Source: Bacteroidetes bacterium MED-G13 (lineage in GTDB: Bacteria; Bacteroidota; Bacteroidia; Flavobacteriales; Flavobacteriaceae). From it: a stretch of DNA of 64,000 nucleotides. Under the pieces are notes generated by a model that searched no databases, was not told the DNA's origin, and saw only the letters and a list, made by a program, of their open reading frames with translations. Below are positions 1 through 64,000 of the stretch, in pieces (positions within the stretch are counted from its first letter, which is position 1; each line of letters begins with the position of its first letter). The DNA is taken from assembly GCA_002457735.1 (NCBI GenBank), contig NTKO01000002.1, positions 35,433-99,432 on the forward strand, in the 5' to 3' direction. The position numbers and the translations under genes are program-made.

Positions 1-1483
1 TTATAACCGAAACAATATTTTCTCTCGTTGTTAAACTGGATTCATCCCTATCTGGATTTGAAGAACCATAATCATCTCTAAACAACTTAATTGACTCATA
101 TCTAATACCAGGAGATACAGTTAGTCCATTTATTTTATACTTGTACATTATGTATGATGCAATCGATTTTGCAGAACTAATCCTATTGCCCTGTGCTCCT
201 AATTCACCTAAGGTTTCTAAATACATTTGTTCACCATTAATTCCATATATGTCTTCCCACTGAAATCTATCTTCTTCATCGTAATGAAATCTTAGTCCAA
301 TTTCCAAATCATTAAATCCTCCATTATTAGGGTACCAGTGGTAATCAAATTTTGTTTGAAATCCTTTTGAAATATATTTTCTATTATTTGCTTTTACTTT
401 TAATGAACTGTTGTAATCTAAATATCCATTGATTATTGAAAAATGATTTGGATATTGCTCTGGATTTGAAATAACTTTTGAAATTTTTTGTGAATTATTT
501 TCAAAAACAACATCATCTAATTTATACCAATTTCTTTTGAATTTGTTAAAATAGAGATTTGAAGTAAGTTTTAGCTTATCATTAAATAAAAATTCGTGAG
601 TTAGCATATACTGAAGATGCTCAGCATCCATTTTATCATTTTGTGATGCCGGATAGCGTAAAAAAGGATCATTATTAAAATCTAAATCTGTTAAACCAAG
701 ATAAGTCTCATTAGAAATTTCATCATAATGATGAAATTTTAATTCTAAAGACTGAATAGTTTTTTTGTCTTTAACGAATTTATATTTAATTTTTGAAGTT
801 ATTTCACTAATATCAAATCCTGAATTAAAATTATTGACAAGCGACTTAAAGCCATCTGAATTATAATTTAAATACTCAAACACGTAACCAAAGTTTTTTT
901 TAGTATTTCCAAAAAGTGCATATGTTTTAGCAGAATTAAAATTACCAATATTTGTCTCCAATCTTACTTTTGATCTGTCTGGGATTTCTGTAGAAATAAA
1001 ATTGATTGCGCCACCTGTAGTATAAGGGCCATATTGTATTTGACTACTCCCTTTTAGAACCTCAACAGCCTGCATACGAGCAACGGAAGGAAAATAATAA
1101 GCAGAGGAAGCACTGTATGGTGCGGGTGCTATTGGAATACCATCTTCCATTATTACAATTTTTGAACTTCTTTCGGCTGAGGTACCTCGGATACTTATAT
1201 TTGGTCGTAATCCAAAACCATCTTCTTCATAAAGATTTATTCCTGGAATCCTTTTTAAAGATCTATTTACATCGGTATTAATATAATCTGTAAGCTCTTC
1301 AAATGATAAGTAATATGCAGCTCCAGTTCTGTTGTTAGCCATGAATTTACTACCAAGAATTCTGTTTGGTTTTATCAAAATTTCATCAATTGGTACAGTA
1401 TCAATTTTATTTACATAAATTTCATTACTATAAAGGCTAGTTACAACTAATAATTTGAAAAGAATAAAAATAAATGTCCTCAT
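1..1483 (-). CDS. TonB-dependent receptor, FecA-like (partial; C-terminus lies beyond the window start)
   Basis: Minus-strand reading from the ATG at 1483: signal-like N-terminus MRTFIFILFKLLVVTSLYS, plug domain RIPGINLYEEDGFGLRPNISIRGTSAERSSKIVIMEDGIPIAPAPYSASSAYYFPSVARMQAVEVLKGSSQIQYGPYTTGGAINFIST, then barrel-like sequence open to base 1. Absent from the ORF track because it has no stop in the window. Confidence 0.9.
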   Translation of the reverse strand, partial: MRTFIFILFKLLVVTSLYSNEIYVNKIDTVPIDEILIKPNRILGSKFMANNRTGAAYYLSFEELTDYINTDVNRSLKRIPGINLYEEDGFGLRPNISIRGTSAERSSKIVIMEDGIPIAPAPYSASSAYYFPSVARMQAVEVLKGSSQIQYGPYTTGGAINFISTEIPDRSKVRLETNIGNFNSAKTYALFGNTKKNFGYVFEYLNYNSDGFKSLVNNFNSGFDISEITSKIKYKFVKDKKTIQSLELKFHHYDEISNETYLGLTDLDFNNDPFLRYPASQNDKMDAEHLQYMLTHEFLFNDKLKLTSNLYFNKFKRNWYKLDDVVFENNSQKISKVISNPEQYPNHFSIINGYLDYNSSLKVKANNRKYISKGFQTKFDYHWYPNNGGFNDLEIGLRFHYDEEDRFQWEDIYGINGEQMYLETLGELGAQGNRISSAKSIASYIMYKYKINGLTVSPGIRYESIKLFRDDYGSSNPDRDESSLTTRENIVSVI

Positions 1484-1529
1484 TGTTTTGTATTTAAATT
1501 TCGCATAATTTATTTTTAAGAATGAATTA

Positions 1530-1537
1530 CAAATATA
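1530..1537 (-). promoter_or_regulatory. Putative Bacteroidota -7 element (TATATTTG) for the TonB receptor
   Basis: Plus-strand CAAATATA = TANNTTTG on the minus strand, 47 bp upstream of the ATG at 1483. Confidence 0.5.
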
Positions 1538-1544
1538 AATATTG

Positions 1545-1563
1545 ATTTAGATTTAATCTAAAT
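1545..1563. promoter_or_regulatory. 19-bp perfect palindrome ATTTAGATT-T-AATCTAAAT, candidate repressor operator
   Basis: Read directly. Lies in the -7/-33 spacer region of the TonB-receptor promoter; same ATTTAGA-N5-TCTAAAT pattern at 15103-15121. Confidence 0.6.
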
Positions 1564-1707
1564 AAAAATAAAAAAATATGATTTTCTAAGAAAAAAAAGT
1601 ATATCCCCTGTAACGATATATTATTTAGAATGATAATATATTAACAGATTGAACCTTGAACTACATTAATGAACTCTTAGCGTTACTTTAAATCAATTTT
1701 TAGATTT

Positions 1708-1715
1708 TATCTTTG
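1708..1715 (+). promoter_or_regulatory. Putative -7 element TATCTTTG for the heme operon
   Basis: Matches TANNTTTG, 18 bp upstream of the proposed hemA ATG at 1734. Confidence 0.4.
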
Positions 1716-1733
1716 CTTCCTCAAAGATTTTTT

Positions 1734-2956
1734 ATGATAGGTTTAGTAAGCTTAAACTATAAAATTGCACCCTTAATATAAGAGAACATTTCTACCTATT
1801 CCCTAACGAAATTTCTAAAATTCATGCACACATAAATAAAAAAGTAAAAACTCAAGGACTTTTTATTATTTCAACATGTAACAGAACTGAAATTTATTTT
1901 GAAGTCAATTTACAAGAGCTAAATGAGAATCAAGTTTTTCATTCGATTATCATGACCCTAAGTAGATTTAAAAAATTTAATGATGGCTTGAGGCCGTACA
2001 TTAAAAAGAAGAAAGGAATTGAAAAAATTTCAAAACATATATTCAGACTCTCAAGTGGACTTGAATCAATGATCATAGGTGAATTCCAAATTGTTGATCA
2101 AATAAAATCAGCATACAGTCTTGCTAAAAAGAATATAATGCTCAGCCCCACTCTTGAAAGAATGATCCAAAAATCTTTAGAGGTTAGCAAATTCATAAGA
2201 AATAATACAAGCATAGATAAAGGGGGTATTTCAGTGAGTTCAGCTGCTATCGATCAAATAGGAAGCATTAAAAATGCTCATAACCTATCCATTTTGTGTG
2301 TGGGGGCTGGAAGAACATCAAAACTCTCAGTTCAACAATTGATATCAAAAAAATTTAAAAATCTTTTTATCACCAACAGAACCAAAGCTAATGTTGATCC
2401 ATTAATTGAAAAGTTTAAATTAAAACATATTGATTACAAAAGCTGGAAGAAAAGATTACGGGACATAGATATTGTAATTTTTAGTACATCTTCAAAAACG
2501 CCTTTAATTAAAGACGATGATTTAAATGAAATTGATAAAATCCGAGCAAATAAAATAACTTTTGTTGATCTCTCAGTTCCAAGAAATATAAAATTAAAAA
2601 AGACCTACAAAAATGTTGATTTAGTAGATCTGGACAAGCTTAAAGATCAGGTTAATAGAAACTACAACAAAAGAATTTCTGAAATAAAAAAAGCCGAGTT
2701 GATGTTAACAAAGCATACAACAGAATTTAATAAATGGGTTGATAGTAGAGAGCTAAGACCAGCTATAATTTCCATTAAAAAACAATTTGATGAATTGATT
2801 ACCAATTCCCCTAAACTTAATGGTAATAAAAAGGAGGTTGAAGAAATTTATGAGAAATTTTCGGATAAAATTATTAAAAACCTGATTTCAGTAACCAATA
2901 ACGGTAAAAACAATGAAGCTCTTAAGATAATTAACAAAATATTTTCTAATGATTAA
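1734..2956 (+). CDS. hemA: Glutamyl-tRNA reductase, with a -1 frame disruption near 1763-1779
   Basis: ATG 1734 reads MIGLVSLNYKIAPL then hits TAA at 1779; the frame containing 1952 continues upstream as ..NIREHFYLFPNEISKIHAHINKKVKTQGLFIISTCNRTEIYFE.., including the STCNRTE catalytic Cys motif. Downstream: SSGLESMIIGEFQIVDQIKSAY and NAD(P)-binding region. Confidence 0.9.
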
Positions 2957-4541
2957 TAAGTTAGTTGTTGGGTCTAGAGCTAGTAGCCTTGCTTTAACTC
3001 AGACAAGATATGTTATTCAAGAATTAAGAAAAACAAACCCTAACACTGAATTTGTTATAAAAAAAATCAAAACTAAAGGAGATCTATTACTAAGCAAAGA
3101 TTTAAATAAAATACTCGACAAAGGTTTTTTTGTTAGCGAAATTCAGAATGAACTGCTACATAACTCTATTGACATCGCTATTCACAGTTTAAAAGATTTG
3201 CCCTATGATGTGAATTCTAAATTAAAATCCTTTACTGTAACAAAAAGACAAGACCCTATGGATGTTCTTGTAATAAAAAAAAGACTCAAGACTAAAAAAC
3301 TAAAAGACTTGAAATTAGTTGGAACCTCATCGATTAGAAGACAGAAACAAATCCAAATGATTCATAAAGATGTGAAAGTTAAAAGCTTGAGAGGAAATGT
3401 TGAGACAAGAATCCAAAAACTTGATAAAGGTGAATATGATGGAATCATTCTTGCAGCTGCTGGACTAAAAAGATTAGGATTGGAAAAAAGAATAACAAAA
3501 TATTTTAATGTGAATGAAATGACACCCGCTGCAGGTCAGGGTGCTCTTGCGGTTGAATTCAGAAAAAATGATAAAAAAACCCTATCTATTTTAAAAAAAA
3601 TTCAAGATAAATCAACAGAGATTTGTGTTAACGAAGAAAGAAGTTTCTTAAAAAATGTTGGTGGCGGCTGTTCTTCTCCAGATGCAGTTTTATGCATCAT
3701 TGAAAATGATAAAATAAAGATTGAAGGTAAAATATTTGATAGCAATAGAAAAAAATATATTGCTGGAACCATGGTGAAAGATCTTGGAAATCATAAAGAA
3801 ATTGGAGTAAAACTAGCTAAGCAGTTAAAATCTAAGCTTTCTCCAGTATCAGCCAAACATGTCATTTTAACCAATGAAGGAGATATTAATGGGTTCTACA
3901 ATTTAGTTAAAAATAATTTTAAAGTCCATCATTTTCCTTTGTTAAAAATACTGCCTATTGAATTTAAAATTAATAATCTAGAATCTTATGATTATGTAAT
4001 ATTTACCTCTAAAAATGGTGTGAAAAACTTCTTTAGTAAAGTTAAAATATCTGAAAATGTAAAGTTTATATGCATTGGCAATAAAACAGAACAAATGCTA
4101 AATAAATATGGGTATGTTTCGTTACATACTTCTAAAAAAAATTATTCTGAAATAATGGCAACAGAACTAGAAAAAAATAAATTAATCAATGGGGAAAATG
4201 TTCTTCTTGTTCAGGGTAAAATAGCAAAAGATGATTTACGGTTCGAGCTAAAAAAGTTCTGTAATGTAGACAGAGTAAATGTTTACAGTACAAATGCTAA
4301 AGAAGATTTAAATGAAAAGCTTGAAAAGCTAATTTCTAGTATAAGCACTTTTACTGTTTTCACTAGCCCTTCAGCTTTTGATTCTTTTATTAAATTTTAT
4401 AATCCTAACAAAACAAAAATAATCAGTATTGGCAATACCACAACTAAATACATTGAATCTAAAGGTTATGATTGTATGCTAACGTCTCAAATGCAATCCT
4501 ATGAAGGGATTTCAGAATCAATAATAAAACACTTCTATTAA
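2949..4541 (+). CDS. hemC-hemD: Hydroxymethylbilane synthase / uroporphyrinogen-III synthase fusion
   Basis: N-terminal HemC (GSRASSLALTQT, SSIRRQKQI, GGGCSSP dipyrromethane Cys) followed by a HemD-like domain (VILTNEGDINGF..YDYVIFTSKNGVKNFF..TVFTSPSAFDSF). Confidence 0.9.
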   Translation: MINKLVVGSRASSLALTQTRYVIQELRKTNPNTEFVIKKIKTKGDLLLSKDLNKILDKGFFVSEIQNELLHNSIDIAIHSLKDLPYDVNSKLKSFTVTKRQDPMDVLVIKKRLKTKKLKDLKLVGTSSIRRQKQIQMIHKDVKVKSLRGNVETRIQKLDKGEYDGIILAAAGLKRLGLEKRITKYFNVNEMTPAAGQGALAVEFRKNDKKTLSILKKIQDKSTEICVNEERSFLKNVGGGCSSPDAVLCIIENDKIKIEGKIFDSNRKKYIAGTMVKDLGNHKEIGVKLAKQLKSKLSPVSAKHVILTNEGDINGFYNLVKNNFKVHHFPLLKILPIEFKINNLESYDYVIFTSKNGVKNFFSKVKISENVKFICIGNKTEQMLNKYGYVSLHTSKKNYSEIMATELEKNKLINGENVLLVQGKIAKDDLRFELKKFCNVDRVNVYSTNAKEDLNEKLEKLISSISTFTVFTSPSAFDSFIKFYNPNKTKIISIGNTTTKYIESKGYDCMLTSQMQSYEGISESIIKHFY

Positions 4542-4543
4542 TT

Positions 4544-5533
4544 ATGAAATTTCCAACAAATAGACTTAGAAGGCTTAGATACAACAAAATTCTAAGAGAC
4601 ATGATTGAGGATGTGAGAATAAATCCAACTGACTTGATATGCCCTATATTTATTATCGAAGGAACAAATATAAAAGAGCCTATTGCGGCTATGCCTGGAC
4701 AATATAGGTTTTCCGTTGATCAAGCTGTAAAACTATGTGAAGAACTTATTCAAAATAATATAAACTCAATTATATTATTTGGAATTCCAAAAGACAAGGA
4801 CAATACAGGTGAAATTTCATGCAGCTCAAATAGTATTATTCCTAAGGCAATTGAAGAATTAAAAAATGTATATGGTGATCAAATTTTTATCATAGCGGAT
4901 GTATGTAATTGCGAATACACAACTCATGGACACTGTGGTACTGTAATCGATAATGATGTAGACAATGATGCAACTCTAAAAACCCTATCCAGTCAGTCTT
5001 TAATTTTGGCTAAAAGTGGTGCCGATGCATTAGCACCCTCAGACATGATGGATGGAAGAGTTAAAGTAATAAGAGAAGTTTTAGATAATAATAAATTTGA
5101 AAAGATTCCTATTTTCCCATACTCCGTGAAATACAGTTCCGCATTTTATGGTCCATTTAGAGATGCCGCCAAAAGTAGTCCATCCTTTGGTGATAGAAAA
5201 ACTTACCAAATGAATTTCAAAAATTCTGAAGAGGCAATAAACGAAGTTAAATTTGATATAAACGAAGGTGCTGATGTGGTTATTATTAAACCTGCTTTAT
5301 CATATCTAGACATCATATACAGAATAAAAGAAAGATTTAATATTCCCATAATTGCATATAATGTTAGCGGGGAATATACAATGGTTAAAAGCGCATCAAA
5401 AAACGACTTTATTGATGAAATGGAAACAATTTTGGAAATATTACATTCTATTAAAAGATCTGGTGCAAATGCGATAATAAGCTATCATGCACTAGATATC
5501 GCAAAATATTTAAGATCCAATGAAGTACAATAA
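4544..5533 (+). CDS. hemB: Porphobilinogen synthase
   Basis: RLRRLRYN, DVCNCEYTTHGHCG, SDMMDGRV, KYSSAFYGPFRDA motifs. Confidence 0.97.
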   Translation: MKFPTNRLRRLRYNKILRDMIEDVRINPTDLICPIFIIEGTNIKEPIAAMPGQYRFSVDQAVKLCEELIQNNINSIILFGIPKDKDNTGEISCSSNSIIPKAIEELKNVYGDQIFIIADVCNCEYTTHGHCGTVIDNDVDNDATLKTLSSQSLILAKSGADALAPSDMMDGRVKVIREVLDNNKFEKIPIFPYSVKYSSAFYGPFRDAAKSSPSFGDRKTYQMNFKNSEEAINEVKFDINEGADVVIIKPALSYLDIIYRIKERFNIPIIAYNVSGEYTMVKSASKNDFIDEMETILEILHSIKRSGANAIISYHALDIAKYLRSNEVQ

Positions 5534-6806
5534 AAGCACTAAAGCATTTAAGGAGTCCCAAGCACTGATCCCTGGCGGGGTAAATTCACCTGTACGAGCA
5601 TTTAAAAGTGTAAAATGCAATCCTGTTTTTTTTGATTATGGAAAAGGAAGTAAAATTTATGATATCGATGGTAATGAATATATTGATTGTATCTCATCTT
5701 GGGGTCCGCTTATTTTTGGACATGCTGATCGTACGACACAATCCAAAATTAGTGATTATCTAAAAAGAGGAACAACATATGGTGCACCCACAGAAATTGA
5801 ATCTGAAATGGCAAAAAAAATTATTGAATTAGTTCCCTCCATTGAAAAGGTGAGGATGGTAAATTCAGGAACTGAAGCAACAATGAGTGCAATTAGACTA
5901 GCTAGGGGATATACTTCTAAAAACTTAATTTTAAAATTTGCAGGAAATTATCACGGTCATGGAGACAGTTTTTTAATTAAAGCTGGCTCAGGTGCAATGA
6001 CTTTAGGATTACCCGATAGCCCAGGTGTAACTAAAAATACTGCGAAGGATACAATTATTGCTGAGTTTAACTCAATTGAATCTGTAGCTAAACAATTCAA
6101 AAGAAATCCTGGTAAAATTGCTGCTGTTATAATTGAGCCTGTAGCTGGAAATATGGGTCTAGTTCAATCTAAAAAAGATTTTCTTAGAGAGCTTAGAAAA
6201 CTTTGCGACAAGAATAAATCATTATTAATATTTGATGAGGTAATGAGTGGTTTCAGATTGTCCCAAGGTGGAGCTCAGCAGTTATACGATGTAATTCCAG
6301 ACATTACAACTTTAGGTAAAATAATCGGCGGTGGACTTCCAGTTGGGGCCTATGGAGGTAAATCTGAGATAATGGATTACTTGGCTCCTAATGGACCGGT
6401 ATATCAAGCAGGAACGCTTTCAGGGAATCCACTGGCAATGAGTGCTGGTCTTTCAGTACTTAACCGATTAAATGATAAACTTTTCAATAAACTAGAATCA
6501 ATTTCAAAAAAAATACATGACGGATTTATGCAAAATATTCATAAAACTGGAACAAATGCCATAATTAACAGAGCAGGTTCAATGATGACTCTTTTTTTTA
6601 CTGAAAAAGAAAAAATTGAGAATTATAATGACGCAATCGCATGTGATTTAAACATGTACGCAAAATACTTTAAATCTATGTTAGATGAAGGTATATATTT
6701 ACCTCCATCTCAATTTGAATGTATGTTTATTTCCTCAGTTTACAGCACAAAAGACATTGATAAAATTATCAGTTCTAATAAAAAATCTCTTGAATCTATA
6801 AGATGA
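5520..6806 (+). CDS. hemL: Glutamate-1-semialdehyde 2,1-aminomutase
   Basis: PGGVNSPVRAF, NSGTEATMSAIRLARG, NYHGHGD, TTLGKIIGGGLPVGAYGG. Confidence 0.97.
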   Translation: MKYNKSTKAFKESQALIPGGVNSPVRAFKSVKCNPVFFDYGKGSKIYDIDGNEYIDCISSWGPLIFGHADRTTQSKISDYLKRGTTYGAPTEIESEMAKKIIELVPSIEKVRMVNSGTEATMSAIRLARGYTSKNLILKFAGNYHGHGDSFLIKAGSGAMTLGLPDSPGVTKNTAKDTIIAEFNSIESVAKQFKRNPGKIAAVIIEPVAGNMGLVQSKKDFLRELRKLCDKNKSLLIFDEVMSGFRLSQGGAQQLYDVIPDITTLGKIIGGGLPVGAYGGKSEIMDYLAPNGPVYQAGTLSGNPLAMSAGLSVLNRLNDKLFNKLESISKKIHDGFMQNIHKTGTNAIINRAGSMMTLFFTEKEKIENYNDAIACDLNMYAKYFKSMLDEGIYLPPSQFECMFISSVYSTKDIDKIISSNKKSLESIR

Positions 6807-7828
6807 AAAAAAATATATTTATTGAAAATATTAATGGAAATGTAACTTCTCGCCCACCCGTGTGGTTCATGAGACAAGCAGGAAGAATATTACCATCTTA
6901 TTTGAAATTAAAACAGAAATTTAGTTTTGATGAAATGATGCAAAATAAAGAACTAGCAGCCAAAGTCACACTACTTCCTATTGATGACCTTGGAGTTGAT
7001 GCTGGAATACTTTTTTCTGACATTTTAGTAATCCCTAAAGCTTTAGGATTAGAACTTGAATTTACTGCAAAAGGACCTAAATTTCACAATGCTTTAGATG
7101 AAAATATAATGATTGAAAATTTAAAATTTCACCCCAATAAGTTAGATTACATTTACAATAACATTAAAGAAATAAAATTTCAACGACCAGAAACTCCTTT
7201 AATTGGTTTTTGCGGTGGACCACTTACAACGTTTTTATTTATGTTTAGAAGGAACGAATCAAATAAAGATTTTAACCATGTTATAAAACTACTTTACAAG
7301 GAAAAGAAAAAATGTATTAAAATAATGGAAATGCTCACTGAAGCATCTATTGAATATGTAAATAAGCAAGTTGATAGTGGGATAGATTGCTTTCAGTTAT
7401 TTGAAACTTATTGTGGAATAATACCTGAAAAAATGTATACTGAAATTGTTCTTCCTTTTTCAAAAAGGATTTTAAATGCTGCAATGGATAAAAATTGTAA
7501 AACAATTTTTTTCCCAAAAAATTACAATAACGGACTAAAGAACATAAACAAAGATATTTGCGACATTACAAGCATTGATTGGCAGATACCACTTGAATCG
7601 GCACGAACATTGCTCAACAAAAATATTGGAATCCAAGGAAATATGGATCCAAGAATATTTTTTTCTGACAAAAAAGAAATTGAAAAATACCTTATGAAAT
7701 TAACAAGTTTTGGTGAAAAGAATTCTAATTGGATATTTAATTTGGGTCATGGTTTTATACCTGGAATTGATGTAAAAAATGTAAATTTTGTTGTTGATTG
7801 GATTAAAAATAAAAACTGGAATAGATAA
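6803..7828 (+). CDS. hemE: Uroporphyrinogen decarboxylase
   Basis: PPVWFMRQAGRILPSY, FSDILVIPKALG, GIQGNMDPR, NLGHGFIPG. Confidence 0.96.
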   Translation: MKKNIFIENINGNVTSRPPVWFMRQAGRILPSYLKLKQKFSFDEMMQNKELAAKVTLLPIDDLGVDAGILFSDILVIPKALGLELEFTAKGPKFHNALDENIMIENLKFHPNKLDYIYNNIKEIKFQRPETPLIGFCGGPLTTFLFMFRRNESNKDFNHVIKLLYKEKKKCIKIMEMLTEASIEYVNKQVDSGIDCFQLFETYCGIIPEKMYTEIVLPFSKRILNAAMDKNCKTIFFPKNYNNGLKNINKDICDITSIDWQIPLESARTLLNKNIGIQGNMDPRIFFSDKKEIEKYLMKLTSFGEKNSNWIFNLGHGFIPGIDVKNVNFVVDWIKNKNWNR

Positions 7829-7829
7829 A

Positions 7830-9206
7830 ATGAAAATTAACAACAAATTACTGAACAAATACAACAGAAAGGGTCCTCGTTATACCTCATACCCTCCAGC
7901 CACACATTTTTCAGAAAAATATAATGATAAGAGTTTTATAAAATCTGTAACTCTGTCAAATGATGAAAAACCAGAAAACGTATCAGTATACATTCACATA
8001 CCCTTTTGTCCGCAAATTTGTCATTTCTGCGGATGTACTACTGAATCTGGATTTACAAAACCATTTTTAGAAAGATATGTTGATGCTCTAATTAAAGAAA
8101 TTGAATTTGTATCAAAGTTGATTGATAAAAATAGAAAACTTACACAAATACATTGGGGAGGTGGAACTCCAAATGCTATTTCATTAAAATACATTAAAAG
8201 AATTACACATAAAATTCTACAATGTTTCAACCTTAATGAAGAATATGAAATGGCTATTGAATGTAGTCCAGCTCATCTTGATTACAAGCATATTGAATTG
8301 TTAAAAAGCTATGGATTTAACAGAATTTCTCTTGGGATTCAAGACTTTAAAGATGAAGTTTTAGACGCTATTAATAGAAGAAGACCAAAACATCCAATTG
8401 ACAAAATAATTGATAAAATTCACAATGAAGGTTTTACTGGAACTAATATTGATCTGGTATATGGATTACCCTTACAAACTGTTGAAGGTTTTAACGAAAC
8501 AATTGATAAGGCAATTTCTTTAAATACCGACAGAATTGTAACATTTTCATACGCTCATGTTCCATCTATTCTTCCAAGACAAAAAATATTAGAAAATATT
8601 GGATTCCCATCCTCACATGAAAAAGCAGAAATGTATAATAATGCTTTTAAAAAATTTACAGAGGCTGGATATGTACCAATTGGAATGGATCACTTTTGTA
8701 GACCTGATGACGAGTTTTATTTAGCCCTAAAAAATAACCAACTTCACAGAAATTTTCAGGGATACTGTACAACTAAAACAACAGGGCAAGTTTATGGATT
8801 TGGCGCCTCTTCAATATCTCAACTATTTTCTGCCTACAGTCAAAATGTAAAGAACGCAGCTCAATACATTAAGAAAATTAATGATAATAATACTGCTGTC
8901 TTGAGAGGATATAATCTCACGCAAAATGAAAAAATAATTAGAGATGTTATAAACTCAATCATGTGCAATTATTTTGTTGATTTTCATGAAATTGCAGAAA
9001 GGTTTGAAACTAATTCCTATAAAATCAAAGAAGTCATAGCTTTTGATAAAGAAAAATTTAAAGATTTTATAGATTTGAATTTTATGAAAATTGAAAATGA
9101 CAAAATCACTATTTCCCATGATGCAAGATTATACATAAGAAATATTGCAATGGAGTTTGACCCACTAATGGATACAAAAATTGGAACTTATTCAAAAACT
9201 ATATAA
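7830..9206 (+). CDS. hemN: Oxygen-independent coproporphyrinogen III oxidase
   Basis: YTSYPPATHF, radical-SAM HIPFCPQICHFCGCTT, HWGGGTPNAI. ORF-track start 7788 is upstream; ATG 7830 (MKINNKLLNKYNRKGPRYTSYPPATHF) is more likely. Confidence 0.95.
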   Translation: MKINNKLLNKYNRKGPRYTSYPPATHFSEKYNDKSFIKSVTLSNDEKPENVSVYIHIPFCPQICHFCGCTTESGFTKPFLERYVDALIKEIEFVSKLIDKNRKLTQIHWGGGTPNAISLKYIKRITHKILQCFNLNEEYEMAIECSPAHLDYKHIELLKSYGFNRISLGIQDFKDEVLDAINRRRPKHPIDKIIDKIHNEGFTGTNIDLVYGLPLQTVEGFNETIDKAISLNTDRIVTFSYAHVPSILPRQKILENIGFPSSHEKAEMYNNAFKKFTEAGYVPIGMDHFCRPDDEFYLALKNNQLHRNFQGYCTTKTTGQVYGFGASSISQLFSAYSQNVKNAAQYIKKINDNNTAVLRGYNLTQNEKIIRDVINSIMCNYFVDFHEIAERFETNSYKIKEVIAFDKEKFKDFIDLNFMKIENDKITISHDARLYIRNIAMEFDPLMDTKIGTYSKTI

Positions 9207-10234
9207 TGAAAGGGCTATTATTAATCAACTTGGGCTCACCGGATAGCACATCAATTCCAGATGTCAAGAAATATCTTGATGAATTTTTGATGGATAAAAG
9301 AGTTATTGGTAAAAGTTATCTTTTTAGATGGATATTAGTCAAATTAATAATACTCAACTTTAGGCCAAAAAAATCGGCTAAGGCTTATAAAAAAATATGG
9401 TGGAAAGAAGGGTCTCCATTAATTGTTCTTTCTCAAAGGTTATTCAAAAAAATATCAAAAATTCTTAATATTCATGTTTCTCTAGCCATGAGATATGGGT
9501 CAATGAGTATACTGAAAGGACTTACTGAACTTAATGATAATGGAGTTAGAGATATTGTAGTTTTACCTCTATACCCTCACTACGCAATGTCTTCATATGA
9601 AACGGTAGTTGAGAAAGTAAAAGAAGAAGCTCAAAAAAATTTTCCAAATAATAATATTTTATTCATCGAACCTTTTTACAATGATCCTGACTATATAAAA
9701 TTACTTTCCAAAAAAATTGGAGATAAAATCAAGAATCTTAACTATGACCATATATTATTTTCTTATCACGGAATACCAGTTAGTCATCTCAAAATTTCTG
9801 ACCCAACAAAAAAACATTGCTATAAAATAAATGATTGTTGTTCAGTGAAATCTGATGCTCATAAAACATGCTACAAGCATCAAGTGATTGTTACCACAGA
9901 TTTAGTTGCCAAAAATTTGTCTCTTAATAAAGAAAAATTTAGTGTATCATTTCAATCTAGATTGGCTAACGAACCTTGGCTAAAACCTTATACTGATAGC
10001 GAACTTGAGAGATTGGCAAAAAGTGGAAAGAAAAATTTAGTAATTGTAACCCCAGCATTTGTAACTGACTGCCTTGAAACACTTGAAGAAATTGTCATGG
10101 AAGGTAAAGAAGAATTTTTAGAAGCTGGCGGAGAAAATTACTATTATGTACCCTGTTTAAATGATGATATGAGTTGGGCAAAACTGGTTTCAAAATGGAC
10201 TGAAAATAAGCTTACAGAATTTAATAATGCCTAA
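9206..10234 (+). CDS. hemH: Ferrochelatase
   Basis: LLINLGSPDS, KAYKKIWWKEGSPL, FSYHGIPVSHL, SFQSRLANEPWLKPYTD, TPAFVTDCLETLEEI. Confidence 0.96.
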   Translation: MKGLLLINLGSPDSTSIPDVKKYLDEFLMDKRVIGKSYLFRWILVKLIILNFRPKKSAKAYKKIWWKEGSPLIVLSQRLFKKISKILNIHVSLAMRYGSMSILKGLTELNDNGVRDIVVLPLYPHYAMSSYETVVEKVKEEAQKNFPNNNILFIEPFYNDPDYIKLLSKKIGDKIKNLNYDHILFSYHGIPVSHLKISDPTKKHCYKINDCCSVKSDAHKTCYKHQVIVTTDLVAKNLSLNKEKFSVSFQSRLANEPWLKPYTDSELERLAKSGKKNLVIVTPAFVTDCLETLEEIVMEGKEEFLEAGGENYYYVPCLNDDMSWAKLVSKWTENKLTEFNNA

Positions 10235-11567
10235 AAGCTTTCCTAAAAAAGTAGATAATCTTATAATTGGTGCTGGTATAACCGGTTTGTCACTTGCTCA
10301 TTTTTTAAAAAAATTTAATCAAGATTTTATTATACTTGAGTCTTCTAAAAGAATTGGAGGAAATATTAATACAGTTTCAAAAAAGGGCTTTACTCTTGAA
10401 AACGGACCTAACACACTGCTTTTAGACAATAAGTCTATTCAGGCTTTAATTGAAGATTTTAATATTTCAAAAAATATCATTTTCCCAAATGAAAAGGCCA
10501 AAAATAGATTTTTAATCAAAAACCACATACTAACACCCATTCCTAAAAATCTTACTGATTTCTTGAAGTCAAACATATTGAGCTTCTCAGCAAAAATCAG
10601 AATCTTTTTTGAGCCATTTATAAAAAAACACAAAAAAGATACAAGTGTATTTAACTTTATTGTTAAAAGATTTGGTAAAGAATTTCACGACAACCTAATT
10701 GTGCCATTTTTAAATGGTATATATGCTGGGGATACCAAAAAAATGAGCATAAAATTTGTGCTTAGAAAAGTTTGGGAAATGGAACAAAAAAATGGAAGTA
10801 TTTTAAAATCTATTTTTTTAAATAAAACAAATTATCAACCAAAATCTTTTAGTTTTAAAAATGGACTTTCTGACCTTTTGGATTGTTTTAAAAAAGAACT
10901 TGATAAAAACATATTTTTAAAAATAAAAGTTACAAGTTTAACCAAGAAAAATAACCTTAATTTTGTTCAAATTAATGACGGCCAAGAAATTCAATGCAAG
11001 AATATAATTTCTACCATACCAGCACACTGTCTAAAAGATATTATTACAGATCAAAAAATAATTACTTGTCTAAAAAAAATTGAATATCATCCATTAAATG
11101 TTTTACATTTTAGCTTGGAAAGAAATAAAATTTATAGCCCCATTGATGGATTTGGAGTTTTAGCAAAACCAAGTGATAAACTATCATTTTTAGGAATTTT
11201 ATTTAACTCAAGAATATTTCCTCATCTTTCCCCTAAAAAATATGATCTAATTACTGTAATGGTAGGTGGGGCTAAACAAAAGAACATTCTTAAAAAACCA
11301 AAAAAAGAAATTGAGAAAAGAGTTATTTCGGATATCAAAAAAATTATAAATTTTGAAGGTAAAATTGTATTACTAAATCAATTTTCCTGGAAAAAAGGTA
11401 TACCGCAATATGATATGAATTTTTTAAATCTTTCTAAGTCAATAAAAAATTTTACACAAAAAAATCCTGGATTATTTATAATTGGTAATTTTCTAGAGGG
11501 TGTTTCTGTAAGTAATTGTATTAAAGCTGGACACAAAACTGCACAATTACTCTGTGAAAAAGTTTGA
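10227..11567 (+). CDS. hemG: Protoporphyrinogen oxidase (FAD-dependent, HemY/HemG-type)
   Basis: LIIGAGITGLSLAHFLK dinucleotide-binding motif, ENGPNTLL, VPFLNGIYAGDTKKMS, C-terminal GNFLEGVSVSNCIKAG. Confidence 0.9.
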   Translation: MPKSFPKKVDNLIIGAGITGLSLAHFLKKFNQDFIILESSKRIGGNINTVSKKGFTLENGPNTLLLDNKSIQALIEDFNISKNIIFPNEKAKNRFLIKNHILTPIPKNLTDFLKSNILSFSAKIRIFFEPFIKKHKKDTSVFNFIVKRFGKEFHDNLIVPFLNGIYAGDTKKMSIKFVLRKVWEMEQKNGSILKSIFLNKTNYQPKSFSFKNGLSDLLDCFKKELDKNIFLKIKVTSLTKKNNLNFVQINDGQEIQCKNIISTIPAHCLKDIITDQKIITCLKKIEYHPLNVLHFSLERNKIYSPIDGFGVLAKPSDKLSFLGILFNSRIFPHLSPKKYDLITVMVGGAKQKNILKKPKKEIEKRVISDIKKIINFEGKIVLLNQFSWKKGIPQYDMNFLNLSKSIKNFTQKNPGLFIIGNFLEGVSVSNCIKAGHKTAQLLCEKV

Positions 11568-12512
11568 GCAACCTTTATCAAAATAAATTAAATCTTCTTC
11601 TAAATATTCAAAGCAAACCTTAGAGTTTATTTTAATCGGTTCTTTTGAGAAAACTGACCAAATATTATTATTATATAAACCAATAATCTTATAGTCTTTT
11701 CCTTGAAAAAAACATTTCTTTGCATTCATTGACAATTTTGAATGTTTTACTATTTTTATATTCTCAGGTCTTATATAGAATGTTTTTTTACCGATGGATA
11801 ATTTATTTATATCACCTAAAATTTCAGCACAATAACAATTAGCAGGTTTACAATACATTGTAGTTGGGTTCGAAAATTGTTGTACTACTCCAGCCTTAAA
11901 TACTAAAATTTTATCAGAAATATTTAATGCATCATTAATATCATGGGTTACCAATATTGTAGTTGTTTTAGTTTTCTTTACAATATTGCAAATTTCATCT
12001 CTAACTTGATGCTTTATATTTGAATCCAAGTTACTAAAAGGCTCATCCAATAATAACAAGTCAGGTTCTCTAATAATCGATCTTGCAATACAAGCCCTTT
12101 GTTGTTCCCCACCTGAAATTTCGTGAGGATATCTGTTCAAAATTGATTTTAAATTTGTTAATGAAACGACTGAATCAAAATTAGAATTAAACTTTATATC
12201 TAAATTAAAGCAAATATTTTCTCTTATATTCAAATGTGGAAATAAGGCGTAATCTTGAAATACATAACTTATTTTCCTTTGCTGAGGAGGTATAAAGGTA
12301 TTATGGCTACTAATTATTTTACCATTTAAAATTATTTCACCACCATCAATTTTTTCTAGACCCGAAAGACATTTAAGGAAAGTTGATTTTCCAGCTCCAC
12401 TCTCACCTACAAATGACAACAATTCACCCTTTTGCAATTGAAAATTTAGTTTTTTTAAAACTGGTAGGTTATCAGCGTATGATTTTATTAAGTCTTTAAC
12501 TTCTAGAAACAT
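11547..12512 (-). CDS. Fe(III) ABC transporter ATP-binding protein (FbpC/FutC-like)
   Basis: Walker A GESGAGKST, ISGGEQQRACIARSI, LLLDEPFSNLD; operon context with permease and Fe-binding protein. Confidence 0.88.
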   Translation of the reverse strand: MFLEVKDLIKSYADNLPVLKKLNFQLQKGELLSFVGESGAGKSTFLKCLSGLEKIDGGEIILNGKIISSHNTFIPPQQRKISYVFQDYALFPHLNIRENICFNLDIKFNSNFDSVVSLTNLKSILNRYPHEISGGEQQRACIARSIIREPDLLLLDEPFSNLDSNIKHQVRDEICNIVKKTKTTTILVTHDINDALNISDKILVFKAGVVQQFSNPTTMYCKPANCYCAEILGDINKLSIGKKTFYIRPENIKIVKHSKLSMNAKKCFFQGKDYKIIGLYNNNIWSVFSKEPIKINSKVCFEYLEEDLIYFDKGCSNFFTE

Positions 12513-14064
12513 TTATCCTGCTTATAATATTTTTAAAAATAATTAATAGTATACTGCAAACAAATATAATTACTAAAGAATAAATTGAAGATAATGGAAG
12601 CATTTCTTCAATTGCGAACTCATATGTTTGAGTTGCAAGGGTATCAAAATTAAATGGCCTCAGTATTAAAATTATTGGCAACTCTTTCATTAAATCAATA
12701 AAAACCAAAATCAATGCAGAAACAAAAGATAATTTATTTACAGGTAAATATATTTTTTGAAAAATTTTAAATCTTTTTAATCCGAGTGATTCTGCAGTTA
12801 AGTCATACGTTTTAGGTAATTTTTCAAATCCAGATTTAATAGGAGATTTTCCAACAGCCATGAATCTAATTAAGTATGCGTAAATGAGAATAAAAAGATA
12901 TACATAAAAATTACCCAAAAGATTAATGGAATCAATATTTTTATCAATACTTGTGAAATATATAATTATTGCAAGAGCAATGACTGCACCAGGGATTGAG
13001 TAACCAAGTGATATAAATTGATTTATATAAAAATATATTTTTGAATTTGAAAATCTCTCATTAAACAAAAAATATACAGAAACAACCAGTATAATTATTG
13101 AAGATATTAATGAAATTGATACCGAATTAATTGTTAATTGAAGAAGGTTTGATATATCAATTTTATCAAAGTTGTCTATTACATTTGAAATATTAAATAA
13201 AACAGGAATGAAAAAAGAAAATATAATTGGTATGAGGCAAGCCAGGTAAATTAATAGTTTTTGATTAATAGTACTATTAATTAGTTCAATTGGATTAGAA
13301 TTTTTTAAGTAAGAAAATAGCTTTTTTTTATTTATTTTTTTTTCTATAAAAAATAAAAACGCTACAATAAATAAAAGAATTGAAGAAAGCTGTATAGCGG
13401 CACCAGTATCATTCATTGAATTCCATGTTCTAAAAATACCAATAGTATATGTATTTACTCCAAAATATTTTACTGCACCGTATTCATTTAACACCTCCAT
13501 AATAACTAAAAAAAGACCAGAAAAAATAGCTGGTTTTGAAAGTGGAATTATAATTTTAAAAAAGGACTTGTATACACTTAACCCTAAAATCTTGCCCATG
13601 TTAATAAATTTTGAACCCATCAAACTAAAAGATATTCTTGAAACAGCATATATGTATGGAAATAAGGAAAATGAAAGTATTATGCCTAAAATCTCTAGTT
13701 GTAAAAAATCGGCTTTAATTTTTAGTGGCCCTGTAAAACTCAATATCTCAGCATAAGTAAAAGCCATAATATAAGTTGGAATTGAAAGAGGTAAAAAAAG
13801 AAGTACATCAATAATACTTCGCCCATAAAATCTAAAATTACTGACATACCAAGCTGGAATTATCCCAAGAATAAGTGAAAATACTGAGGTTATGATAATT
13901 AACTTAAAAGTACTGGAGCTGTAATCTAATAAAAGGTTCTCAAACACATATACCAAAGATTCTGTCTCGGAAAAGAAAGAGGTAAAAACAAGGAATAATA
14001 TTGGAAAAAAAATTATTCCAAATATTAAAAAAGCAAATTTTTCGTTTTTTTTAAAAGTATTCAA
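12496..14064 (-). CDS. Iron ABC transporter permease (FbpB/FutB-like)
   Basis: Hydrophobic protein with duplicated permease halves (LPLSIPTYIMAFTYAEIL.. and ..YSIPGAVIALAIIIYF; LGLSVYKSFFKIIIPLSKPAI EAA-like loop). Confidence 0.88.
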   Translation of the reverse strand: MNTFKKNEKFAFLIFGIIFFPILFLVFTSFFSETESLVYVFENLLLDYSSSTFKLIIITSVFSLILGIIPAWYVSNFRFYGRSIIDVLLFLPLSIPTYIMAFTYAEILSFTGPLKIKADFLQLEILGIILSFSLFPYIYAVSRISFSLMGSKFINMGKILGLSVYKSFFKIIIPLSKPAIFSGLFLVIMEVLNEYGAVKYFGVNTYTIGIFRTWNSMNDTGAAIQLSSILLFIVAFLFFIEKKINKKKLFSYLKNSNPIELINSTINQKLLIYLACLIPIIFSFFIPVLFNISNVIDNFDKIDISNLLQLTINSVSISLISSIIILVVSVYFLFNERFSNSKIYFYINQFISLGYSIPGAVIALAIIIYFTSIDKNIDSINLLGNFYVYLFILIYAYLIRFMAVGKSPIKSGFEKLPKTYDLTAESLGLKRFKIFQKIYLPVNKLSFVSALILVFIDLMKELPIILILRPFNFDTLATQTYEFAIEEMLPLSSIYSLVIIFVCSILLIIFKNIISRINVSRS

Positions 14065-14070
14065 GTTGAT

Positions 14071-15093
14071 TTATTTCCATCCGGTTTTATCAAAAACCTT
14101 AATTGCATCATCTCTAAATGACCCAAGCAAATTTAAATCTAAATTATCAATTTTAAAATCCCCCCAGGATGAAACAATATCCGATGGATTAACAAGGGGA
14201 TTTGCAGGATACTCATAGCTATTATTTACATATATATTTTGTGCCTCCTCCCCGGTTAAATACTCTAATAATTTTATTGCATTTTCTTTATTAGGTGGAT
14301 TTTTTGTCATAGCATAGCCTGAAATGTTAATGTGCGTACCTCTATCTCCTTCAGCTTGATTAGGAAAAAATATTGAGACAGAATTTCCAGCATCAATTTC
14401 CGCTAGTTTTTCCGATGATAATAACAAACCAATGTAATAGGAATTTACTATTGCTAAGTCACCTTGACCTGCAGCAATTGCCTTTACCTGATCTCTGTCA
14501 TTTCCTTTGGGATTTCTTGCAAAATTATTAACTAAACCTTTAGACCATTTAGTAACATCATCTTTACCAAGATTTGCATACATAGCTGACATAAGAGCTT
14601 GATTATAGGCATTCGAAGATGACCTAACTAATATTCTACCCTTCCATTTTGGATTTGCTAAATCCTCATAAGTACTTAATTGATCCAATGAAACTCTATC
14701 TTTACTGTAAACTATAAGTCTTGCTCTGTAAGTAATTGGTATCCAGTACTTATGAGGATCCTTTAACTCACTTCTAACATTTGCATCAATTTTATCATTA
14801 ATAATTTTTTGAAATAACTCCATTTCAACTCCCTTTTGAAGTTTTCCTGCGTCAACAGTAACATAAAGATCAGCCGGGCTATTTAAACCTTCATTTTTTA
14901 ATCTTTCCAAAAGTTCATCATCTCCTGCTTTAACAATATTAACCTTAATTCCTGTTTTTTCTTCAAATTTTTTGTATAAGAGCTTGTCTACCTCATAATG
15001 TCTTTTACTATAAATGTTAATTTCATTTTTTTCATTTTTAGTACATGAGCCTAAAAAAATGGAAATTGAAATTAATATTAAATATCTTTTCAT
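14071..15093 (-). CDS. Fe(III)-binding ABC transporter lipoprotein (FbpA/FutA-like)
   Basis: Lipoprotein signal MKRYLILISISIFLGSC from ATG 15093 (ORF track starts at 15126); EINIYSKRHYEVDKLLYKKFEEKTGIKV; paired Tyr IVNSYYIG. Confidence 0.9.
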   Translation of the reverse strand: MKRYLILISISIFLGSCTKNEKNEINIYSKRHYEVDKLLYKKFEEKTGIKVNIVKAGDDELLERLKNEGLNSPADLYVTVDAGKLQKGVEMELFQKIINDKIDANVRSELKDPHKYWIPITYRARLIVYSKDRVSLDQLSTYEDLANPKWKGRILVRSSSNAYNQALMSAMYANLGKDDVTKWSKGLVNNFARNPKGNDRDQVKAIAAGQGDLAIVNSYYIGLLLSSEKLAEIDAGNSVSIFFPNQAEGDRGTHINISGYAMTKNPPNKENAIKLLEYLTGEEAQNIYVNNSYEYPANPLVNPSDIVSSWGDFKIDNLDLNLLGSFRDDAIKVFDKTGWK

Positions 15094-15102
15094 TTTGTTG
15101 TT

Positions 15103-15121
15103 ATTTAGAGTTATTCTAAAT
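15103..15121. promoter_or_regulatory. 19-bp palindrome ATTTAGA-GTTAT-TCTAAAT, candidate operator of fbpABC
   Basis: Read directly: 7-bp perfect arms, 5-bp centre, 10 bp upstream of the fbpA ATG; identical arms to 1545-1563. Confidence 0.6.
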
Positions 15122-15239
15122 TGCAAGATAGTTATTAAAATAAAAAAACCTCGTGAAGTGCTTGATTATTTTATCATTCATTTATTACAAACTATTAAAA
15201 TACTTCAAATGAAAAAGAAGAAATTGGTTTAATTATTGA

Positions 15240-15247
15240 TAAATTTG
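15240..15247 (+). promoter_or_regulatory. Putative -7 element TAAATTTG for the AraC-family gene
   Basis: Matches TANNTTTG, 21 bp upstream of ATG 15268. Confidence 0.35.
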
Positions 15248-15267
15248 CTTTAGTTAAATAATCTGCA

Positions 15268-16140
15268 ATGAATCTTGTTAGTAGCTGTCAATCTTTTGAA
15301 GTTGAAGTAGAAGAAAATTTTTTTGTTGTAAAAAATGAAAATCAAGAAAAAAATAATTTAAACTACAGAAAAACTATTGATAATAGTTTTATCCAATTCC
15401 ATTTTGCTTTGTCAGGCAACTCTGTTTTTAAATTCAGTGTTTTTTATAAAATGGAAGTTAAAAATGGGGATTATGTTGTTCTTTATAATCCAAACAAAAA
15501 TTTACCTGTTAATATTACTGTTAATCAAAACTCAACTCTATTTTCAATTTTTATTTCTATAAAAAAATTTCATAAGCTTTTTTCTGAAGATGCAGATAAT
15601 ATTCATTTTTTAAAAGATGAAAATATTTCCGAAAAGTATTATCACAAGAGTAATATTCCAAATTCAACCTTACTAATTTTAAATGAATTAAAACGATTTG
15701 ATAATAATAGCTCGACAAAAAAACTTTTTTTGAAAGCCAAGATATATGAATTATTTAGTTATATATTCAATAAAAACAGAGATCTTAATGTAGAGCAATG
15801 CCCCTATTTAAATAATGAAGAAAACTTTAAAAAAATCAAAAAAGCTAAAGAAATAGTTATCGAGAATATGACAAATCCGCCTACGTTAAAAGATTTATCT
15901 TTTGAAATTGATTTAAGTCTAAAAAAATTAAAAGAAGGATTTAAAAAAATATACGGTAAACCTGTTTACCAGTTTTTACTGGAACACAAAATGGAGTTAG
16001 CTAAAAAATTGCTTTCAGATAGCAAAAACAATGTTAATGAAGTAAGTTTGAAACTTGGATACAGTACTGCAAGTCATTTTATTGCAGCTTTTAAAAATAG
16101 ATTTGGAGTTACCCCAAAGATGTTTAAAAAAAATTATTGA
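15268..16140 (+). CDS. AraC-family transcriptional regulator
   Basis: C-terminal double HTH: PPTLKDLSFEIDLSLKKLKEGFKKIYGKPVYQFLLEHKMELAKKLLSDSKNNVNEVSLKLGYSTASHFIAAFKNRFGVTPKMFKKN. Confidence 0.93.
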   Translation: MNLVSSCQSFEVEVEENFFVVKNENQEKNNLNYRKTIDNSFIQFHFALSGNSVFKFSVFYKMEVKNGDYVVLYNPNKNLPVNITVNQNSTLFSIFISIKKFHKLFSEDADNIHFLKDENISEKYYHKSNIPNSTLLILNELKRFDNNSSTKKLFLKAKIYELFSYIFNKNRDLNVEQCPYLNNEENFKKIKKAKEIVIENMTNPPTLKDLSFEIDLSLKKLKEGFKKIYGKPVYQFLLEHKMELAKKLLSDSKNNVNEVSLKLGYSTASHFIAAFKNRFGVTPKMFKKNY

Positions 16141-16145
16141 AAATA

Positions 16146-16230
16146 GCGCACGTGGCGGAATTGGTAGACGCGTTAGGTTGAGGGCCTAATAACCAAATTG
16201 GTTGTGGAAGTTCGAGTCTTCTCGTGCGCA
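16146..16230 (+). tRNA. tRNA-Leu (anticodon GAG)
   Basis: Acceptor GCGCACG/CGTGCGC, D-loop TTGGTAGACGC, anticodon stem-loop TTAGG-TTGAGGG-CCTAA, long variable arm ACCAAATTGGTT, T-loop TTCGAGT; discriminator A; CCA not encoded. Confidence 0.95.
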
Positions 16231-16244
16231 CATTAAAAAATTAA

Positions 16245-17711
16245 ATGAAGAAAAAGAAGAATATTTTTATAATTGGATCAGGATTTTCATCTCTCTCAGC
16301 TGCATGTTATTTAGCAAAAGAAGGAAATAACGTAACAGTGTTTGAAAAGAATAACTCCCTAGGTGGCAGGGCCCGACAATTTAAAGAAGATGGCTTTACG
16401 TTTGATATGGGGCCTAGTTGGTATTGGATGCCTGGGGTTTTTGAGAAATTTTTTAGTGATTTTGGAAAAAAAGTATCTGATTACTATAAACTTAAAAAAT
16501 TAAATCCTGCATATAGGGTTATTTTTGGTAAAAATAACTTTGTTGATATTGCCGATAATCTAGAAAAGATTTGTGAAGAATTTGAAAAAATTGAAGTAGG
16601 TTCAGGAAAAAAATTAAAAAACTATTTAAAAATTGCTAAAGAAAATTATGAGCTAGGTGTTGAAGACATGCTTTATAAGATGCCTGGAAAATCTCCTTTG
16701 GAGTTAGTTTCATTTAAAACAATTAAAAAAATTAGATTCTTTTTATCGAATATTAAAAAGGATGTTAGAAAAGATTTTAAGGATCCCAGGCTTAGATCAA
16801 TATTAGAATTTCCGGTATTGTTTTTAGGTGCTAAAGCTTCCAATACCCCGTCTTTCTACAACTTTATGAACTTCGCTGATTTTGGTTTGGGAACCTTTCA
16901 ATCAGAAAATGGATTTTATGATTTAGTCAAGGCAATGGTTGAGCTTGGCAGAAGCTTGGGAGTGAAATATTTAACAAATCAATCTGTTAATAAAATTATA
17001 GTTCAAAATAAAAAAGTTGAAAAACTTTTAGTTAACGAAAAAGAATTCATTTGTGATATTCTTATCTCTGGCGCTGATTATAACCATACCGAATCGTTAC
17101 TTGAAGAAAAATATCGACAATACAAACCAAAATATTGGAAACGAAAAGTATTTGCTCCATCATCCTTACTTTTTTATGTAGGTTTTAATAAAAAATTAAA
17201 AAATGTAAAACACCACAATCTAATCTTTGATACTGATTTTGAAATGCATGCTAGTGAAATTTATGAGAATCCTATCTGGCCAACTGACCCCTTATTTTAT
17301 GCAAATTTTACCTCAAAAACCAATCCTAAAACAGCACCTCAGGGATATGAAAATGGATTTTTCTTAATTCCGATTGCCATTAACCTTAGTGATACTGATG
17401 AAATCAGAAAAAAATATTTTGATTTCATAATAAGAAAATTGGAGTTATATACTGGACAAAAATTAAAGAATTCAATAGTTTACAAGAAAAGCTTCTGTGT
17501 TAATGATTTCAAGAAAGAGTATAACTCATACGGTGGAAATGCATATGGATTAGCTAACACCTTAATGCAAACAGCCTTTTTAAGACCTAAAATTAAAAGC
17601 AAATTGGTGAAAAACTTGTATTTTTGTGGTCAATTAACAGTACCTGGCCCTGGAGTCCCACCGGCTGTTGTCTCTGGAGAACTTGTGGCTGGCCTAATTA
17701 GTAAAATTTGA
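16245..17711 (+). CDS. crtI: Phytoene desaturase
   Basis: FIIGSGFSSLSAACYLAKEGNNVTVFEKNNSLGGRARQFKEDGFTFDMGPSWYWMP; C-terminal NLYFCGQLTVPGPGVPPAVVSG. Confidence 0.95.
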   Translation: MKKKKNIFIIGSGFSSLSAACYLAKEGNNVTVFEKNNSLGGRARQFKEDGFTFDMGPSWYWMPGVFEKFFSDFGKKVSDYYKLKKLNPAYRVIFGKNNFVDIADNLEKICEEFEKIEVGSGKKLKNYLKIAKENYELGVEDMLYKMPGKSPLELVSFKTIKKIRFFLSNIKKDVRKDFKDPRLRSILEFPVLFLGAKASNTPSFYNFMNFADFGLGTFQSENGFYDLVKAMVELGRSLGVKYLTNQSVNKIIVQNKKVEKLLVNEKEFICDILISGADYNHTESLLEEKYRQYKPKYWKRKVFAPSSLLFYVGFNKKLKNVKHHNLIFDTDFEMHASEIYENPIWPTDPLFYANFTSKTNPKTAPQGYENGFFLIPIAINLSDTDEIRKKYFDFIIRKLELYTGQKLKNSIVYKKSFCVNDFKKEYNSYGGNAYGLANTLMQTAFLRPKIKSKLVKNLYFCGQLTVPGPGVPPAVVSGELVAGLISKI

Positions 17712-17750
17712 TATTATATTTTTGTAAATTGAAATCATTAATTTGAGCAA

Positions 17751-18590
17751 ATGAAAGAAATATTTGATAAGGTTTCATATGAGTGTAGTGAAAGAGTTAC
17801 AAAAACTTACAGCACATCCTTTTCAATGGCTACTAAACTTTTGTCAAAAGCAATAAGAAAAGATATTTATAACATATATGGCTTTGTTAGATTTGCTGAC
17901 GAAATCGTTGATTCATTCCATAGTTATAATAAATCTGAATTATTTAATTCTTTCTGTCAAGATCTTGATAAGGCTTTATTAAATAAAATTAGTCTTAATC
18001 CTATTCTTAACTCTTTTCAGCATACTTTTCATAAATATTCTATTGATAGAGATTTAGTTGAATCATTTATGAAAAGTATGAAAATGGACTTGAAAAAGAA
18101 AAAATATTCTTCCGTTAAAGAGTATAAAGAATACATCTATGGATCGGCAGATGTTGTTGGTTTAATGTGTTTAAAGGTTTTTGTTCAAGGAAATGATGAA
18201 CAATATAAAAAACTTAAAAAAAATGCAATGAAACTTGGATCAGCTTTTCAGAAAGTAAATTTTTTAAGGGATATAAAAGCTGATCAGCAAAATTTAAAAA
18301 GATCATACTTCCCAAATACTCAATTTAATAAATTAAGTGAATCAGAAAAAAATGAGATAGTTAACGAAATTGAAGACGATTTTAGAATTGGACTACAGGG
18401 TATTAAAGAACTACCCATTGTTGCAAAATTTGGTGTCTTTATTGCATACAGATATTATAACCAATTATTAAAAAAATTAAAAAAAACACCTGCTAGAGAA
18501 ATTATTAATCAAAGAATTAGGGTGCCAAACTTAAAAAAACTTGAACTTTTAACCAGAAGTTATGTCAAATATCAACTAAACCTTTTGTAA
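17751..18590 (+). CDS. crtB: Phytoene synthase
   Basis: TYSTSFSMATKLL, YGFVRFADEIVDSF, YIYGSADVVGLMCLKVF, GSAFQKVNFLRDIKAD. Confidence 0.95.
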   Translation: MKEIFDKVSYECSERVTKTYSTSFSMATKLLSKAIRKDIYNIYGFVRFADEIVDSFHSYNKSELFNSFCQDLDKALLNKISLNPILNSFQHTFHKYSIDRDLVESFMKSMKMDLKKKKYSSVKEYKEYIYGSADVVGLMCLKVFVQGNDEQYKKLKKNAMKLGSAFQKVNFLRDIKADQQNLKRSYFPNTQFNKLSESEKNEIVNEIEDDFRIGLQGIKELPIVAKFGVFIAYRYYNQLLKKLKKTPAREIINQRIRVPNLKKLELLTRSYVKYQLNLL

Positions 18591-19046
18591 ATGGAAGAAA
18601 TTAAAATAGCAATAGTATTTATATTAACTTTTCTATTTATGGAGTTTATGGCTTGGTTTTCTCACAAATTCATAATGCATGGTTTTTTATGGTCACTTCA
18701 TAAAGATCATCACAACCAAAATCTTAAAAAATCTTGGTGGGAAAGAAATGATTTATTTTTTGTCTTTTATGCTGTAGTAAGTATGAGTTTTTTCTATTCA
18801 CAAGTTGAGCTTGGGTTTAAATTTGGGTTTGCTATAGGATTTGGAATTATGGCTTATGGTTTAACGTACTTTATAGTCCATGATATATTCATTCACCAAC
18901 GTTTTAAATTTCTTAGAAAAGCAAATAATTGGTATGCTAAAGGGGTTCGCAAAGCTCACAAAATTCATCATGCAAATATAAAAAAAGATGGAGGTGAAAG
19001 CTTTGGAATGTTATTTCCACCACTAAAGTATTTTAAAGATAAGTAA
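18591..19046 (+). CDS. crtZ: Beta-carotene hydroxylase
   Basis: Histidine motifs HKFIMHG, HKDHHN, HDIFIHQRF, AHKIHHA. Confidence 0.92.
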   Translation: MEEIKIAIVFILTFLFMEFMAWFSHKFIMHGFLWSLHKDHHNQNLKKSWWERNDLFFVFYAVVSMSFFYSQVELGFKFGFAIGFGIMAYGLTYFIVHDIFIHQRFKFLRKANNWYAKGVRKAHKIHHANIKKDGGESFGMLFPPLKYFKDK

Positions 19047-19056
19047 GCCTAAAAAA

Positions 19057-20214
19057 ATAAACGTCAAGCTATTTGATTATATCATAGTTGGTGGTGGTCT
19101 CTCGGGACTTCATTTATCTTATTTCTTAATAAAAGATAAATATTTTAAGAATCACTCAATTTTAATTTTAGAAAAGGATAAACCCAAAAATAAAGACCAT
19201 TACTTTTCATACTGGGAATCAGGTCATGGTAATTGGGATTCTATTTTAAAAAATAAATGGAATAAAGGGGAATTTTTTTCTAAACTTGGAAAAATTCAAA
19301 TGGATTTTTCAAATTACAACTATAAAACCTTAAGCTCACTTAAGTTTAGAAAATTTGTAATTGAAAGTGTAAATAAACAAAGAAAATTTAAATTCATAAA
19401 TGATGTAGTCTTAAATATTCGAGAAGAAAAGAATAAAGTTATAGTTGTAGGAAATAAAAAAAATTATTTAGCAAAGCATGTTTTCGATTCTAGGTTATCT
19501 GAAAAAAATTTTAATGAGATTAAACATCACACATATCTAAAACAACATTTTGTTGGATGGGTTATAAAAACAAATAAAAAAATATTTAACAAAAATTCAT
19601 TTGTTTTTATGGACTATCGAATTAGGGATAAAAAAAGTACAGCATTTACATATGTTTTACCCTTTAAAAAGGACGAAGCTTTAATCGAGCATACTTATTT
19701 TTCTAAAAATGAATGCGATAAAAAAGTTTATGAAAAATATATTATTGAATATTTGAAAAAATATTATAGTGACACAAGTTATGAGATAATAAAATCTGAA
19801 TTTGGAACAATCCCAATGACAACATATCCTTTTTATAAAAAGTCAACAAAAAATATTACTAAAATTGGAACTGTAGGCGGTTGGGTAAAAGCTTCAACAG
19901 GATATTCATTTAAAAATTGCGAAAAATATTCTTTAAAAATTATTGACAACATAAAAAAGGGAAAAGCTTTAAGAATAATTCCAAAAAAAAGATACTATTT
20001 TTTAGATAAAATTCTTTTAGGAGTTCTCTCTAAATATAACAATAGAGGAGAAACTATATTCTATAGATTGATAAAAAGAAATTCTACAAAAAAAATATTA
20101 CAATTTTTAGATGAAGAGAGTAAACCATTAGATATTTTAAAAATAATCTTCTCCATGCGATCAATACACTTTATTTTAATTTTTTTCAAAAGCTTGTTTA
20201 AGAAAGCTCTATAA
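19057..20214 (+). CDS. crtY: Lycopene beta-cyclase; start codon non-canonical or unresolved
   Basis: The frame of ORF 19300-20214 extends upstream with [49 protein letters not shown]; downstream [27 protein letters not shown]. The frame opens after TAA at 19024 and has no ATG/GTG/TTG before the FAD motif; ATA 19057 used as a nominal start. Confidence 0.85.
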
Positions 20215-22467
20215 ATTCTCTTTTTTTATAAGATTTAATGCTGATCCCTCATCATACCACTTAATTTGTGACTGGTTGTACGTATGATTTAAATTAACAA
20301 TATCAATTGTACCATCTGAGTGCTTAAGTTCAATAGTTAATTGTTTTGAAGGAAAAAATTTATCAAGGTCTAAAAAACTTATAAGATCTTCTTCTTGAAC
20401 CAGGTCATAGTCAGATTCATTTTGAAAAGTTAGCGCTAACATTCCTTGTTTTTTTAAATTTGTTTCGTGAATTCTAGCAAAAGATTTTACAATAACAGCA
20501 CAAACTCCAAGATGTCTTGGCTCCATAGCAGCATGTTCTCTTGATGATCCTTCACCATAATTATGATCTCCAACAACAATTGTTCTGATATTATTTGCTT
20601 TGTAATCTCTTTGAGTATCAGGAACACCACCATAATCACCAGTAAGGTGATTTTTAATGAAATTAGTTTTCATATTAAAACTATTAACTGCTCCAATTAA
20701 ACAATTATTAGAAATATTATCTAAATGACCTCGATATCTTAACCAAGGACCAGCCATTGATATGTGATCCGTTGTACATTTCCCGTGAGCTTTAATAAGT
20801 AGTCTAGCATCATTAATTTTTCTACCAACTGGTTTAAAAGGGTCTAATAATTGTAATCTGTCAGATTTTGGATTTACTGAAATATTTACGTCATTACCAT
20901 CATCTTTTGGCTCAATATAGCCTGAATCCTTACAATCAAAACCGTTAGATGGAAGCTCTACTCCTACAGGTGGATCTAAAGTTACCTCTTGACCATTTTG
21001 ATTTGTTAGAGTATCCTTTGTTGGGTCAAAATCTAATTTGCCAGCTATTGCTATCGCAGCTACAATTTCTGGAGATCCAACAAATGCATGAGTATTTGGA
21101 TTTCCGTCTGCTCTTTTTGAAAAATTTCTGTTAAATGAATGAACAATAGTGTTTTTTTCTTGACCCTTTAAATCACTTCGATCCCATTGGCCAATACAAG
21201 GACCACATGCATTTGTAAAAATAGTTGCATTTAGGTCTTCAAAAATTTTAAGAATACCATCTCTCTCAGCGGTATATCTAACCTGCTCAGAACCAGGGTT
21301 TATTCCAAAATCAGATTTTGTAATTAATTTTTTTTCAATGGCCTGTTTCGCAATTGATGCAGCTCTTGTTAAATCCTCGTAAGAGGAATTCGTACAAGAA
21401 CCTATCAGCCCCCAATCAACTTTTAATGGCCAATTATTTTCTCTTGCCTTGTCTCCAATCTCAGAAACTGGAGTAGCTAAATCAGGTGTAAAAGGACCGT
21501 TGAGGTGTGGTTTGAGATTAGTAAGATTAATTTCAATTACCTGATCAAAATATTTATTGGGAGAATCATAAACTTCTGAATCAGCAGTCAAATATTCTTT
21601 TATTTTATTTGCTTCATGCGCAACATCAATACGGCCAGTTGCTTTAAGATATCTTTCCATAGATTCATCATATCCAAAAGTAGATGTGGTCGCGCCCACC
21701 TCTGCACCCATATTACATATGGTTCCTTTACCTGTGCAAGAAAGTGCTTTGGCTCCAGGACCAAAATACTCAATTATACAACCTGTACCCCCTTTGACGG
21801 TAAGAATACCTGCAACTTTTAATATAACATCTTTTGCAGATGTCCATCCGTTTAATTCACCTGTTAACTTAACCCCTATAATTTTGGGAAATTTTAATTC
21901 CCATGGCATACCTGCCATAACATCAACAGCATCAGCGCCTCCTACTCCAATTGCTATCATTCCCAATCCACCAGCATTTACTGTATGAGAATCGGTTCCA
22001 ATCATCATTCCACCAGGAAAAGCATAGTTTTCTAAAACTACCTGATGTATTATACCAGCACCTGGTTTCCAAAAACCAATACCATACTTATTGGATACAT
22101 CTTTCAAAAAATCAAATACTTCACTACTAACTTTATTTGCATGTTGTAAATCTTTTTTTGCTCCGATTTTTGCTTGAATTAAGTGATCACAGTGAACAGT
22201 AGTAGGTACAGCTACTCTGGGCTTACCAGCCTGCATAAACTGAAGCAAAGCCATCTGAGCAGTAGCATCTTGACAAGCGATTCTGTCAGGCTTAAAATCA
22301 ACGTAATCAACTGATCTTTTAAATTCAACTATTTGGTTACTCCACAGGTGAGAATACAAAATTTTCTCAGAAAGTGTAAGTGGCTTTTCTATTAACTTTT
22401 TAGCTTCATCAACTTTCTTTACAATTCTTGAATAAACTTCTTTTATTACATTAAAATCAAAAGCCAT
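20209..22467 (-). CDS. Aconitate hydratase
   Basis: [71 protein letters not shown]. Confidence 0.96.
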
Positions 22468-22497
22468 TTATTATTACTTTAGGTTAGTTAACTATGA

Positions 22498-22505
22498 CAA
22501 AATTA
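22498..22505 (-). promoter_or_regulatory. Putative -7 element (TAATTTTG) for the aconitase gene
   Basis: Plus-strand CAAAATTA, 31 bp upstream of the minus-strand start. Confidence 0.35.
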
Positions 22506-22540
22506 AAAAAATTTGAGCAGTAAAATTGAAAAAATAAGTG

Positions 22541-23920
22541 CTAATTCTTTAGCCAATTACTAAAAAATTCACAATCCTTAAAATCATTACTTATCTTAAT
22601 ATATGTGTCATTTATTTTTTTTGCTTGCCAATTTTCAATCTCTTTTAGTTGTTTATTCTGGAGAGCCAGTTTTTGGATCTTTATATAATCTTTAGAAAAA
22701 TCGGCAACATGCTCATCATATCGATTAGAAACAGTTAAAATTTTGAATTTAATTCTATTTATTCTGTCTTCATCTTGAAATACTGAGCTAATCTCTCTTT
22801 CTTTTAAATTTGCAATCTGAGAATATAATTCAGGATCCATTTTAGTTAATTCAAAACTATAATCTTGGGTCTCTGGATTAATCAGCAAACCCCCATCATT
22901 TTTTGTTTCAACTTCATCACTAGCCTCTCTTGCTGCGTCAGAAAAGGATATTTCATCCGTTAAAATCTTTTCTCTTATTGAATTTATTCTTTCTTTGGCT
23001 TGATCTATCTCCTTTTTACTGATTTCAGGTCTTAATAAAATATGTCTAACATCGTATTCCTGACCTCTAATTTTTTCTAAAAAAATGATATGATAGCCTG
23101 CTTCTGTTTCGAAGGGGTCTGAAATTTCTCCTTCAGAAAGAGAAAATGCAACTTCATTGAATTCACGCATCATTTGAGATGTTTTTCTATTAATTGAATA
23201 CTTACCACCCTTACCTCTAGATCCTGGATCTTGACTATATAAAACGGCTTTAGAGATAAAGCTTGCCCCATTATCAATTACATCAGCCTTAAACTCTTCT
23301 AATTTACTTATTACTTTATCTTTTTCTTTTTGAGATACTTTTGGATATACCACAATTTGAGACACTCTAAGCTCGGTTCCAAATACAGGCCTCTCATTCT
23401 TTGGAATTAAATTAAAAAACTGTCTGACTTCTTCGGGTGTTATTTCTATTTCATCAATGATTGATTGTTGCATTCTCTTTGAGAGCTCAGCACTTCTATT
23501 TAATTCAATCATTTCCGACCTCAAATCTTGTTCTGAATCTTTTTTATAATAATCTAATAATTTCTCCATTGAACCGATTTGATTTGCAATAGCGTTTATT
23601 TGTTGATCAACAAAGGAATTTATTTCCTGCTGATCAACTTCAATACTGTCTTGGATGGCGTGGTGCTGATACAACTTATCTTCTAAAAGCTTTCCAAAGA
23701 CCTGACACTCATTAATATTATCCATTGAAATTCCAGAAACTTTCAGCTGAGTATATTGTTTTTGGATATCGGATGATAAAATTAAAAAATCTCCTACCAC
23801 CGCAGCTACTCCATCAATTTTTTCTCTTTGTTGGGCCTCTAGGGAGAAAGAAGAGACTATAAATAAAAGAAATATTGTTAATAAATTAAAAAATCTCAAG
23901 TTCATTATTTTGTATTGCAT
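22541..23920 (-). CDS. SurA-like peptidylprolyl isomerase (two parvulin domains)
   Basis: REKIDGVAAVVGDFLILSSDIQKQ N-terminal SurA motif; parvulin motifs LRVSQIVVYP..DPGSRGKGGKYSI and YDVRHILLRPEIS. Likely start at MNLRFF. Confidence 0.88.
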   Translation of the reverse strand: MQYKIMNLRFFNLLTIFLLFIVSSFSLEAQQREKIDGVAAVVGDFLILSSDIQKQYTQLKVSGISMDNINECQVFGKLLEDKLYQHHAIQDSIEVDQQEINSFVDQQINAIANQIGSMEKLLDYYKKDSEQDLRSEMIELNRSAELSKRMQQSIIDEIEITPEEVRQFFNLIPKNERPVFGTELRVSQIVVYPKVSQKEKDKVISKLEEFKADVIDNGASFISKAVLYSQDPGSRGKGGKYSINRKTSQMMREFNEVAFSLSEGEISDPFETEAGYHIIFLEKIRGQEYDVRHILLRPEISKKEIDQAKERINSIREKILTDEISFSDAAREASDEVETKNDGGLLINPETQDYSFELTKMDPELYSQIANLKEREISSVFQDEDRINRIKFKILTVSNRYDEHVADFSKDYIKIQKLALQNKQLKEIENWQAKKINDTYIKISNDFKDCEFFSNWLKN

Positions 23921-24722
23921 TTTTTATAAGATCAGCTTTAATCAATTGTGTTAATTTTTTTTTTCTCTGATTAATTGACATGTATTCAAGAGTTGGAAAA
24001 ACATAATCAACTGGTGAATAACTGCCAATTTTTTTGAAGTCAAGAACTTTAATTATATATAAATTTAAAGAATCTTTACTTTGTAAAAAAGAATAATTTT
24101 TTAAAGATTTTAATTTTTGTTTGTTTAAAAATGAAAATATTTTTTTTAAATCCTTTTCAGCTATCCAACTTTTTGTATCATATGAATAATCTATAAACCT
24201 GTAGGAAATTGAATCAAGAAATTTCTGATTATTTTTAAAATTTCTTAGTTTGTTTCTCACATCACCAATATCAGAAAAATCTTTTGGTACTTTCAAATAT
24301 GCAAGTTTAAATATATTATCTTTTAATTTAAACAAGTCAATGTTTTTTTTATACAAGTTTTCAATTTCAGTTGTATCAATTTCTAAATTAATTGAAGAAT
24401 TTATTAAAGCATCTAAATATGCTGTTGAATATAACTCAGATTTATAATTTTTAACCAGTTTTTCTAAAGAATTAAGATCTTGTATAGTAAGATTTAATTT
24501 TGCTTTTTCGATAAGAATCTTGTTTACAGCCCATTCATTAATAAGTTTATTAATGATTATTATTGAATCTTTATAGTTGGTCTTATTAAATAATTCAGTT
24601 AGTTGGCTTTTCTTAAGAATTTGATCCTTAAACTTTGCAATGTTTTGTGAATTATCTTCATTGAAATCACTACATGAAAATAAAACTAAAACTAAATAAA
24701 TATTAAATTTTATCTTTAACAA
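23886..24722 (-). CDS. SurA-N-like lipoprotein without an obvious parvulin domain
   Basis: Short lipoprotein signal (NIYLVLVLFSC), alpha-helical body, lies between two parvulin genes. Confidence 0.5.
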   Translation of the reverse strand: MLKIKFNIYLVLVLFSCSDFNEDNSQNIAKFKDQILKKSQLTELFNKTNYKDSIIIINKLINEWAVNKILIEKAKLNLTIQDLNSLEKLVKNYKSELYSTAYLDALINSSINLEIDTTEIENLYKKNIDLFKLKDNIFKLAYLKVPKDFSDIGDVRNKLRNFKNNQKFLDSISYRFIDYSYDTKSWIAEKDLKKIFSFLNKQKLKSLKNYSFLQSKDSLNLYIIKVLDFKKIGSYSPVDYVFPTLEYMSINQRKKKLTQLIKADLIKNAIQNNELEIF

Positions 24723-24728
24723 CTAATT

Positions 24729-26363
24729 TTATTTATACATTTTTTTTAATCTTCTCATAGCTTTTGAATAAAGAACAATAGAATTTGTTTTTCTTAAATT
24801 TTCAATCCAATTATTTTCCACTTTTTTTTGATAATCGGCAATTATTTTACCTCTATTGGTTTCAAAGGAATCGTATTTATCAATATTTTTGATATAGTAT
24901 TCTCTAAGTACAATTGAATCTTTTTCACCAATTGACCAAACTTTTTCTTGCATAATATTAAACATCAGCAGTCCTTCTCTGTACTCTGTTAAAATATTAT
25001 TATATTCACTATTTTCTCTTTCTAAATCTTTCTTGTATTCTTCAAGTAATATATCTCTATAAAATCTTGAAAAAAGGTTATTTGCTACTTGTTCAAAATC
25101 TTTACTTGAAATGAAACTTTGATTTTTTTCAACATACTGAAGAAAATCTTTTTTAAATATAGTTTTCTGATTTATTACAAATAATGGTTCGTGAAATTTG
25201 AGATCATTGTAATTTATCTTCCACTTATTTTTAGTTATTGAGTCGTTTAATAATGGAATAATAAATTTATAATCAATGTTCTCCGTTGATAAATTATATT
25301 TATCATCTAAAAATTGATTAAAAGAATTAGATATATATTCATTTCTTGCACCTCTTCTTATCTTACTTAGAATAGATGGTTTTAATTCGTCAAAACTTTT
25401 AATTTCATTTCTTGATAATAACTTTATGATATGCCAGCCAAACTTGGTTTCAATGGGATTAGAAATGTCTCCAATATTCTTTAAAGAAAATGCAGCGTTT
25501 TCAAAAGGAATTGAGTTTATTTGACCAGATGAAAATTTATTTAGCACACCACCTCTTGCAGCAGACCTTTTATCTTGAGAATATAATTTAGCCATTGATT
25601 CGAAAGATGAACCTTTATTTATTGAATCGAGTATTTTGGTAATTTTTTCTTTTGAGTTTGAGCTTTTTTTATAAATCATGATATGGGCTACTGAAATCTC
25701 TCCCAAAGATTCTCTTTTATCAGTTACTTTTAAGATATGAAAACCAAATTTAGTTTTGAAAGGCCTTGAAACTTTACCAACCTCAGTATTATATGCAATA
25801 TTTTCAAATTCATATATCATTTTGAATGCTGAAAAGTAACCAAGATCTTCAATAATTAACTGTTTATCAGAATTATGTTCCTTATTAAATATTTCAATAT
25901 TTTTTTCCAAAAAGGGTAGTCGTAAATTTGATAATCTGTTGTAAATTTCAGAGGAATCATTGGTTTGATCATTATTTCTGATTAAAATATGTGAAACTTG
26001 AACTTCATTTCTGGTTCTCTCATAGGCCTCTTCTACTAATCTTTCTTGTGACTCGCTATCAGTCAAATAACCCTTTAATAATTGATTTTTATATTTTTTA
26101 TATTCTTTTTGATAATCTTCATTTTTGTCATACCCCAAATCATAAGCTTCTGCTAACTTTAGTTTATAATTAATGAAAAGTTCTAAATAACTCATATAAT
26201 CATTTTCCTTACTATCTTCAACTAAATCAATATTCTTGTTGTAAACTCTATTAAATTCACCTAGTGTGGTTTCAATATCATTTATTTTAAATAAAACTAA
26301 ATCTTTTTCATTTTGTGAATAAAAAATTGAAGTAAATAAAAGAAAAACTAAAAGTCTTTTCAT
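24729..26363 (-). CDS. PpiC/parvulin-type peptidylprolyl isomerase
   Basis: VQVSHILIRNNDQTND..VSRPFKTKFGFHILKVTDKR and ISVAHIMIYKK..ARGGVLNKFSSGQ..ETKFGWHIIKL (two parvulin repeats). Confidence 0.9.
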   Translation of the reverse strand: MKRLLVFLLFTSIFYSQNEKDLVLFKINDIETTLGEFNRVYNKNIDLVEDSKENDYMSYLELFINYKLKLAEAYDLGYDKNEDYQKEYKKYKNQLLKGYLTDSESQERLVEEAYERTRNEVQVSHILIRNNDQTNDSSEIYNRLSNLRLPFLEKNIEIFNKEHNSDKQLIIEDLGYFSAFKMIYEFENIAYNTEVGKVSRPFKTKFGFHILKVTDKRESLGEISVAHIMIYKKSSNSKEKITKILDSINKGSSFESMAKLYSQDKRSAARGGVLNKFSSGQINSIPFENAAFSLKNIGDISNPIETKFGWHIIKLLSRNEIKSFDELKPSILSKIRRGARNEYISNSFNQFLDDKYNLSTENIDYKFIIPLLNDSITKNKWKINYNDLKFHEPLFVINQKTIFKKDFLQYVEKNQSFISSKDFEQVANNLFSRFYRDILLEEYKKDLERENSEYNNILTEYREGLLMFNIMQEKVWSIGEKDSIVLREYYIKNIDKYDSFETNRGKIIADYQKKVENNWIENLRKTNSIVLYSKAMRRLKKMYK

Positions 26364-26377
26364 AATTAAAGTAATTT

Positions 26378-27847
26378 TTATCTAGAATAATTTGGAGCTT
26401 CTTTTGTTATTTTGACTCCATGTGGATGACTCTCAATTATTCCTGAGTTTGTAATCCTTACAAATTTAGATTTTGTTTGAAGCTGTGAAATATTTTTACA
26501 GCCACAATATCCCATACCGGCTTGAAGTCCACCTATAAATTGGTTAATACTTTCTACCAAATCACCTTTATATGGAACTCTTCCCACAATACCCTCGGGA
26601 ACCAGCTTCTTAATATCATTTTGAAGGTCTTGAAAATACCTATCTTTACTACCCTTTTTCATAGCTTCAATTGAGCCCATTCCTCTGTAGGATTTAAATT
26701 TTCTACCTTCATAAATTATTGTTTCACCGGGTGATTCTTTTGTGCCTGCAAGCATTGAACCTAACATAACGCAAGATGCACCTGCAGCAATAGCTTTAAC
26801 TATGTCTCCTGTATATTTAACCCCTCCATCAGCTATTACTGGAATTTTATTTTTTACTGCGCTGCAAACATCCATTATAGCTGATAATTGTGGCACTCCT
26901 ACTCCAGCAACAACTCTTGTTGTACAAATTGAACCAGGACCAATTCCTACTTTTATTCCATCTGCTCCGTTTTTTATTAAAAAACTAGCTGCTGCTGCAG
27001 TTGCTACATTACCTACAACAATATCTGTTTCGGGATATATTTTTTTTAATTCTTTTAAAAGATCAACAACTCTTTTTGTATGACCGTGAGCTGTATCAAT
27101 TACAATTGCATCAACACCTGAGCTAATTAATGCTTTAGCTCTCTCTGTTGAGTTTGAAGTTACACCAATTGCAGCAGCAACCATTAGCCTGCCATACTTA
27201 TCTTTGTTGGCAATTGGCTTTAGCTTTAGCTTTGTAATATCACTAAAGGTAATTAAACCAACTAATTTATTCGTTTTTGTTACAACAGGTAATTTCTCAA
27301 TTTTATTCTCTTGGAGAATGATTTCTGCTTCTTGAAGTGATGTTCCTTGACCAACAGTGATTAATTTTTTTTGGGTCATGACTTCTGTTATTTTTCTGTC
27401 GTATCTTTTTTCAAATCTTAAATCTCTGTTCGTTACAATACCATTTAAGTACCCGTCAGAATCAATGATAGGAATACCCCCAATTCTATTTTCTTTCATG
27501 CTTTTTTTTGCATCTTCGACTGTCGAGGTAAGAGGAAGAGTGACAGGATCTATTATCATACCACTTTCAGCACGTTTTACTCTTCTAATTTTTTCAGCTT
27601 GCTTTTTAATGGACATATTCTTATGAATAACTCCAATTCCACCCTCCTGAGCGATTGAAATCGCCATTCTACTTTCGGTTACGGTATCCATTGCTGCTGA
27701 AATAATTGGAATATTCAAAGGGATATTTCGTGAAAACATTGATTTTATGTTTGCCTCATGTGGAATTATCTCAGAATAATCAGGAATCAGTAAAACATCA
27801 TCATATGTTAATGATTCAGAAAGTATTTTTTTTGAAGTTTTACTCAT
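26378..27847 (-). CDS. guaB: Inosine-5'-monophosphate dehydrogenase
   Basis: [15 protein letters not shown], two CBS domains, [33 protein letters not shown]. Confidence 0.98.
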
Positions 27848-27870
27848 GCAACTATGAAATTAATTGCATG

Positions 27871-27878
27871 CAAATATA
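27871..27878 (-). promoter_or_regulatory. Putative -7 element (TATATTTG) for guaB
   Basis: Plus-strand CAAATATA, 24 bp upstream of the guaB start. Confidence 0.35.
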
Positions 27879-27935
27879 AGATTTAATAGTAAACTTTTAC
27901 ATTTAATAGATATAAATTATCGCAAATAAATATTA

Positions 27936-28559
27936 TCAAACAAATAATATTAATAGTGCGATTAAAAATAGAATAACTGGACTTAAGTAACTTTTTATTG
28001 AAGTAAAGAGGTAATTTGATTCTAAATACATAGAAATATACTTTGATATAAAAATTATTATTGAAAAAACAACAAATGTTGAAATAATAAAAATTAAGCC
28101 CAGAATTAGTATTTGTAAATTAAAACTTATCTCGTTTGAAAAGATGAAATTCGGAAAAAAAATACTAAAGAATAAAAATACCTTGGGGTTTAAAACATTC
28201 ATTAAAAAACCAGTTTTATAAAAATTTATTTTTTGATTTTTTTTTAAACCTTCCTTGTTGTCAATATTTTTGAATAGTAGTTTGATTGAAAGAAAAATCA
28301 AGTAGACAAATCCAATAATTTTAATAAAATCTAAAACTAAGGGTACTTTATCAATTATTAAGTTTAAGCCAATAATCAACGCGAATGTATGAACTAAGCA
28401 TCCAGAAATCAAACCAAATAAAAATAAAAAGCAATGTTTTTTCTTTTCGTTTAGACTTAATGAAAATAAAAATAAATTATCAGGACCTGGAGAAAAGGCC
28501 AAGGCAATACATGAAATAAAAAAAGACACTAATTTGAAATCTGTAACTATTAAATCCAA
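27936..28559 (-). CDS. LysE/RhtB-family amino-acid exporter
   Basis: ALAFSPGPDNLFLFSLSL, multi-TM, FLMNVLNPKVFLFF. Confidence 0.88.
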   Translation of the reverse strand: MDLIVTDFKLVSFFISCIALAFSPGPDNLFLFSLSLNEKKKHCFLFLFGLISGCLVHTFALIIGLNLIIDKVPLVLDFIKIIGFVYLIFLSIKLLFKNIDNKEGLKKNQKINFYKTGFLMNVLNPKVFLFFSIFFPNFIFSNEISFNLQILILGLIFIISTFVVFSIIIFISKYISMYLESNYLFTSIKSYLSPVILFLIALLILFV

Positions 28560-28563
28560 AAAC

Positions 28564-29583
28564 TCAAATTTCTTTTAGTAGTTTCTTCTTAATTTTTTTT
28601 GCAATTACTGGGCCTTCATAAATAATTCCAGTATATAGTTGAACTAAATGAGCACCACATTTTATTTTTTCAATAGCATCTTTAGCACTCAATATTCCGC
28701 CGACACCAATTATTGGTAACTTACCCTCTGTTTTTTTTGAAATGTAAGAGATTATTTGATTACTTTTCTTTTGTAATGGAGCACCACTTAGACCACCTGA
28801 TTCGTTTTTACTTTTAGAATCTAGTTTTGGGAAGTTTACAGTTGTGTTTGTAGCAACTATACCATCAATTTTGCAACCTTCAATTATCTGTAATAATTCA
28901 TCGATTTTATTTTTTTCAAGATCAGGTGAAATTTTTATAAGAATAGGCTTGTATTTATTTCTTTTTGATCTCTCAATATTTAAATCTTTGAATAAATCCT
29001 TTAAAAAATTTGGAGTTTGTAATTTACGAAGTCCTGGTGTATTTGGGGAACTAACATTTATTACAAAATAATCGATGAAATCATAAAGTTTTTTAAAACA
29101 TTTTAGATAATCTGATTTCGCTTTTGAATTAGGCGTTGATTTATTTTTACCAATATTTCCTCCAATTATTACATCGTAATTATCTTTTAGTCTTGGTAAA
29201 ATTTTTTCTAGACCTTCATTATTAAACCCCATTCGATTAATTATTGCATTATCCTTTTCTAGTCTAAATAATCTTTTTTTTGAGTTACCAATTTGAGGTT
29301 CTGGTGTTATGGTTCCTACTTCAACAAAACCAAAACCAAAACTGCTAAATTCTTTAATATGTGCCGCATTCTTATCTAATCCCGCAGCTACGCCAACTGG
29401 GTTTTTAAAATTTAATCCGAATAATTGTTTTTCAAGTTTCTGGTTTTCAAAAGATAAAAGAAAAGAAACTATAAACTTTGTTAAGGGGAATTTATAAGAT
29501 ATTTTTAAAACGGTAAATGTAAAATTATGAACACTTTCTGGGTCAAACAGAAATAAAAATGGTGATACTATCCTTTTATACAT
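28564..29583 (-). CDS. pyrD: Dihydroorotate dehydrogenase (class 2, quinone-dependent)
   Basis: NPVGVAAGLDKNA, FGFVEVGTITPEPQ, NVSSPNTPGLR, IIGVGGILSAKDA. Confidence 0.96.
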   Translation of the reverse strand: MYKRIVSPFLFLFDPESVHNFTFTVLKISYKFPLTKFIVSFLLSFENQKLEKQLFGLNFKNPVGVAAGLDKNAAHIKEFSSFGFGFVEVGTITPEPQIGNSKKRLFRLEKDNAIINRMGFNNEGLEKILPRLKDNYDVIIGGNIGKNKSTPNSKAKSDYLKCFKKLYDFIDYFVINVSSPNTPGLRKLQTPNFLKDLFKDLNIERSKRNKYKPILIKISPDLEKNKIDELLQIIEGCKIDGIVATNTTVNFPKLDSKSKNESGGLSGAPLQKKSNQIISYISKKTEGKLPIIGVGGILSAKDAIEKIKCGAHLVQLYTGIIYEGPVIAKKIKKKLLKEI

Positions 29584-29596
29584 GAATATACCAAAT

Positions 29597-29872
29597 CTAT
29601 TTATTTATTTTATTTGATGCATCCATAGAAATCATAGTACTATTAAACTTTAACTTTCCAGCAGTAGTTTCAATCATACAAGTCCCTTCCTTTACATTAA
29701 CATCATTGACTCTTCCATGCATTCCGCTTTTCATAACTACTCTATCCCCTCTTTTTAAATCTGAAATGAACTTTCTTTCACGCTTAGCCTTTCGCATTTG
29801 AGGTGCAATCATAAAAAAATATATGACAAGAATCATTAATATAAAAGGTGTGGCTTGTAGGGTTCCTTCCAT
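29597..29872 (-). CDS. yajC: Preprotein translocase subunit YajC
   Basis: YFFMIAPQMRKAKRERKFISDLKRGDRVVMKSGMHGRV. Confidence 0.92.
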   Translation of the reverse strand: MEGTLQATPFILMILVIYFFMIAPQMRKAKRERKFISDLKRGDRVVMKSGMHGRVNDVNVKEGTCMIETTAGKLKFNSTMISMDASNKINK

Positions 29873-29874
29873 AA

Positions 29875-30366
29875 TTATCTATTTACCGGGCCGGGTGCCA
29901 TAGGCACGCCAGGCTTATTAATAAATGCAGTAATTCTAACTGATTCATTTCCTGATTGAGTATTAGACTTAATCGTAACTGTTTTGGATGTTTTATTAGC
30001 ACCTTTACCATTAAATTTTACAGTGAATTTTGATGATTCTCCTGCAAGTAGAGGTGCTCTACTCCAGTCTTGTGGCACGGTGCATCCACATGTAGATTTG
30101 ATTTCACTAACCACCAATGGAGCGTCACCTGTGTTGGTGTAAGAAAATATAGTTTCTACAGGTGTACCATCATCAATAGTTCCAAAATCGTGTACTTTTT
30201 TATCAAAAGTCATAATAGGATACTTTGAGGGAGAATTATCTCTAGATGAAGCTTCGACTACATTTTCAGACTTAACTTTTGAGAACGGATCATCACCACA
30301 GCTAAAAAATAAAGAAAAAGCAAGTGTAATAAATAATATATTTTTCATGTTAAAAATTTTTTTCAA
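29875..30366 (-). CDS. DUF1573 domain lipoprotein
   Basis: Lipobox FFSCG; FDKKVHDFGTIDDGTPVETIFSYTNTGDAPLVVSEIKSTCGCTVP. Confidence 0.9.
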   Translation of the reverse strand: MKKIFNMKNILFITLAFSLFFSCGDDPFSKVKSENVVEASSRDNSPSKYPIMTFDKKVHDFGTIDDGTPVETIFSYTNTGDAPLVVSEIKSTCGCTVPQDWSRAPLLAGESSKFTVKFNGKGANKTSKTVTIKSNTQSGNESVRITAFINKPGVPMAPGPVNR

Positions 30367-30399
30367 AATTAACTAAAAAATTCATTGTCTCAAACCTAA

Positions 30400-31329
30400 T
30401 TATTCTTTAGTTAGTTTTTTATTTTTTTTTAAATCTTTGCAAATCTTATCCAAAACACCATTTATAAAAAAACTACTCTTGTCTGAGGAATAATCTTTTG
30501 CAATTTCGATATACTCGTTTAGACTAACTTTCATTGGAATTGAATCGATATTTACAATTTCAGAAATTGCAAGGCTAATCAAAACCAAGTCAATTTTTGC
30601 AACTCTTTCTACATCCCAATTTTTCAAATATTTATTAATTAAGGATAAATTTGATTTGTGATTAAATAAAGCAGATTCAAATAAAAATTTAGCAAAATTC
30701 TCATCACTTTTTGATGAAAATAACCCCAAAGTTAATAACTTTTCAAAACCATCATTTTTTGAACTTTTTATGAATCTTAAAATTAATGTATTAACAAATG
30801 GAAAATCATCTGACCAAAAAATATTAGAATCCTGTACGAAATCATAAAAAATATCATTTTTAATTATAATTTCAGAAAAAATACTACTCACAAACTTTTT
30901 ATCAATTTCAAATGAGCTTTTTTCTATTAAAATATATTTATCATAAACACCACTATTAATAATTTCTTTGTATAGGTTGTCAATTAATTTAAAATTAATA
31001 TCCCAATTAACGATATTTTTATTTGCTATCTGCTCAAAGATTATTGGATCATTTAACCAATTCTTAATCAATAAATTTTGAGAAAAGTTTTTACTTAAAT
31101 ATTTTTTGTTTTGAATTCCCGAAATACTCCTTTTTGAAATATTTAGTTGTTTTTGGGATTTATTTTGTAATTCAATTATTAGAGAAACTAGCATTATAAA
31201 TAATGAATTTACTGAACTAAAGCAATCATTAAAGTATTTCTTATGTACTTTTGTGTCTTCATTTTCAGTAAATTGAAAACTATACAAATACTGCATCACT
31301 TTAAGCCTAATGTGTCTTCTGTTTATCAT
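30400..31329 (-). CDS. nusB: Transcription antitermination protein NusB
   Basis: RRHIRLKVMQYLYSFQ N-terminus; C-terminal VLISLAISEIVNIDSIPMKVSLNEYIEIAKDYSSDKSSFFINGVLDKI. Confidence 0.9.
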   Translation of the reverse strand: MINRRHIRLKVMQYLYSFQFTENEDTKVHKKYFNDCFSSVNSLFIMLVSLIIELQNKSQKQLNISKRSISGIQNKKYLSKNFSQNLLIKNWLNDPIIFEQIANKNIVNWDINFKLIDNLYKEIINSGVYDKYILIEKSSFEIDKKFVSSIFSEIIIKNDIFYDFVQDSNIFWSDDFPFVNTLILRFIKSSKNDGFEKLLTLGLFSSKSDENFAKFLFESALFNHKSNLSLINKYLKNWDVERVAKIDLVLISLAISEIVNIDSIPMKVSLNEYIEIAKDYSSDKSSFFINGVLDKICKDLKKNKKLTKE

Positions 31330-31337
31330 TTACAAGA

Positions 31338-31353
31338 ACATTTGCGCAAATGT
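31338..31353. repeat. 16-bp perfect palindrome ACATTTGCGCAAATGT in the nusB / ABC-transporter divergent region
   Basis: Read directly; overlaps a minus-strand TANNTTTG (31347-31354). Confidence 0.6.
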
Positions 31354-31380
31354 AATATAGTATTTATAAAAACTACTTAA

Positions 31381-33135
31381 TTGAAAGAATTAAAATATTT
31401 AAATAAATATCTACTCAAGTACAAAAAAAGACTTTTGTTAGGGTTTTTTATTGTAATTGTAGCAAGAATATTACTGCTATTTACGCCTGGCCTTATAAGA
31501 AATTCTGTAAATGTTGTGGAACTATATTTAAATGGGGAGATTGATTCTGTGAGTGACGTACAAATTGAGTTAGTAAAAAATATTTTTTTAATACTCCTAG
31601 CTTCCATTTCTGCTGGTATTTTTACTTTTTTAACGAGACAAACATTAATTAATGTTTCGAGGTTTGTAGAATTTGATTTGAAAAATGAAATTTTTGTTCA
31701 GTATCAAAATCTTTCAATGAATTTTTACAAAAAAAATAGAACCGGTGATTTAATGAATAGGATCAGTGAAGACGTTTCTAAAGTAAGAATGTATGTTGGA
31801 CCTGCCATAATGTATTCAATTAACACATTTACTTTAATAGCAATAACTCTCTTTTATATGTTTAGACAATCACCTGAGTTAACTTTTTACACGGTATGTC
31901 CGTTGCCAATTCTTTCATTTGCAATATTTAAAATTAGCAGAAAAATTAATTTGAAGAGTAAAGTCGTTCAAGAATCTATCTCCAAATTATCATCTTTTTC
32001 ACAAGAAATATTTTCTGCAATTAAAATAATCAAATCATATGCAATTCAGGAAACAACTAAAAAAAAGTTTAATAAAATATCAAAATTAAATAAGGTTAAT
32101 CAAATTGAGCTTGTCAGAATTCAAGCCATGTTTTTTCCCCTGATGATTTTTTTGATTGGAATTAGTAATTTATTTGTAATCTATATTGGTGGAAGCAAAT
32201 ACTTAGATGGAAGCATCGAACAGCTTGGGATAATTGCTGAATTTATTATATATGTAAACATGTTGACATGGCCCGTTGCATCATTAGGGTGGATTAGCTC
32301 TGTTGTACAGCAAGCAGAAGCTTCACAAAAAAGAATTAACGAATTTTTAAAGCAAAAAAATGATATAATACAGCATGGTAAAATTTCAAAAAATATTTCT
32401 GGAAAAATCAAAGTTGAAAATTTGTCATTTAAATATGCTGACTCTGGAATAAAAGCACTAAAAAAAATTAATTTTTGTCTAAAGGCTGGTAAGTCTTTGG
32501 GAATTATTGGATCTACTGGATCTGGTAAAACTTCATTGATTAATATCATGTTAAGAACATTAGATTTTGATAATGGCAAAATTTTAATTGATGATATAAG
32601 TATTAAAAAATTTGATATCCAAAAATTGAGAGCACAAATAGGAATCGTAAATCAAGACTCTTTCTTATTTTCAGATTCAATTTCTAATAATATTCGTTTT
32701 GGATCAAAAAAAACAGATATAAAAAGCATTATTAGGGTTTCGAAAATATGTAGTATTCATGATGAAATAATAAATTTCAATAACCAATATAACACACTAT
32801 TAGGAGAAAGAGGAGTTAATTTAAGTGGAGGTCAAAAACAAAGATTATGTATTGCAAGAGCTCTTGTAAAAAATCCAAAAATATTAATCCTCGATGATTG
32901 TTTATCAGCATTAGACAATAAAACAGAAAATGAGATTTTAAAGAAAATTAAAAAAAATTATAAAAATTCAAGTAAAATTATTGTCAGCCATAGATTAAGC
33001 AGCATTCAAGACTGTGATAATATAATTGTTATGAATAATGGAGAAATAATCCAGATTGGTAAACATAATGATCTTATTAATACTGATGGTTATTACAAAA
33101 ATCTCTTTCTTGATCAGTCAAACAATAAAGATTAA
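31381..33135 (+). CDS. ABC transporter ATP-binding/permease (MsbA-like)
   Basis: TM domain followed by IGSTGSGKTSLINIMLR, NLSGGQKQRLCIARAL, LILDDCLSALD; TTG start. Confidence 0.93.
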   Translation: MKELKYLNKYLLKYKKRLLLGFFIVIVARILLLFTPGLIRNSVNVVELYLNGEIDSVSDVQIELVKNIFLILLASISAGIFTFLTRQTLINVSRFVEFDLKNEIFVQYQNLSMNFYKKNRTGDLMNRISEDVSKVRMYVGPAIMYSINTFTLIAITLFYMFRQSPELTFYTVCPLPILSFAIFKISRKINLKSKVVQESISKLSSFSQEIFSAIKIIKSYAIQETTKKKFNKISKLNKVNQIELVRIQAMFFPLMIFLIGISNLFVIYIGGSKYLDGSIEQLGIIAEFIIYVNMLTWPVASLGWISSVVQQAEASQKRINEFLKQKNDIIQHGKISKNISGKIKVENLSFKYADSGIKALKKINFCLKAGKSLGIIGSTGSGKTSLINIMLRTLDFDNGKILIDDISIKKFDIQKLRAQIGIVNQDSFLFSDSISNNIRFGSKKTDIKSIIRVSKICSIHDEIINFNNQYNTLLGERGVNLSGGQKQRLCIARALVKNPKILILDDCLSALDNKTENEILKKIKKNYKNSSKIIVSHRLSSIQDCDNIIVMNNGEIIQIGKHNDLINTDGYYKNLFLDQSNNKD

Positions 33136-33189
33136 AAAATCACTTAATTTATTTTTTTTACATTTACAACAATAAAATTTAATAATTAT

Positions 33190-33513
33190 ATGATGGAGAG
33201 AGATGAGATTTATTCAAAAGCACTTAGAGCTGGAAGAAGAACTTATTTTTTTGATGTAAGATCAACAAAGGCAGGAGACTATTATCTTACTGTCACCGAG
33301 AGTAAAAAATTCACTGAGGAGGATGGCACATTTTATTTTAAAAAGCATAAAATATACCTCTACAAAGAAGATTTTAATGAATTTAAGAATATTCTTGATG
33401 AGATGACTGATTATATCATTTCAGAAAAAGGTGAAGAAGTTATAAGTGAAAAACATCAAAAGGATTTCAAAAAAGATGATGAAAATGTTGAGGATGAAAT
33501 TAAAGAAGATTAG
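33190..33513 (+). CDS. PUR-alpha-like / DUF3276 protein
   Basis: EIYSKALRAGRRTYFFDVRSTKAGDYYLTVTESKKF..FKKHKIYLYKEDFNEF. Confidence 0.88.
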   Translation: MMERDEIYSKALRAGRRTYFFDVRSTKAGDYYLTVTESKKFTEEDGTFYFKKHKIYLYKEDFNEFKNILDEMTDYIISEKGEEVISEKHQKDFKKDDENVEDEIKED

Positions 33514-36028
33514 TTTCTCTAAACTTTTCATACATATTTTTTTTCTGCTTAGTACTAGCCTATTTGCTCAACATGATTCCCTAAGTTTAGAATATTATTT
33601 TTCAAGTGATCAATTATCAAATCTTGATCCTAAAATTCCAACACCCCAATCTGTTCTAGGTTTCAATGTTGGGGAATGGCATGTTTCTCATGATAAATTA
33701 GTAAGCTACATGTACGCACTTTCTAATGCATCAAAGAGAGTTTCAATAGAGAATAGAGGAAACACTTATGAAAATAGAGAACTAATACTATTAACAATTT
33801 CATCTGAAAAAAATCACTCAAATATTGAAACTATTATTTCCAACAGAAAAAAAATTTATAATAATAGTTTAGATATTTCTGAAAGTCCTAGCGTAATTTA
33901 TCAAGGTTTTTCAATTCATGGAAATGAACCCAGTGGAGCAAATTCAAGTATATTACTTGCTTATTATTTAGCTGCTTCAAATGACAAATTTATAATCGAA
34001 TTGCTAAATAATTCTATTATTTTGATTGATCCTTGCATGAACCCTGATGGCTTACAAAGATTTGCAAGTTGGGTTAACAGCAATAAGAGTAAAACTCCAA
34101 ATGGAAATAGTTATGACAGAGAGTTTAATGAAGCCTGGCCTAGAGGAAGGACTAATCACTATTGGTTTGATTTAAACAGAGACTGGTTAGCTGCACAACA
34201 TCCTGAATCTCAAGCAAGAATTAAAACTTTTAATAAATGGATTCCTCATATTTTGACAGATCATCATGAAATGGAAACTAATTCTACTTTTTTCTTCCAA
34301 CCTGGTGTTCAAAGTAGAACTCACCCGTTAACATCAAAAGCAAATCAAGATCTCACAAAAAAAATTGCAAAATATCATGCAAAAAATTTTGATAATAATA
34401 ACGTCCTTTACTTTAGTGGAGAGAGATTTGATGATTTTTTCTATGGTAAAGGCTCTACTTTTCCCGATATTAATGGGTCAATTGGTATTTTATTCGAACA
34501 GGCAAGTTCTAGGGGACACATACAAAATTCTGTTAATGGCTTATTACCTTTTTCTAAAACAATTAAAAATCAGTTAATTGCTGGTTTCTCAAGCTTAGAA
34601 GCATTAGTTGAGTTAAAAGAGGAATTACATAAATATCAACTAGATTTTTTTAAAAATTCAAAAAAAGAATCAAACAAGTATAAAAATGAAGCTATCATCT
34701 TTGGTGATAATTCGGACCCCTACAGAGTAGATAAAATGGCTGAGGTATTTTTGAGACATGAAATTGAAGTGTATAAACTTAAAGAAGAAATAACTCACAA
34801 AAAAATTACTTATAACCCTAGTAATTCATACTTAATTCCTAAGAATCAAAAAAAATTCAAATTAATTGAAGCTATATTTGACAAACGGACAAAATTTAAT
34901 GATAGTTTATTTTATGATGTCTCTGCTTGGACATTCCCTTATGCTTTTGATTTAAATTTTGATATGGATGTAACAAACTTTAAACTTGGTAAAAAGCTAC
35001 AAAATATCAAATACAAAGAATATGAGAAAATTGTAGATAATGTATATGCTTATTTAATTGATTGGAGTAACTATAAATCTCCTGCAGCGTTAAATCATTT
35101 ACTGAACAATAAAATCATAACTAAAGTTGCTACAAAAGAGTTTGAAATTAATAACATTTCCTTTAGTTATGGAACACTATTAATTCCATTTGAAATAAAC
35201 AGATCAAAAAAAATAAAAAGTGTTTTAGAGTATATTAATAATAAACTAAATATTGAAATCCACTCTATAACTACTGGTGATTCTTATGGGCCAGATCTTG
35301 GTAGTAATTATTTTAAGAGAATAAATAAAAAAGAGATTGGCATTATTGTAGGAAATGGTGTAAATGCCTACGATGCTGGTGAAGTTTGGCATTTATTAGA
35401 TTACAGAAGTTCAATTTCGGTTACAAGATTAGAAATTGATGATTTAAACTCTATCAATTTAGATCAATTTACAACTATAATTTTTCCAGACTACAAAGTA
35501 GAAAATGAAAGTGTTTATAAGAAACTAAAAAAATGGATTGAAAAAGGTGGTACTTTAATTTCATATAAAGGAAACATAAAGTCCTTGAACAAATATGAAA
35601 TATTAAATACAAAAAGTAAACCTAAAGATTTAGTAGCAAAAAAAGTCGCTTTTGAAAATAAGTCAAATTTTTATGGATCTCAAGTAATTGGAGGTGCTAT
35701 TTTTGAAACAATTTTAGATCTATCACACCCTATTAACTACGGAAAAACAAGAAGTAAAATGCCAATTTTCAGAAACTCTACAATTTTTATTGAACCAGAT
35801 AGTCAGAGTTATAATAATCCAATTGTTTATTCTCAAAACCCCTTACTAAGTGGTTACGTATCTAAAGAAAATTTAGACTTAATTAAGGGAAGCTCGGTAG
35901 TAAAGATTAAAAGAAACGGAAAAGGGAGAACAATATATTTAACAGACAATACGAACTTCAGAGCATTTTGGTATGGAACTAATAAAATCCTGATGAATGC
36001 AATATTCTTTTCAGAGCTTATGAATTAG
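33494..36028 (+). CDS. M14-family zinc carboxypeptidase, secreted
   Basis: Signal peptide MKLKKISFSKLFIHIFFLLSTSLFAQ from ATG 33494 (ORF track starts at 33446); IYQGFSIHGNEPSGANSS, DPCMNPDGL, TDHHEME, C-terminal glutamine-amidotransferase-like segment. Confidence 0.9.
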   Translation: MKLKKISFSKLFIHIFFLLSTSLFAQHDSLSLEYYFSSDQLSNLDPKIPTPQSVLGFNVGEWHVSHDKLVSYMYALSNASKRVSIENRGNTYENRELILLTISSEKNHSNIETIISNRKKIYNNSLDISESPSVIYQGFSIHGNEPSGANSSILLAYYLAASNDKFIIELLNNSIILIDPCMNPDGLQRFASWVNSNKSKTPNGNSYDREFNEAWPRGRTNHYWFDLNRDWLAAQHPESQARIKTFNKWIPHILTDHHEMETNSTFFFQPGVQSRTHPLTSKANQDLTKKIAKYHAKNFDNNNVLYFSGERFDDFFYGKGSTFPDINGSIGILFEQASSRGHIQNSVNGLLPFSKTIKNQLIAGFSSLEALVELKEELHKYQLDFFKNSKKESNKYKNEAIIFGDNSDPYRVDKMAEVFLRHEIEVYKLKEEITHKKITYNPSNSYLIPKNQKKFKLIEAIFDKRTKFNDSLFYDVSAWTFPYAFDLNFDMDVTNFKLGKKLQNIKYKEYEKIVDNVYAYLIDWSNYKSPAALNHLLNNKIITKVATKEFEINNISFSYGTLLIPFEINRSKKIKSVLEYINNKLNIEIHSITTGDSYGPDLGSNYFKRINKKEIGIIVGNGVNAYDAGEVWHLLDYRSSISVTRLEIDDLNSINLDQFTTIIFPDYKVENESVYKKLKKWIEKGGTLISYKGNIKSLNKYEILNTKSKPKDLVAKKVAFENKSNFYGSQVIGGAIFETILDLSHPINYGKTRSKMPIFRNSTIFIEPDSQSYNNPIVYSQNPLLSGYVSKENLDLIKGSSVVKIKRNGKGRTIYLTDNTNFRAFWYGTNKILMNAIFFSELMN

Positions 36029-36389
36029 ATCTTTTTCTATTTTCCATAAAGTTTCTCACAAAATAAATCATCGCAAATAGCGAACTTAAAACCATTAACA
36101 AAACTCTAATAGCAGCATCCGTCCTGCCATTAGAAATGGCTTTAAATAAGGGCATAAGATTCGCAAAGGAAATAATAGTCAATAGTACCGCAATGTGAGC
36201 AATCAACTTGTTACTCGTTTTAACTCCATTATTACATAAAGCGATAAGAACACCAAGACTAATTGGAATAAATGGGCTTTTATTCACTATGAGACCGCTA
36301 AAAATTTCTGGATTTATATTAATCAAACCCCAAATACCCATTACAATTAGGGTTGCTGCATTGATTAAACTTGCTTTGTGTGCTGTCAT
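36018..36389 (-). CDS. Small conserved membrane protein (four predicted TM segments)
   Basis: Hydrophobic: LINAATLIVMGIWGLI..FIPISLGVLIALC..IAHIAVLLTIISFANLMPL..VLLMVLSSLFAMIYFV. Confidence 0.6.
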   Translation of the reverse strand: MTAHKASLINAATLIVMGIWGLININPEIFSGLIVNKSPFIPISLGVLIALCNNGVKTSNKLIAHIAVLLTIISFANLMPLFKAISNGRTDAAIRVLLMVLSSLFAMIYFVRNFMENRKRSNS

Positions 36390-36436
36390 TGTCTGTTTTT
36401 TTTTGTAAAATTACAATTATATATTAACTTATAAAA

Positions 36437-36991
36437 ATGGCTAAAACACCCTCAAATATGGTTTCATTGGGAACAACCGCCCCAAATTTCAAACTTCCTG
36501 ATATTATTTCACAAAAAATTGTTTCTCTTGAAAAAATAAAGGGTTTAAACGGTACTTTAATTATGTTTATTTGTAATCATTGTCCATACGTAAAACATGT
36601 AAATGGAACCATTGTAAATTTGGCTAAAAAATACAATCAAGATGGAATTAATTTTATTGCTATTTCAAGTAATGATGTTAAAAATTATCCTGAGGATAGT
36701 CCCAAATTGATGAAAGTAAATGCAGTAGAAAATAATTATATTTTCCCTTATTTATATGATGAATCTCAGGATGTTGCTAAATCATATGATGCTGCATGTA
36801 CCCCTGATTTTTACCTCTATGATTCAAATTTACTTTTAGTATATAGAGGTCAATTAGATGACTCTCGCCCAGGAAATGGCCTAAGTTGTGACGGAAAAGA
36901 TATTTCAAATGCAATCGAATGTTTGATAAATGGAGAGGAAAATTCGCAAATTCAAAAACCTAGCATAGGCTGTAATATCAAATGGAAATAA
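36437..36991 (+). CDS. Thioredoxin-family / AhpC-TSA-like protein
   Basis: TAPNFKLPDI..LIMFICNHCPYVKHVN..IAISSNDVKNYPEDSP..ACTPDFYLYD. Confidence 0.9.
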   Translation: MAKTPSNMVSLGTTAPNFKLPDIISQKIVSLEKIKGLNGTLIMFICNHCPYVKHVNGTIVNLAKKYNQDGINFIAISSNDVKNYPEDSPKLMKVNAVENNYIFPYLYDESQDVAKSYDAACTPDFYLYDSNLLLVYRGQLDDSRPGNGLSCDGKDISNAIECLINGEENSQIQKPSIGCNIKWK

Positions 36992-36993
36992 AT

Positions 36994-37923
36994 TTATTCT
37001 ACGGAAATTAATTCGACATCAAAAATTAATGTAGCATCAGGCGGAATAACTCCACCAGCCCCAGATTTACCGTAAGCTAAACCACTAGGAATTATAAAAG
37101 TAGCTTTTTCTCCAACAGATAACAATGATATTCCTTCATCCCAACCTTTGATCACTTGACCAACTCCAAGGGTAAAATCAATTGGTTGATTTCTCTTAAA
37201 GGATGAGTCAAAAATAACACCATCCAAAAGCATTCCTTCATAATGCACTTTTACTTTTTTTCCAGATTCAGCCTTGACTGCGTTTTTTTTCTCAATTATT
37301 TTGTAAAGTAAGCCCGATGGGGTTTTTTTAAATCCAATAGAAATCTTTTTTAATTTTTTTTCTAATTCTTCTTTCTCTTTTTTTTCTCGATTTTGTTTTT
37401 CTGAATTAAACTTTTCAAAAGCAGTCACAGGGTCATAACTATTGGCATGATTACCTACTGCATTTATACTAATGGATTTGATCTCATCATTTTGGACAAT
37501 GGAATTTACAACTTCCATCCCTGAAATTACTTTACCAAAAACAGTATGTTTATTATCAAGCCATGGGGTATCGATATGCGTCATAAAAAATTGACTGCCA
37601 TTTGTTGAAGGACCTGCATTTGCCATCGACAAAATTCCAGGACTATCATGTTTTAAGTCAGGGTGGAATTCATCATCAAATTTATAACCCGGGTCTCCTG
37701 AGCCAGTCCCCAGGGGACACCCAGCTTGTATCATAAAGTCATTAATTACCCTATGAAATTTCAGTCCATCATAGTATGGTATTCCAATGTTTTTGACATT
37801 ATTTTTGATTTTTCCAAGAGATAAACCAACAAAATTACCTACTGTTGCTGGAACTTCTTTGTAGAATAATTTTATTTTAATATCTCCTTTATTAGTGCTA
37901 ATAGTTGCAAAAAGACCATCCAT
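36994..37923 (-). CDS. Dual-family immunophilin: cyclophilin domain fused to FKBP domain
   Basis: Cyclophilin: [134 protein letters not shown]. Confidence 0.95.
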
Positions 37924-37963
37924 TTTTTTATTTTTTGCGAATATATCAAAATATTATTATTTT

Positions 37964-40153
37964 TTAATTTGCTAAATCACTTAAAAATTTTACTCTGTAA
38001 AGCCTGATCTCAAATTCATCGTATTCTTCACCTAGATCTACAATGGATTGATTGATATTATCAATTTCAGAATTCAAAAAATACTCTTTTAAATCATCTT
38101 GTTGATCATCATCCAAATATTCTTCGATACAAAAATCTAAATTAATTTTGGTGCCAGACAATACAATTGACTCCATTTCATCAATTAATTCATCAATACT
38201 AACTGATTTTGCGTTAGAGATATCATCTAGGCTAAGTTTTCTGTCTAGACTTTGAATTATAAATAGCTTTAAAGAAGATTTTTTTCCAGAAGTTTTTACA
38301 ATGATATCATCAGGTTTTATAATATTATTTTTATTTATATAATCAGTAATTAGTGTAATAAATTTGGCACCAAACTTTCTTGCTTTCCCTTCGCCTACTC
38401 CGTGAATTGCTGAAAGTTCTTGTACAGTTGTTGGGTATTTCAAGCTCATCTCATTCAATGATATATCTTGAAAAACCACATATGGTGGAATTGATTTATT
38501 TTCAGAAATTGTTTTTCTAAGTTTTTTTAATAAACCTAATAATTCTTTATCAATAACAATATCATTATTTTGCTGCCAAGCATTAGATATAGTTTTATTT
38601 TTATTTTCAAGTATAAAAAAATTGAATGGAGATTTTAAAAATTCTAAACCAATATTAGAAATATTTAAAGTTCCATAATCTTCAATTTTTTTATTAATAA
38701 TTCCTTCTGCAAATGAGTGCCAAATTAAATTATTCCAAAAACCTTCATCTTTATCTTTACCTTTTGAAAAATAAAAATTTGATTCAATATTGTGAGAGTT
38801 TAACATTGAAGTCATTTCCCCCATTAGAATATTCACTAAATCTTTTTGTTTGTATATTGAATTTACAGAATTTAATAGCTTTAATAGTATTACCAACTCA
38901 TCTTGAACATTTGTTTTTTCTGAAGCTTGAATTCGATTATTATCATCCATTTTGTGATCATCATCGGCTATTTCAAAGTTTTCACCAAAGTATTTAAGTA
39001 TATATTTTCTTCTACTCACTGTTGATTTACAATATGCAACAACATCCTCTAAAAGATACATTGATAAATCTTTTTCACTTTTAGGCTTTGATGACATAAA
39101 TTTCTTTAATTTTTCAACATCTTTATCAGAGTAAAATGCTAAACAATGTCCTTCTCCACCATCTCTTCCAGCTCTTCCAGTCTCTTGATAATATCCTTCT
39201 AAACTTTTTGGTATATCATAATGTATTACATATCTAATATCAGGCTTATCTATACCCATCCCAAAGGCAATTGTAGCAACAATAACATCGATATCTTGCA
39301 TCAAAAATAAATCTTGATTTTTGTTTCTGATTTTTTTTTCCAAACCTGCATGATAAGGCATAGAATTAATATTATTTAATTTTAAAAATTGTGAAATTTC
39401 GTCTACTTTTTTTCTACTTAAACAATAAATAATACCTGATTTATCTTCATTTATTTTTATAAACTTTAAAAGTTCATAATTTATATTTTCGTCTTTTTCT
39501 CGAACTTCATAATATAAATTTGGTCTATTAAAAGAAGATTTGAATTTTTTTGCATCAGGGATTTTAAGATTTTTTATAATGTCCAATTGAACTTTTTCTG
39601 TTGCAGTAGCCGTTAATGCAATTACAGTTGATTTTGGACTGATAACACTTAATGTTTTTCGCAAATTTCTATATTCAGGTCTAAAATCGTGCCCCCACTC
39701 ACTAATACAATGAGCCTCATCAATGGCTAAAAAAGAAATTTTAATAGATTTTAAAAAATCTATATTTGACTGCTTCGCAAAAGATTCTGGAGCCATGTAT
39801 AGTAACTTAGTTTTTTGATTTTTAACATCAGAAAATACCTGACTGATTTCTGAACTGGACAATGATGAGTTTAAAACATGGGCAATAGACTCATTTTCTA
39901 GAACCCCCCTTAGATTATCAACTTGATTTTTCATTAGCGCTATCAAGGGAGATATAACTATGGTAGTTCCTTCTTTTATTAGTGCAGGGATTTGATAACA
40001 CAGTGATTTTCCAGCACCAGTAGGCATAATTACTAATGAATCATTACCTTGGATAACACTCAGAATAATTTGTTTTTGCTCTCCCTTAAAACTTTTAAAC
40101 CCAAATACCTTAACCAAAGTATCTTCAATTAAGCTCTCGTAATTAATTTTCAT
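37964..40153 (-). CDS. recQ: ATP-dependent DNA helicase RecQ
   Basis: GAGKSLCYQIPAL, DEAHCISEWGHDFRPEYRNL, ATIAFGMGIDKPDIRYVIHYDIPKSLEGYYQETGRAGRDG, HRDC-like domain. Confidence 0.97.
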   Translation of the reverse strand: MKINYESLIEDTLVKVFGFKSFKGEQKQIILSVIQGNDSLVIMPTGAGKSLCYQIPALIKEGTTIVISPLIALMKNQVDNLRGVLENESIAHVLNSSLSSSEISQVFSDVKNQKTKLLYMAPESFAKQSNIDFLKSIKISFLAIDEAHCISEWGHDFRPEYRNLRKTLSVISPKSTVIALTATATEKVQLDIIKNLKIPDAKKFKSSFNRPNLYYEVREKDENINYELLKFIKINEDKSGIIYCLSRKKVDEISQFLKLNNINSMPYHAGLEKKIRNKNQDLFLMQDIDVIVATIAFGMGIDKPDIRYVIHYDIPKSLEGYYQETGRAGRDGGEGHCLAFYSDKDVEKLKKFMSSKPKSEKDLSMYLLEDVVAYCKSTVSRRKYILKYFGENFEIADDDHKMDDNNRIQASEKTNVQDELVILLKLLNSVNSIYKQKDLVNILMGEMTSMLNSHNIESNFYFSKGKDKDEGFWNNLIWHSFAEGIINKKIEDYGTLNISNIGLEFLKSPFNFFILENKNKTISNAWQQNNDIVIDKELLGLLKKLRKTISENKSIPPYVVFQDISLNEMSLKYPTTVQELSAIHGVGEGKARKFGAKFITLITDYINKNNIIKPDDIIVKTSGKKSSLKLFIIQSLDRKLSLDDISNAKSVSIDELIDEMESIVLSGTKINLDFCIEEYLDDDQQDDLKEYFLNSEIDNINQSIVDLGEEYDEFEIRLYRVKFLSDLAN

Positions 40154-40158
40154 TAAAA

Positions 40159-40174
40159 AACTAAATATTTAGTT
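40159..40174. repeat. 16-bp perfect palindrome AACTAAATATTTAGTT upstream of recQ
   Basis: Read directly; centred about 13 bp upstream of the recQ start. Confidence 0.55.
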
Positions 40175-40274
40175 ACTTTAAGTTATGACAATCTTTTTGC
40201 TTTTAAGAATATCTTTAATAAAATTTTTTGTTTTTTTGCATTAAATAAAGTTTAATTACAAAAGTATTTTTACA

Positions 40275-41093
40275 GTGAATAAAACTTCGGATAATATGTC
40301 TTTTTTGGAACATCTTGAAGAATTAAGATGGCATATAATTAGGTCCATAGGGTCGATACTATTTTGTGGATTTATTTGTTTTTTAATGAAAGATTTTATT
40401 TTTGACACAATCATATTTGGCCCAAAAAAAATGAGTTTTCCTACATATAAATTTTTATGTCAAGCAGCCACATTTATCGGAATTGAAACAAACTTTTGTG
40501 CTGATACCTTCCCGTTTATCATACAAAATAGAACGATGACTGGCCAATTTTCAGCACATATAATGACATCAATAATTGGTGGATTTATAATTTCTTTTCC
40601 TTACATACTTTATGAATTTTGGAAATTCATCAGTCCAGGACTTTTAAAAGAAGAAAAGTCAAGTTCTGGAGTATTTATATTTGTTTGTTCTTTCCTTTTT
40701 TTTATGGGAGTTTTATTTGGTTATTATATTTTAACTCCACTTTCAGTTAATTTTTTAGGGACATATCAAGTTTCTAAAGAAGTTATGAATGAAATTGATC
40801 TAGGCTCATTTATTTCACTTGTCAGATCCTCATCTTTAGCATCAGGAATTATTTTTGAACTACCTGTAATTGTTTATTTTCTTACGAAAATTGGGTTGGT
40901 GACACCGAAAACTCTTATTCAATTCCGAAAATATGCTTTGGTTTTAGTATTAATTCTTGCTGCTGTAATAACTCCACCTGATGTGGCTAGCCAGATCATA
41001 GTTTCTATTCCGATAATAATTTTATATCAATTTAGTATATTGATATCAAAACTTGTGCTTAAAAAACAAAAGAATGAAATTAAAAGCCTCTAA
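40275..41093 (+). CDS. tatC: Sec-independent translocase TatC
   Basis: MSFLEHLEELRWHIIRS, FPYILYEFWKFISPGLL, PPDVASQI; GTG start. Confidence 0.95.
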   Translation: MNKTSDNMSFLEHLEELRWHIIRSIGSILFCGFICFLMKDFIFDTIIFGPKKMSFPTYKFLCQAATFIGIETNFCADTFPFIIQNRTMTGQFSAHIMTSIIGGFIISFPYILYEFWKFISPGLLKEEKSSSGVFIFVCSFLFFMGVLFGYYILTPLSVNFLGTYQVSKEVMNEIDLGSFISLVRSSSLASGIIFELPVIVYFLTKIGLVTPKTLIQFRKYALVLVLILAAVITPPDVASQIIVSIPIIILYQFSILISKLVLKKQKNEIKSL

Positions 41094-41808
41094 TCTTGTA
41101 AAGTCATACTCTGGGAAAAATGTTGTAAAACAAGTAAGTGTTGAGCTGAACCAAGGTGAAATCGTTGGTCTATTAGGACCTAATGGGGCTGGAAAAACAA
41201 CTTCATTTTATATGATTGTGGGATTGATCAAAGCAAATTCAGGGAAAATTCACTTGAATAAAAAGGAAATAACAAATTACCCAATGTACAAAAGAGCTCA
41301 GAATGGAATTGGATATTTAGCACAAGAATCATCTGTTTTCAGAAAAATGAGTGTTGAAGATAATATCTTAAGTGTATTAGAATTAACAAATCTTTCAAAA
41401 AAAGAACAAATTCAAAAAACTGAATCCCTACTAGATGAGTTTGGATTGCTAGAGATACGTAAAAGAAGAAGTGACTTGTTATCTGGAGGAGAGCGAAGAA
41501 GAACTGAAATTGCTAGGGCATTAGCAACAAATCCAAATTTTATTTTGCTTGACGAGCCATTTGCAGGAGTTGATCCCCTAGCCGTTGAAGACATCCAAAA
41601 AATTGTAAGAGACTTGACCAAAAAAAATATTGGAATATTAATTACTGATCACAACGTACAAGAAACACTTGCTATCACTGACAGAACATATTTAATGTTT
41701 GAAGGTGAAATTTTGCGCCATGGTAGTCCGGAGGATCTCGCCAATGATGAAATGGTTAGGAAAGTATATTTAGGTAAAAACTTTGAACTTAGAAGAAAAA
41801 CTATTTAG
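41074..41808 (+). CDS. lptB: LPS export ABC transporter ATP-binding protein
   Basis: GLLGPNGAGKTTSFYMIVGLI, YLAQESSVFRKMSVEDNI, LSGGERRRTEIARAL, FILLDEPFAGVDPLAVEDIQ; likely start ATG 41074 (MKLKASNLVKSY). Confidence 0.95.
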   Translation: MKLKASNLVKSYSGKNVVKQVSVELNQGEIVGLLGPNGAGKTTSFYMIVGLIKANSGKIHLNKKEITNYPMYKRAQNGIGYLAQESSVFRKMSVEDNILSVLELTNLSKKEQIQKTESLLDEFGLLEIRKRRSDLLSGGERRRTEIARALATNPNFILLDEPFAGVDPLAVEDIQKIVRDLTKKNIGILITDHNVQETLAITDRTYLMFEGEILRHGSPEDLANDEMVRKVYLGKNFELRRKTI

Positions 41809-42520
41809 CAGTTTTTACGTAAAAAGTAAAAATTGATACTACAATATACATTATCATTATTATTGGTATCGAATAAAAGCTTAGCATATACACAAGTATA
41901 CCTGAAGTTAATAAAATAAATATTCTTCTTCTATTTCCTTTAAATTTGAATTTTTTGAATTTAAAATTCATCAGTTTTAAATTACAAACAAGTAAAAATG
42001 ATGATATTAAAATAAGTAATGTCAGCGATGAATAGTTTAGAAAAAGATCTGCAAATTTATTTTTATCAGAAATAATAATTGCTATAGAATAAATCAAAAT
42101 AGTATTTGCTGGAGTTGGAAGTCCATTAAAAAAACTGGAGTTTGATTTAGAAATATTAAATTTTGCCAGACGAATAGCAGAGGCAATAGTGACTAAAAAA
42201 GAAAAAAAGGGAACAACTGATGACAAAATTGACCCCACATATGAAGATGGTGCCTGAATAAACAAATTATAAATTATTATTCCAGGAACAAGACCAAAAC
42301 TAACCAAATCTGCTAATGAATCAAGCTGAATTCCAATATTTGATTGTTGATTAAAATAACGAGCAATTAAACCATCAAAAAAATCTAAAATCAGGCAAAT
42401 GAGAGATAATATAAAAACATAATGAATTTCTACATTATTTTCAACAAGAAGCAAAACAGCAATACATCCAAAAAACAGATTTAAAAGGGTAATTAAATTG
42501 GCCAAAGAAAGTATTTTCAC
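41801..42520 (-). CDS. pssA: CDP-alcohol phosphatidyltransferase (phosphatidylserine synthase-like)
   Basis: LANLITLLNLFFGCIAVL, DFFDGLIARYFNQQSNIGIQLDSLADLVSFGLVPG. Confidence 0.9.
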   Translation of the reverse strand: MKILSLANLITLLNLFFGCIAVLLLVENNVEIHYVFILSLICLILDFFDGLIARYFNQQSNIGIQLDSLADLVSFGLVPGIIIYNLFIQAPSSYVGSILSSVVPFFSFLVTIASAIRLAKFNISKSNSSFFNGLPTPANTILIYSIAIIISDKNKFADLFLNYSSLTLLILISSFLLVCNLKLMNFKFKKFKFKGNRRRIFILLTSGILVYMLSFYSIPIIMIMYIVVSIFTFYVKTAK

Positions 42521-42612
42521 AGAATTTAGTATAAAAAGTAAAACTAATGATTAATTGTATATAATGTTTTATTTTTAAAACAATATTAAAAATTATAATG
42601 TGTTATTAAAAT

Positions 42613-43680
42613 ATGAAATTTAAAATTTTCATCATCTTTACTTTCACGTTGAGCGGATTTTCACAAAACAGCTCAAAATATTCAAACGAGTTTTTAAACA
42701 TTGGGGTTGATGCTAAATCAATTTCTATGAGCAAAGCCGTGGTTTCTAATATTAATGATGTAAATGCTTCCTATTGGAATCCCGCAGGCCTGATTGGGAT
42801 TGAAAATTCTCAAATATCAATTATGCATTCTAATTATTTTGCAAATATTGCTAATTACAACTATTTGGGATATGCTAAAAAAATTGACAGGGAATCTGCT
42901 ATTGGTTTTTCAATGATAAGGTTTGGTGTTGACAATATTTTAGATACAACACAGCTTATCGATAATCAGGGTAATATTGATTATGACAGAATTGAATTAT
43001 TTTCGGCAGCAGATTATGCTTTTATCTTTTCATACGCTAGGAAAAATTTTTTAATTGGAATGAATTACGGAATTAATGTAAAAGTCCTCAGAAGAATTAT
43101 AGGGGAATTTGCTAACTCCTGGGGATTTGGATTTGATTTTGGAATTCAATATCAAACAAAAAATGGTTGGTCTTTTGGAATTATGGGTAGAGATATTACA
43201 ACTACTTTAAACGCTTGGTCATTTGATGAAAACAGAATAAATGATATTCAAAATGCAATAATTGGACAAAATCAAGCATTACCACAAAAAAGAGAAATTA
43301 CAATACCAAAAATACAACTGGGACTTTCAAAAGATTTCTATTTTGGAACTGATTATAGTTTATTAACTGCATTTGATCTGTTTTTAATGTTTGATGAAAC
43401 TAACGATATTTTAAGCACAAGCATATTAAGCATAAACCCTGCTCTTGGATTAGAAATAGGATACATAGATTTAGTTTTTTTAAGAATTGGTGCTGGAAAC
43501 TTTCAAAAAGAGTTAGATTATTCAGGAAGAAAAAATTTATCTTTTCAGCCTAATTTTGGAATTGGTTTTAATCTAGCAAATTTTGAAATTAGTTATGCTC
43601 TTACTGATATTGGAGATCAATCAACTGCTTTATATTCAAATATCTTCTCAATCAAATTTGATATATTTAACAGTAGATAA
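42613..43680 (+). CDS. PorV/PorQ-family outer-membrane protein
   Basis: FLNIGVDAKSISMSKAVVSNINDVNASYWNPAGL; repeated beta-strand pattern; secreted N-terminus. Confidence 0.8.
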   Translation: MKFKIFIIFTFTLSGFSQNSSKYSNEFLNIGVDAKSISMSKAVVSNINDVNASYWNPAGLIGIENSQISIMHSNYFANIANYNYLGYAKKIDRESAIGFSMIRFGVDNILDTTQLIDNQGNIDYDRIELFSAADYAFIFSYARKNFLIGMNYGINVKVLRRIIGEFANSWGFGFDFGIQYQTKNGWSFGIMGRDITTTLNAWSFDENRINDIQNAIIGQNQALPQKREITIPKIQLGLSKDFYFGTDYSLLTAFDLFLMFDETNDILSTSILSINPALGLEIGYIDLVFLRIGAGNFQKELDYSGRKNLSFQPNFGIGFNLANFEISYALTDIGDQSTALYSNIFSIKFDIFNSR

Positions 43681-43689
43681 TTTAAATAA

Positions 43690-44238
43690 ATGAAAATTTA
43701 CACTAAAAAAGGAGACTCAGGAAATACTTCACTAATTGGTGGGGAAATTGTAAAAAAACATAACATAAAGGTTGATGCATATGGAAATATAGATGAGCTT
43801 AATTCATTTTTAGGATTAGTAAGAGATTTTTCTGATGATGACCAAGTAAATGATATTATTGTTACTATTCAGAAAAAACTTTTTTCAATTGGATCACTAT
43901 TAGCTCTTGGTGATTATAAAAGTGTAACTAAGATTGACAATAAAAAACTGCAAATCAAAAAAATTGATATTGATTATATTGAAAACGAAATTGATAAAAT
44001 TGATAAAAACCTTTCTACAATAACTAAATTTACAATTCCAGGTGGTCACAAATTAATCTCATATCTGCATATTACAAGATGTGTTTGTAGAAGGGCAGAA
44101 AGAAAAATTTCTTATGTGAATGAAATAGAAAAGCTAGACCCTAATATTCCTGCTTATATGAATAGATTATCCGATTTACTTTTTATCTTATCAAGGTATT
44201 TTTGTAAAAAATTAAATGTCAAAGAGTTATATTGGTAG
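43690..44238 (+). CDS. Cob(I)yrinic acid a,c-diamide adenosyltransferase (PduO-type)
   Basis: MKIYTKKGDSGNTSLIGGE, DAYGNIDELNSFLGL, FTIPGGHKLISYLHITRCVCRRAER. Confidence 0.93.
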   Translation: MKIYTKKGDSGNTSLIGGEIVKKHNIKVDAYGNIDELNSFLGLVRDFSDDDQVNDIIVTIQKKLFSIGSLLALGDYKSVTKIDNKKLQIKKIDIDYIENEIDKIDKNLSTITKFTIPGGHKLISYLHITRCVCRRAERKISYVNEIEKLDPNIPAYMNRLSDLLFILSRYFCKKLNVKELYW

Positions 44239-44265
44239 ATTGTCAATTATTTTTTCATGAATCAC

Positions 44266-44295
44266 TTGCACAATTCCACTAAAAAATTATTTTTG
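44266..44295 (+). promoter_or_regulatory. Putative Bacteroidota promoter TTG-N19-TATTTTTG for the DUF2795 gene
   Basis: TTG 44266-44268 and TATTTTTG 44288-44295, 16 bp before ATG 44312. Confidence 0.45.
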
Positions 44296-44311
44296 CAAAA
44301 AAAATTACATC

Positions 44312-44533
44312 ATGTATTGGACTTTAGAATTAGCCTCTTATCTCAGCGATGCTCCTTGGCCAGCTACTAAAGACGAACTAATAGACTATTCAATCAGAAC
44401 TGGTGCGCCACTTGAAGTCGTTGAAAATTTACAAGCAATTGAAGATGAAGGCGATCTCTATGAATCAATTCAAGAAATTTGGCCTGATTATCCAACAGAT
44501 GAAGATTATCTTTGGAATGAAGATGAATATTAA
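44312..44533 (+). CDS. DUF2795 domain protein
   Basis: MYWTLELASYLSDAPWPATKDELIDYSIRTGAPLEVVENLQAIEDEGDLYESIQEIWPDYPTDEDYLWNEDEY. Confidence 0.9.
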   Translation: MYWTLELASYLSDAPWPATKDELIDYSIRTGAPLEVVENLQAIEDEGDLYESIQEIWPDYPTDEDYLWNEDEY

Positions 44534-44631
44534 AGATTTTATTTAAACTTCTTATTAAATAGTATTATCCGTCGTTAGTTAAACATGTTGTATATTTATG
44601 AATATTCCCTAGTACCACAAATTTTGTATTA

Positions 44632-47600
44632 ATGATTGGAAAAATTTTAAAATTTTTTGTTGGTGATAAGTCTAAGAAAGATTTAAAATTAATTAATCCC
44701 ATAATTGACAAGATTCACTCTTTTCAGAAAGAAGTTTCCGATTATTCAAATGATGAATTAAGAGCTCAGACGATAAATTTTAAGACTAAAATTTTTAATG
44801 CAACGTCAAGCCTTCACATTGAAATTGATAAAATCAAATCAGAAATTGAGCAACAAATTAACATTAATCAAAAAGAATCTCTTTTTTCTAGAATCGATAA
44901 ACTAAATCAAGAAATTTATCAAATTTCTGAAAGTTGCTTAGAAGAAATTCTGCCAAAAGCATTTGCAGTTGTCAAAGAAACAGCTAGTCGATTTGTTAAT
45001 AATAAAAATATTACTGTCAAATCTACAGATTTTGATTTAAAGATTGCACAAACAAAAGATTATGTGGAAATAAAAAAAAACCAAGCTGTATGGAAAAATA
45101 ATTGGGATGCCGCTGGTAAAAATATACTTTGGGATATGATCCACTACGATGTACAGTTAATTGGAGGTGTTGCAATGCATCAAGGAAAAATTGCTGAAAT
45201 GCAAACCGGTGAGGGAAAAACACTTGTTGCAACACTTCCCGTGTATCTAAATGCATTGACGGGAAGAGGTGTACACTTAGTTACTGTCAATGATTATTTA
45301 GCAAAAAGAGACAGTGCATGGATGGCTCCAATATTTGAATTTCACGGACTTAGTGTAGATTGTATAGATTATCATAAACCAAATTCTATTGAGAGAAAAA
45401 ATGCCTACAATTGTGACATAACATATGGAACTAATAATGAATTTGGTTTTGACTATTTAAGAGACAACATGGCTAATTCACCAGATGACCTGGTACAAAG
45501 AAAACATAATTATGCAATTGTTGATGAAGTTGATTCAGTTTTAATTGATGATGCAAGAACTCCCTTAATAATTTCAGGACCGATACCGAAGGGTGACAAA
45601 CATGAATTTAATAATTTAAAGCCAAAAATTGAAAAAATTGTATCAACACAAAGAAAGTTTTTACTAGGAACTCTTTCTCAAGCTAAAAGTCAAATTTCAA
45701 ACCAGGAGACAGATGAAGGTGCATTTAATTTATTAAGAGTTTTTAGAGGAATTCCTAAAAATAAAGCTTTAATAAAATACCTCAGTGAAGAGGGCATAAA
45801 ACAGTTATTGCAAAAAACTGAAAATTTTTATATGCAGGATAATAACAGAGAAATGCCTAAAATTGACAAAGAACTTTATTATGTAATAGACGAGAAGAAT
45901 AATCAAATTGAATTAACTGATAAGGGAATTGAATTTTTATCTGGAAAAGATGATCCAAATTTTTTCATTATGCCAGAAATTGGTATGGAAATTTCGAAAA
46001 TTGAAAATAAAAAACTTAGAAAAGAAGACGAAGCAAAAGAAAAAGATGACTTGTATAGAGATTTTGGTGTTAAATCTGAAAGAATTCATTCAATAAACCA
46101 ATTACTTAAAGCATACGCATTGTTTGAAAAGGATATTCAATACGTAGTGATGAATAATAAAGTATTGATTGTTGATGAGCAAACAGGAAGAATAATGGAT
46201 GGAAGAAGGTATAGCGATGGCTTACATCAAGCAATAGAAGCAAAGGAAAATGTCAAAATTGAAGCTGCCACACAAACGTTTGCAACAATCACCTTACAAA
46301 ACTATTTCAGAATGTATAACAAGCTCTCAGGAATGACTGGAACAGCAATAACAGAGGCAGGAGAATTTTGGGAAATATACAAACTTGATGTCATTGAAAT
46401 ACCTACAAATAAACCCATTCAAAGAGATGATAAAGAGGATATAGTTTTTAAAACGAAAAGAGAAAAATATAATGCCGTTATTGATAATGTTACAGATCTA
46501 TCCAAATCTGGTAGACCAGTATTAATCGGTACCACATCTGTTGAGATTAGTGAACTACTTGGAAGAATGTTGAAAATTCGTAAGATTCCACATAATATTT
46601 TAAATGCAAAGCTTCACAAAAAAGAATCAGATGTAGTTGCTGAAGCTGGAAAACCTGGACAAGTTACTATTGCCACCAACATGGCTGGTCGTGGTACTGA
46701 TATTAAACTAATTGATCAAGTCAAAGATGCAGGTGGATTAGCAATTATTGGTACAGAAAGACATGATTCAAGAAGAGTTGATAGACAGCTAAGAGGAAGA
46801 TCTGGTAGACAAGGTGATCCAGGAAGTTCTCAGTTCTATGTTTCTCTTGAAGATAATTTGATGCGTTTATTCGGAGCTGAGAGAATAGCAAAAATGATGG
46901 ATAGAATGGGATTAAAAGAAGGGGAAGTCATCCAACATTCAATGATTACTAATTCAATTGAAAGGGCTCAGAAGAAAGTTGAAGAAAATAATTTTGGTAT
47001 CAGAAAAAGGCTATTGGAATATGATGATGTCATGAATGCACAAAGAGAAGTAGTATACAGAAGAAGAAATAATTCTCTATCCGGAGAAAGACTTAGAATT
47101 GATATTTCAAATATGATCTATAATACCTGTGAAAATATTACTTCGGATAATAAAAATTTAAATGATTTTAAAAATTTTGAATTTGAGCTTATTAAATATT
47201 TTTCAATTACAACAGAAATTGATTCAGATTCATTTGAATCTATGAATATTAATGAAATAACAGAAAAAATTTATAAAGTGGTATTAAAACATTACATGAA
47301 TAAAATTGAAAGCAATGCTAAATTAGCTTTTCCAGTTATTAAACATGTTTACGAAAACCAAAGAGAAAAATTTAAAAGAATTGTAGTCCCCTTCTCTGAT
47401 GGAGTTAAAACTCTTCAAGTCATTACGAATTTAGAAAAAGCATTTGAATCGGGTGGTAATCAACTTATAACTGATTTTGAAAAAAACATTACACTGGCAA
47501 TTTTAGACAATTCATGGAAAAACCATCTAAGAAAAATGGATGAGCTAAAACAATCTGTACAATTAGCAGTTCACGAACAGAAAGATCCACTGCTAATCTA

Positions 47601-47973
47601 TAAATTTGAAGCATTTGAATTATTTAAAATATTACTTGACGAAGTTAACAAAGAGATTTTATCCTTTTTATTTAAGGCTGAGATTTCTTCAAATAATCAG
47701 AATGTTAAAGAAGCAATTGAAAGAAAACCAGTTAAATTAAATACGTCTAAAGAAGAAATACCAAACTCTGATCAATTAAGAGAGCAAAACAGGGTAATTA
47801 CAAATAGATCTTCAAATCAACAGGTTGAAACAATAGTTAGAACCCAGCCTAAGGTTGGAAGAAATGATCGGGTTAGTATCAAAAATGTAAAAACTGGGGA
47901 TATAAAAGAATTAAAGTACAAACATGCTGAAAATTTAATTTCTAGTGGTGAATGGATAATAACTAACAAATAG
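44632..47973 (+). CDS. secA: Preprotein translocase ATPase SecA
   Basis: MQTGEGKTLVATLPVYLNAL, VDEVDSVLIDDARTPLIISGP, TNMAGRGTDIKL, GRSGRQGDPGSSQFYVSLED. Confidence 0.97.
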   Translation: MIGKILKFFVGDKSKKDLKLINPIIDKIHSFQKEVSDYSNDELRAQTINFKTKIFNATSSLHIEIDKIKSEIEQQININQKESLFSRIDKLNQEIYQISESCLEEILPKAFAVVKETASRFVNNKNITVKSTDFDLKIAQTKDYVEIKKNQAVWKNNWDAAGKNILWDMIHYDVQLIGGVAMHQGKIAEMQTGEGKTLVATLPVYLNALTGRGVHLVTVNDYLAKRDSAWMAPIFEFHGLSVDCIDYHKPNSIERKNAYNCDITYGTNNEFGFDYLRDNMANSPDDLVQRKHNYAIVDEVDSVLIDDARTPLIISGPIPKGDKHEFNNLKPKIEKIVSTQRKFLLGTLSQAKSQISNQETDEGAFNLLRVFRGIPKNKALIKYLSEEGIKQLLQKTENFYMQDNNREMPKIDKELYYVIDEKNNQIELTDKGIEFLSGKDDPNFFIMPEIGMEISKIENKKLRKEDEAKEKDDLYRDFGVKSERIHSINQLLKAYALFEKDIQYVVMNNKVLIVDEQTGRIMDGRRYSDGLHQAIEAKENVKIEAATQTFATITLQNYFRMYNKLSGMTGTAITEAGEFWEIYKLDVIEIPTNKPIQRDDKEDIVFKTKREKYNAVIDNVTDLSKSGRPVLIGTTSVEISELLGRMLKIRKIPHNILNAKLHKKESDVVAEAGKPGQVTIATNMAGRGTDIKLIDQVKDAGGLAIIGTERHDSRRVDRQLRGRSGRQGDPGSSQFYVSLEDNLMRLFGAERIAKMMDRMGLKEGEVIQHSMITNSIERAQKKVEENNFGIRKRLLEYDDVMNAQREVVYRRRNNSLSGERLRIDISNMIYNTCENITSDNKNLNDFKNFEFELIKYFSITTEIDSDSFESMNINEITEKIYKVVLKHYMNKIESNAKLAFPVIKHVYENQREKFKRIVVPFSDGVKTLQVITNLEKAFESGGNQLITDFEKNITLAILDNSWKNHLRKMDELKQSVQLAVHEQKDPLLIYKFEAFELFKILLDEVNKEILSFLFKAEISSNNQNVKEAIERKPVKLNTSKEEIPNSDQLREQNRVITNRSSNQQVETIVRTQPKVGRNDRVSIKNVKTGDIKELKYKHAENLISSGEWIITNK

Positions 47974-47980
47974 AATCCCA

Positions 47981-48973
47981 TTGTCCTTTTTATCAAAAAA
48001 TATTGAACAAGTTTGTAATGAAATTATAGACGGAAACCGAAAGACTCTTGCAAAAGCTATAACTCTCATTGAGAGTAATAATAGTGACCATAGAAAATTT
48101 GCTAATAAACTTTTAAATAAATTAAACACTAAGAAAAATAAAGGTGAATCTATAAGAATTGGAATTACTGGAATTCCTGGTGCTGGGAAAAGTACATTCA
48201 TTGAAAGTCTTGGGAATTACTTGCTAAATGATAAAAATAAGATTGCTGTTTTAGCTATTGATCCTTCCAGTAGAATAAGCAAAGGAAGCATTTTAGGTGA
48301 TAAAACAAGAATGAGCCAATTATCCAATAATCCCAATGTTTTTATTAGACCAACAGCTGCATCAAATTTTCAAGGAGGCACTGCAAAAAACACAAGAGAA
48401 TCAATTTTTTTATGTGAAGCTGCAGGCTTTAATATAATATTTATTGAAACAGTTGGTGTGGGTCAAAATGAAATTAGTGTTTTTGAGATGGTTGATTTTT
48501 TTCTTTTATTAAAAATTGCTGGATCTGGTGATGAGCTACAAGGAATAAAAAGAGGAATTATCGAAATGTCTGATTTAATTATAATTAATAAAACTGATGG
48601 AGATAATACAAATAATTCCATCATTGCTAAAAATGAATTTCAAATGGCATTAAAACTATTTTCTAAAAAAGAATCAGGATGGATACCTGAGGTTATGAAT
48701 TGTAGTTCGATTGAAAATAAGGGGATAATTGAAATTTGGGATAAAATTACTAGCTATTTTAAACTTACAAAGGATAATAATTTTTTTTATAAAAACAGAA
48801 TAAAACAAAATAAATACTGGCTCAAAAAAATAATTAATCAATCCATCATTGATAATTTTTATCACAATGAAAAAGTTAGAAAAGAATACAAGAATCAGGT
48901 AAAAAAAATTGAAGAAAATAAAGTTGATGTTTTTGAGGCCTATCAAAAAATTATTTTGTCACAAAAATCTTAA
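47981..48973 (+). CDS. meaB: Methylmalonyl-CoA mutase-associated GTPase MeaB/ArgK
   Basis: GITGIPGAGKSTFIESLG, LAIDPSSRISKGSILGDKTRM, FIRPTAASNFQGGTAKNTRE, IETVGVGQNE; TTG start. Confidence 0.94.
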   Translation: MSFLSKNIEQVCNEIIDGNRKTLAKAITLIESNNSDHRKFANKLLNKLNTKKNKGESIRIGITGIPGAGKSTFIESLGNYLLNDKNKIAVLAIDPSSRISKGSILGDKTRMSQLSNNPNVFIRPTAASNFQGGTAKNTRESIFLCEAAGFNIIFIETVGVGQNEISVFEMVDFFLLLKIAGSGDELQGIKRGIIEMSDLIIINKTDGDNTNNSIIAKNEFQMALKLFSKKESGWIPEVMNCSSIENKGIIEIWDKITSYFKLTKDNNFFYKNRIKQNKYWLKKIINQSIIDNFYHNEKVRKEYKNQVKKIEENKVDVFEAYQKIILSQKS

Positions 48974-49520
48974 AATTTAAAATTAATCTATAAAAAAAGT
49001 ATCCTGCAGAAATTCCAAAGATTAACCCAAAAAGAATATCCAATGGATAATGTTTTCCCAAGTAAATTCTACTGTAAGAAAATAATATAACCCAAAAAAA
49101 TAATACCATTGAAATTAACGATTTTCTGTAGCTTTTAAAATTAAGTAATATGAATGAAGTAACGGCAGCTGAATTTGCTGCATGTGCAGAGAAAAAACCG
49201 TATTTACCACATCCAATATCAATATCTCTCAATAAACCAAAAAGTTGAGGCTCACTACACGGTCTAAATCTTTCAAAACTTGCTTTTATAAAATTTGTAA
49301 ACTGATCAGTGAATAAAATTAATATTGAAATAGATAAAAGTATTTTCAGTGCTTGTTTTACACCAAAATCCTTAAAAAACCTGTAGATTATAAAAAGAAA
49401 AATCGGAATAAATGTAAGTTTATCAGTTATCAACAACCATATTGGGTCCCATAATTCAGATCCTAAATTATTTAAAAACACTAATAACTCTCTATCAATT
49501 TCTAAAATTCTTTTAATCAT
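48951..49520 (-). CDS. PAP2-superfamily phosphatase
   Basis: ASFERFRPC..GFFSAHAANSAAVTSF..YSRIYLGKHYPLDILFG. Confidence 0.93.
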   Translation of the reverse strand: MIKRILEIDRELLVFLNNLGSELWDPIWLLITDKLTFIPIFLFIIYRFFKDFGVKQALKILLSISILILFTDQFTNFIKASFERFRPCSEPQLFGLLRDIDIGCGKYGFFSAHAANSAAVTSFILLNFKSYRKSLISMVLFFWVILFSYSRIYLGKHYPLDILFGLIFGISAGYFFYRLILNFKIFVTK

Positions 49521-50880
49521 TATCTATTTTTTGATTAACTAATTGATTAAACCTTAAATATAAAAAAACTGAGGTAAAAAGAAGGCCAGTTAAAAGTCCA
49601 AACCAAATTCCCATTTCTTTAAATTGATCAAAACTTCCAAAATAATAGCTAATTGGGAATCCAATAAACCAATAGGAAATAAATATTATAATTGTTGGAA
49701 TTATGACATCTTGCATACCTCTCAAGGACCCTAAAATTATAACTTGAGCACTATCAAAAAGCTGAAACAAAGCAACTATTATAAATAATCTAGAAGCCTT
49801 TGAAATAATACTCAAATTCTTTTGATAATTATTGACATCATCAATATCTACAAAGAGAAATGGAATAATTTCTCTCATATAAAATATCAATAATGAAAAA
49901 ATTAGTGCAAATATTAAACCGAGTAAAAGTATTGACAATGATATCCTTTTTAGTTCATAATAATTATTAAGTCCTTTTTGATTTCCAGCTCTAATTGAAG
50001 CGCTCAATCCAAGACCACTTGCAACCATAAAAGTAAAAGAAGAAACATTAAGTACAATTTGATTTGCTGATTGAGTAACTTCCCCTAATAAACCACTGAG
50101 CCATATAGCTGAAGTAAAAATACCAACTTCAAAAAGCATTTGAAGAGAAGTTGGGAATCCTAATGAAATTATATTAGTAAATATTTTTTTATTGATTAGA
50201 AAAAATCCTTTGGTAATATTCATTATTATTTTATTTTTTTTCAGCAGTAAATACAGAACTATGAACATCATTATCCTCGAAACTAGGGTTCCGATTGCAG
50301 CACCTATTATACCTAATTGTGGGAAACCAAACTTTCCAAAAATTAGAACATAGTTAACAAGGATGTTAATCAAATTTGCAAATATGGTAGCATACATTGA
50401 ATATGAAGTCATTGATAATCCATCACTGTATTGTTTGAGAGCTTGAAACATCAATAGAGGAATTAATGAAAAGGCTACAATATCCAAGTAGGGAATTGCT
50501 AAATCAACAATAATTTGAGGCTGCCCTAGTAATTTTAATAAAGGCTTACATATTAGAATGAACATGAACAGAAAACAGCCTAAAAAAAAACATAATAGAA
50601 AACCATTAGTGAATGCTTTTTTTAATCTGTCTGAATTATTCTGTGAATCTGCCTCAGCTACTACGGGGGTTATTGCAGCTGAAAACCCTATCCCAATTGA
50701 CATTGCTATAAATAAAAAACTATTTCCAAGGGATACTGCAGCAAGGTTATCTGGATCTAACTTTCCAACCATGATGTTATCTACAATACCAACAATTGTA
50801 TGACCAAGTAGACCAATTATAATTGGAAATGATAATCTCAAGTTATAATTAAACTCCTTATAATATTTACTTAATACCAA
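49513..50880 (-). CDS. MATE-family efflux transporter
   Basis: 12-TM protein; IIGLLGHTIVGIVDNIMVGKLDPDNLAAVSLGNSFLF; VNYVLIFGKFGFPQLGIIGAAIGT. Confidence 0.93.
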   Translation of the reverse strand: MVLSKYYKEFNYNLRLSFPIIIGLLGHTIVGIVDNIMVGKLDPDNLAAVSLGNSFLFIAMSIGIGFSAAITPVVAEADSQNNSDRLKKAFTNGFLLCFFLGCFLFMFILICKPLLKLLGQPQIIVDLAIPYLDIVAFSLIPLLMFQALKQYSDGLSMTSYSMYATIFANLINILVNYVLIFGKFGFPQLGIIGAAIGTLVSRIMMFIVLYLLLKKNKIIMNITKGFFLINKKIFTNIISLGFPTSLQMLFEVGIFTSAIWLSGLLGEVTQSANQIVLNVSSFTFMVASGLGLSASIRAGNQKGLNNYYELKRISLSILLLGLIFALIFSLLIFYMREIIPFLFVDIDDVNNYQKNLSIISKASRLFIIVALFQLFDSAQVIILGSLRGMQDVIIPTIIIFISYWFIGFPISYYFGSFDQFKEMGIWFGLLTGLLFTSVFLYLRFNQLVNQKIDND

Positions 50881-50882
50881 AT

Positions 50883-51455
50883 TTATTTTACGTATTTCAT
50901 AAAATAATCAACATCAACTTTTCCAACCATAATATTTTGAAGTTTATTTTTAATTATTTTTTTCTTAAAAGAAGAAATCTTATCGGTAAATAGTATCCCT
51001 TCAATATGATCATATTCATGCTGAATTACTCTCGCAATAATACCCGAATACTCTTCACTAACTGTTTTAAAATTTTCATCACAGTATGTTATTTTAATTT
51101 TAGATTTTCTACCAATTTTTTCTCTAACACTAGGGATACTTAAACAACCCTCCTCAAGAGTTTTATTTTCACCCGATTCATTTACAATGGTTGGATTGAT
51201 AAAAGTTTTTTTTAGGGTTCCAACTTCAAATCCAGTTTCTTTTTCAAATTCTGCGCTATCAAAAGGTGATGTATCAATTACAAATAGTCTGATGGGTTTC
51301 CCAATTTGAGGAGCAGCAAGTCCCACCCCTTTTGCAGCATACATAGTTTCGTACATATCATCGATTAATTTTCTTAAGTTATTGTAGTCCGATGATATTA
51401 CAGAGGCTTTTTGCTTTAAAACATTTTGTCCATATGCGTAAATTGGTAAAACCAT
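50883..51455 (-). CDS. def: Peptide deformylase
   Basis: GVGLAAPQIG, EEGCLSIPSV, VIQHEYDHIEGILF; likely start at MVLPIYAYG. Confidence 0.96.
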   Translation of the reverse strand: MVLPIYAYGQNVLKQKASVISSDYNNLRKLIDDMYETMYAAKGVGLAAPQIGKPIRLFVIDTSPFDSAEFEKETGFEVGTLKKTFINPTIVNESGENKTLEEGCLSIPSVREKIGRKSKIKITYCDENFKTVSEEYSGIIARVIQHEYDHIEGILFTDKISSFKKKIIKNKLQNIMVGKVDVDYFMKYVK

Positions 51456-51486
51456 ATAGTTTATTTTCAAAATTACAATTAAAATC

Positions 51487-51909
51487 TTAAGAATTCTTTT
51501 TAATGTATTCTAAAAAATCTCTTAAAATTATGGTTGCACTTATTTTATCTACAATTTCTTTATTCAATCTAATTTTCTTTTTAGCACCAGCTAATAAAAT
51601 GGCCTTGGTTGCAATTTTTGATGTAAACCTTTCGTCATATCTAACAATTGGAATTTTAGGAAATTTTTTTTCTAACTTTTTTATAAATTCAATGATTTCG
51701 CTTTCAATTTCTGAACTTTCTCCAGACATTCTAGTAGGTTTACCAACTATAAACTTTTCTACATCATTCTCTTTAAAAAATTTGGTAATAAAGTCGAAAA
51801 AATCAATTCTTTTGACAGTTTCAAGTGGGAAAGCAAATATTTTATCATTATCTGTAACAGATAAACCTATTTTTTTTTGACCATAATCAATACCAATATA
51901 TTTTGACAT
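51487..51909 (-). CDS. ruvX: Holliday junction resolvase-like protein RuvX/YqgF
   Basis: YIGIDYGQKKIGLSVTD, IVGKPTRMSG, RYDERFTSKIA. Confidence 0.93.
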   Translation of the reverse strand: MSKYIGIDYGQKKIGLSVTDNDKIFAFPLETVKRIDFFDFITKFFKENDVEKFIVGKPTRMSGESSEIESEIIEFIKKLEKKFPKIPIVRYDERFTSKIATKAILLAGAKKKIRLNKEIVDKISATIILRDFLEYIKKNS

Positions 51910-51983
51910 AATTTTTACTCAATTAAAAATGAAACTGTTTTTTTATATAGTATTCTTATTTTTGAAGTAAAGATATTTAACTA

Positions 51984-52553
51984 ATGCCAAAACTAATAGA
52001 CAAAGAAGTAGAAAAATCATTTAGAATAATTAATGATGGTGGAATAATATTATATCCAACTGATACCACCTGGGGAATTGGCTGTGATGCTACCAAAACA
52101 GTTTCTGTTGAGAAATTATTTAATATAAAAAAAAGATCAATGGAAAAACCTATGTTATCACTAGTAAGTAGTATTGAAATGGTTGAAAACTATGCCGAAA
52201 AACAAAATGATAAAATTATTTCAATAATTAAAAATTTCAAAAAACCAACAACTGTAATTTTTAGCAATGCAAAAAAAATTAGTCCTTTGCTTATTTCAAA
52301 AAATAATGATGCAGGGTTCAGGATCACTAAAAATATATTTTGTAAAAAATTAATTAATTTACTGTGCAAACCAATTGTATCAACTTCAGCAAATATCAGT
52401 AACAAACCATTTCCTCAATCATTTGCCGAAATAGATAATCAAATTTTATTACAAGTTGACTATGTTGTAAATTTGCCAGTGAAAAACTGGAATATTACGC
52501 CTTCATCAATTGTAAAATTTAAAAAAAATGGTGAGATTCTAAATATTCGTTAG
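51984..52553 (+). CDS. tsaC: L-threonylcarbamoyladenylate synthase (Sua5/YrdC)
   Basis: GGIILYPTDTTWGIGCDA, KKRSMEKPMLSL, CKPIVSTSANIS. Confidence 0.93.
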   Translation: MPKLIDKEVEKSFRIINDGGIILYPTDTTWGIGCDATKTVSVEKLFNIKKRSMEKPMLSLVSSIEMVENYAEKQNDKIISIIKNFKKPTTVIFSNAKKISPLLISKNNDAGFRITKNIFCKKLINLLCKPIVSTSANISNKPFPQSFAEIDNQILLQVDYVVNLPVKNWNITPSSIVKFKKNGEILNIR

Positions 52554-52556
52554 ATT

Positions 52557-53978
52557 ATGTTATTAAGTAAGTTAATAGAATTAGATTTTTTCAAAGAACT
52601 CTCAAAGGTTTCAATAGAAAACAACATTGAATGTTATGTTGTTGGTGGTTTTGTTAGGGACTACTTTCTAAAAAGAAAATCAAAGGATATTGACATAGTA
52701 GTTGTCGGGGATGGTATTTTTTTAGCTAATAAGTTTGCAGCAAAGCTGGATAAAAAAATTAAAGTAAATATTTTTAAAAACTTTGGAACTGCTAATCTAA
52801 AATATAAAAATTATGAAATAGAGTTTGTTGGTGCCAGAAAAGAGTCTTATTCCAGAAATTCTAGAAATCCAATAATTAAGCCCGGTAGTTTACATGATGA
52901 TATTAATAGAAGAGACTTTAAAATGAATTCAATAGCGGTATCTTTGAATGCTAATAATTTTGGAGAACTTATTGATTATCATAATGGTTTAACAGATATT
53001 AACAACAAAATTATAAATACACCATTAGATTCAAAATTAACATTTTCTGACGATCCCTTAAGAATTTTTAGATCAGTTCGGTTTGCTTCTCAACTTAAGT
53101 TCAAAATACACGATAATCTCATTGAATCAATGTCAATATTACGTGAAAGAATTAAAATTCTAAACATGGAGAGAATTGTTGATGAATTACACAAAATTTT
53201 AATGTCTGAAAAACCATCAAATGCTTTTATAACACTTGATAAAGTTGGCATACTTGAGCTAATTATACCTGAGCTAACAAATTTAAAGGGGATTGATGAA
53301 GTTGAAGGACAAAAACATAAGGATAATTTTTATCATACCCTTGAAGTTCTTGACAATATTTGCAATAGTACAAAGAATTTGTGGCTTAGATGGGCTGCAC
53401 TATTGCATGATATTGGAAAAGCTCCTACAAAGAAATTTAATAACAAAGTTGGATGGACCTTTCACGGTCATGAATTTGAGGGAAGTAAAATGGTATATAA
53501 ATTGTTTAAAAGATTGAAAATGCCATTAAATGATAAAATGAAATATGTTCAAAAACTTGTTTTAATGAGTTCAAGACCAATTGTGCTTGCAGAGGACTAT
53601 ATTACTGATTCAGCAGTTAGAAGATTAATTTTTGATGCGAATGAAACAGTTGATGATCTTATGACATTATGTGAGGCAGATATCACCACAAAAAATTTCA
53701 ATAGATATAAAAAATATCACGAAAACTTTAAAACCGTTAGAAAAAAAATAGTTGAAGTTGAAGAGCGGGATCACATAAGGAATTTCCAACCTCCTATTTC
53801 AGGAGAAGAAATTATGAGAACATTTAATCTTAAGCCATGTAAAACCATTGGTATTATTAAAGAAAATATCAAAGAGGCTATTTTGGATGGGGTAATTGAA
53901 AATGATTATCAGCAGGCATATAAATTAATGATTAAAGAAGGAAATAAATTAGGTCTCTCCAATGAAAAACAAGTTTAA
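52557..53978 (+). CDS. cca: CCA tRNA nucleotidyltransferase / poly(A) polymerase family with HD domain
   Basis: YVVGGFVRDYFLKRKSKDIDIVV, DDINRRDFKMNSIAV, DDPLRIFRSVRFASQL, LLHDIGKAPT. Confidence 0.92.
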   Translation: MLLSKLIELDFFKELSKVSIENNIECYVVGGFVRDYFLKRKSKDIDIVVVGDGIFLANKFAAKLDKKIKVNIFKNFGTANLKYKNYEIEFVGARKESYSRNSRNPIIKPGSLHDDINRRDFKMNSIAVSLNANNFGELIDYHNGLTDINNKIINTPLDSKLTFSDDPLRIFRSVRFASQLKFKIHDNLIESMSILRERIKILNMERIVDELHKILMSEKPSNAFITLDKVGILELIIPELTNLKGIDEVEGQKHKDNFYHTLEVLDNICNSTKNLWLRWAALLHDIGKAPTKKFNNKVGWTFHGHEFEGSKMVYKLFKRLKMPLNDKMKYVQKLVLMSSRPIVLAEDYITDSAVRRLIFDANETVDDLMTLCEADITTKNFNRYKKYHENFKTVRKKIVEVEERDHIRNFQPPISGEEIMRTFNLKPCKTIGIIKENIKEAILDGVIENDYQQAYKLMIKEGNKLGLSNEKQV

Positions 53979-54990
53979 ATTTTTAACAAGGCTTTCACTG
54001 TTTCTAGTTTACCTAGTTATTCTCGCTGGGGCTACGGTTAGAATGACTGGGTCAGGGATGGGATGTCCAGATTGGCCAAAATGCTTTGGGTATTATATTC
54101 CACCTGTTGAACAGTCACAAGTTTTATTTCAACCAAATTCCAAATACTACAAAGGGGAAATGATTATTTACAATGAAGAAAAATTACTTGTCGCAAAATC
54201 AAATTTCATATCTTCAAATTTCATAAATTTAAATAACTGGGGTACTTACGAAAAACATGATTATATAATTTTTAATCCCGTACACACTTGGATTGAGTAC
54301 ATCAACAGACTGATTGGTGCAATTTCTGGAATTCCGATATTACTTTTTACAATCATTTCAGTAGTTTATTTTAAAAAATATAAACATCTGACATTTATTT
54401 CCATTTTAACTGTTTTGTGTATGGGTTTTCAAGCATGGCTTGGAAAAACAGTAGTTGATTCTAATTTAGCACCCTTCAAAATAACTTTTCATATGTTAAT
54501 GGCGCTTTTAATAATAGCTCTTTTAATTTATTTGGTGAACTCTTCATCAAAATTTACAATCAAAAAAAATAATATTTTTACAAATTTCCTTTTTGTTGCA
54601 GTTATGCTCACGTTAATTCAAATAGTTCTTGGTACACAGGTTAGGCAATTTGTCGACGAACAGGCAAATGTATACTATGATAAATTTCAGTGGTTTAACG
54701 AAATTCCAAAAGTTTATGAATACCACAGAACATTTTCACTTGTAGTAATTGCCGTGAATTTTGGTTTATTTTATCTTAACAAAAAACTTAATCTCGGTAA
54801 CAATTATATTTCCTATGTAATAGTACTTTTATTTATTGAAGCACTAAGTGGAGTAGTTATGTTTTATTTTGATTTTCCTTTTGGATCACAAACCATTCAT
54901 CTATTTATTGCCAGCTTAATATTTGGTTTTCAATTTTATATATTACTACAAAACATAACTTTTAAAAATAAATTGAATTATGACATATAA
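53962..54990 (+). CDS. ctaA: Heme A synthase (COX15/CtaA)
   Basis: VILAGATVRMTGSGMGCPDWPKCFG, EYINRLIGAISG, QAWLGKTVVDSNL, EYHRTFS. Confidence 0.94.
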   Translation: MKNKFKFLTRLSLFLVYLVILAGATVRMTGSGMGCPDWPKCFGYYIPPVEQSQVLFQPNSKYYKGEMIIYNEEKLLVAKSNFISSNFINLNNWGTYEKHDYIIFNPVHTWIEYINRLIGAISGIPILLFTIISVVYFKKYKHLTFISILTVLCMGFQAWLGKTVVDSNLAPFKITFHMLMALLIIALLIYLVNSSSKFTIKKNNIFTNFLFVAVMLTLIQIVLGTQVRQFVDEQANVYYDKFQWFNEIPKVYEYHRTFSLVVIAVNFGLFYLNKKLNLGNNYISYVIVLLFIEALSGVVMFYFDFPFGSQTIHLFIASLIFGFQFYILLQNITFKNKLNYDI

Positions 54991-55438
54991 AATCAGAGTT
55001 ATTCTAGACAATGATAATGATGAAGATGTATTTAAAGATTTTGAAGTTTCAAAAAATATTAACCTTATAAAATTTCATGAGTATATCAAAAAAGAATTCA
55101 ATTTACAGGGAAGTGAAATGGCGTCTTTTTACTCTGTTAATAAAAACTGGGAAACTCTTATTGAATATACATTAGTACCATTTGATGATAATTGTGTACC
55201 CATGGAAAGACTAAGTTTACATGAAATATTAAATAATAATGAATCCAGTATACTATATGTTTATGATTTTATGAATATGTGGACCTTTTTTATCGAGTTA
55301 CTCTATGAGACAAGCAAAAAAGAAAATGAATCTCATATTAGTATTATTTTTTCAAGGGGTAACGTTCCCAAAATTGCACCGAAAAAAAGATTTACAAATG
55401 ATGATGAGAATATTTTATCTAATGATTTTAATATTTAA
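54980..55438 (+). CDS. pRiA4b ORF-3-like (IS1096 TnpR-like domain) protein
   Basis: YKIRVILDNDNDEDVFKDFEVSKNINLIKFHEYIKKEFNLQGSEMASFYSVNKNW..YVYDFMNMWTFFIELL. Confidence 0.75.
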   Translation: MTYKIRVILDNDNDEDVFKDFEVSKNINLIKFHEYIKKEFNLQGSEMASFYSVNKNWETLIEYTLVPFDDNCVPMERLSLHEILNNNESSILYVYDFMNMWTFFIELLYETSKKENESHISIIFSRGNVPKIAPKKRFTNDDENILSNDFNI

Positions 55439-57435
55439 TGAAATTTAATCTAAAATCTGAATTTATTCCTACCGGAGATCAACCAGCAGCAATTAATGAT
55501 TTAGTGGATGGTATTCATAAAAATGTACATCATCAAACTTTATTAGGAGTAACCGGATCGGGTAAGACATTTACAGTTGCAAATGTAATTCAAAAAGTAA
55601 ATAAACCTACTTTGGTTTTAGCACATAATAAAACACTAGCAGCACAACTTTACGCAGAGTTTAAAAATTTTTTTCCTGAAAATTTAGTTGAATATTTTGT
55701 TTCTTACTATGATTATTATCAGCCAGAAGCATACATTCCAACAACTGGAATATATATTGAAAAAGATCTGTCGATAAACGAGGAAATTGAAAAACTAAGA
55801 TTAAGCGCAACCTCTGCTCTTCTTTCTGGAAGAAAAGATATTATCATTGTTGCTTCTGTTTCTTGTATTTATGGAATGGGCAATCCTGAGTCATTCAAAA
55901 GTAGCATTATTGAAATAGAAGAAGATTCTAAAATTTCAAGAACAGATTTATTGAATAAATTGGTTCAGAGTCTATACTCTAGATCTATAACAGATAACTT
56001 TAAACAAGGAAAATTTAGAATCACAGGTGACACGATTGATATATTCCCTGCCCACACAGATCATGCCTATAAAATTCATTTTTTTGGGGATGAAATTGAA
56101 GAAATTGAAAAATTTGATCCTGAAACAAATGAAACTTTGGAAAAGATACCTAGAATCACAATTTACCCTGCAAATATTTTTGTTACAAGTCCAAATATGA
56201 TTCATGATGTAATTAAAATGATTCAAGACGATTTGATTAAGCAATATGATTACTTCAAAGAAATAGGATCTACTTTAGAAGCAAATAGAATAAAAGAGAG
56301 AACTGAATTTGATATGGAAATGATTAAAGAATTGGGGTACTGTTCAGGAATTGAAAATTACTCTAGATATTTTGACGGACGTAAACCAGGAACAAGACCA
56401 TTTTGTCTTTTAGACTACTTTTCTGATGATTATTTAACTATAATCGATGAAAGCCATGTTACCATCCCTCAAGTTAGAGCAATGTATGGAGGAGATAGAA
56501 GTAGAAAAGAAAATTTAGTTGAATATGGTTTCAGACTTCCAGCAGCAATGGACAACAGACCCCTAAAGTTTGATGAATTTGAAAGTTTACAAAATTTTAT
56601 AGTTTATGTAAGCGCTACACCAGCTGATTATGAATTAGAAATGAGTGAAGGTATTATTGTTGAACAAATAATTAGACCAACAGGGCTTTTAGATCCCAAA
56701 ATTATTATCAAATCAACAAAACATCAAATTGATGATTTAATTAATGAAATTCAAGAAAAAGTTTGCTTGAAAGAAAAAGTTTTAGCTACAACTTTGACAA
56801 AGAAAATGGCTGAAGAGCTTAGTAGGTTTTTAAATAATATCGAAATAAGATCTAAATATATCCACTCTGATATAGATACAATTGAGAGAGTAGAAATTAT
56901 GGAAGGATTAAGAAACGATGAGTTTGATGTTTTGATTGGAATCAATTTATTACGTGAAGGTCTTGACTTACCGGAAGTATCATTAGTAGCAATTTTAGAT
57001 GCTGACAAAGAAGGTTTTTTAAGATCCCATAGATCATTAACACAAACAATTGGAAGAGCTGCTAGACACGTAAATGGGATGGCTATCCTGTATGCGGATA
57101 AAATGACAAAAAGCATAAATAAGACTATTGAGGAGACTAATTATAGAAGAAAAAAACAGATTGAATTTAATACTAAAAACAACATTACACCCACCCCTAT
57201 CATAAAGCATGTTAAAAATCCATTAACAGAAAGACTTATCAAAAAACCGGAACTTCTTCCGGATGATGATATTATTGACTTTGTTATTCCTGAAAAACCT
57301 AAAGAATTTGATAAAAAAATAAGCGAATTAAGAAAAGAAATGGAAAGATCAGCAAAAGAATTAAACTTTAAGCTTGCAGCGACCTTTAGAGATCAAATAA
57401 AAAAAATGAAGGAAATTAAATCAACTAGATCTTAG
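55438..57435 (+). CDS. uvrB: Excinuclease ABC subunit B
   Basis: GDQPAAINDLV, LLGVTGSGKTFTVANVI, YFVSYYDYYQPEAYIPTTGIYIEKD, VLIGINLLREGLDLPEVSLVAILDADKEGFLRS. Confidence 0.98.
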   Translation: MKFNLKSEFIPTGDQPAAINDLVDGIHKNVHHQTLLGVTGSGKTFTVANVIQKVNKPTLVLAHNKTLAAQLYAEFKNFFPENLVEYFVSYYDYYQPEAYIPTTGIYIEKDLSINEEIEKLRLSATSALLSGRKDIIIVASVSCIYGMGNPESFKSSIIEIEEDSKISRTDLLNKLVQSLYSRSITDNFKQGKFRITGDTIDIFPAHTDHAYKIHFFGDEIEEIEKFDPETNETLEKIPRITIYPANIFVTSPNMIHDVIKMIQDDLIKQYDYFKEIGSTLEANRIKERTEFDMEMIKELGYCSGIENYSRYFDGRKPGTRPFCLLDYFSDDYLTIIDESHVTIPQVRAMYGGDRSRKENLVEYGFRLPAAMDNRPLKFDEFESLQNFIVYVSATPADYELEMSEGIIVEQIIRPTGLLDPKIIIKSTKHQIDDLINEIQEKVCLKEKVLATTLTKKMAEELSRFLNNIEIRSKYIHSDIDTIERVEIMEGLRNDEFDVLIGINLLREGLDLPEVSLVAILDADKEGFLRSHRSLTQTIGRAARHVNGMAILYADKMTKSINKTIEETNYRRKKQIEFNTKNNITPTPIIKHVKNPLTERLIKKPELLPDDDIIDFVIPEKPKEFDKKISELRKEMERSAKELNFKLAATFRDQIKKMKEIKSTRS

Positions 57436-58620
57436 TACCTCTTGTACTTTATCTGCAGCTTCTTTAAATTCAATTGCACTGTAGAAATTAAGCCCAGATG
57501 TGTCAATGATATCTTTGGCTAAACCAGAATTAGTTCCCTCTAATCTGACGATGATAGGAATAGAAATTTCATCTTTCATCTTGGAATACGCATCAACAAC
57601 TCCATTTGCAACTCTATCACACCTTACAATTCCTCCAAAAATATTTACCAGAATTGCTTTTACTTTAGAATCTCTCAGAATGATTCTGAAAGCTTTTTCT
57701 ACCCTTTCACTATCAGCCGTTCCACCTACATCTAAAAAATTTGCAGGCTCTCCTCCTGCTTGCTTAATTAGATCCATAGTTGCCATCGCAAGACCTGCGC
57801 CATTAACCATGCAACCAACATTTCCATCTAAATCAACATAATTTAGACCTGCTTCTTTTGCTTCAACCTCAATTGGATTTTCTTCTCTAATATCACGCAT
57901 TTCTAAATAATCTTTGTGTCTAAATAAAGCATTATCATCAATGGTAACTTTCGCATCCACAGCAAGAACTTTATCATCACTTGTTTTCAAGACTGGGTTG
58001 ATTTCAAAAAGAGATGCATCTGAATCAATGTATGCACTGTAAAGAGCCTTGATAAAAGAAGTCATTTCTAAATGAGCTTCACCTGAAAGTTTTAAGTTGG
58101 TAGCTACTTCTTTAGCATTTTTATCGGTTAGCCCAATTTTTGGATCAATATCAAGAGCGTGAATCAAATGAGGTGTTTCTTCAGCTACAGTTTCAATATT
58201 CACTCCACCCTCAGTAGAATACATTATCATATTTTGTGCACTCGCCCTATTTAATAATACAGAAACATAAAATTCCTCCATTTCTGATGGACCCGGATAG
58301 TAAACATCTTCTGCAACTAATACTTGATGCACTTTTTTTCCCTGTTTAGAGGTCTGAGGGGTTATCAAATTCATTCCAATAATTTGATTAGAAATATCAG
58401 AAACTTCATCAATGGATTTGGCTAATTTAACTCCACCTCCTTTTCCTCTTCCGCCAGCATGAACTTGAGCTTTTATTACATAAAAATCAGTTCCGGTTTC
58501 TTCATGTAGTTGATTGGCTTTGTTTACAGCTTCTTCAGAGCTAGTAGCTACATACCCACGTTGAACTCTAACTCCAAAACTATTTAAAATTTCTTTGGCC
58601 TGATATTCATGTAAATTCAT
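57421..58620 (-). CDS. sucC: Succinyl-CoA synthetase beta subunit
   Basis: MNLHEYQAKEILNSFGV, KAQVHAGGRGKGGGVKLA, NGAGLAMATMDLI, ILVNIFGGIVRCD. Confidence 0.97.
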   Translation of the reverse strand: MNLHEYQAKEILNSFGVRVQRGYVATSSEEAVNKANQLHEETGTDFYVIKAQVHAGGRGKGGGVKLAKSIDEVSDISNQIIGMNLITPQTSKQGKKVHQVLVAEDVYYPGPSEMEEFYVSVLLNRASAQNMIMYSTEGGVNIETVAEETPHLIHALDIDPKIGLTDKNAKEVATNLKLSGEAHLEMTSFIKALYSAYIDSDASLFEINPVLKTSDDKVLAVDAKVTIDDNALFRHKDYLEMRDIREENPIEVEAKEAGLNYVDLDGNVGCMVNGAGLAMATMDLIKQAGGEPANFLDVGGTADSERVEKAFRIILRDSKVKAILVNIFGGIVRCDRVANGVVDAYSKMKDEISIPIIVRLEGTNSGLAKDIIDTSGLNFYSAIEFKEAADKVQEVLRSS

Positions 58621-58638
58621 AAATCAAAAATTTGGAAA

Positions 58639-58665
58639 CAAATGTAATAAAGAATGATATTTCAA
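58639..58665 (-). promoter_or_regulatory. Putative promoter of sucC: -7 TACATTTG (58639-58646) and -33 TTG (58663-58665)
   Basis: Plus-strand CAAATGTA-N16-CAA upstream of the minus-strand start 58620. Confidence 0.4.
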
Positions 58666-58726
58666 TTAGGATACTTTGGTATTATTTGTGATAAGTTATG
58701 AAGAATTTATTCTTAGTTTTGCAGCT

Positions 58727-59827
58727 ATGAAAAATCTCATTTTTTTCACTATATTTTTTTTAATATTTGGCTGTAAATCCATAAAAACTCCAATTGATTT
58801 TGCAATTAAATCCCCCAAACCCTCAATTTCTATTGTTAAAAAGAATTTAAAAAATCATAAAATTCAAATTAAACTAACAGCTATTGATGAAGAGGAAAAT
58901 ATTAATTATGACTTTAATGTTGACAACGAAAATTACTTTTATCCTGCAAGCACTGTAAAACTTCCCATTGCGCTTCTTGCAATAGAAAAAGTAAATGAAT
59001 CTAAATACATAACATTAGATACTCCATTTAGGATAGAAGACGAAGATGAAAAATCTAGCCTGCGTGATGAAATCCTAAAAATGTTTGTTGTTAGTGATAA
59101 CGAATCCTTTAATAGAATATTTGAATTCCTTGGTCAAGACTACATTAATGGTACGCTAAAATCTTTAGGATTTGAAAACACAAAAATATTTCACAGGTTA
59201 TCTACCAATAATTCCGAAAATTTAAATACAAAAAAGGTTTTCTTTTACCTTGAAAAAGACAGTATTTCTTACCAGAGTCTAAACAGAGAAATTACTCCAA
59301 ATCAATTGAATGGTTTAAAAAAAGGAAAAAAGTTTTATAATGATATGAATGAATTGGTAAAAAAACCGATGGATTTCTCTAAAAAAAATAGACTATCCAT
59401 TGATGATTTACATGAAATGACCACTCAAGTTTTTTTTCCTGAAAATTATATCAACAAAAATTCTTTTCAGCTAAATAACAAACAGAGAGAATTCATTTGG
59501 GAGGCTATGTCTGCATCACCCAGCAAACTTGGATTAAACAGAGAGAACTATCCTGATAACTTTGTTAAGTTTTTTGTTAGAGGTGATGAAAAAAAGAAAG
59601 ATACTATAATTAATTATCCAAAAATATACAATAAAGTGGGTACCGCATATGGTCAGTTGACTGAAACTGCATTTATTGAGTCTGATAATAATCAATTTAT
59701 TCTTACCGCTACTATTTACGTAAATGAAAATGATATTATCAATGATGATATATATGAGTATGAATCTGTTGGTATACCGTTTTTTGCCTCACTGGGCAAA
59801 GAAATCCTATCTCTTCTAAAAAATTAG
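58727..59827 (+). CDS. Serine hydrolase / class A beta-lactamase-fold lipoprotein
   Basis: Lipoprotein signal MKNLIFFTIFFLIFGC from ATG 58727; SxxK in PASTVKLPIALLAI, SDN in VVSDNESFNRIFEFLG, third motif YNKVGTAYG. Confidence 0.8.
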   Translation: MKNLIFFTIFFLIFGCKSIKTPIDFAIKSPKPSISIVKKNLKNHKIQIKLTAIDEEENINYDFNVDNENYFYPASTVKLPIALLAIEKVNESKYITLDTPFRIEDEDEKSSLRDEILKMFVVSDNESFNRIFEFLGQDYINGTLKSLGFENTKIFHRLSTNNSENLNTKKVFFYLEKDSISYQSLNREITPNQLNGLKKGKKFYNDMNELVKKPMDFSKKNRLSIDDLHEMTTQVFFPENYINKNSFQLNNKQREFIWEAMSASPSKLGLNRENYPDNFVKFFVRGDEKKKDTIINYPKIYNKVGTAYGQLTETAFIESDNNQFILTATIYVNENDIINDDIYEYESVGIPFFASLGKEILSLLKN

Positions 59828-59918
59828 GTGTTTCCTTATCAATCAAAACTGTAATGTCTCTCACATTATTTGGGAGAATTACTTTTAAATCATATTTTTA
59901 GCCTTCCAATAAGTTTTT

Positions 59919-62900
59919 ATGTATGCTCGGCTAAGCTTTTACTTATATTTCTTTGTAATTAATTTTACATATTCACAAGAAAATGTCTCTCCCTTAATTA
60001 CTTCACAAGGAAATGAAATTTATTGTCCTCAAACGGAGCAAAATATAGTAAACTTATTTAACATTCAAGATCCCGATGATATAGAGTTAGATGCCTTATA
60101 TGTACAAATTTCTCAGGGTTATATTCCTGGAGAGGATGTATTAATTTTAAATGGAGATCATCCTGGAATTTCAACTTCTTGGAGCGTTAGTGAAGGGAAA
60201 CTTGAAATTGCAGGAAACGGTGGCCCTGCTTTAATAGCAGATATTATAGCTGCTGTTTATGATATTGTATTCTTCTCTTCGAATCCAAACCCTGTTGATA
60301 AATATTTCTCATTTACGATTGGAAATGTGAATTATCTTCCATCAACAGGTCATTATTACATATATTATGAATCTGTTGGGATAACATGGACTCAGGCAAA
60401 AAGTGCCGCTGAAAATTCAACATATTATGGTCTTCAAGGATATTTAGCAACAATTTTATCAGCAGAGGAAAATCAAATTGCAGCAGAACAAATTGGTGGA
60501 GCTGGATGGATTGGAGCTAGTGACCAAGATATTGAGGGAGAATGGAATTGGGTAACAGGGCCCGAAGCTGGAACTAATTTTTGGAACGGAAATTTTACAG
60601 GAAGTGCAGTAGATGGTATGTATACTAATTGGAATGAATTCGAACCAAACCAAGCAGGAGATGAGGATTACGCACATATTACTGATGATTCTATAGGTAT
60701 AATTGGTTCTTGGAACGATTTATCAAATGATGGATCATTTGAAGGTCCTTATCAACCCAAAGGTTATATTGTTGAATATGGTGGTATGCCAGGAGATCCA
60801 GTATTAAATCTTTCATCAAGTACTAATTTACTTTCAGTACCAACGATTGACACTACCCCATTTGACGGATATGATTGTGTTGAAGTTGAACTAATTGCAA
60901 TCTCTGATTATGAAGATGGAAATGTGTATTGGTATGATTTACCAGAGGGTGGTGAACCGATTTTCTACGGAACTAATTTTTATCCTGAAATTTCTGAAAG
61001 TACCTCATATTGGGTTTCTAATTTTAATGTTGGGGAATGTGATAATTATCCACGAATAGAAATCGTTGCGAATATAACCCCTATTTTATCAGAAGTAGTT
61101 ACTCCAAATGTATATGTAAATGAGGAATGCTTTACTGTCGAAGAACTTGTAACTAATGTTCTTATAAATAATCCTTGTGCAAATGTTTCAAACATTACAT
61201 TTACGAGTGGAAATGACTTTAACGATGTAAATGGTATTGGTCACTTTATTGAGCCAAGTGAATCCTTCCCTTTTAGTGAAGGTATAGTTTTATCTACTGG
61301 AAATACATTGTTAGCATCAGGTCCTAACACTGGACTAGGGGATGCTAGTACCGGAGATAATCAGTGGCCTGGAGATAATGATTTAAGTGCATTAATTGGG
61401 GAAGAGACATTTAATGCTTCAACCATTGAATTTGATTTTGTACCTATTTCAAATAACTTGAGTTTCCGATTTATTATGGCATCTGAAGAATATGACCAGG
61501 GATTATATGAATGTGAATATTCTGATGTATTTGCGTTTTTACTAACAGATTCTGAAGGAAATACAACCAATCTTGCGGTAATCCCTGATACTGATATCCC
61601 AATTGCAATTACAAATATTCACCCTGCAAATGATGTATGTGATGCAGTAAATGAGGAGTATTTTCATGGATATACCCCTGTAAATCAACCTGACATTGGT
61701 TATGATGGTAGAACCATTGCGTTTGTTGCTCAAGCCGATGTAACCATTGGTGAAACTTATCACATTAAACTCTCTGTTGCGGATGCATCTGATACACAAT
61801 TAGATTCCGCTGTATTTCTTGAGGCTGGAAGTTTTGATCTCGGATTATATTTGGGTGATGATATTTTAGTTAGCACAGGGGAATCAGCATGCCAAGGAGA
61901 TCCAATAATACTTGACACTCAAATTGATGAAGATAATGAAAACATATCATTTGTGTGGACATATGAAGGTGCAGTGATTAGCGATGAAAATTCACCATCC
62001 CTTTCAATTTTTGAATCAGGAACTTATGAAGTTATTGTAACGCTTTCTGAAGAATGTATTTTATCTGATGAGATTTATGTGGAATTCTATGTTCCAATAG
62101 AATTAGATCCGCTGAATAATCTTGAGTCTTGTGATAATTTTGATTTTGATGGAATGGGAATTTTTGATTTAACGGAGCAGACGCAAAATATCCTTGAACA
62201 GATTAACTCTGAAAATTATTTTATTAATTATTTTGAGAGTGAGGAAAATGCAATTAATAATATTGATCCTATTGAATCACTAGACTTTTATGAAAATATT
62301 ACTGCATTTAACCAACCAATATTTGTTAGCCTATTCGAACCTGAATACCCTGATTGTGCTAGTATAGAAAGTTTCAATTTGATAACTATTGATCCTCCAT
62401 CACTTATTGTTCCTACTCCACTTGAGGAGTGTGATGATGATTACGACGGTATTGTCTCTTTCTTTGATCTATCTCAAAAAACAGAGGAAATTCTAAATGG
62501 ACAAACCGGAATATCTGTCTCCTATTACGAGACTCTAGAAAATGCAGAAAGTGGTGAAAATCCTATTGAAGGTCTATACACTAATATTGAAGTGGATACG
62601 CAAACTCTATATGTAAGGCTTGTTGATGATCTAAATAATTGTATTTCTTCAACTTCATTAGATTTAATTGTTAATCCTTTACCAGAAATTATAACTCCTA
62701 CTCCACTTGAGGAATGTGACGATGATTACGATGGTATTGTTTCCTTCTTTGATCTATCTCAAAAAACCGAGGAAATACTAAATGGACAAACCGGAATATC
62801 TGTCTCCTATTATGAGACTCTAGAAAATGCAGAAAGTAGTGAAAATCCTATTGAAGATCTATACACTAATATTGAAGTAGATACGCAAACACTATATGTA

Positions 62901-64000
62901 AGACTAGAAGTAGATGAAACTGGATGTTATGCAACCACTACACAAGAACTAATTGTTCATCCACTGGCTGTAATTGAAGTTACGGATTATGAATTATGCG
63001 ATTATACGAATCCTGGAGATTTAATAGAAGTATTTGATATTACAACTAAATCTGATGAAATTATCAATGAACAAGACGTAGTACTAACTTACTTCACTTC
63101 ATTATTAGATTCTCAAAATAATACAAATCCAATAAGTAATGAAGAATTAGTTGCCTATTCTAATACGGAACCAACAGAAACAATATATGTTACCTTAGAA
63201 CAAAATGCTACGGGATGTATCACTTATGGATCCTTTGATATTATTGTCAATCCACTACCTAATGTTATTGAAAATACTGATTTGGTACAATGTGATATTG
63301 ATGATGTACAAGACGGAATATCTATTTATAATTTGGAAGAAGCTGCAGAGAATATTGTTATAGGAGATGATCCTAATAACTATGTACTTACCTTCCATTT
63401 ATCTCAAGAAGACTTAGATGCTGGAATTAATGCCATTGAAGAGCCAACAGCATATGTAAATGAAACACCACTGCAAAATATATACTGCAGAGTAGAAAAT
63501 ATAAATACCGGATGTTATACAACTTCATACTTCTATTTAGAAACAGTATTTAACCCAATCCCAGGTGATGCTGGATTAATAGTTTGTGATGATAGTGAAA
63601 TGAATGGAACAGATGCTGATTACAATGGCCTTGGACTCTTTACATTAAGCGATGCAGATGAATATGTATTATCACTAATTGTAGCAAATCCAAATAATGA
63701 TATAACAGATGCGAGTCAGTTAAATGTAAGTTATTATTTCGATGAAAATGATGCACTCTTAGAGCTCAATCAATTACCAAATGAATATATCAGTGAAGTG
63801 CCAAATCAACAAGTCATTTATCTAAGAGTGGAAAGAGGTAATGACTGCTTTGGAATAAATAGTATGACTCTTGAAGTATTACCAGTACCGCAAATTATAA
63901 CTCCTACTCCACTTAAAGAGTGTGATGATGATTATGATGGTATTGTCTCTTTCTTTGATCTATCTCAAAAAACAGAGGAAATTCTAAATGGACAAACCGG
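59919..64000 (+). CDS. Large secreted adhesin with C-type lectin and choice-of-anchor L domains plus repeats (partial, runs off window)
   Basis: ATG 59919: MYARLSFYLYFFVINFTYSQENVSPLITSQGNEIYCP..; C-type lectin-like WTQAKSAAENSTYYGLQGYLATILSAEENQ..GWIGASDQD..EWNWVTGPEAG..YTNWNEFEPNQAGDEDYAHI; choice-of-anchor L-like SNITFTSGNDFNDVNGIGHFIEPSESFPFSEGIVLSTGNT..FRFIMASEEYDQ; then repeats. No in-frame stop seen; not in the ORF track. Confidence 0.9.
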   Translation, partial: MYARLSFYLYFFVINFTYSQENVSPLITSQGNEIYCPQTEQNIVNLFNIQDPDDIELDALYVQISQGYIPGEDVLILNGDHPGISTSWSVSEGKLEIAGNGGPALIADIIAAVYDIVFFSSNPNPVDKYFSFTIGNVNYLPSTGHYYIYYESVGITWTQAKSAAENSTYYGLQGYLATILSAEENQIAAEQIGGAGWIGASDQDIEGEWNWVTGPEAGTNFWNGNFTGSAVDGMYTNWNEFEPNQAGDEDYAHITDDSIGIIGSWNDLSNDGSFEGPYQPKGYIVEYGGMPGDPVLNLSSSTNLLSVPTIDTTPFDGYDCVEVELIAISDYEDGNVYWYDLPEGGEPIFYGTNFYPEISESTSYWVSNFNVGECDNYPRIEIVANITPILSEVVTPNVYVNEECFTVEELVTNVLINNPCANVSNITFTSGNDFNDVNGIGHFIEPSESFPFSEGIVLSTGNTLLASGPNTGLGDASTGDNQWPGDNDLSALIGEETFNASTIEFDFVPISNNLSFRFIMASEEYDQGLYECEYSDVFAFLLTDSEGNTTNLAVIPDTDIPIAITNIHPANDVCDAVNEEYFHGYTPVNQPDIGYDGRTIAFVAQADVTIGETYHIKLSVADASDTQLDSAVFLEAGSFDLGLYLGDDILVSTGESACQGDPIILDTQIDEDNENISFVWTYEGAVISDENSPSLSIFESGTYEVIVTLSEECILSDEIYVEFYVPIELDPLNNLESCDNFDFDGMGIFDLTEQTQNILEQINSENYFINYFESEENAINNIDPIESLDFYENITAFNQPIFVSLFEPEYPDCASIESFNLITIDPPSLIVPTPLEECDDDYDGIVSFFDLSQKTEEILNGQTGISVSYYETLENAESGENPIEGLYTNIEVDTQTLYVRLVDDLNNCISSTSLDLIVNPLPEIITPTPLEECDDDYDGIVSFFDLSQKTEEILNGQTGISVSYYETLENAESSENPIEDLYTNIEVDTQTLYVRLEVDETGCYATTTQELIVHPLAVIEVTDYELCDYTNPGDLIEVFDITTKSDEIINEQDVVLTYFTSLLDSQNNTNPISNEELVAYSNTEPTETIYVTLEQNATGCITYGSFDIIVNPLPNVIENTDLVQCDIDDVQDGISIYNLEEAAENIVIGDDPNNYVLTFHLSQEDLDAGINAIEEPTAYVNETPLQNIYCRVENINTGCYTTSYFYLETVFNPIPGDAGLIVCDDSEMNGTDADYNGLGLFTLSDADEYVLSLIVANPNNDITDASQLNVSYYFDENDALLELNQLPNEYISEVPNQQVIYLRVERGNDCFGINSMTLEVLPVPQIITPTPLKECDDDYDGIVSFFDLSQKTEEILNGQT
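62095..64000 (+). repeat. Array of about seven ~95-aa modules in the adhesin; three near-identical copies start at 62412, 62697 and 63903
   Basis: CCTACTCCACTT[G/A]A..GATGATTA[C/T]GA[C/T]GGTATTGT..GAGGAAAT[T/A]CTAAATGGACAAACCGG read at all three positions; diverged modules between them. Confidence 0.9.

Follow-up and report, generated by a model that had tools for sequence, protein, structure and literature searches.

Why does the same 19-bp palindrome stand in front of two iron-uptake units of MED-G13, and which regulator would bind it? The window, by which we mean the whole 64-kb stretch of DNA that was analysed (64,000 nucleotides), contains 2 exact copies of ATTTAGA-N5-TCTAAAT. The features that bear on the question are listed below.

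2–1483, minus strand: gene for a TonB-dependent receptor, truncated by the window edge (751-aa open frame), with a Plug domain and similarity to FecA and siderophore receptors
1530–1537, minus strand: TATATTTG, −7 box of canonical TAnnTTTG form for the TonB-receptor gene, lying 7 nt beyond the palindrome
1545–1563, unstranded: second putative Fur-box palindrome, ATTTAGA-TTTAA-TCTAAAT, exact match; in the TonB-receptor promoter it probably spans about −38 to −20
11547–12512, minus strand: gene for an fbpC-like ABC ATPase
12496–14064, minus strand: gene for an fbpB-like permease with two BPD_transp_1 stretches
14071–15093, minus strand: gene for an fbpA/futA-like Fe3+ ABC substrate-binding lipoprotein of 340 aa, assigned by PDB matches and Pfam SBP_bac_6/8
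15103–15121, unstranded: putative Fur-box palindrome ATTTAGA-GTTAT-TCTAAAT, exact match; on the fbpA promoter, probable position −3 to +16
15123–15130, minus strand: TATCTTGC, TAnnTTGY-type −7 box of fbpA, similar to SM5 (PMC9723704), one base before the palindrome
15268–16140, plus strand: gene for an AraC-family regulator (HTH_18), divergent from fbpA

The preliminary description had proposed that 15103–15121 is a second copy of an operator, that it is close to the fbpA start, and that its arms are identical to those of the site before the TonB receptor, with the same spacing and a different 5-bp centre. These points were all confirmed. The coordinates and the sequence are exact, the centres are GTTAT and TTTAA, and nine bases separate the palindrome from the ATG at 15093. 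The best PDB matches of the fbpA product are iron-binding proteins, including 2pt1 (E 6e-96), which we take to be FutA1 of Synechocystis.

At the base composition of the window, approximately 0.005–0.006 exact 7+N5+7 matches per 64 kb are expected by chance. A scan of the window for the 7+7 arm pair at any other spacing from 0 to 40 returned none. When up to three mismatches were allowed, 30 matches were found versus 27.8 expected, which is the chance level and leaves the two perfect sites as the only ones that stand out. The shorter core TTTAGA-N5-TCTAAA (6+N5+6) has 2 exact matches in the organism's own genome assembly (1,061,404 bases, or 1.06 Mb, 82% complete), and both are the sites in the window.

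The arms and the spacing equal those of the Fur box published for Riemerella anatipestifer, ATTTAGAATTATTCTAAAT, where Fur binding was demonstrated by EMSA on four promoter fragments (PMC5609570). The abstract of that paper gives an E. coli-type sequence as the putative box; the results text and the table give ATTTAGAATTATTCTAAAT. When the literature was searched for the exact consensus of the 19-mer, this paper was the sole match. In the same bacterium, rhuH is derepressed by deletion of fur or by mutation of the Fur box (PMC11967795), and feoAB is regulated by Fur (PMC10434265). The preliminary description named no regulator. The palindrome is very probably a flavobacterial-type Fur box, and repression of both fbpABC and the TonB receptor is predicted in high iron. 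It is an exact 19-bp palindrome, retained upstream of genes that are orthologous or related in function, and its two copies lie on the probable promoters, near the start codons, of genes for iron uptake (FutA/FbpA and the TonB receptor).

The position of the palindrome relative to each promoter can be estimated from the −7 boxes. In Flavobacterium psychrophilum, promoters with the TAnnTTGY form (the SM5 box) carry it at −12 to −5 (PMC9723704). If the TAnnTTGC box of fbpA is placed in the same way, we infer that the fbpA operator spans approximately −3 to +16 and that the leader is 25 nt long. The preliminary description had also noted a −7-like element on the minus strand next to the palindrome and had suggested that the palindrome covers the transcription start. 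The element, TATCTTGC, is found at 15130–15123 and keeps a fixed distance in 12 promoters, and on the SM5-box scale the palindrome would indeed cover the start. At the TonB receptor, the TATATTTG box 7 nt past the palindrome would place that operator at approximately −38 to −20. The canonical Bacteroidota box, TAnnTTTG, is present in 10 of the 28 leaders in the window (2.2 expected); the TAnnTTGY form occurs in the fbpA leader alone.

The combination of TAnnTTGC and palindrome at fbpA is found with the same spacing in the window, in ten relatives from the genus and in G024, which belongs to a second genus; these are the 12 promoters that were aligned. An eleventh relative with fbpA was left out because its contig ends at the promoter. 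The distance between the −7 box and the palindrome is constant in 12 of 12 promoters, with the first four bases of the box changed to TAAC in one and to TATA in another. The two arms are 0.99 and 1.0 identical and the −7 box region 0.975, compared with 0.63–0.78 for the flanks. The FbpA proteins themselves are 72–77% identical within the genus. The conservation of the TAnnTTGY box across the 12 promoters suggests an alternative, SM5-type promoter for fbpA in the genus.

The other palindrome, on the hemA side, is also retained across the genus, and in 11 of the 12 aligned sites TATATTTG lies at the same distance from it. In four relatives, a single contig holds the two sites at a separation of about 13.6 kb, as in the window. 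Between the fbpA unit and the TonB receptor is a heme-biosynthesis operon (gene names from sequence), which likely has its own promoter box, TATCTTTG (1708–1715, plus strand), approximately 145 bp from the left palindrome. The earlier proposal of a candidate operator shared by two iron-uptake units on either side of the heme operon is supported by the comparative data, with both sites conserved. In most of the genus (ten loci), the hemA-side box fronts a gene for a DUF4856 lipoprotein, and a TonB receptor follows it in the window genome and in one relative, G020. By comparison of sequences, this locus appears as a gene swap behind a retained operator. In the window, hemA (ATG at 1734; 1734–1960) contains a frameshift near 1785 that breaks the frame near its start and leaves the remainder open. 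The gene is intact in relatives, and the frameshift is either an assembly error or a recent mutation.

The abundance of the palindrome in the genus is not above that of a reversed-pattern control. Genome-wide counts were rejected as evidence since the reversed pattern is the commoner of the two. The position of the sites is more telling. Of the sites examined in genus relatives, 18 of 21 are intergenic versus 1 of 19 reversed-pattern control sites (Fisher p = 2e-7), a p value that overstates independence since the 21 sites are largely orthologous. The case for the palindrome is made from position and conservation, as abundance alone is uninformative. In some relatives, further matches fall within genes or precede genes that have no evident role in iron metabolism.

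The same box is found before iron genes in other genera, where the downstream genes were assigned in part by Pfam scan and otherwise named by eye from sequence. Outside the genus, futA/fbpA is preceded by the box in G024 and in Ekhidna lutea, the latter with the same arms, ATTTAGATTGATTCTAAAT, then TACATTTG. In G033, and likewise in a MAG that carries the label Neomarinimicrobiota, futA/fbpA is preceded by a box with one mismatch. In the genome collection, three FutA/FbpA loci were found, one of them without the box. The FbpA encoded on a contig labelled Candidatus Neomarinimicrobiota (L058) is 56% identical and follows a box of the flavobacterial type; this contig is possibly mis-binned Bacteroidota. 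The palindrome also precedes feoA-feoB at two loci, TonB receptors at three, mrp/nbp35 at three, and a sufA/iscA-like and a sufB-like gene at one locus each, and eight genomes have it in the interval between hemA and araC. In the organism's own genome, 10 of the 11 one-mismatch matches to the core are intragenic. The sole intergenic one (C1:98741–98757, locus L004) is part of ATTTATATCCATTCTAAAT, a one-mismatch site at 1500–1518 of L004 (G000:C1:98740–98758) between genes for a cytochrome c and a SPOR-like protein. Boxes with perfect arms occupy the equivalent place in three relatives, and this site is likely a third, weaker Fur box.

It could be asked whether the palindrome is instead the operator of the divergent AraC-family regulator (15268–16140), controlling its neighbour fbpA. 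The start of that gene is 147 bp away, and similar AraC proteins adjoin the box in other genera, where they are encoded beside hemA with a box of their own (relatedness judged by eye from the N-terminal sequence). AraC proteins, however, usually read asymmetric or direct-repeat sites, and a perfect 19-bp dyad fits a homodimeric repressor rather than AraC. Where the box precedes feoAB, mrp, and suf genes, the listed neighbours include no araC; the box is also identical in arms and spacing to the published Fur box. We consider regulation by AraC to be very unlikely.

A Fur protein is available in the genus for the role proposed here. One full-length Fur is encoded in 14 of the 21 genus genomes, and the gaps are as incompleteness would give, the mean completeness being approximately 71%. 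The gene order relA-fur-purA was found in the nine fur loci that were read. In the window's own assembly (82% complete), no fur gene was found, and its genus neighbours relA and purA are missing as well. Since purA and relA are also absent, the locus is most simply placed in the missing part, and relA-fur-purA probably falls within the missing ~18% through incompleteness. An operator for DtxR/IdeR was rejected because no DtxR-family protein (PF01325) was matched in the 21 genus genomes, where 13 of 14 control genomes were positive. MliR, a MerR-like activator of iron genes, was also set aside; the passages of its description that were consulted (PMC9478572) report no palindromic site.

The Fur-family protein of the genus might nevertheless act in the opposite sense and repress under scarce iron, like alphaproteobacterial Irr. 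The ICE box of Irr is TTTAGAAnnnTTCTAAA, which the palindrome matches in core and spacing, and heme and Fe–S genes carry the site in relatives. Irr represses its targets under iron depletion (PMC3413700). Against NCBIfam models, the genus Fur scores weakly for Irr (38.9 and 36 bits) and higher for Fur (64 and 60 bits), with all of these scores below the curated cut-offs, and its best PDB matches are Fur. In addition, the genes targeted here serve uptake, and loss of fur in R. anatipestifer raises the expression of the targets (PMC11967795, PMC10434265). An Irr-like sense is accordingly judged highly improbable. To a hairpin in the fbpA leader affecting translation or transcript stability (19-mer RNA fold of −3.7 kcal/mol, z −2.9) we give almost no credence, and it was rejected because the fold is weak, part of the palindrome would be missing from a transcript whose predicted start lies inside the left arm, and the TonB-receptor palindrome, upstream of its −7 box, would stay untranscribed.

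By analogy with R. anatipestifer, we infer iron-dependent repression by Fur in MED-G13. Under plentiful iron, Fur dimers loaded with metal would occupy the palindrome; in that bacterium, Fur binds promoter fragments that carry this box. At fbpA, Fur would sit over the predicted transcription start just behind the TAnnTTGC −7 box, and at the TonB receptor it would cover the −33 region, just upstream of the TATATTTG −7 box; RNA polymerase would be blocked at both. When iron becomes scarce, Fur would leave, and both the TonB receptor and the Fe3+ ABC importer would be induced, jointly.

The type of box is already known from the related bacterium R. anatipestifer, and the site is largely ordinary. 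What is modestly new, judging by the sequences compared, is the reach of the box across genera, including genes for the use of iron, and its strict pairing with the TAnnTTGC box at fbpA. A Fur box known in one bird pathogen is hereby extended to a small-genome genus of Flavobacteriaceae and, by the company it repeatedly keeps, to many Flavobacteriales, and can serve as a ready-made operator model when iron regulons are predicted for uncultured members. The recurrent sites at hemA/AraC, mrp, suf, and cytochrome genes suggest that the regulon covers the use of iron in addition to its uptake. We tentatively raise the possibility that one ancestral box of this type governs an iron-economy regulon of the Flavobacteriales, with Feo, FutA/FbpA, and TonB receptors for uptake and the hemA/AraC divergon, Mrp/Nbp35, Suf, and a cytochrome c gene for use, and that fbpA of this genus is under dual control, by the box together with an alternative, SM5-type promoter.

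With the ICE box of Irr, the site shares the TTTAGA-N5-TCTAAA core, a Fur-family protein, and iron genes, and it differs in that the targets here are uptake genes for which repression is expected in high iron. Like the SM5 promoters of F. psychrophilum (PMC9723704), the fbpA promoter has a TAnnTTGY box in which the gap between TA and TTG is one base shorter than in the sigma-A box. The SM5 genes listed there function in LPS, peptide scavenging, and gliding rather than in iron metabolism, whereas the box here is coupled to a putative Fur box. Relative to the R. anatipestifer Fur box (PMC5609570), the centre is GTTAT or TTTAA here versus ATTAT there, and one candidate target here is a FutA/FbpA ABC importer of a small-genome bacterium. 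The two boxes have in common a length of 19 bp, the arms ATTTAGA and TCTAAAT, a 5-bp centre, a distance of 9–91 bp from the start codon, and a location before outer-membrane iron receptors.
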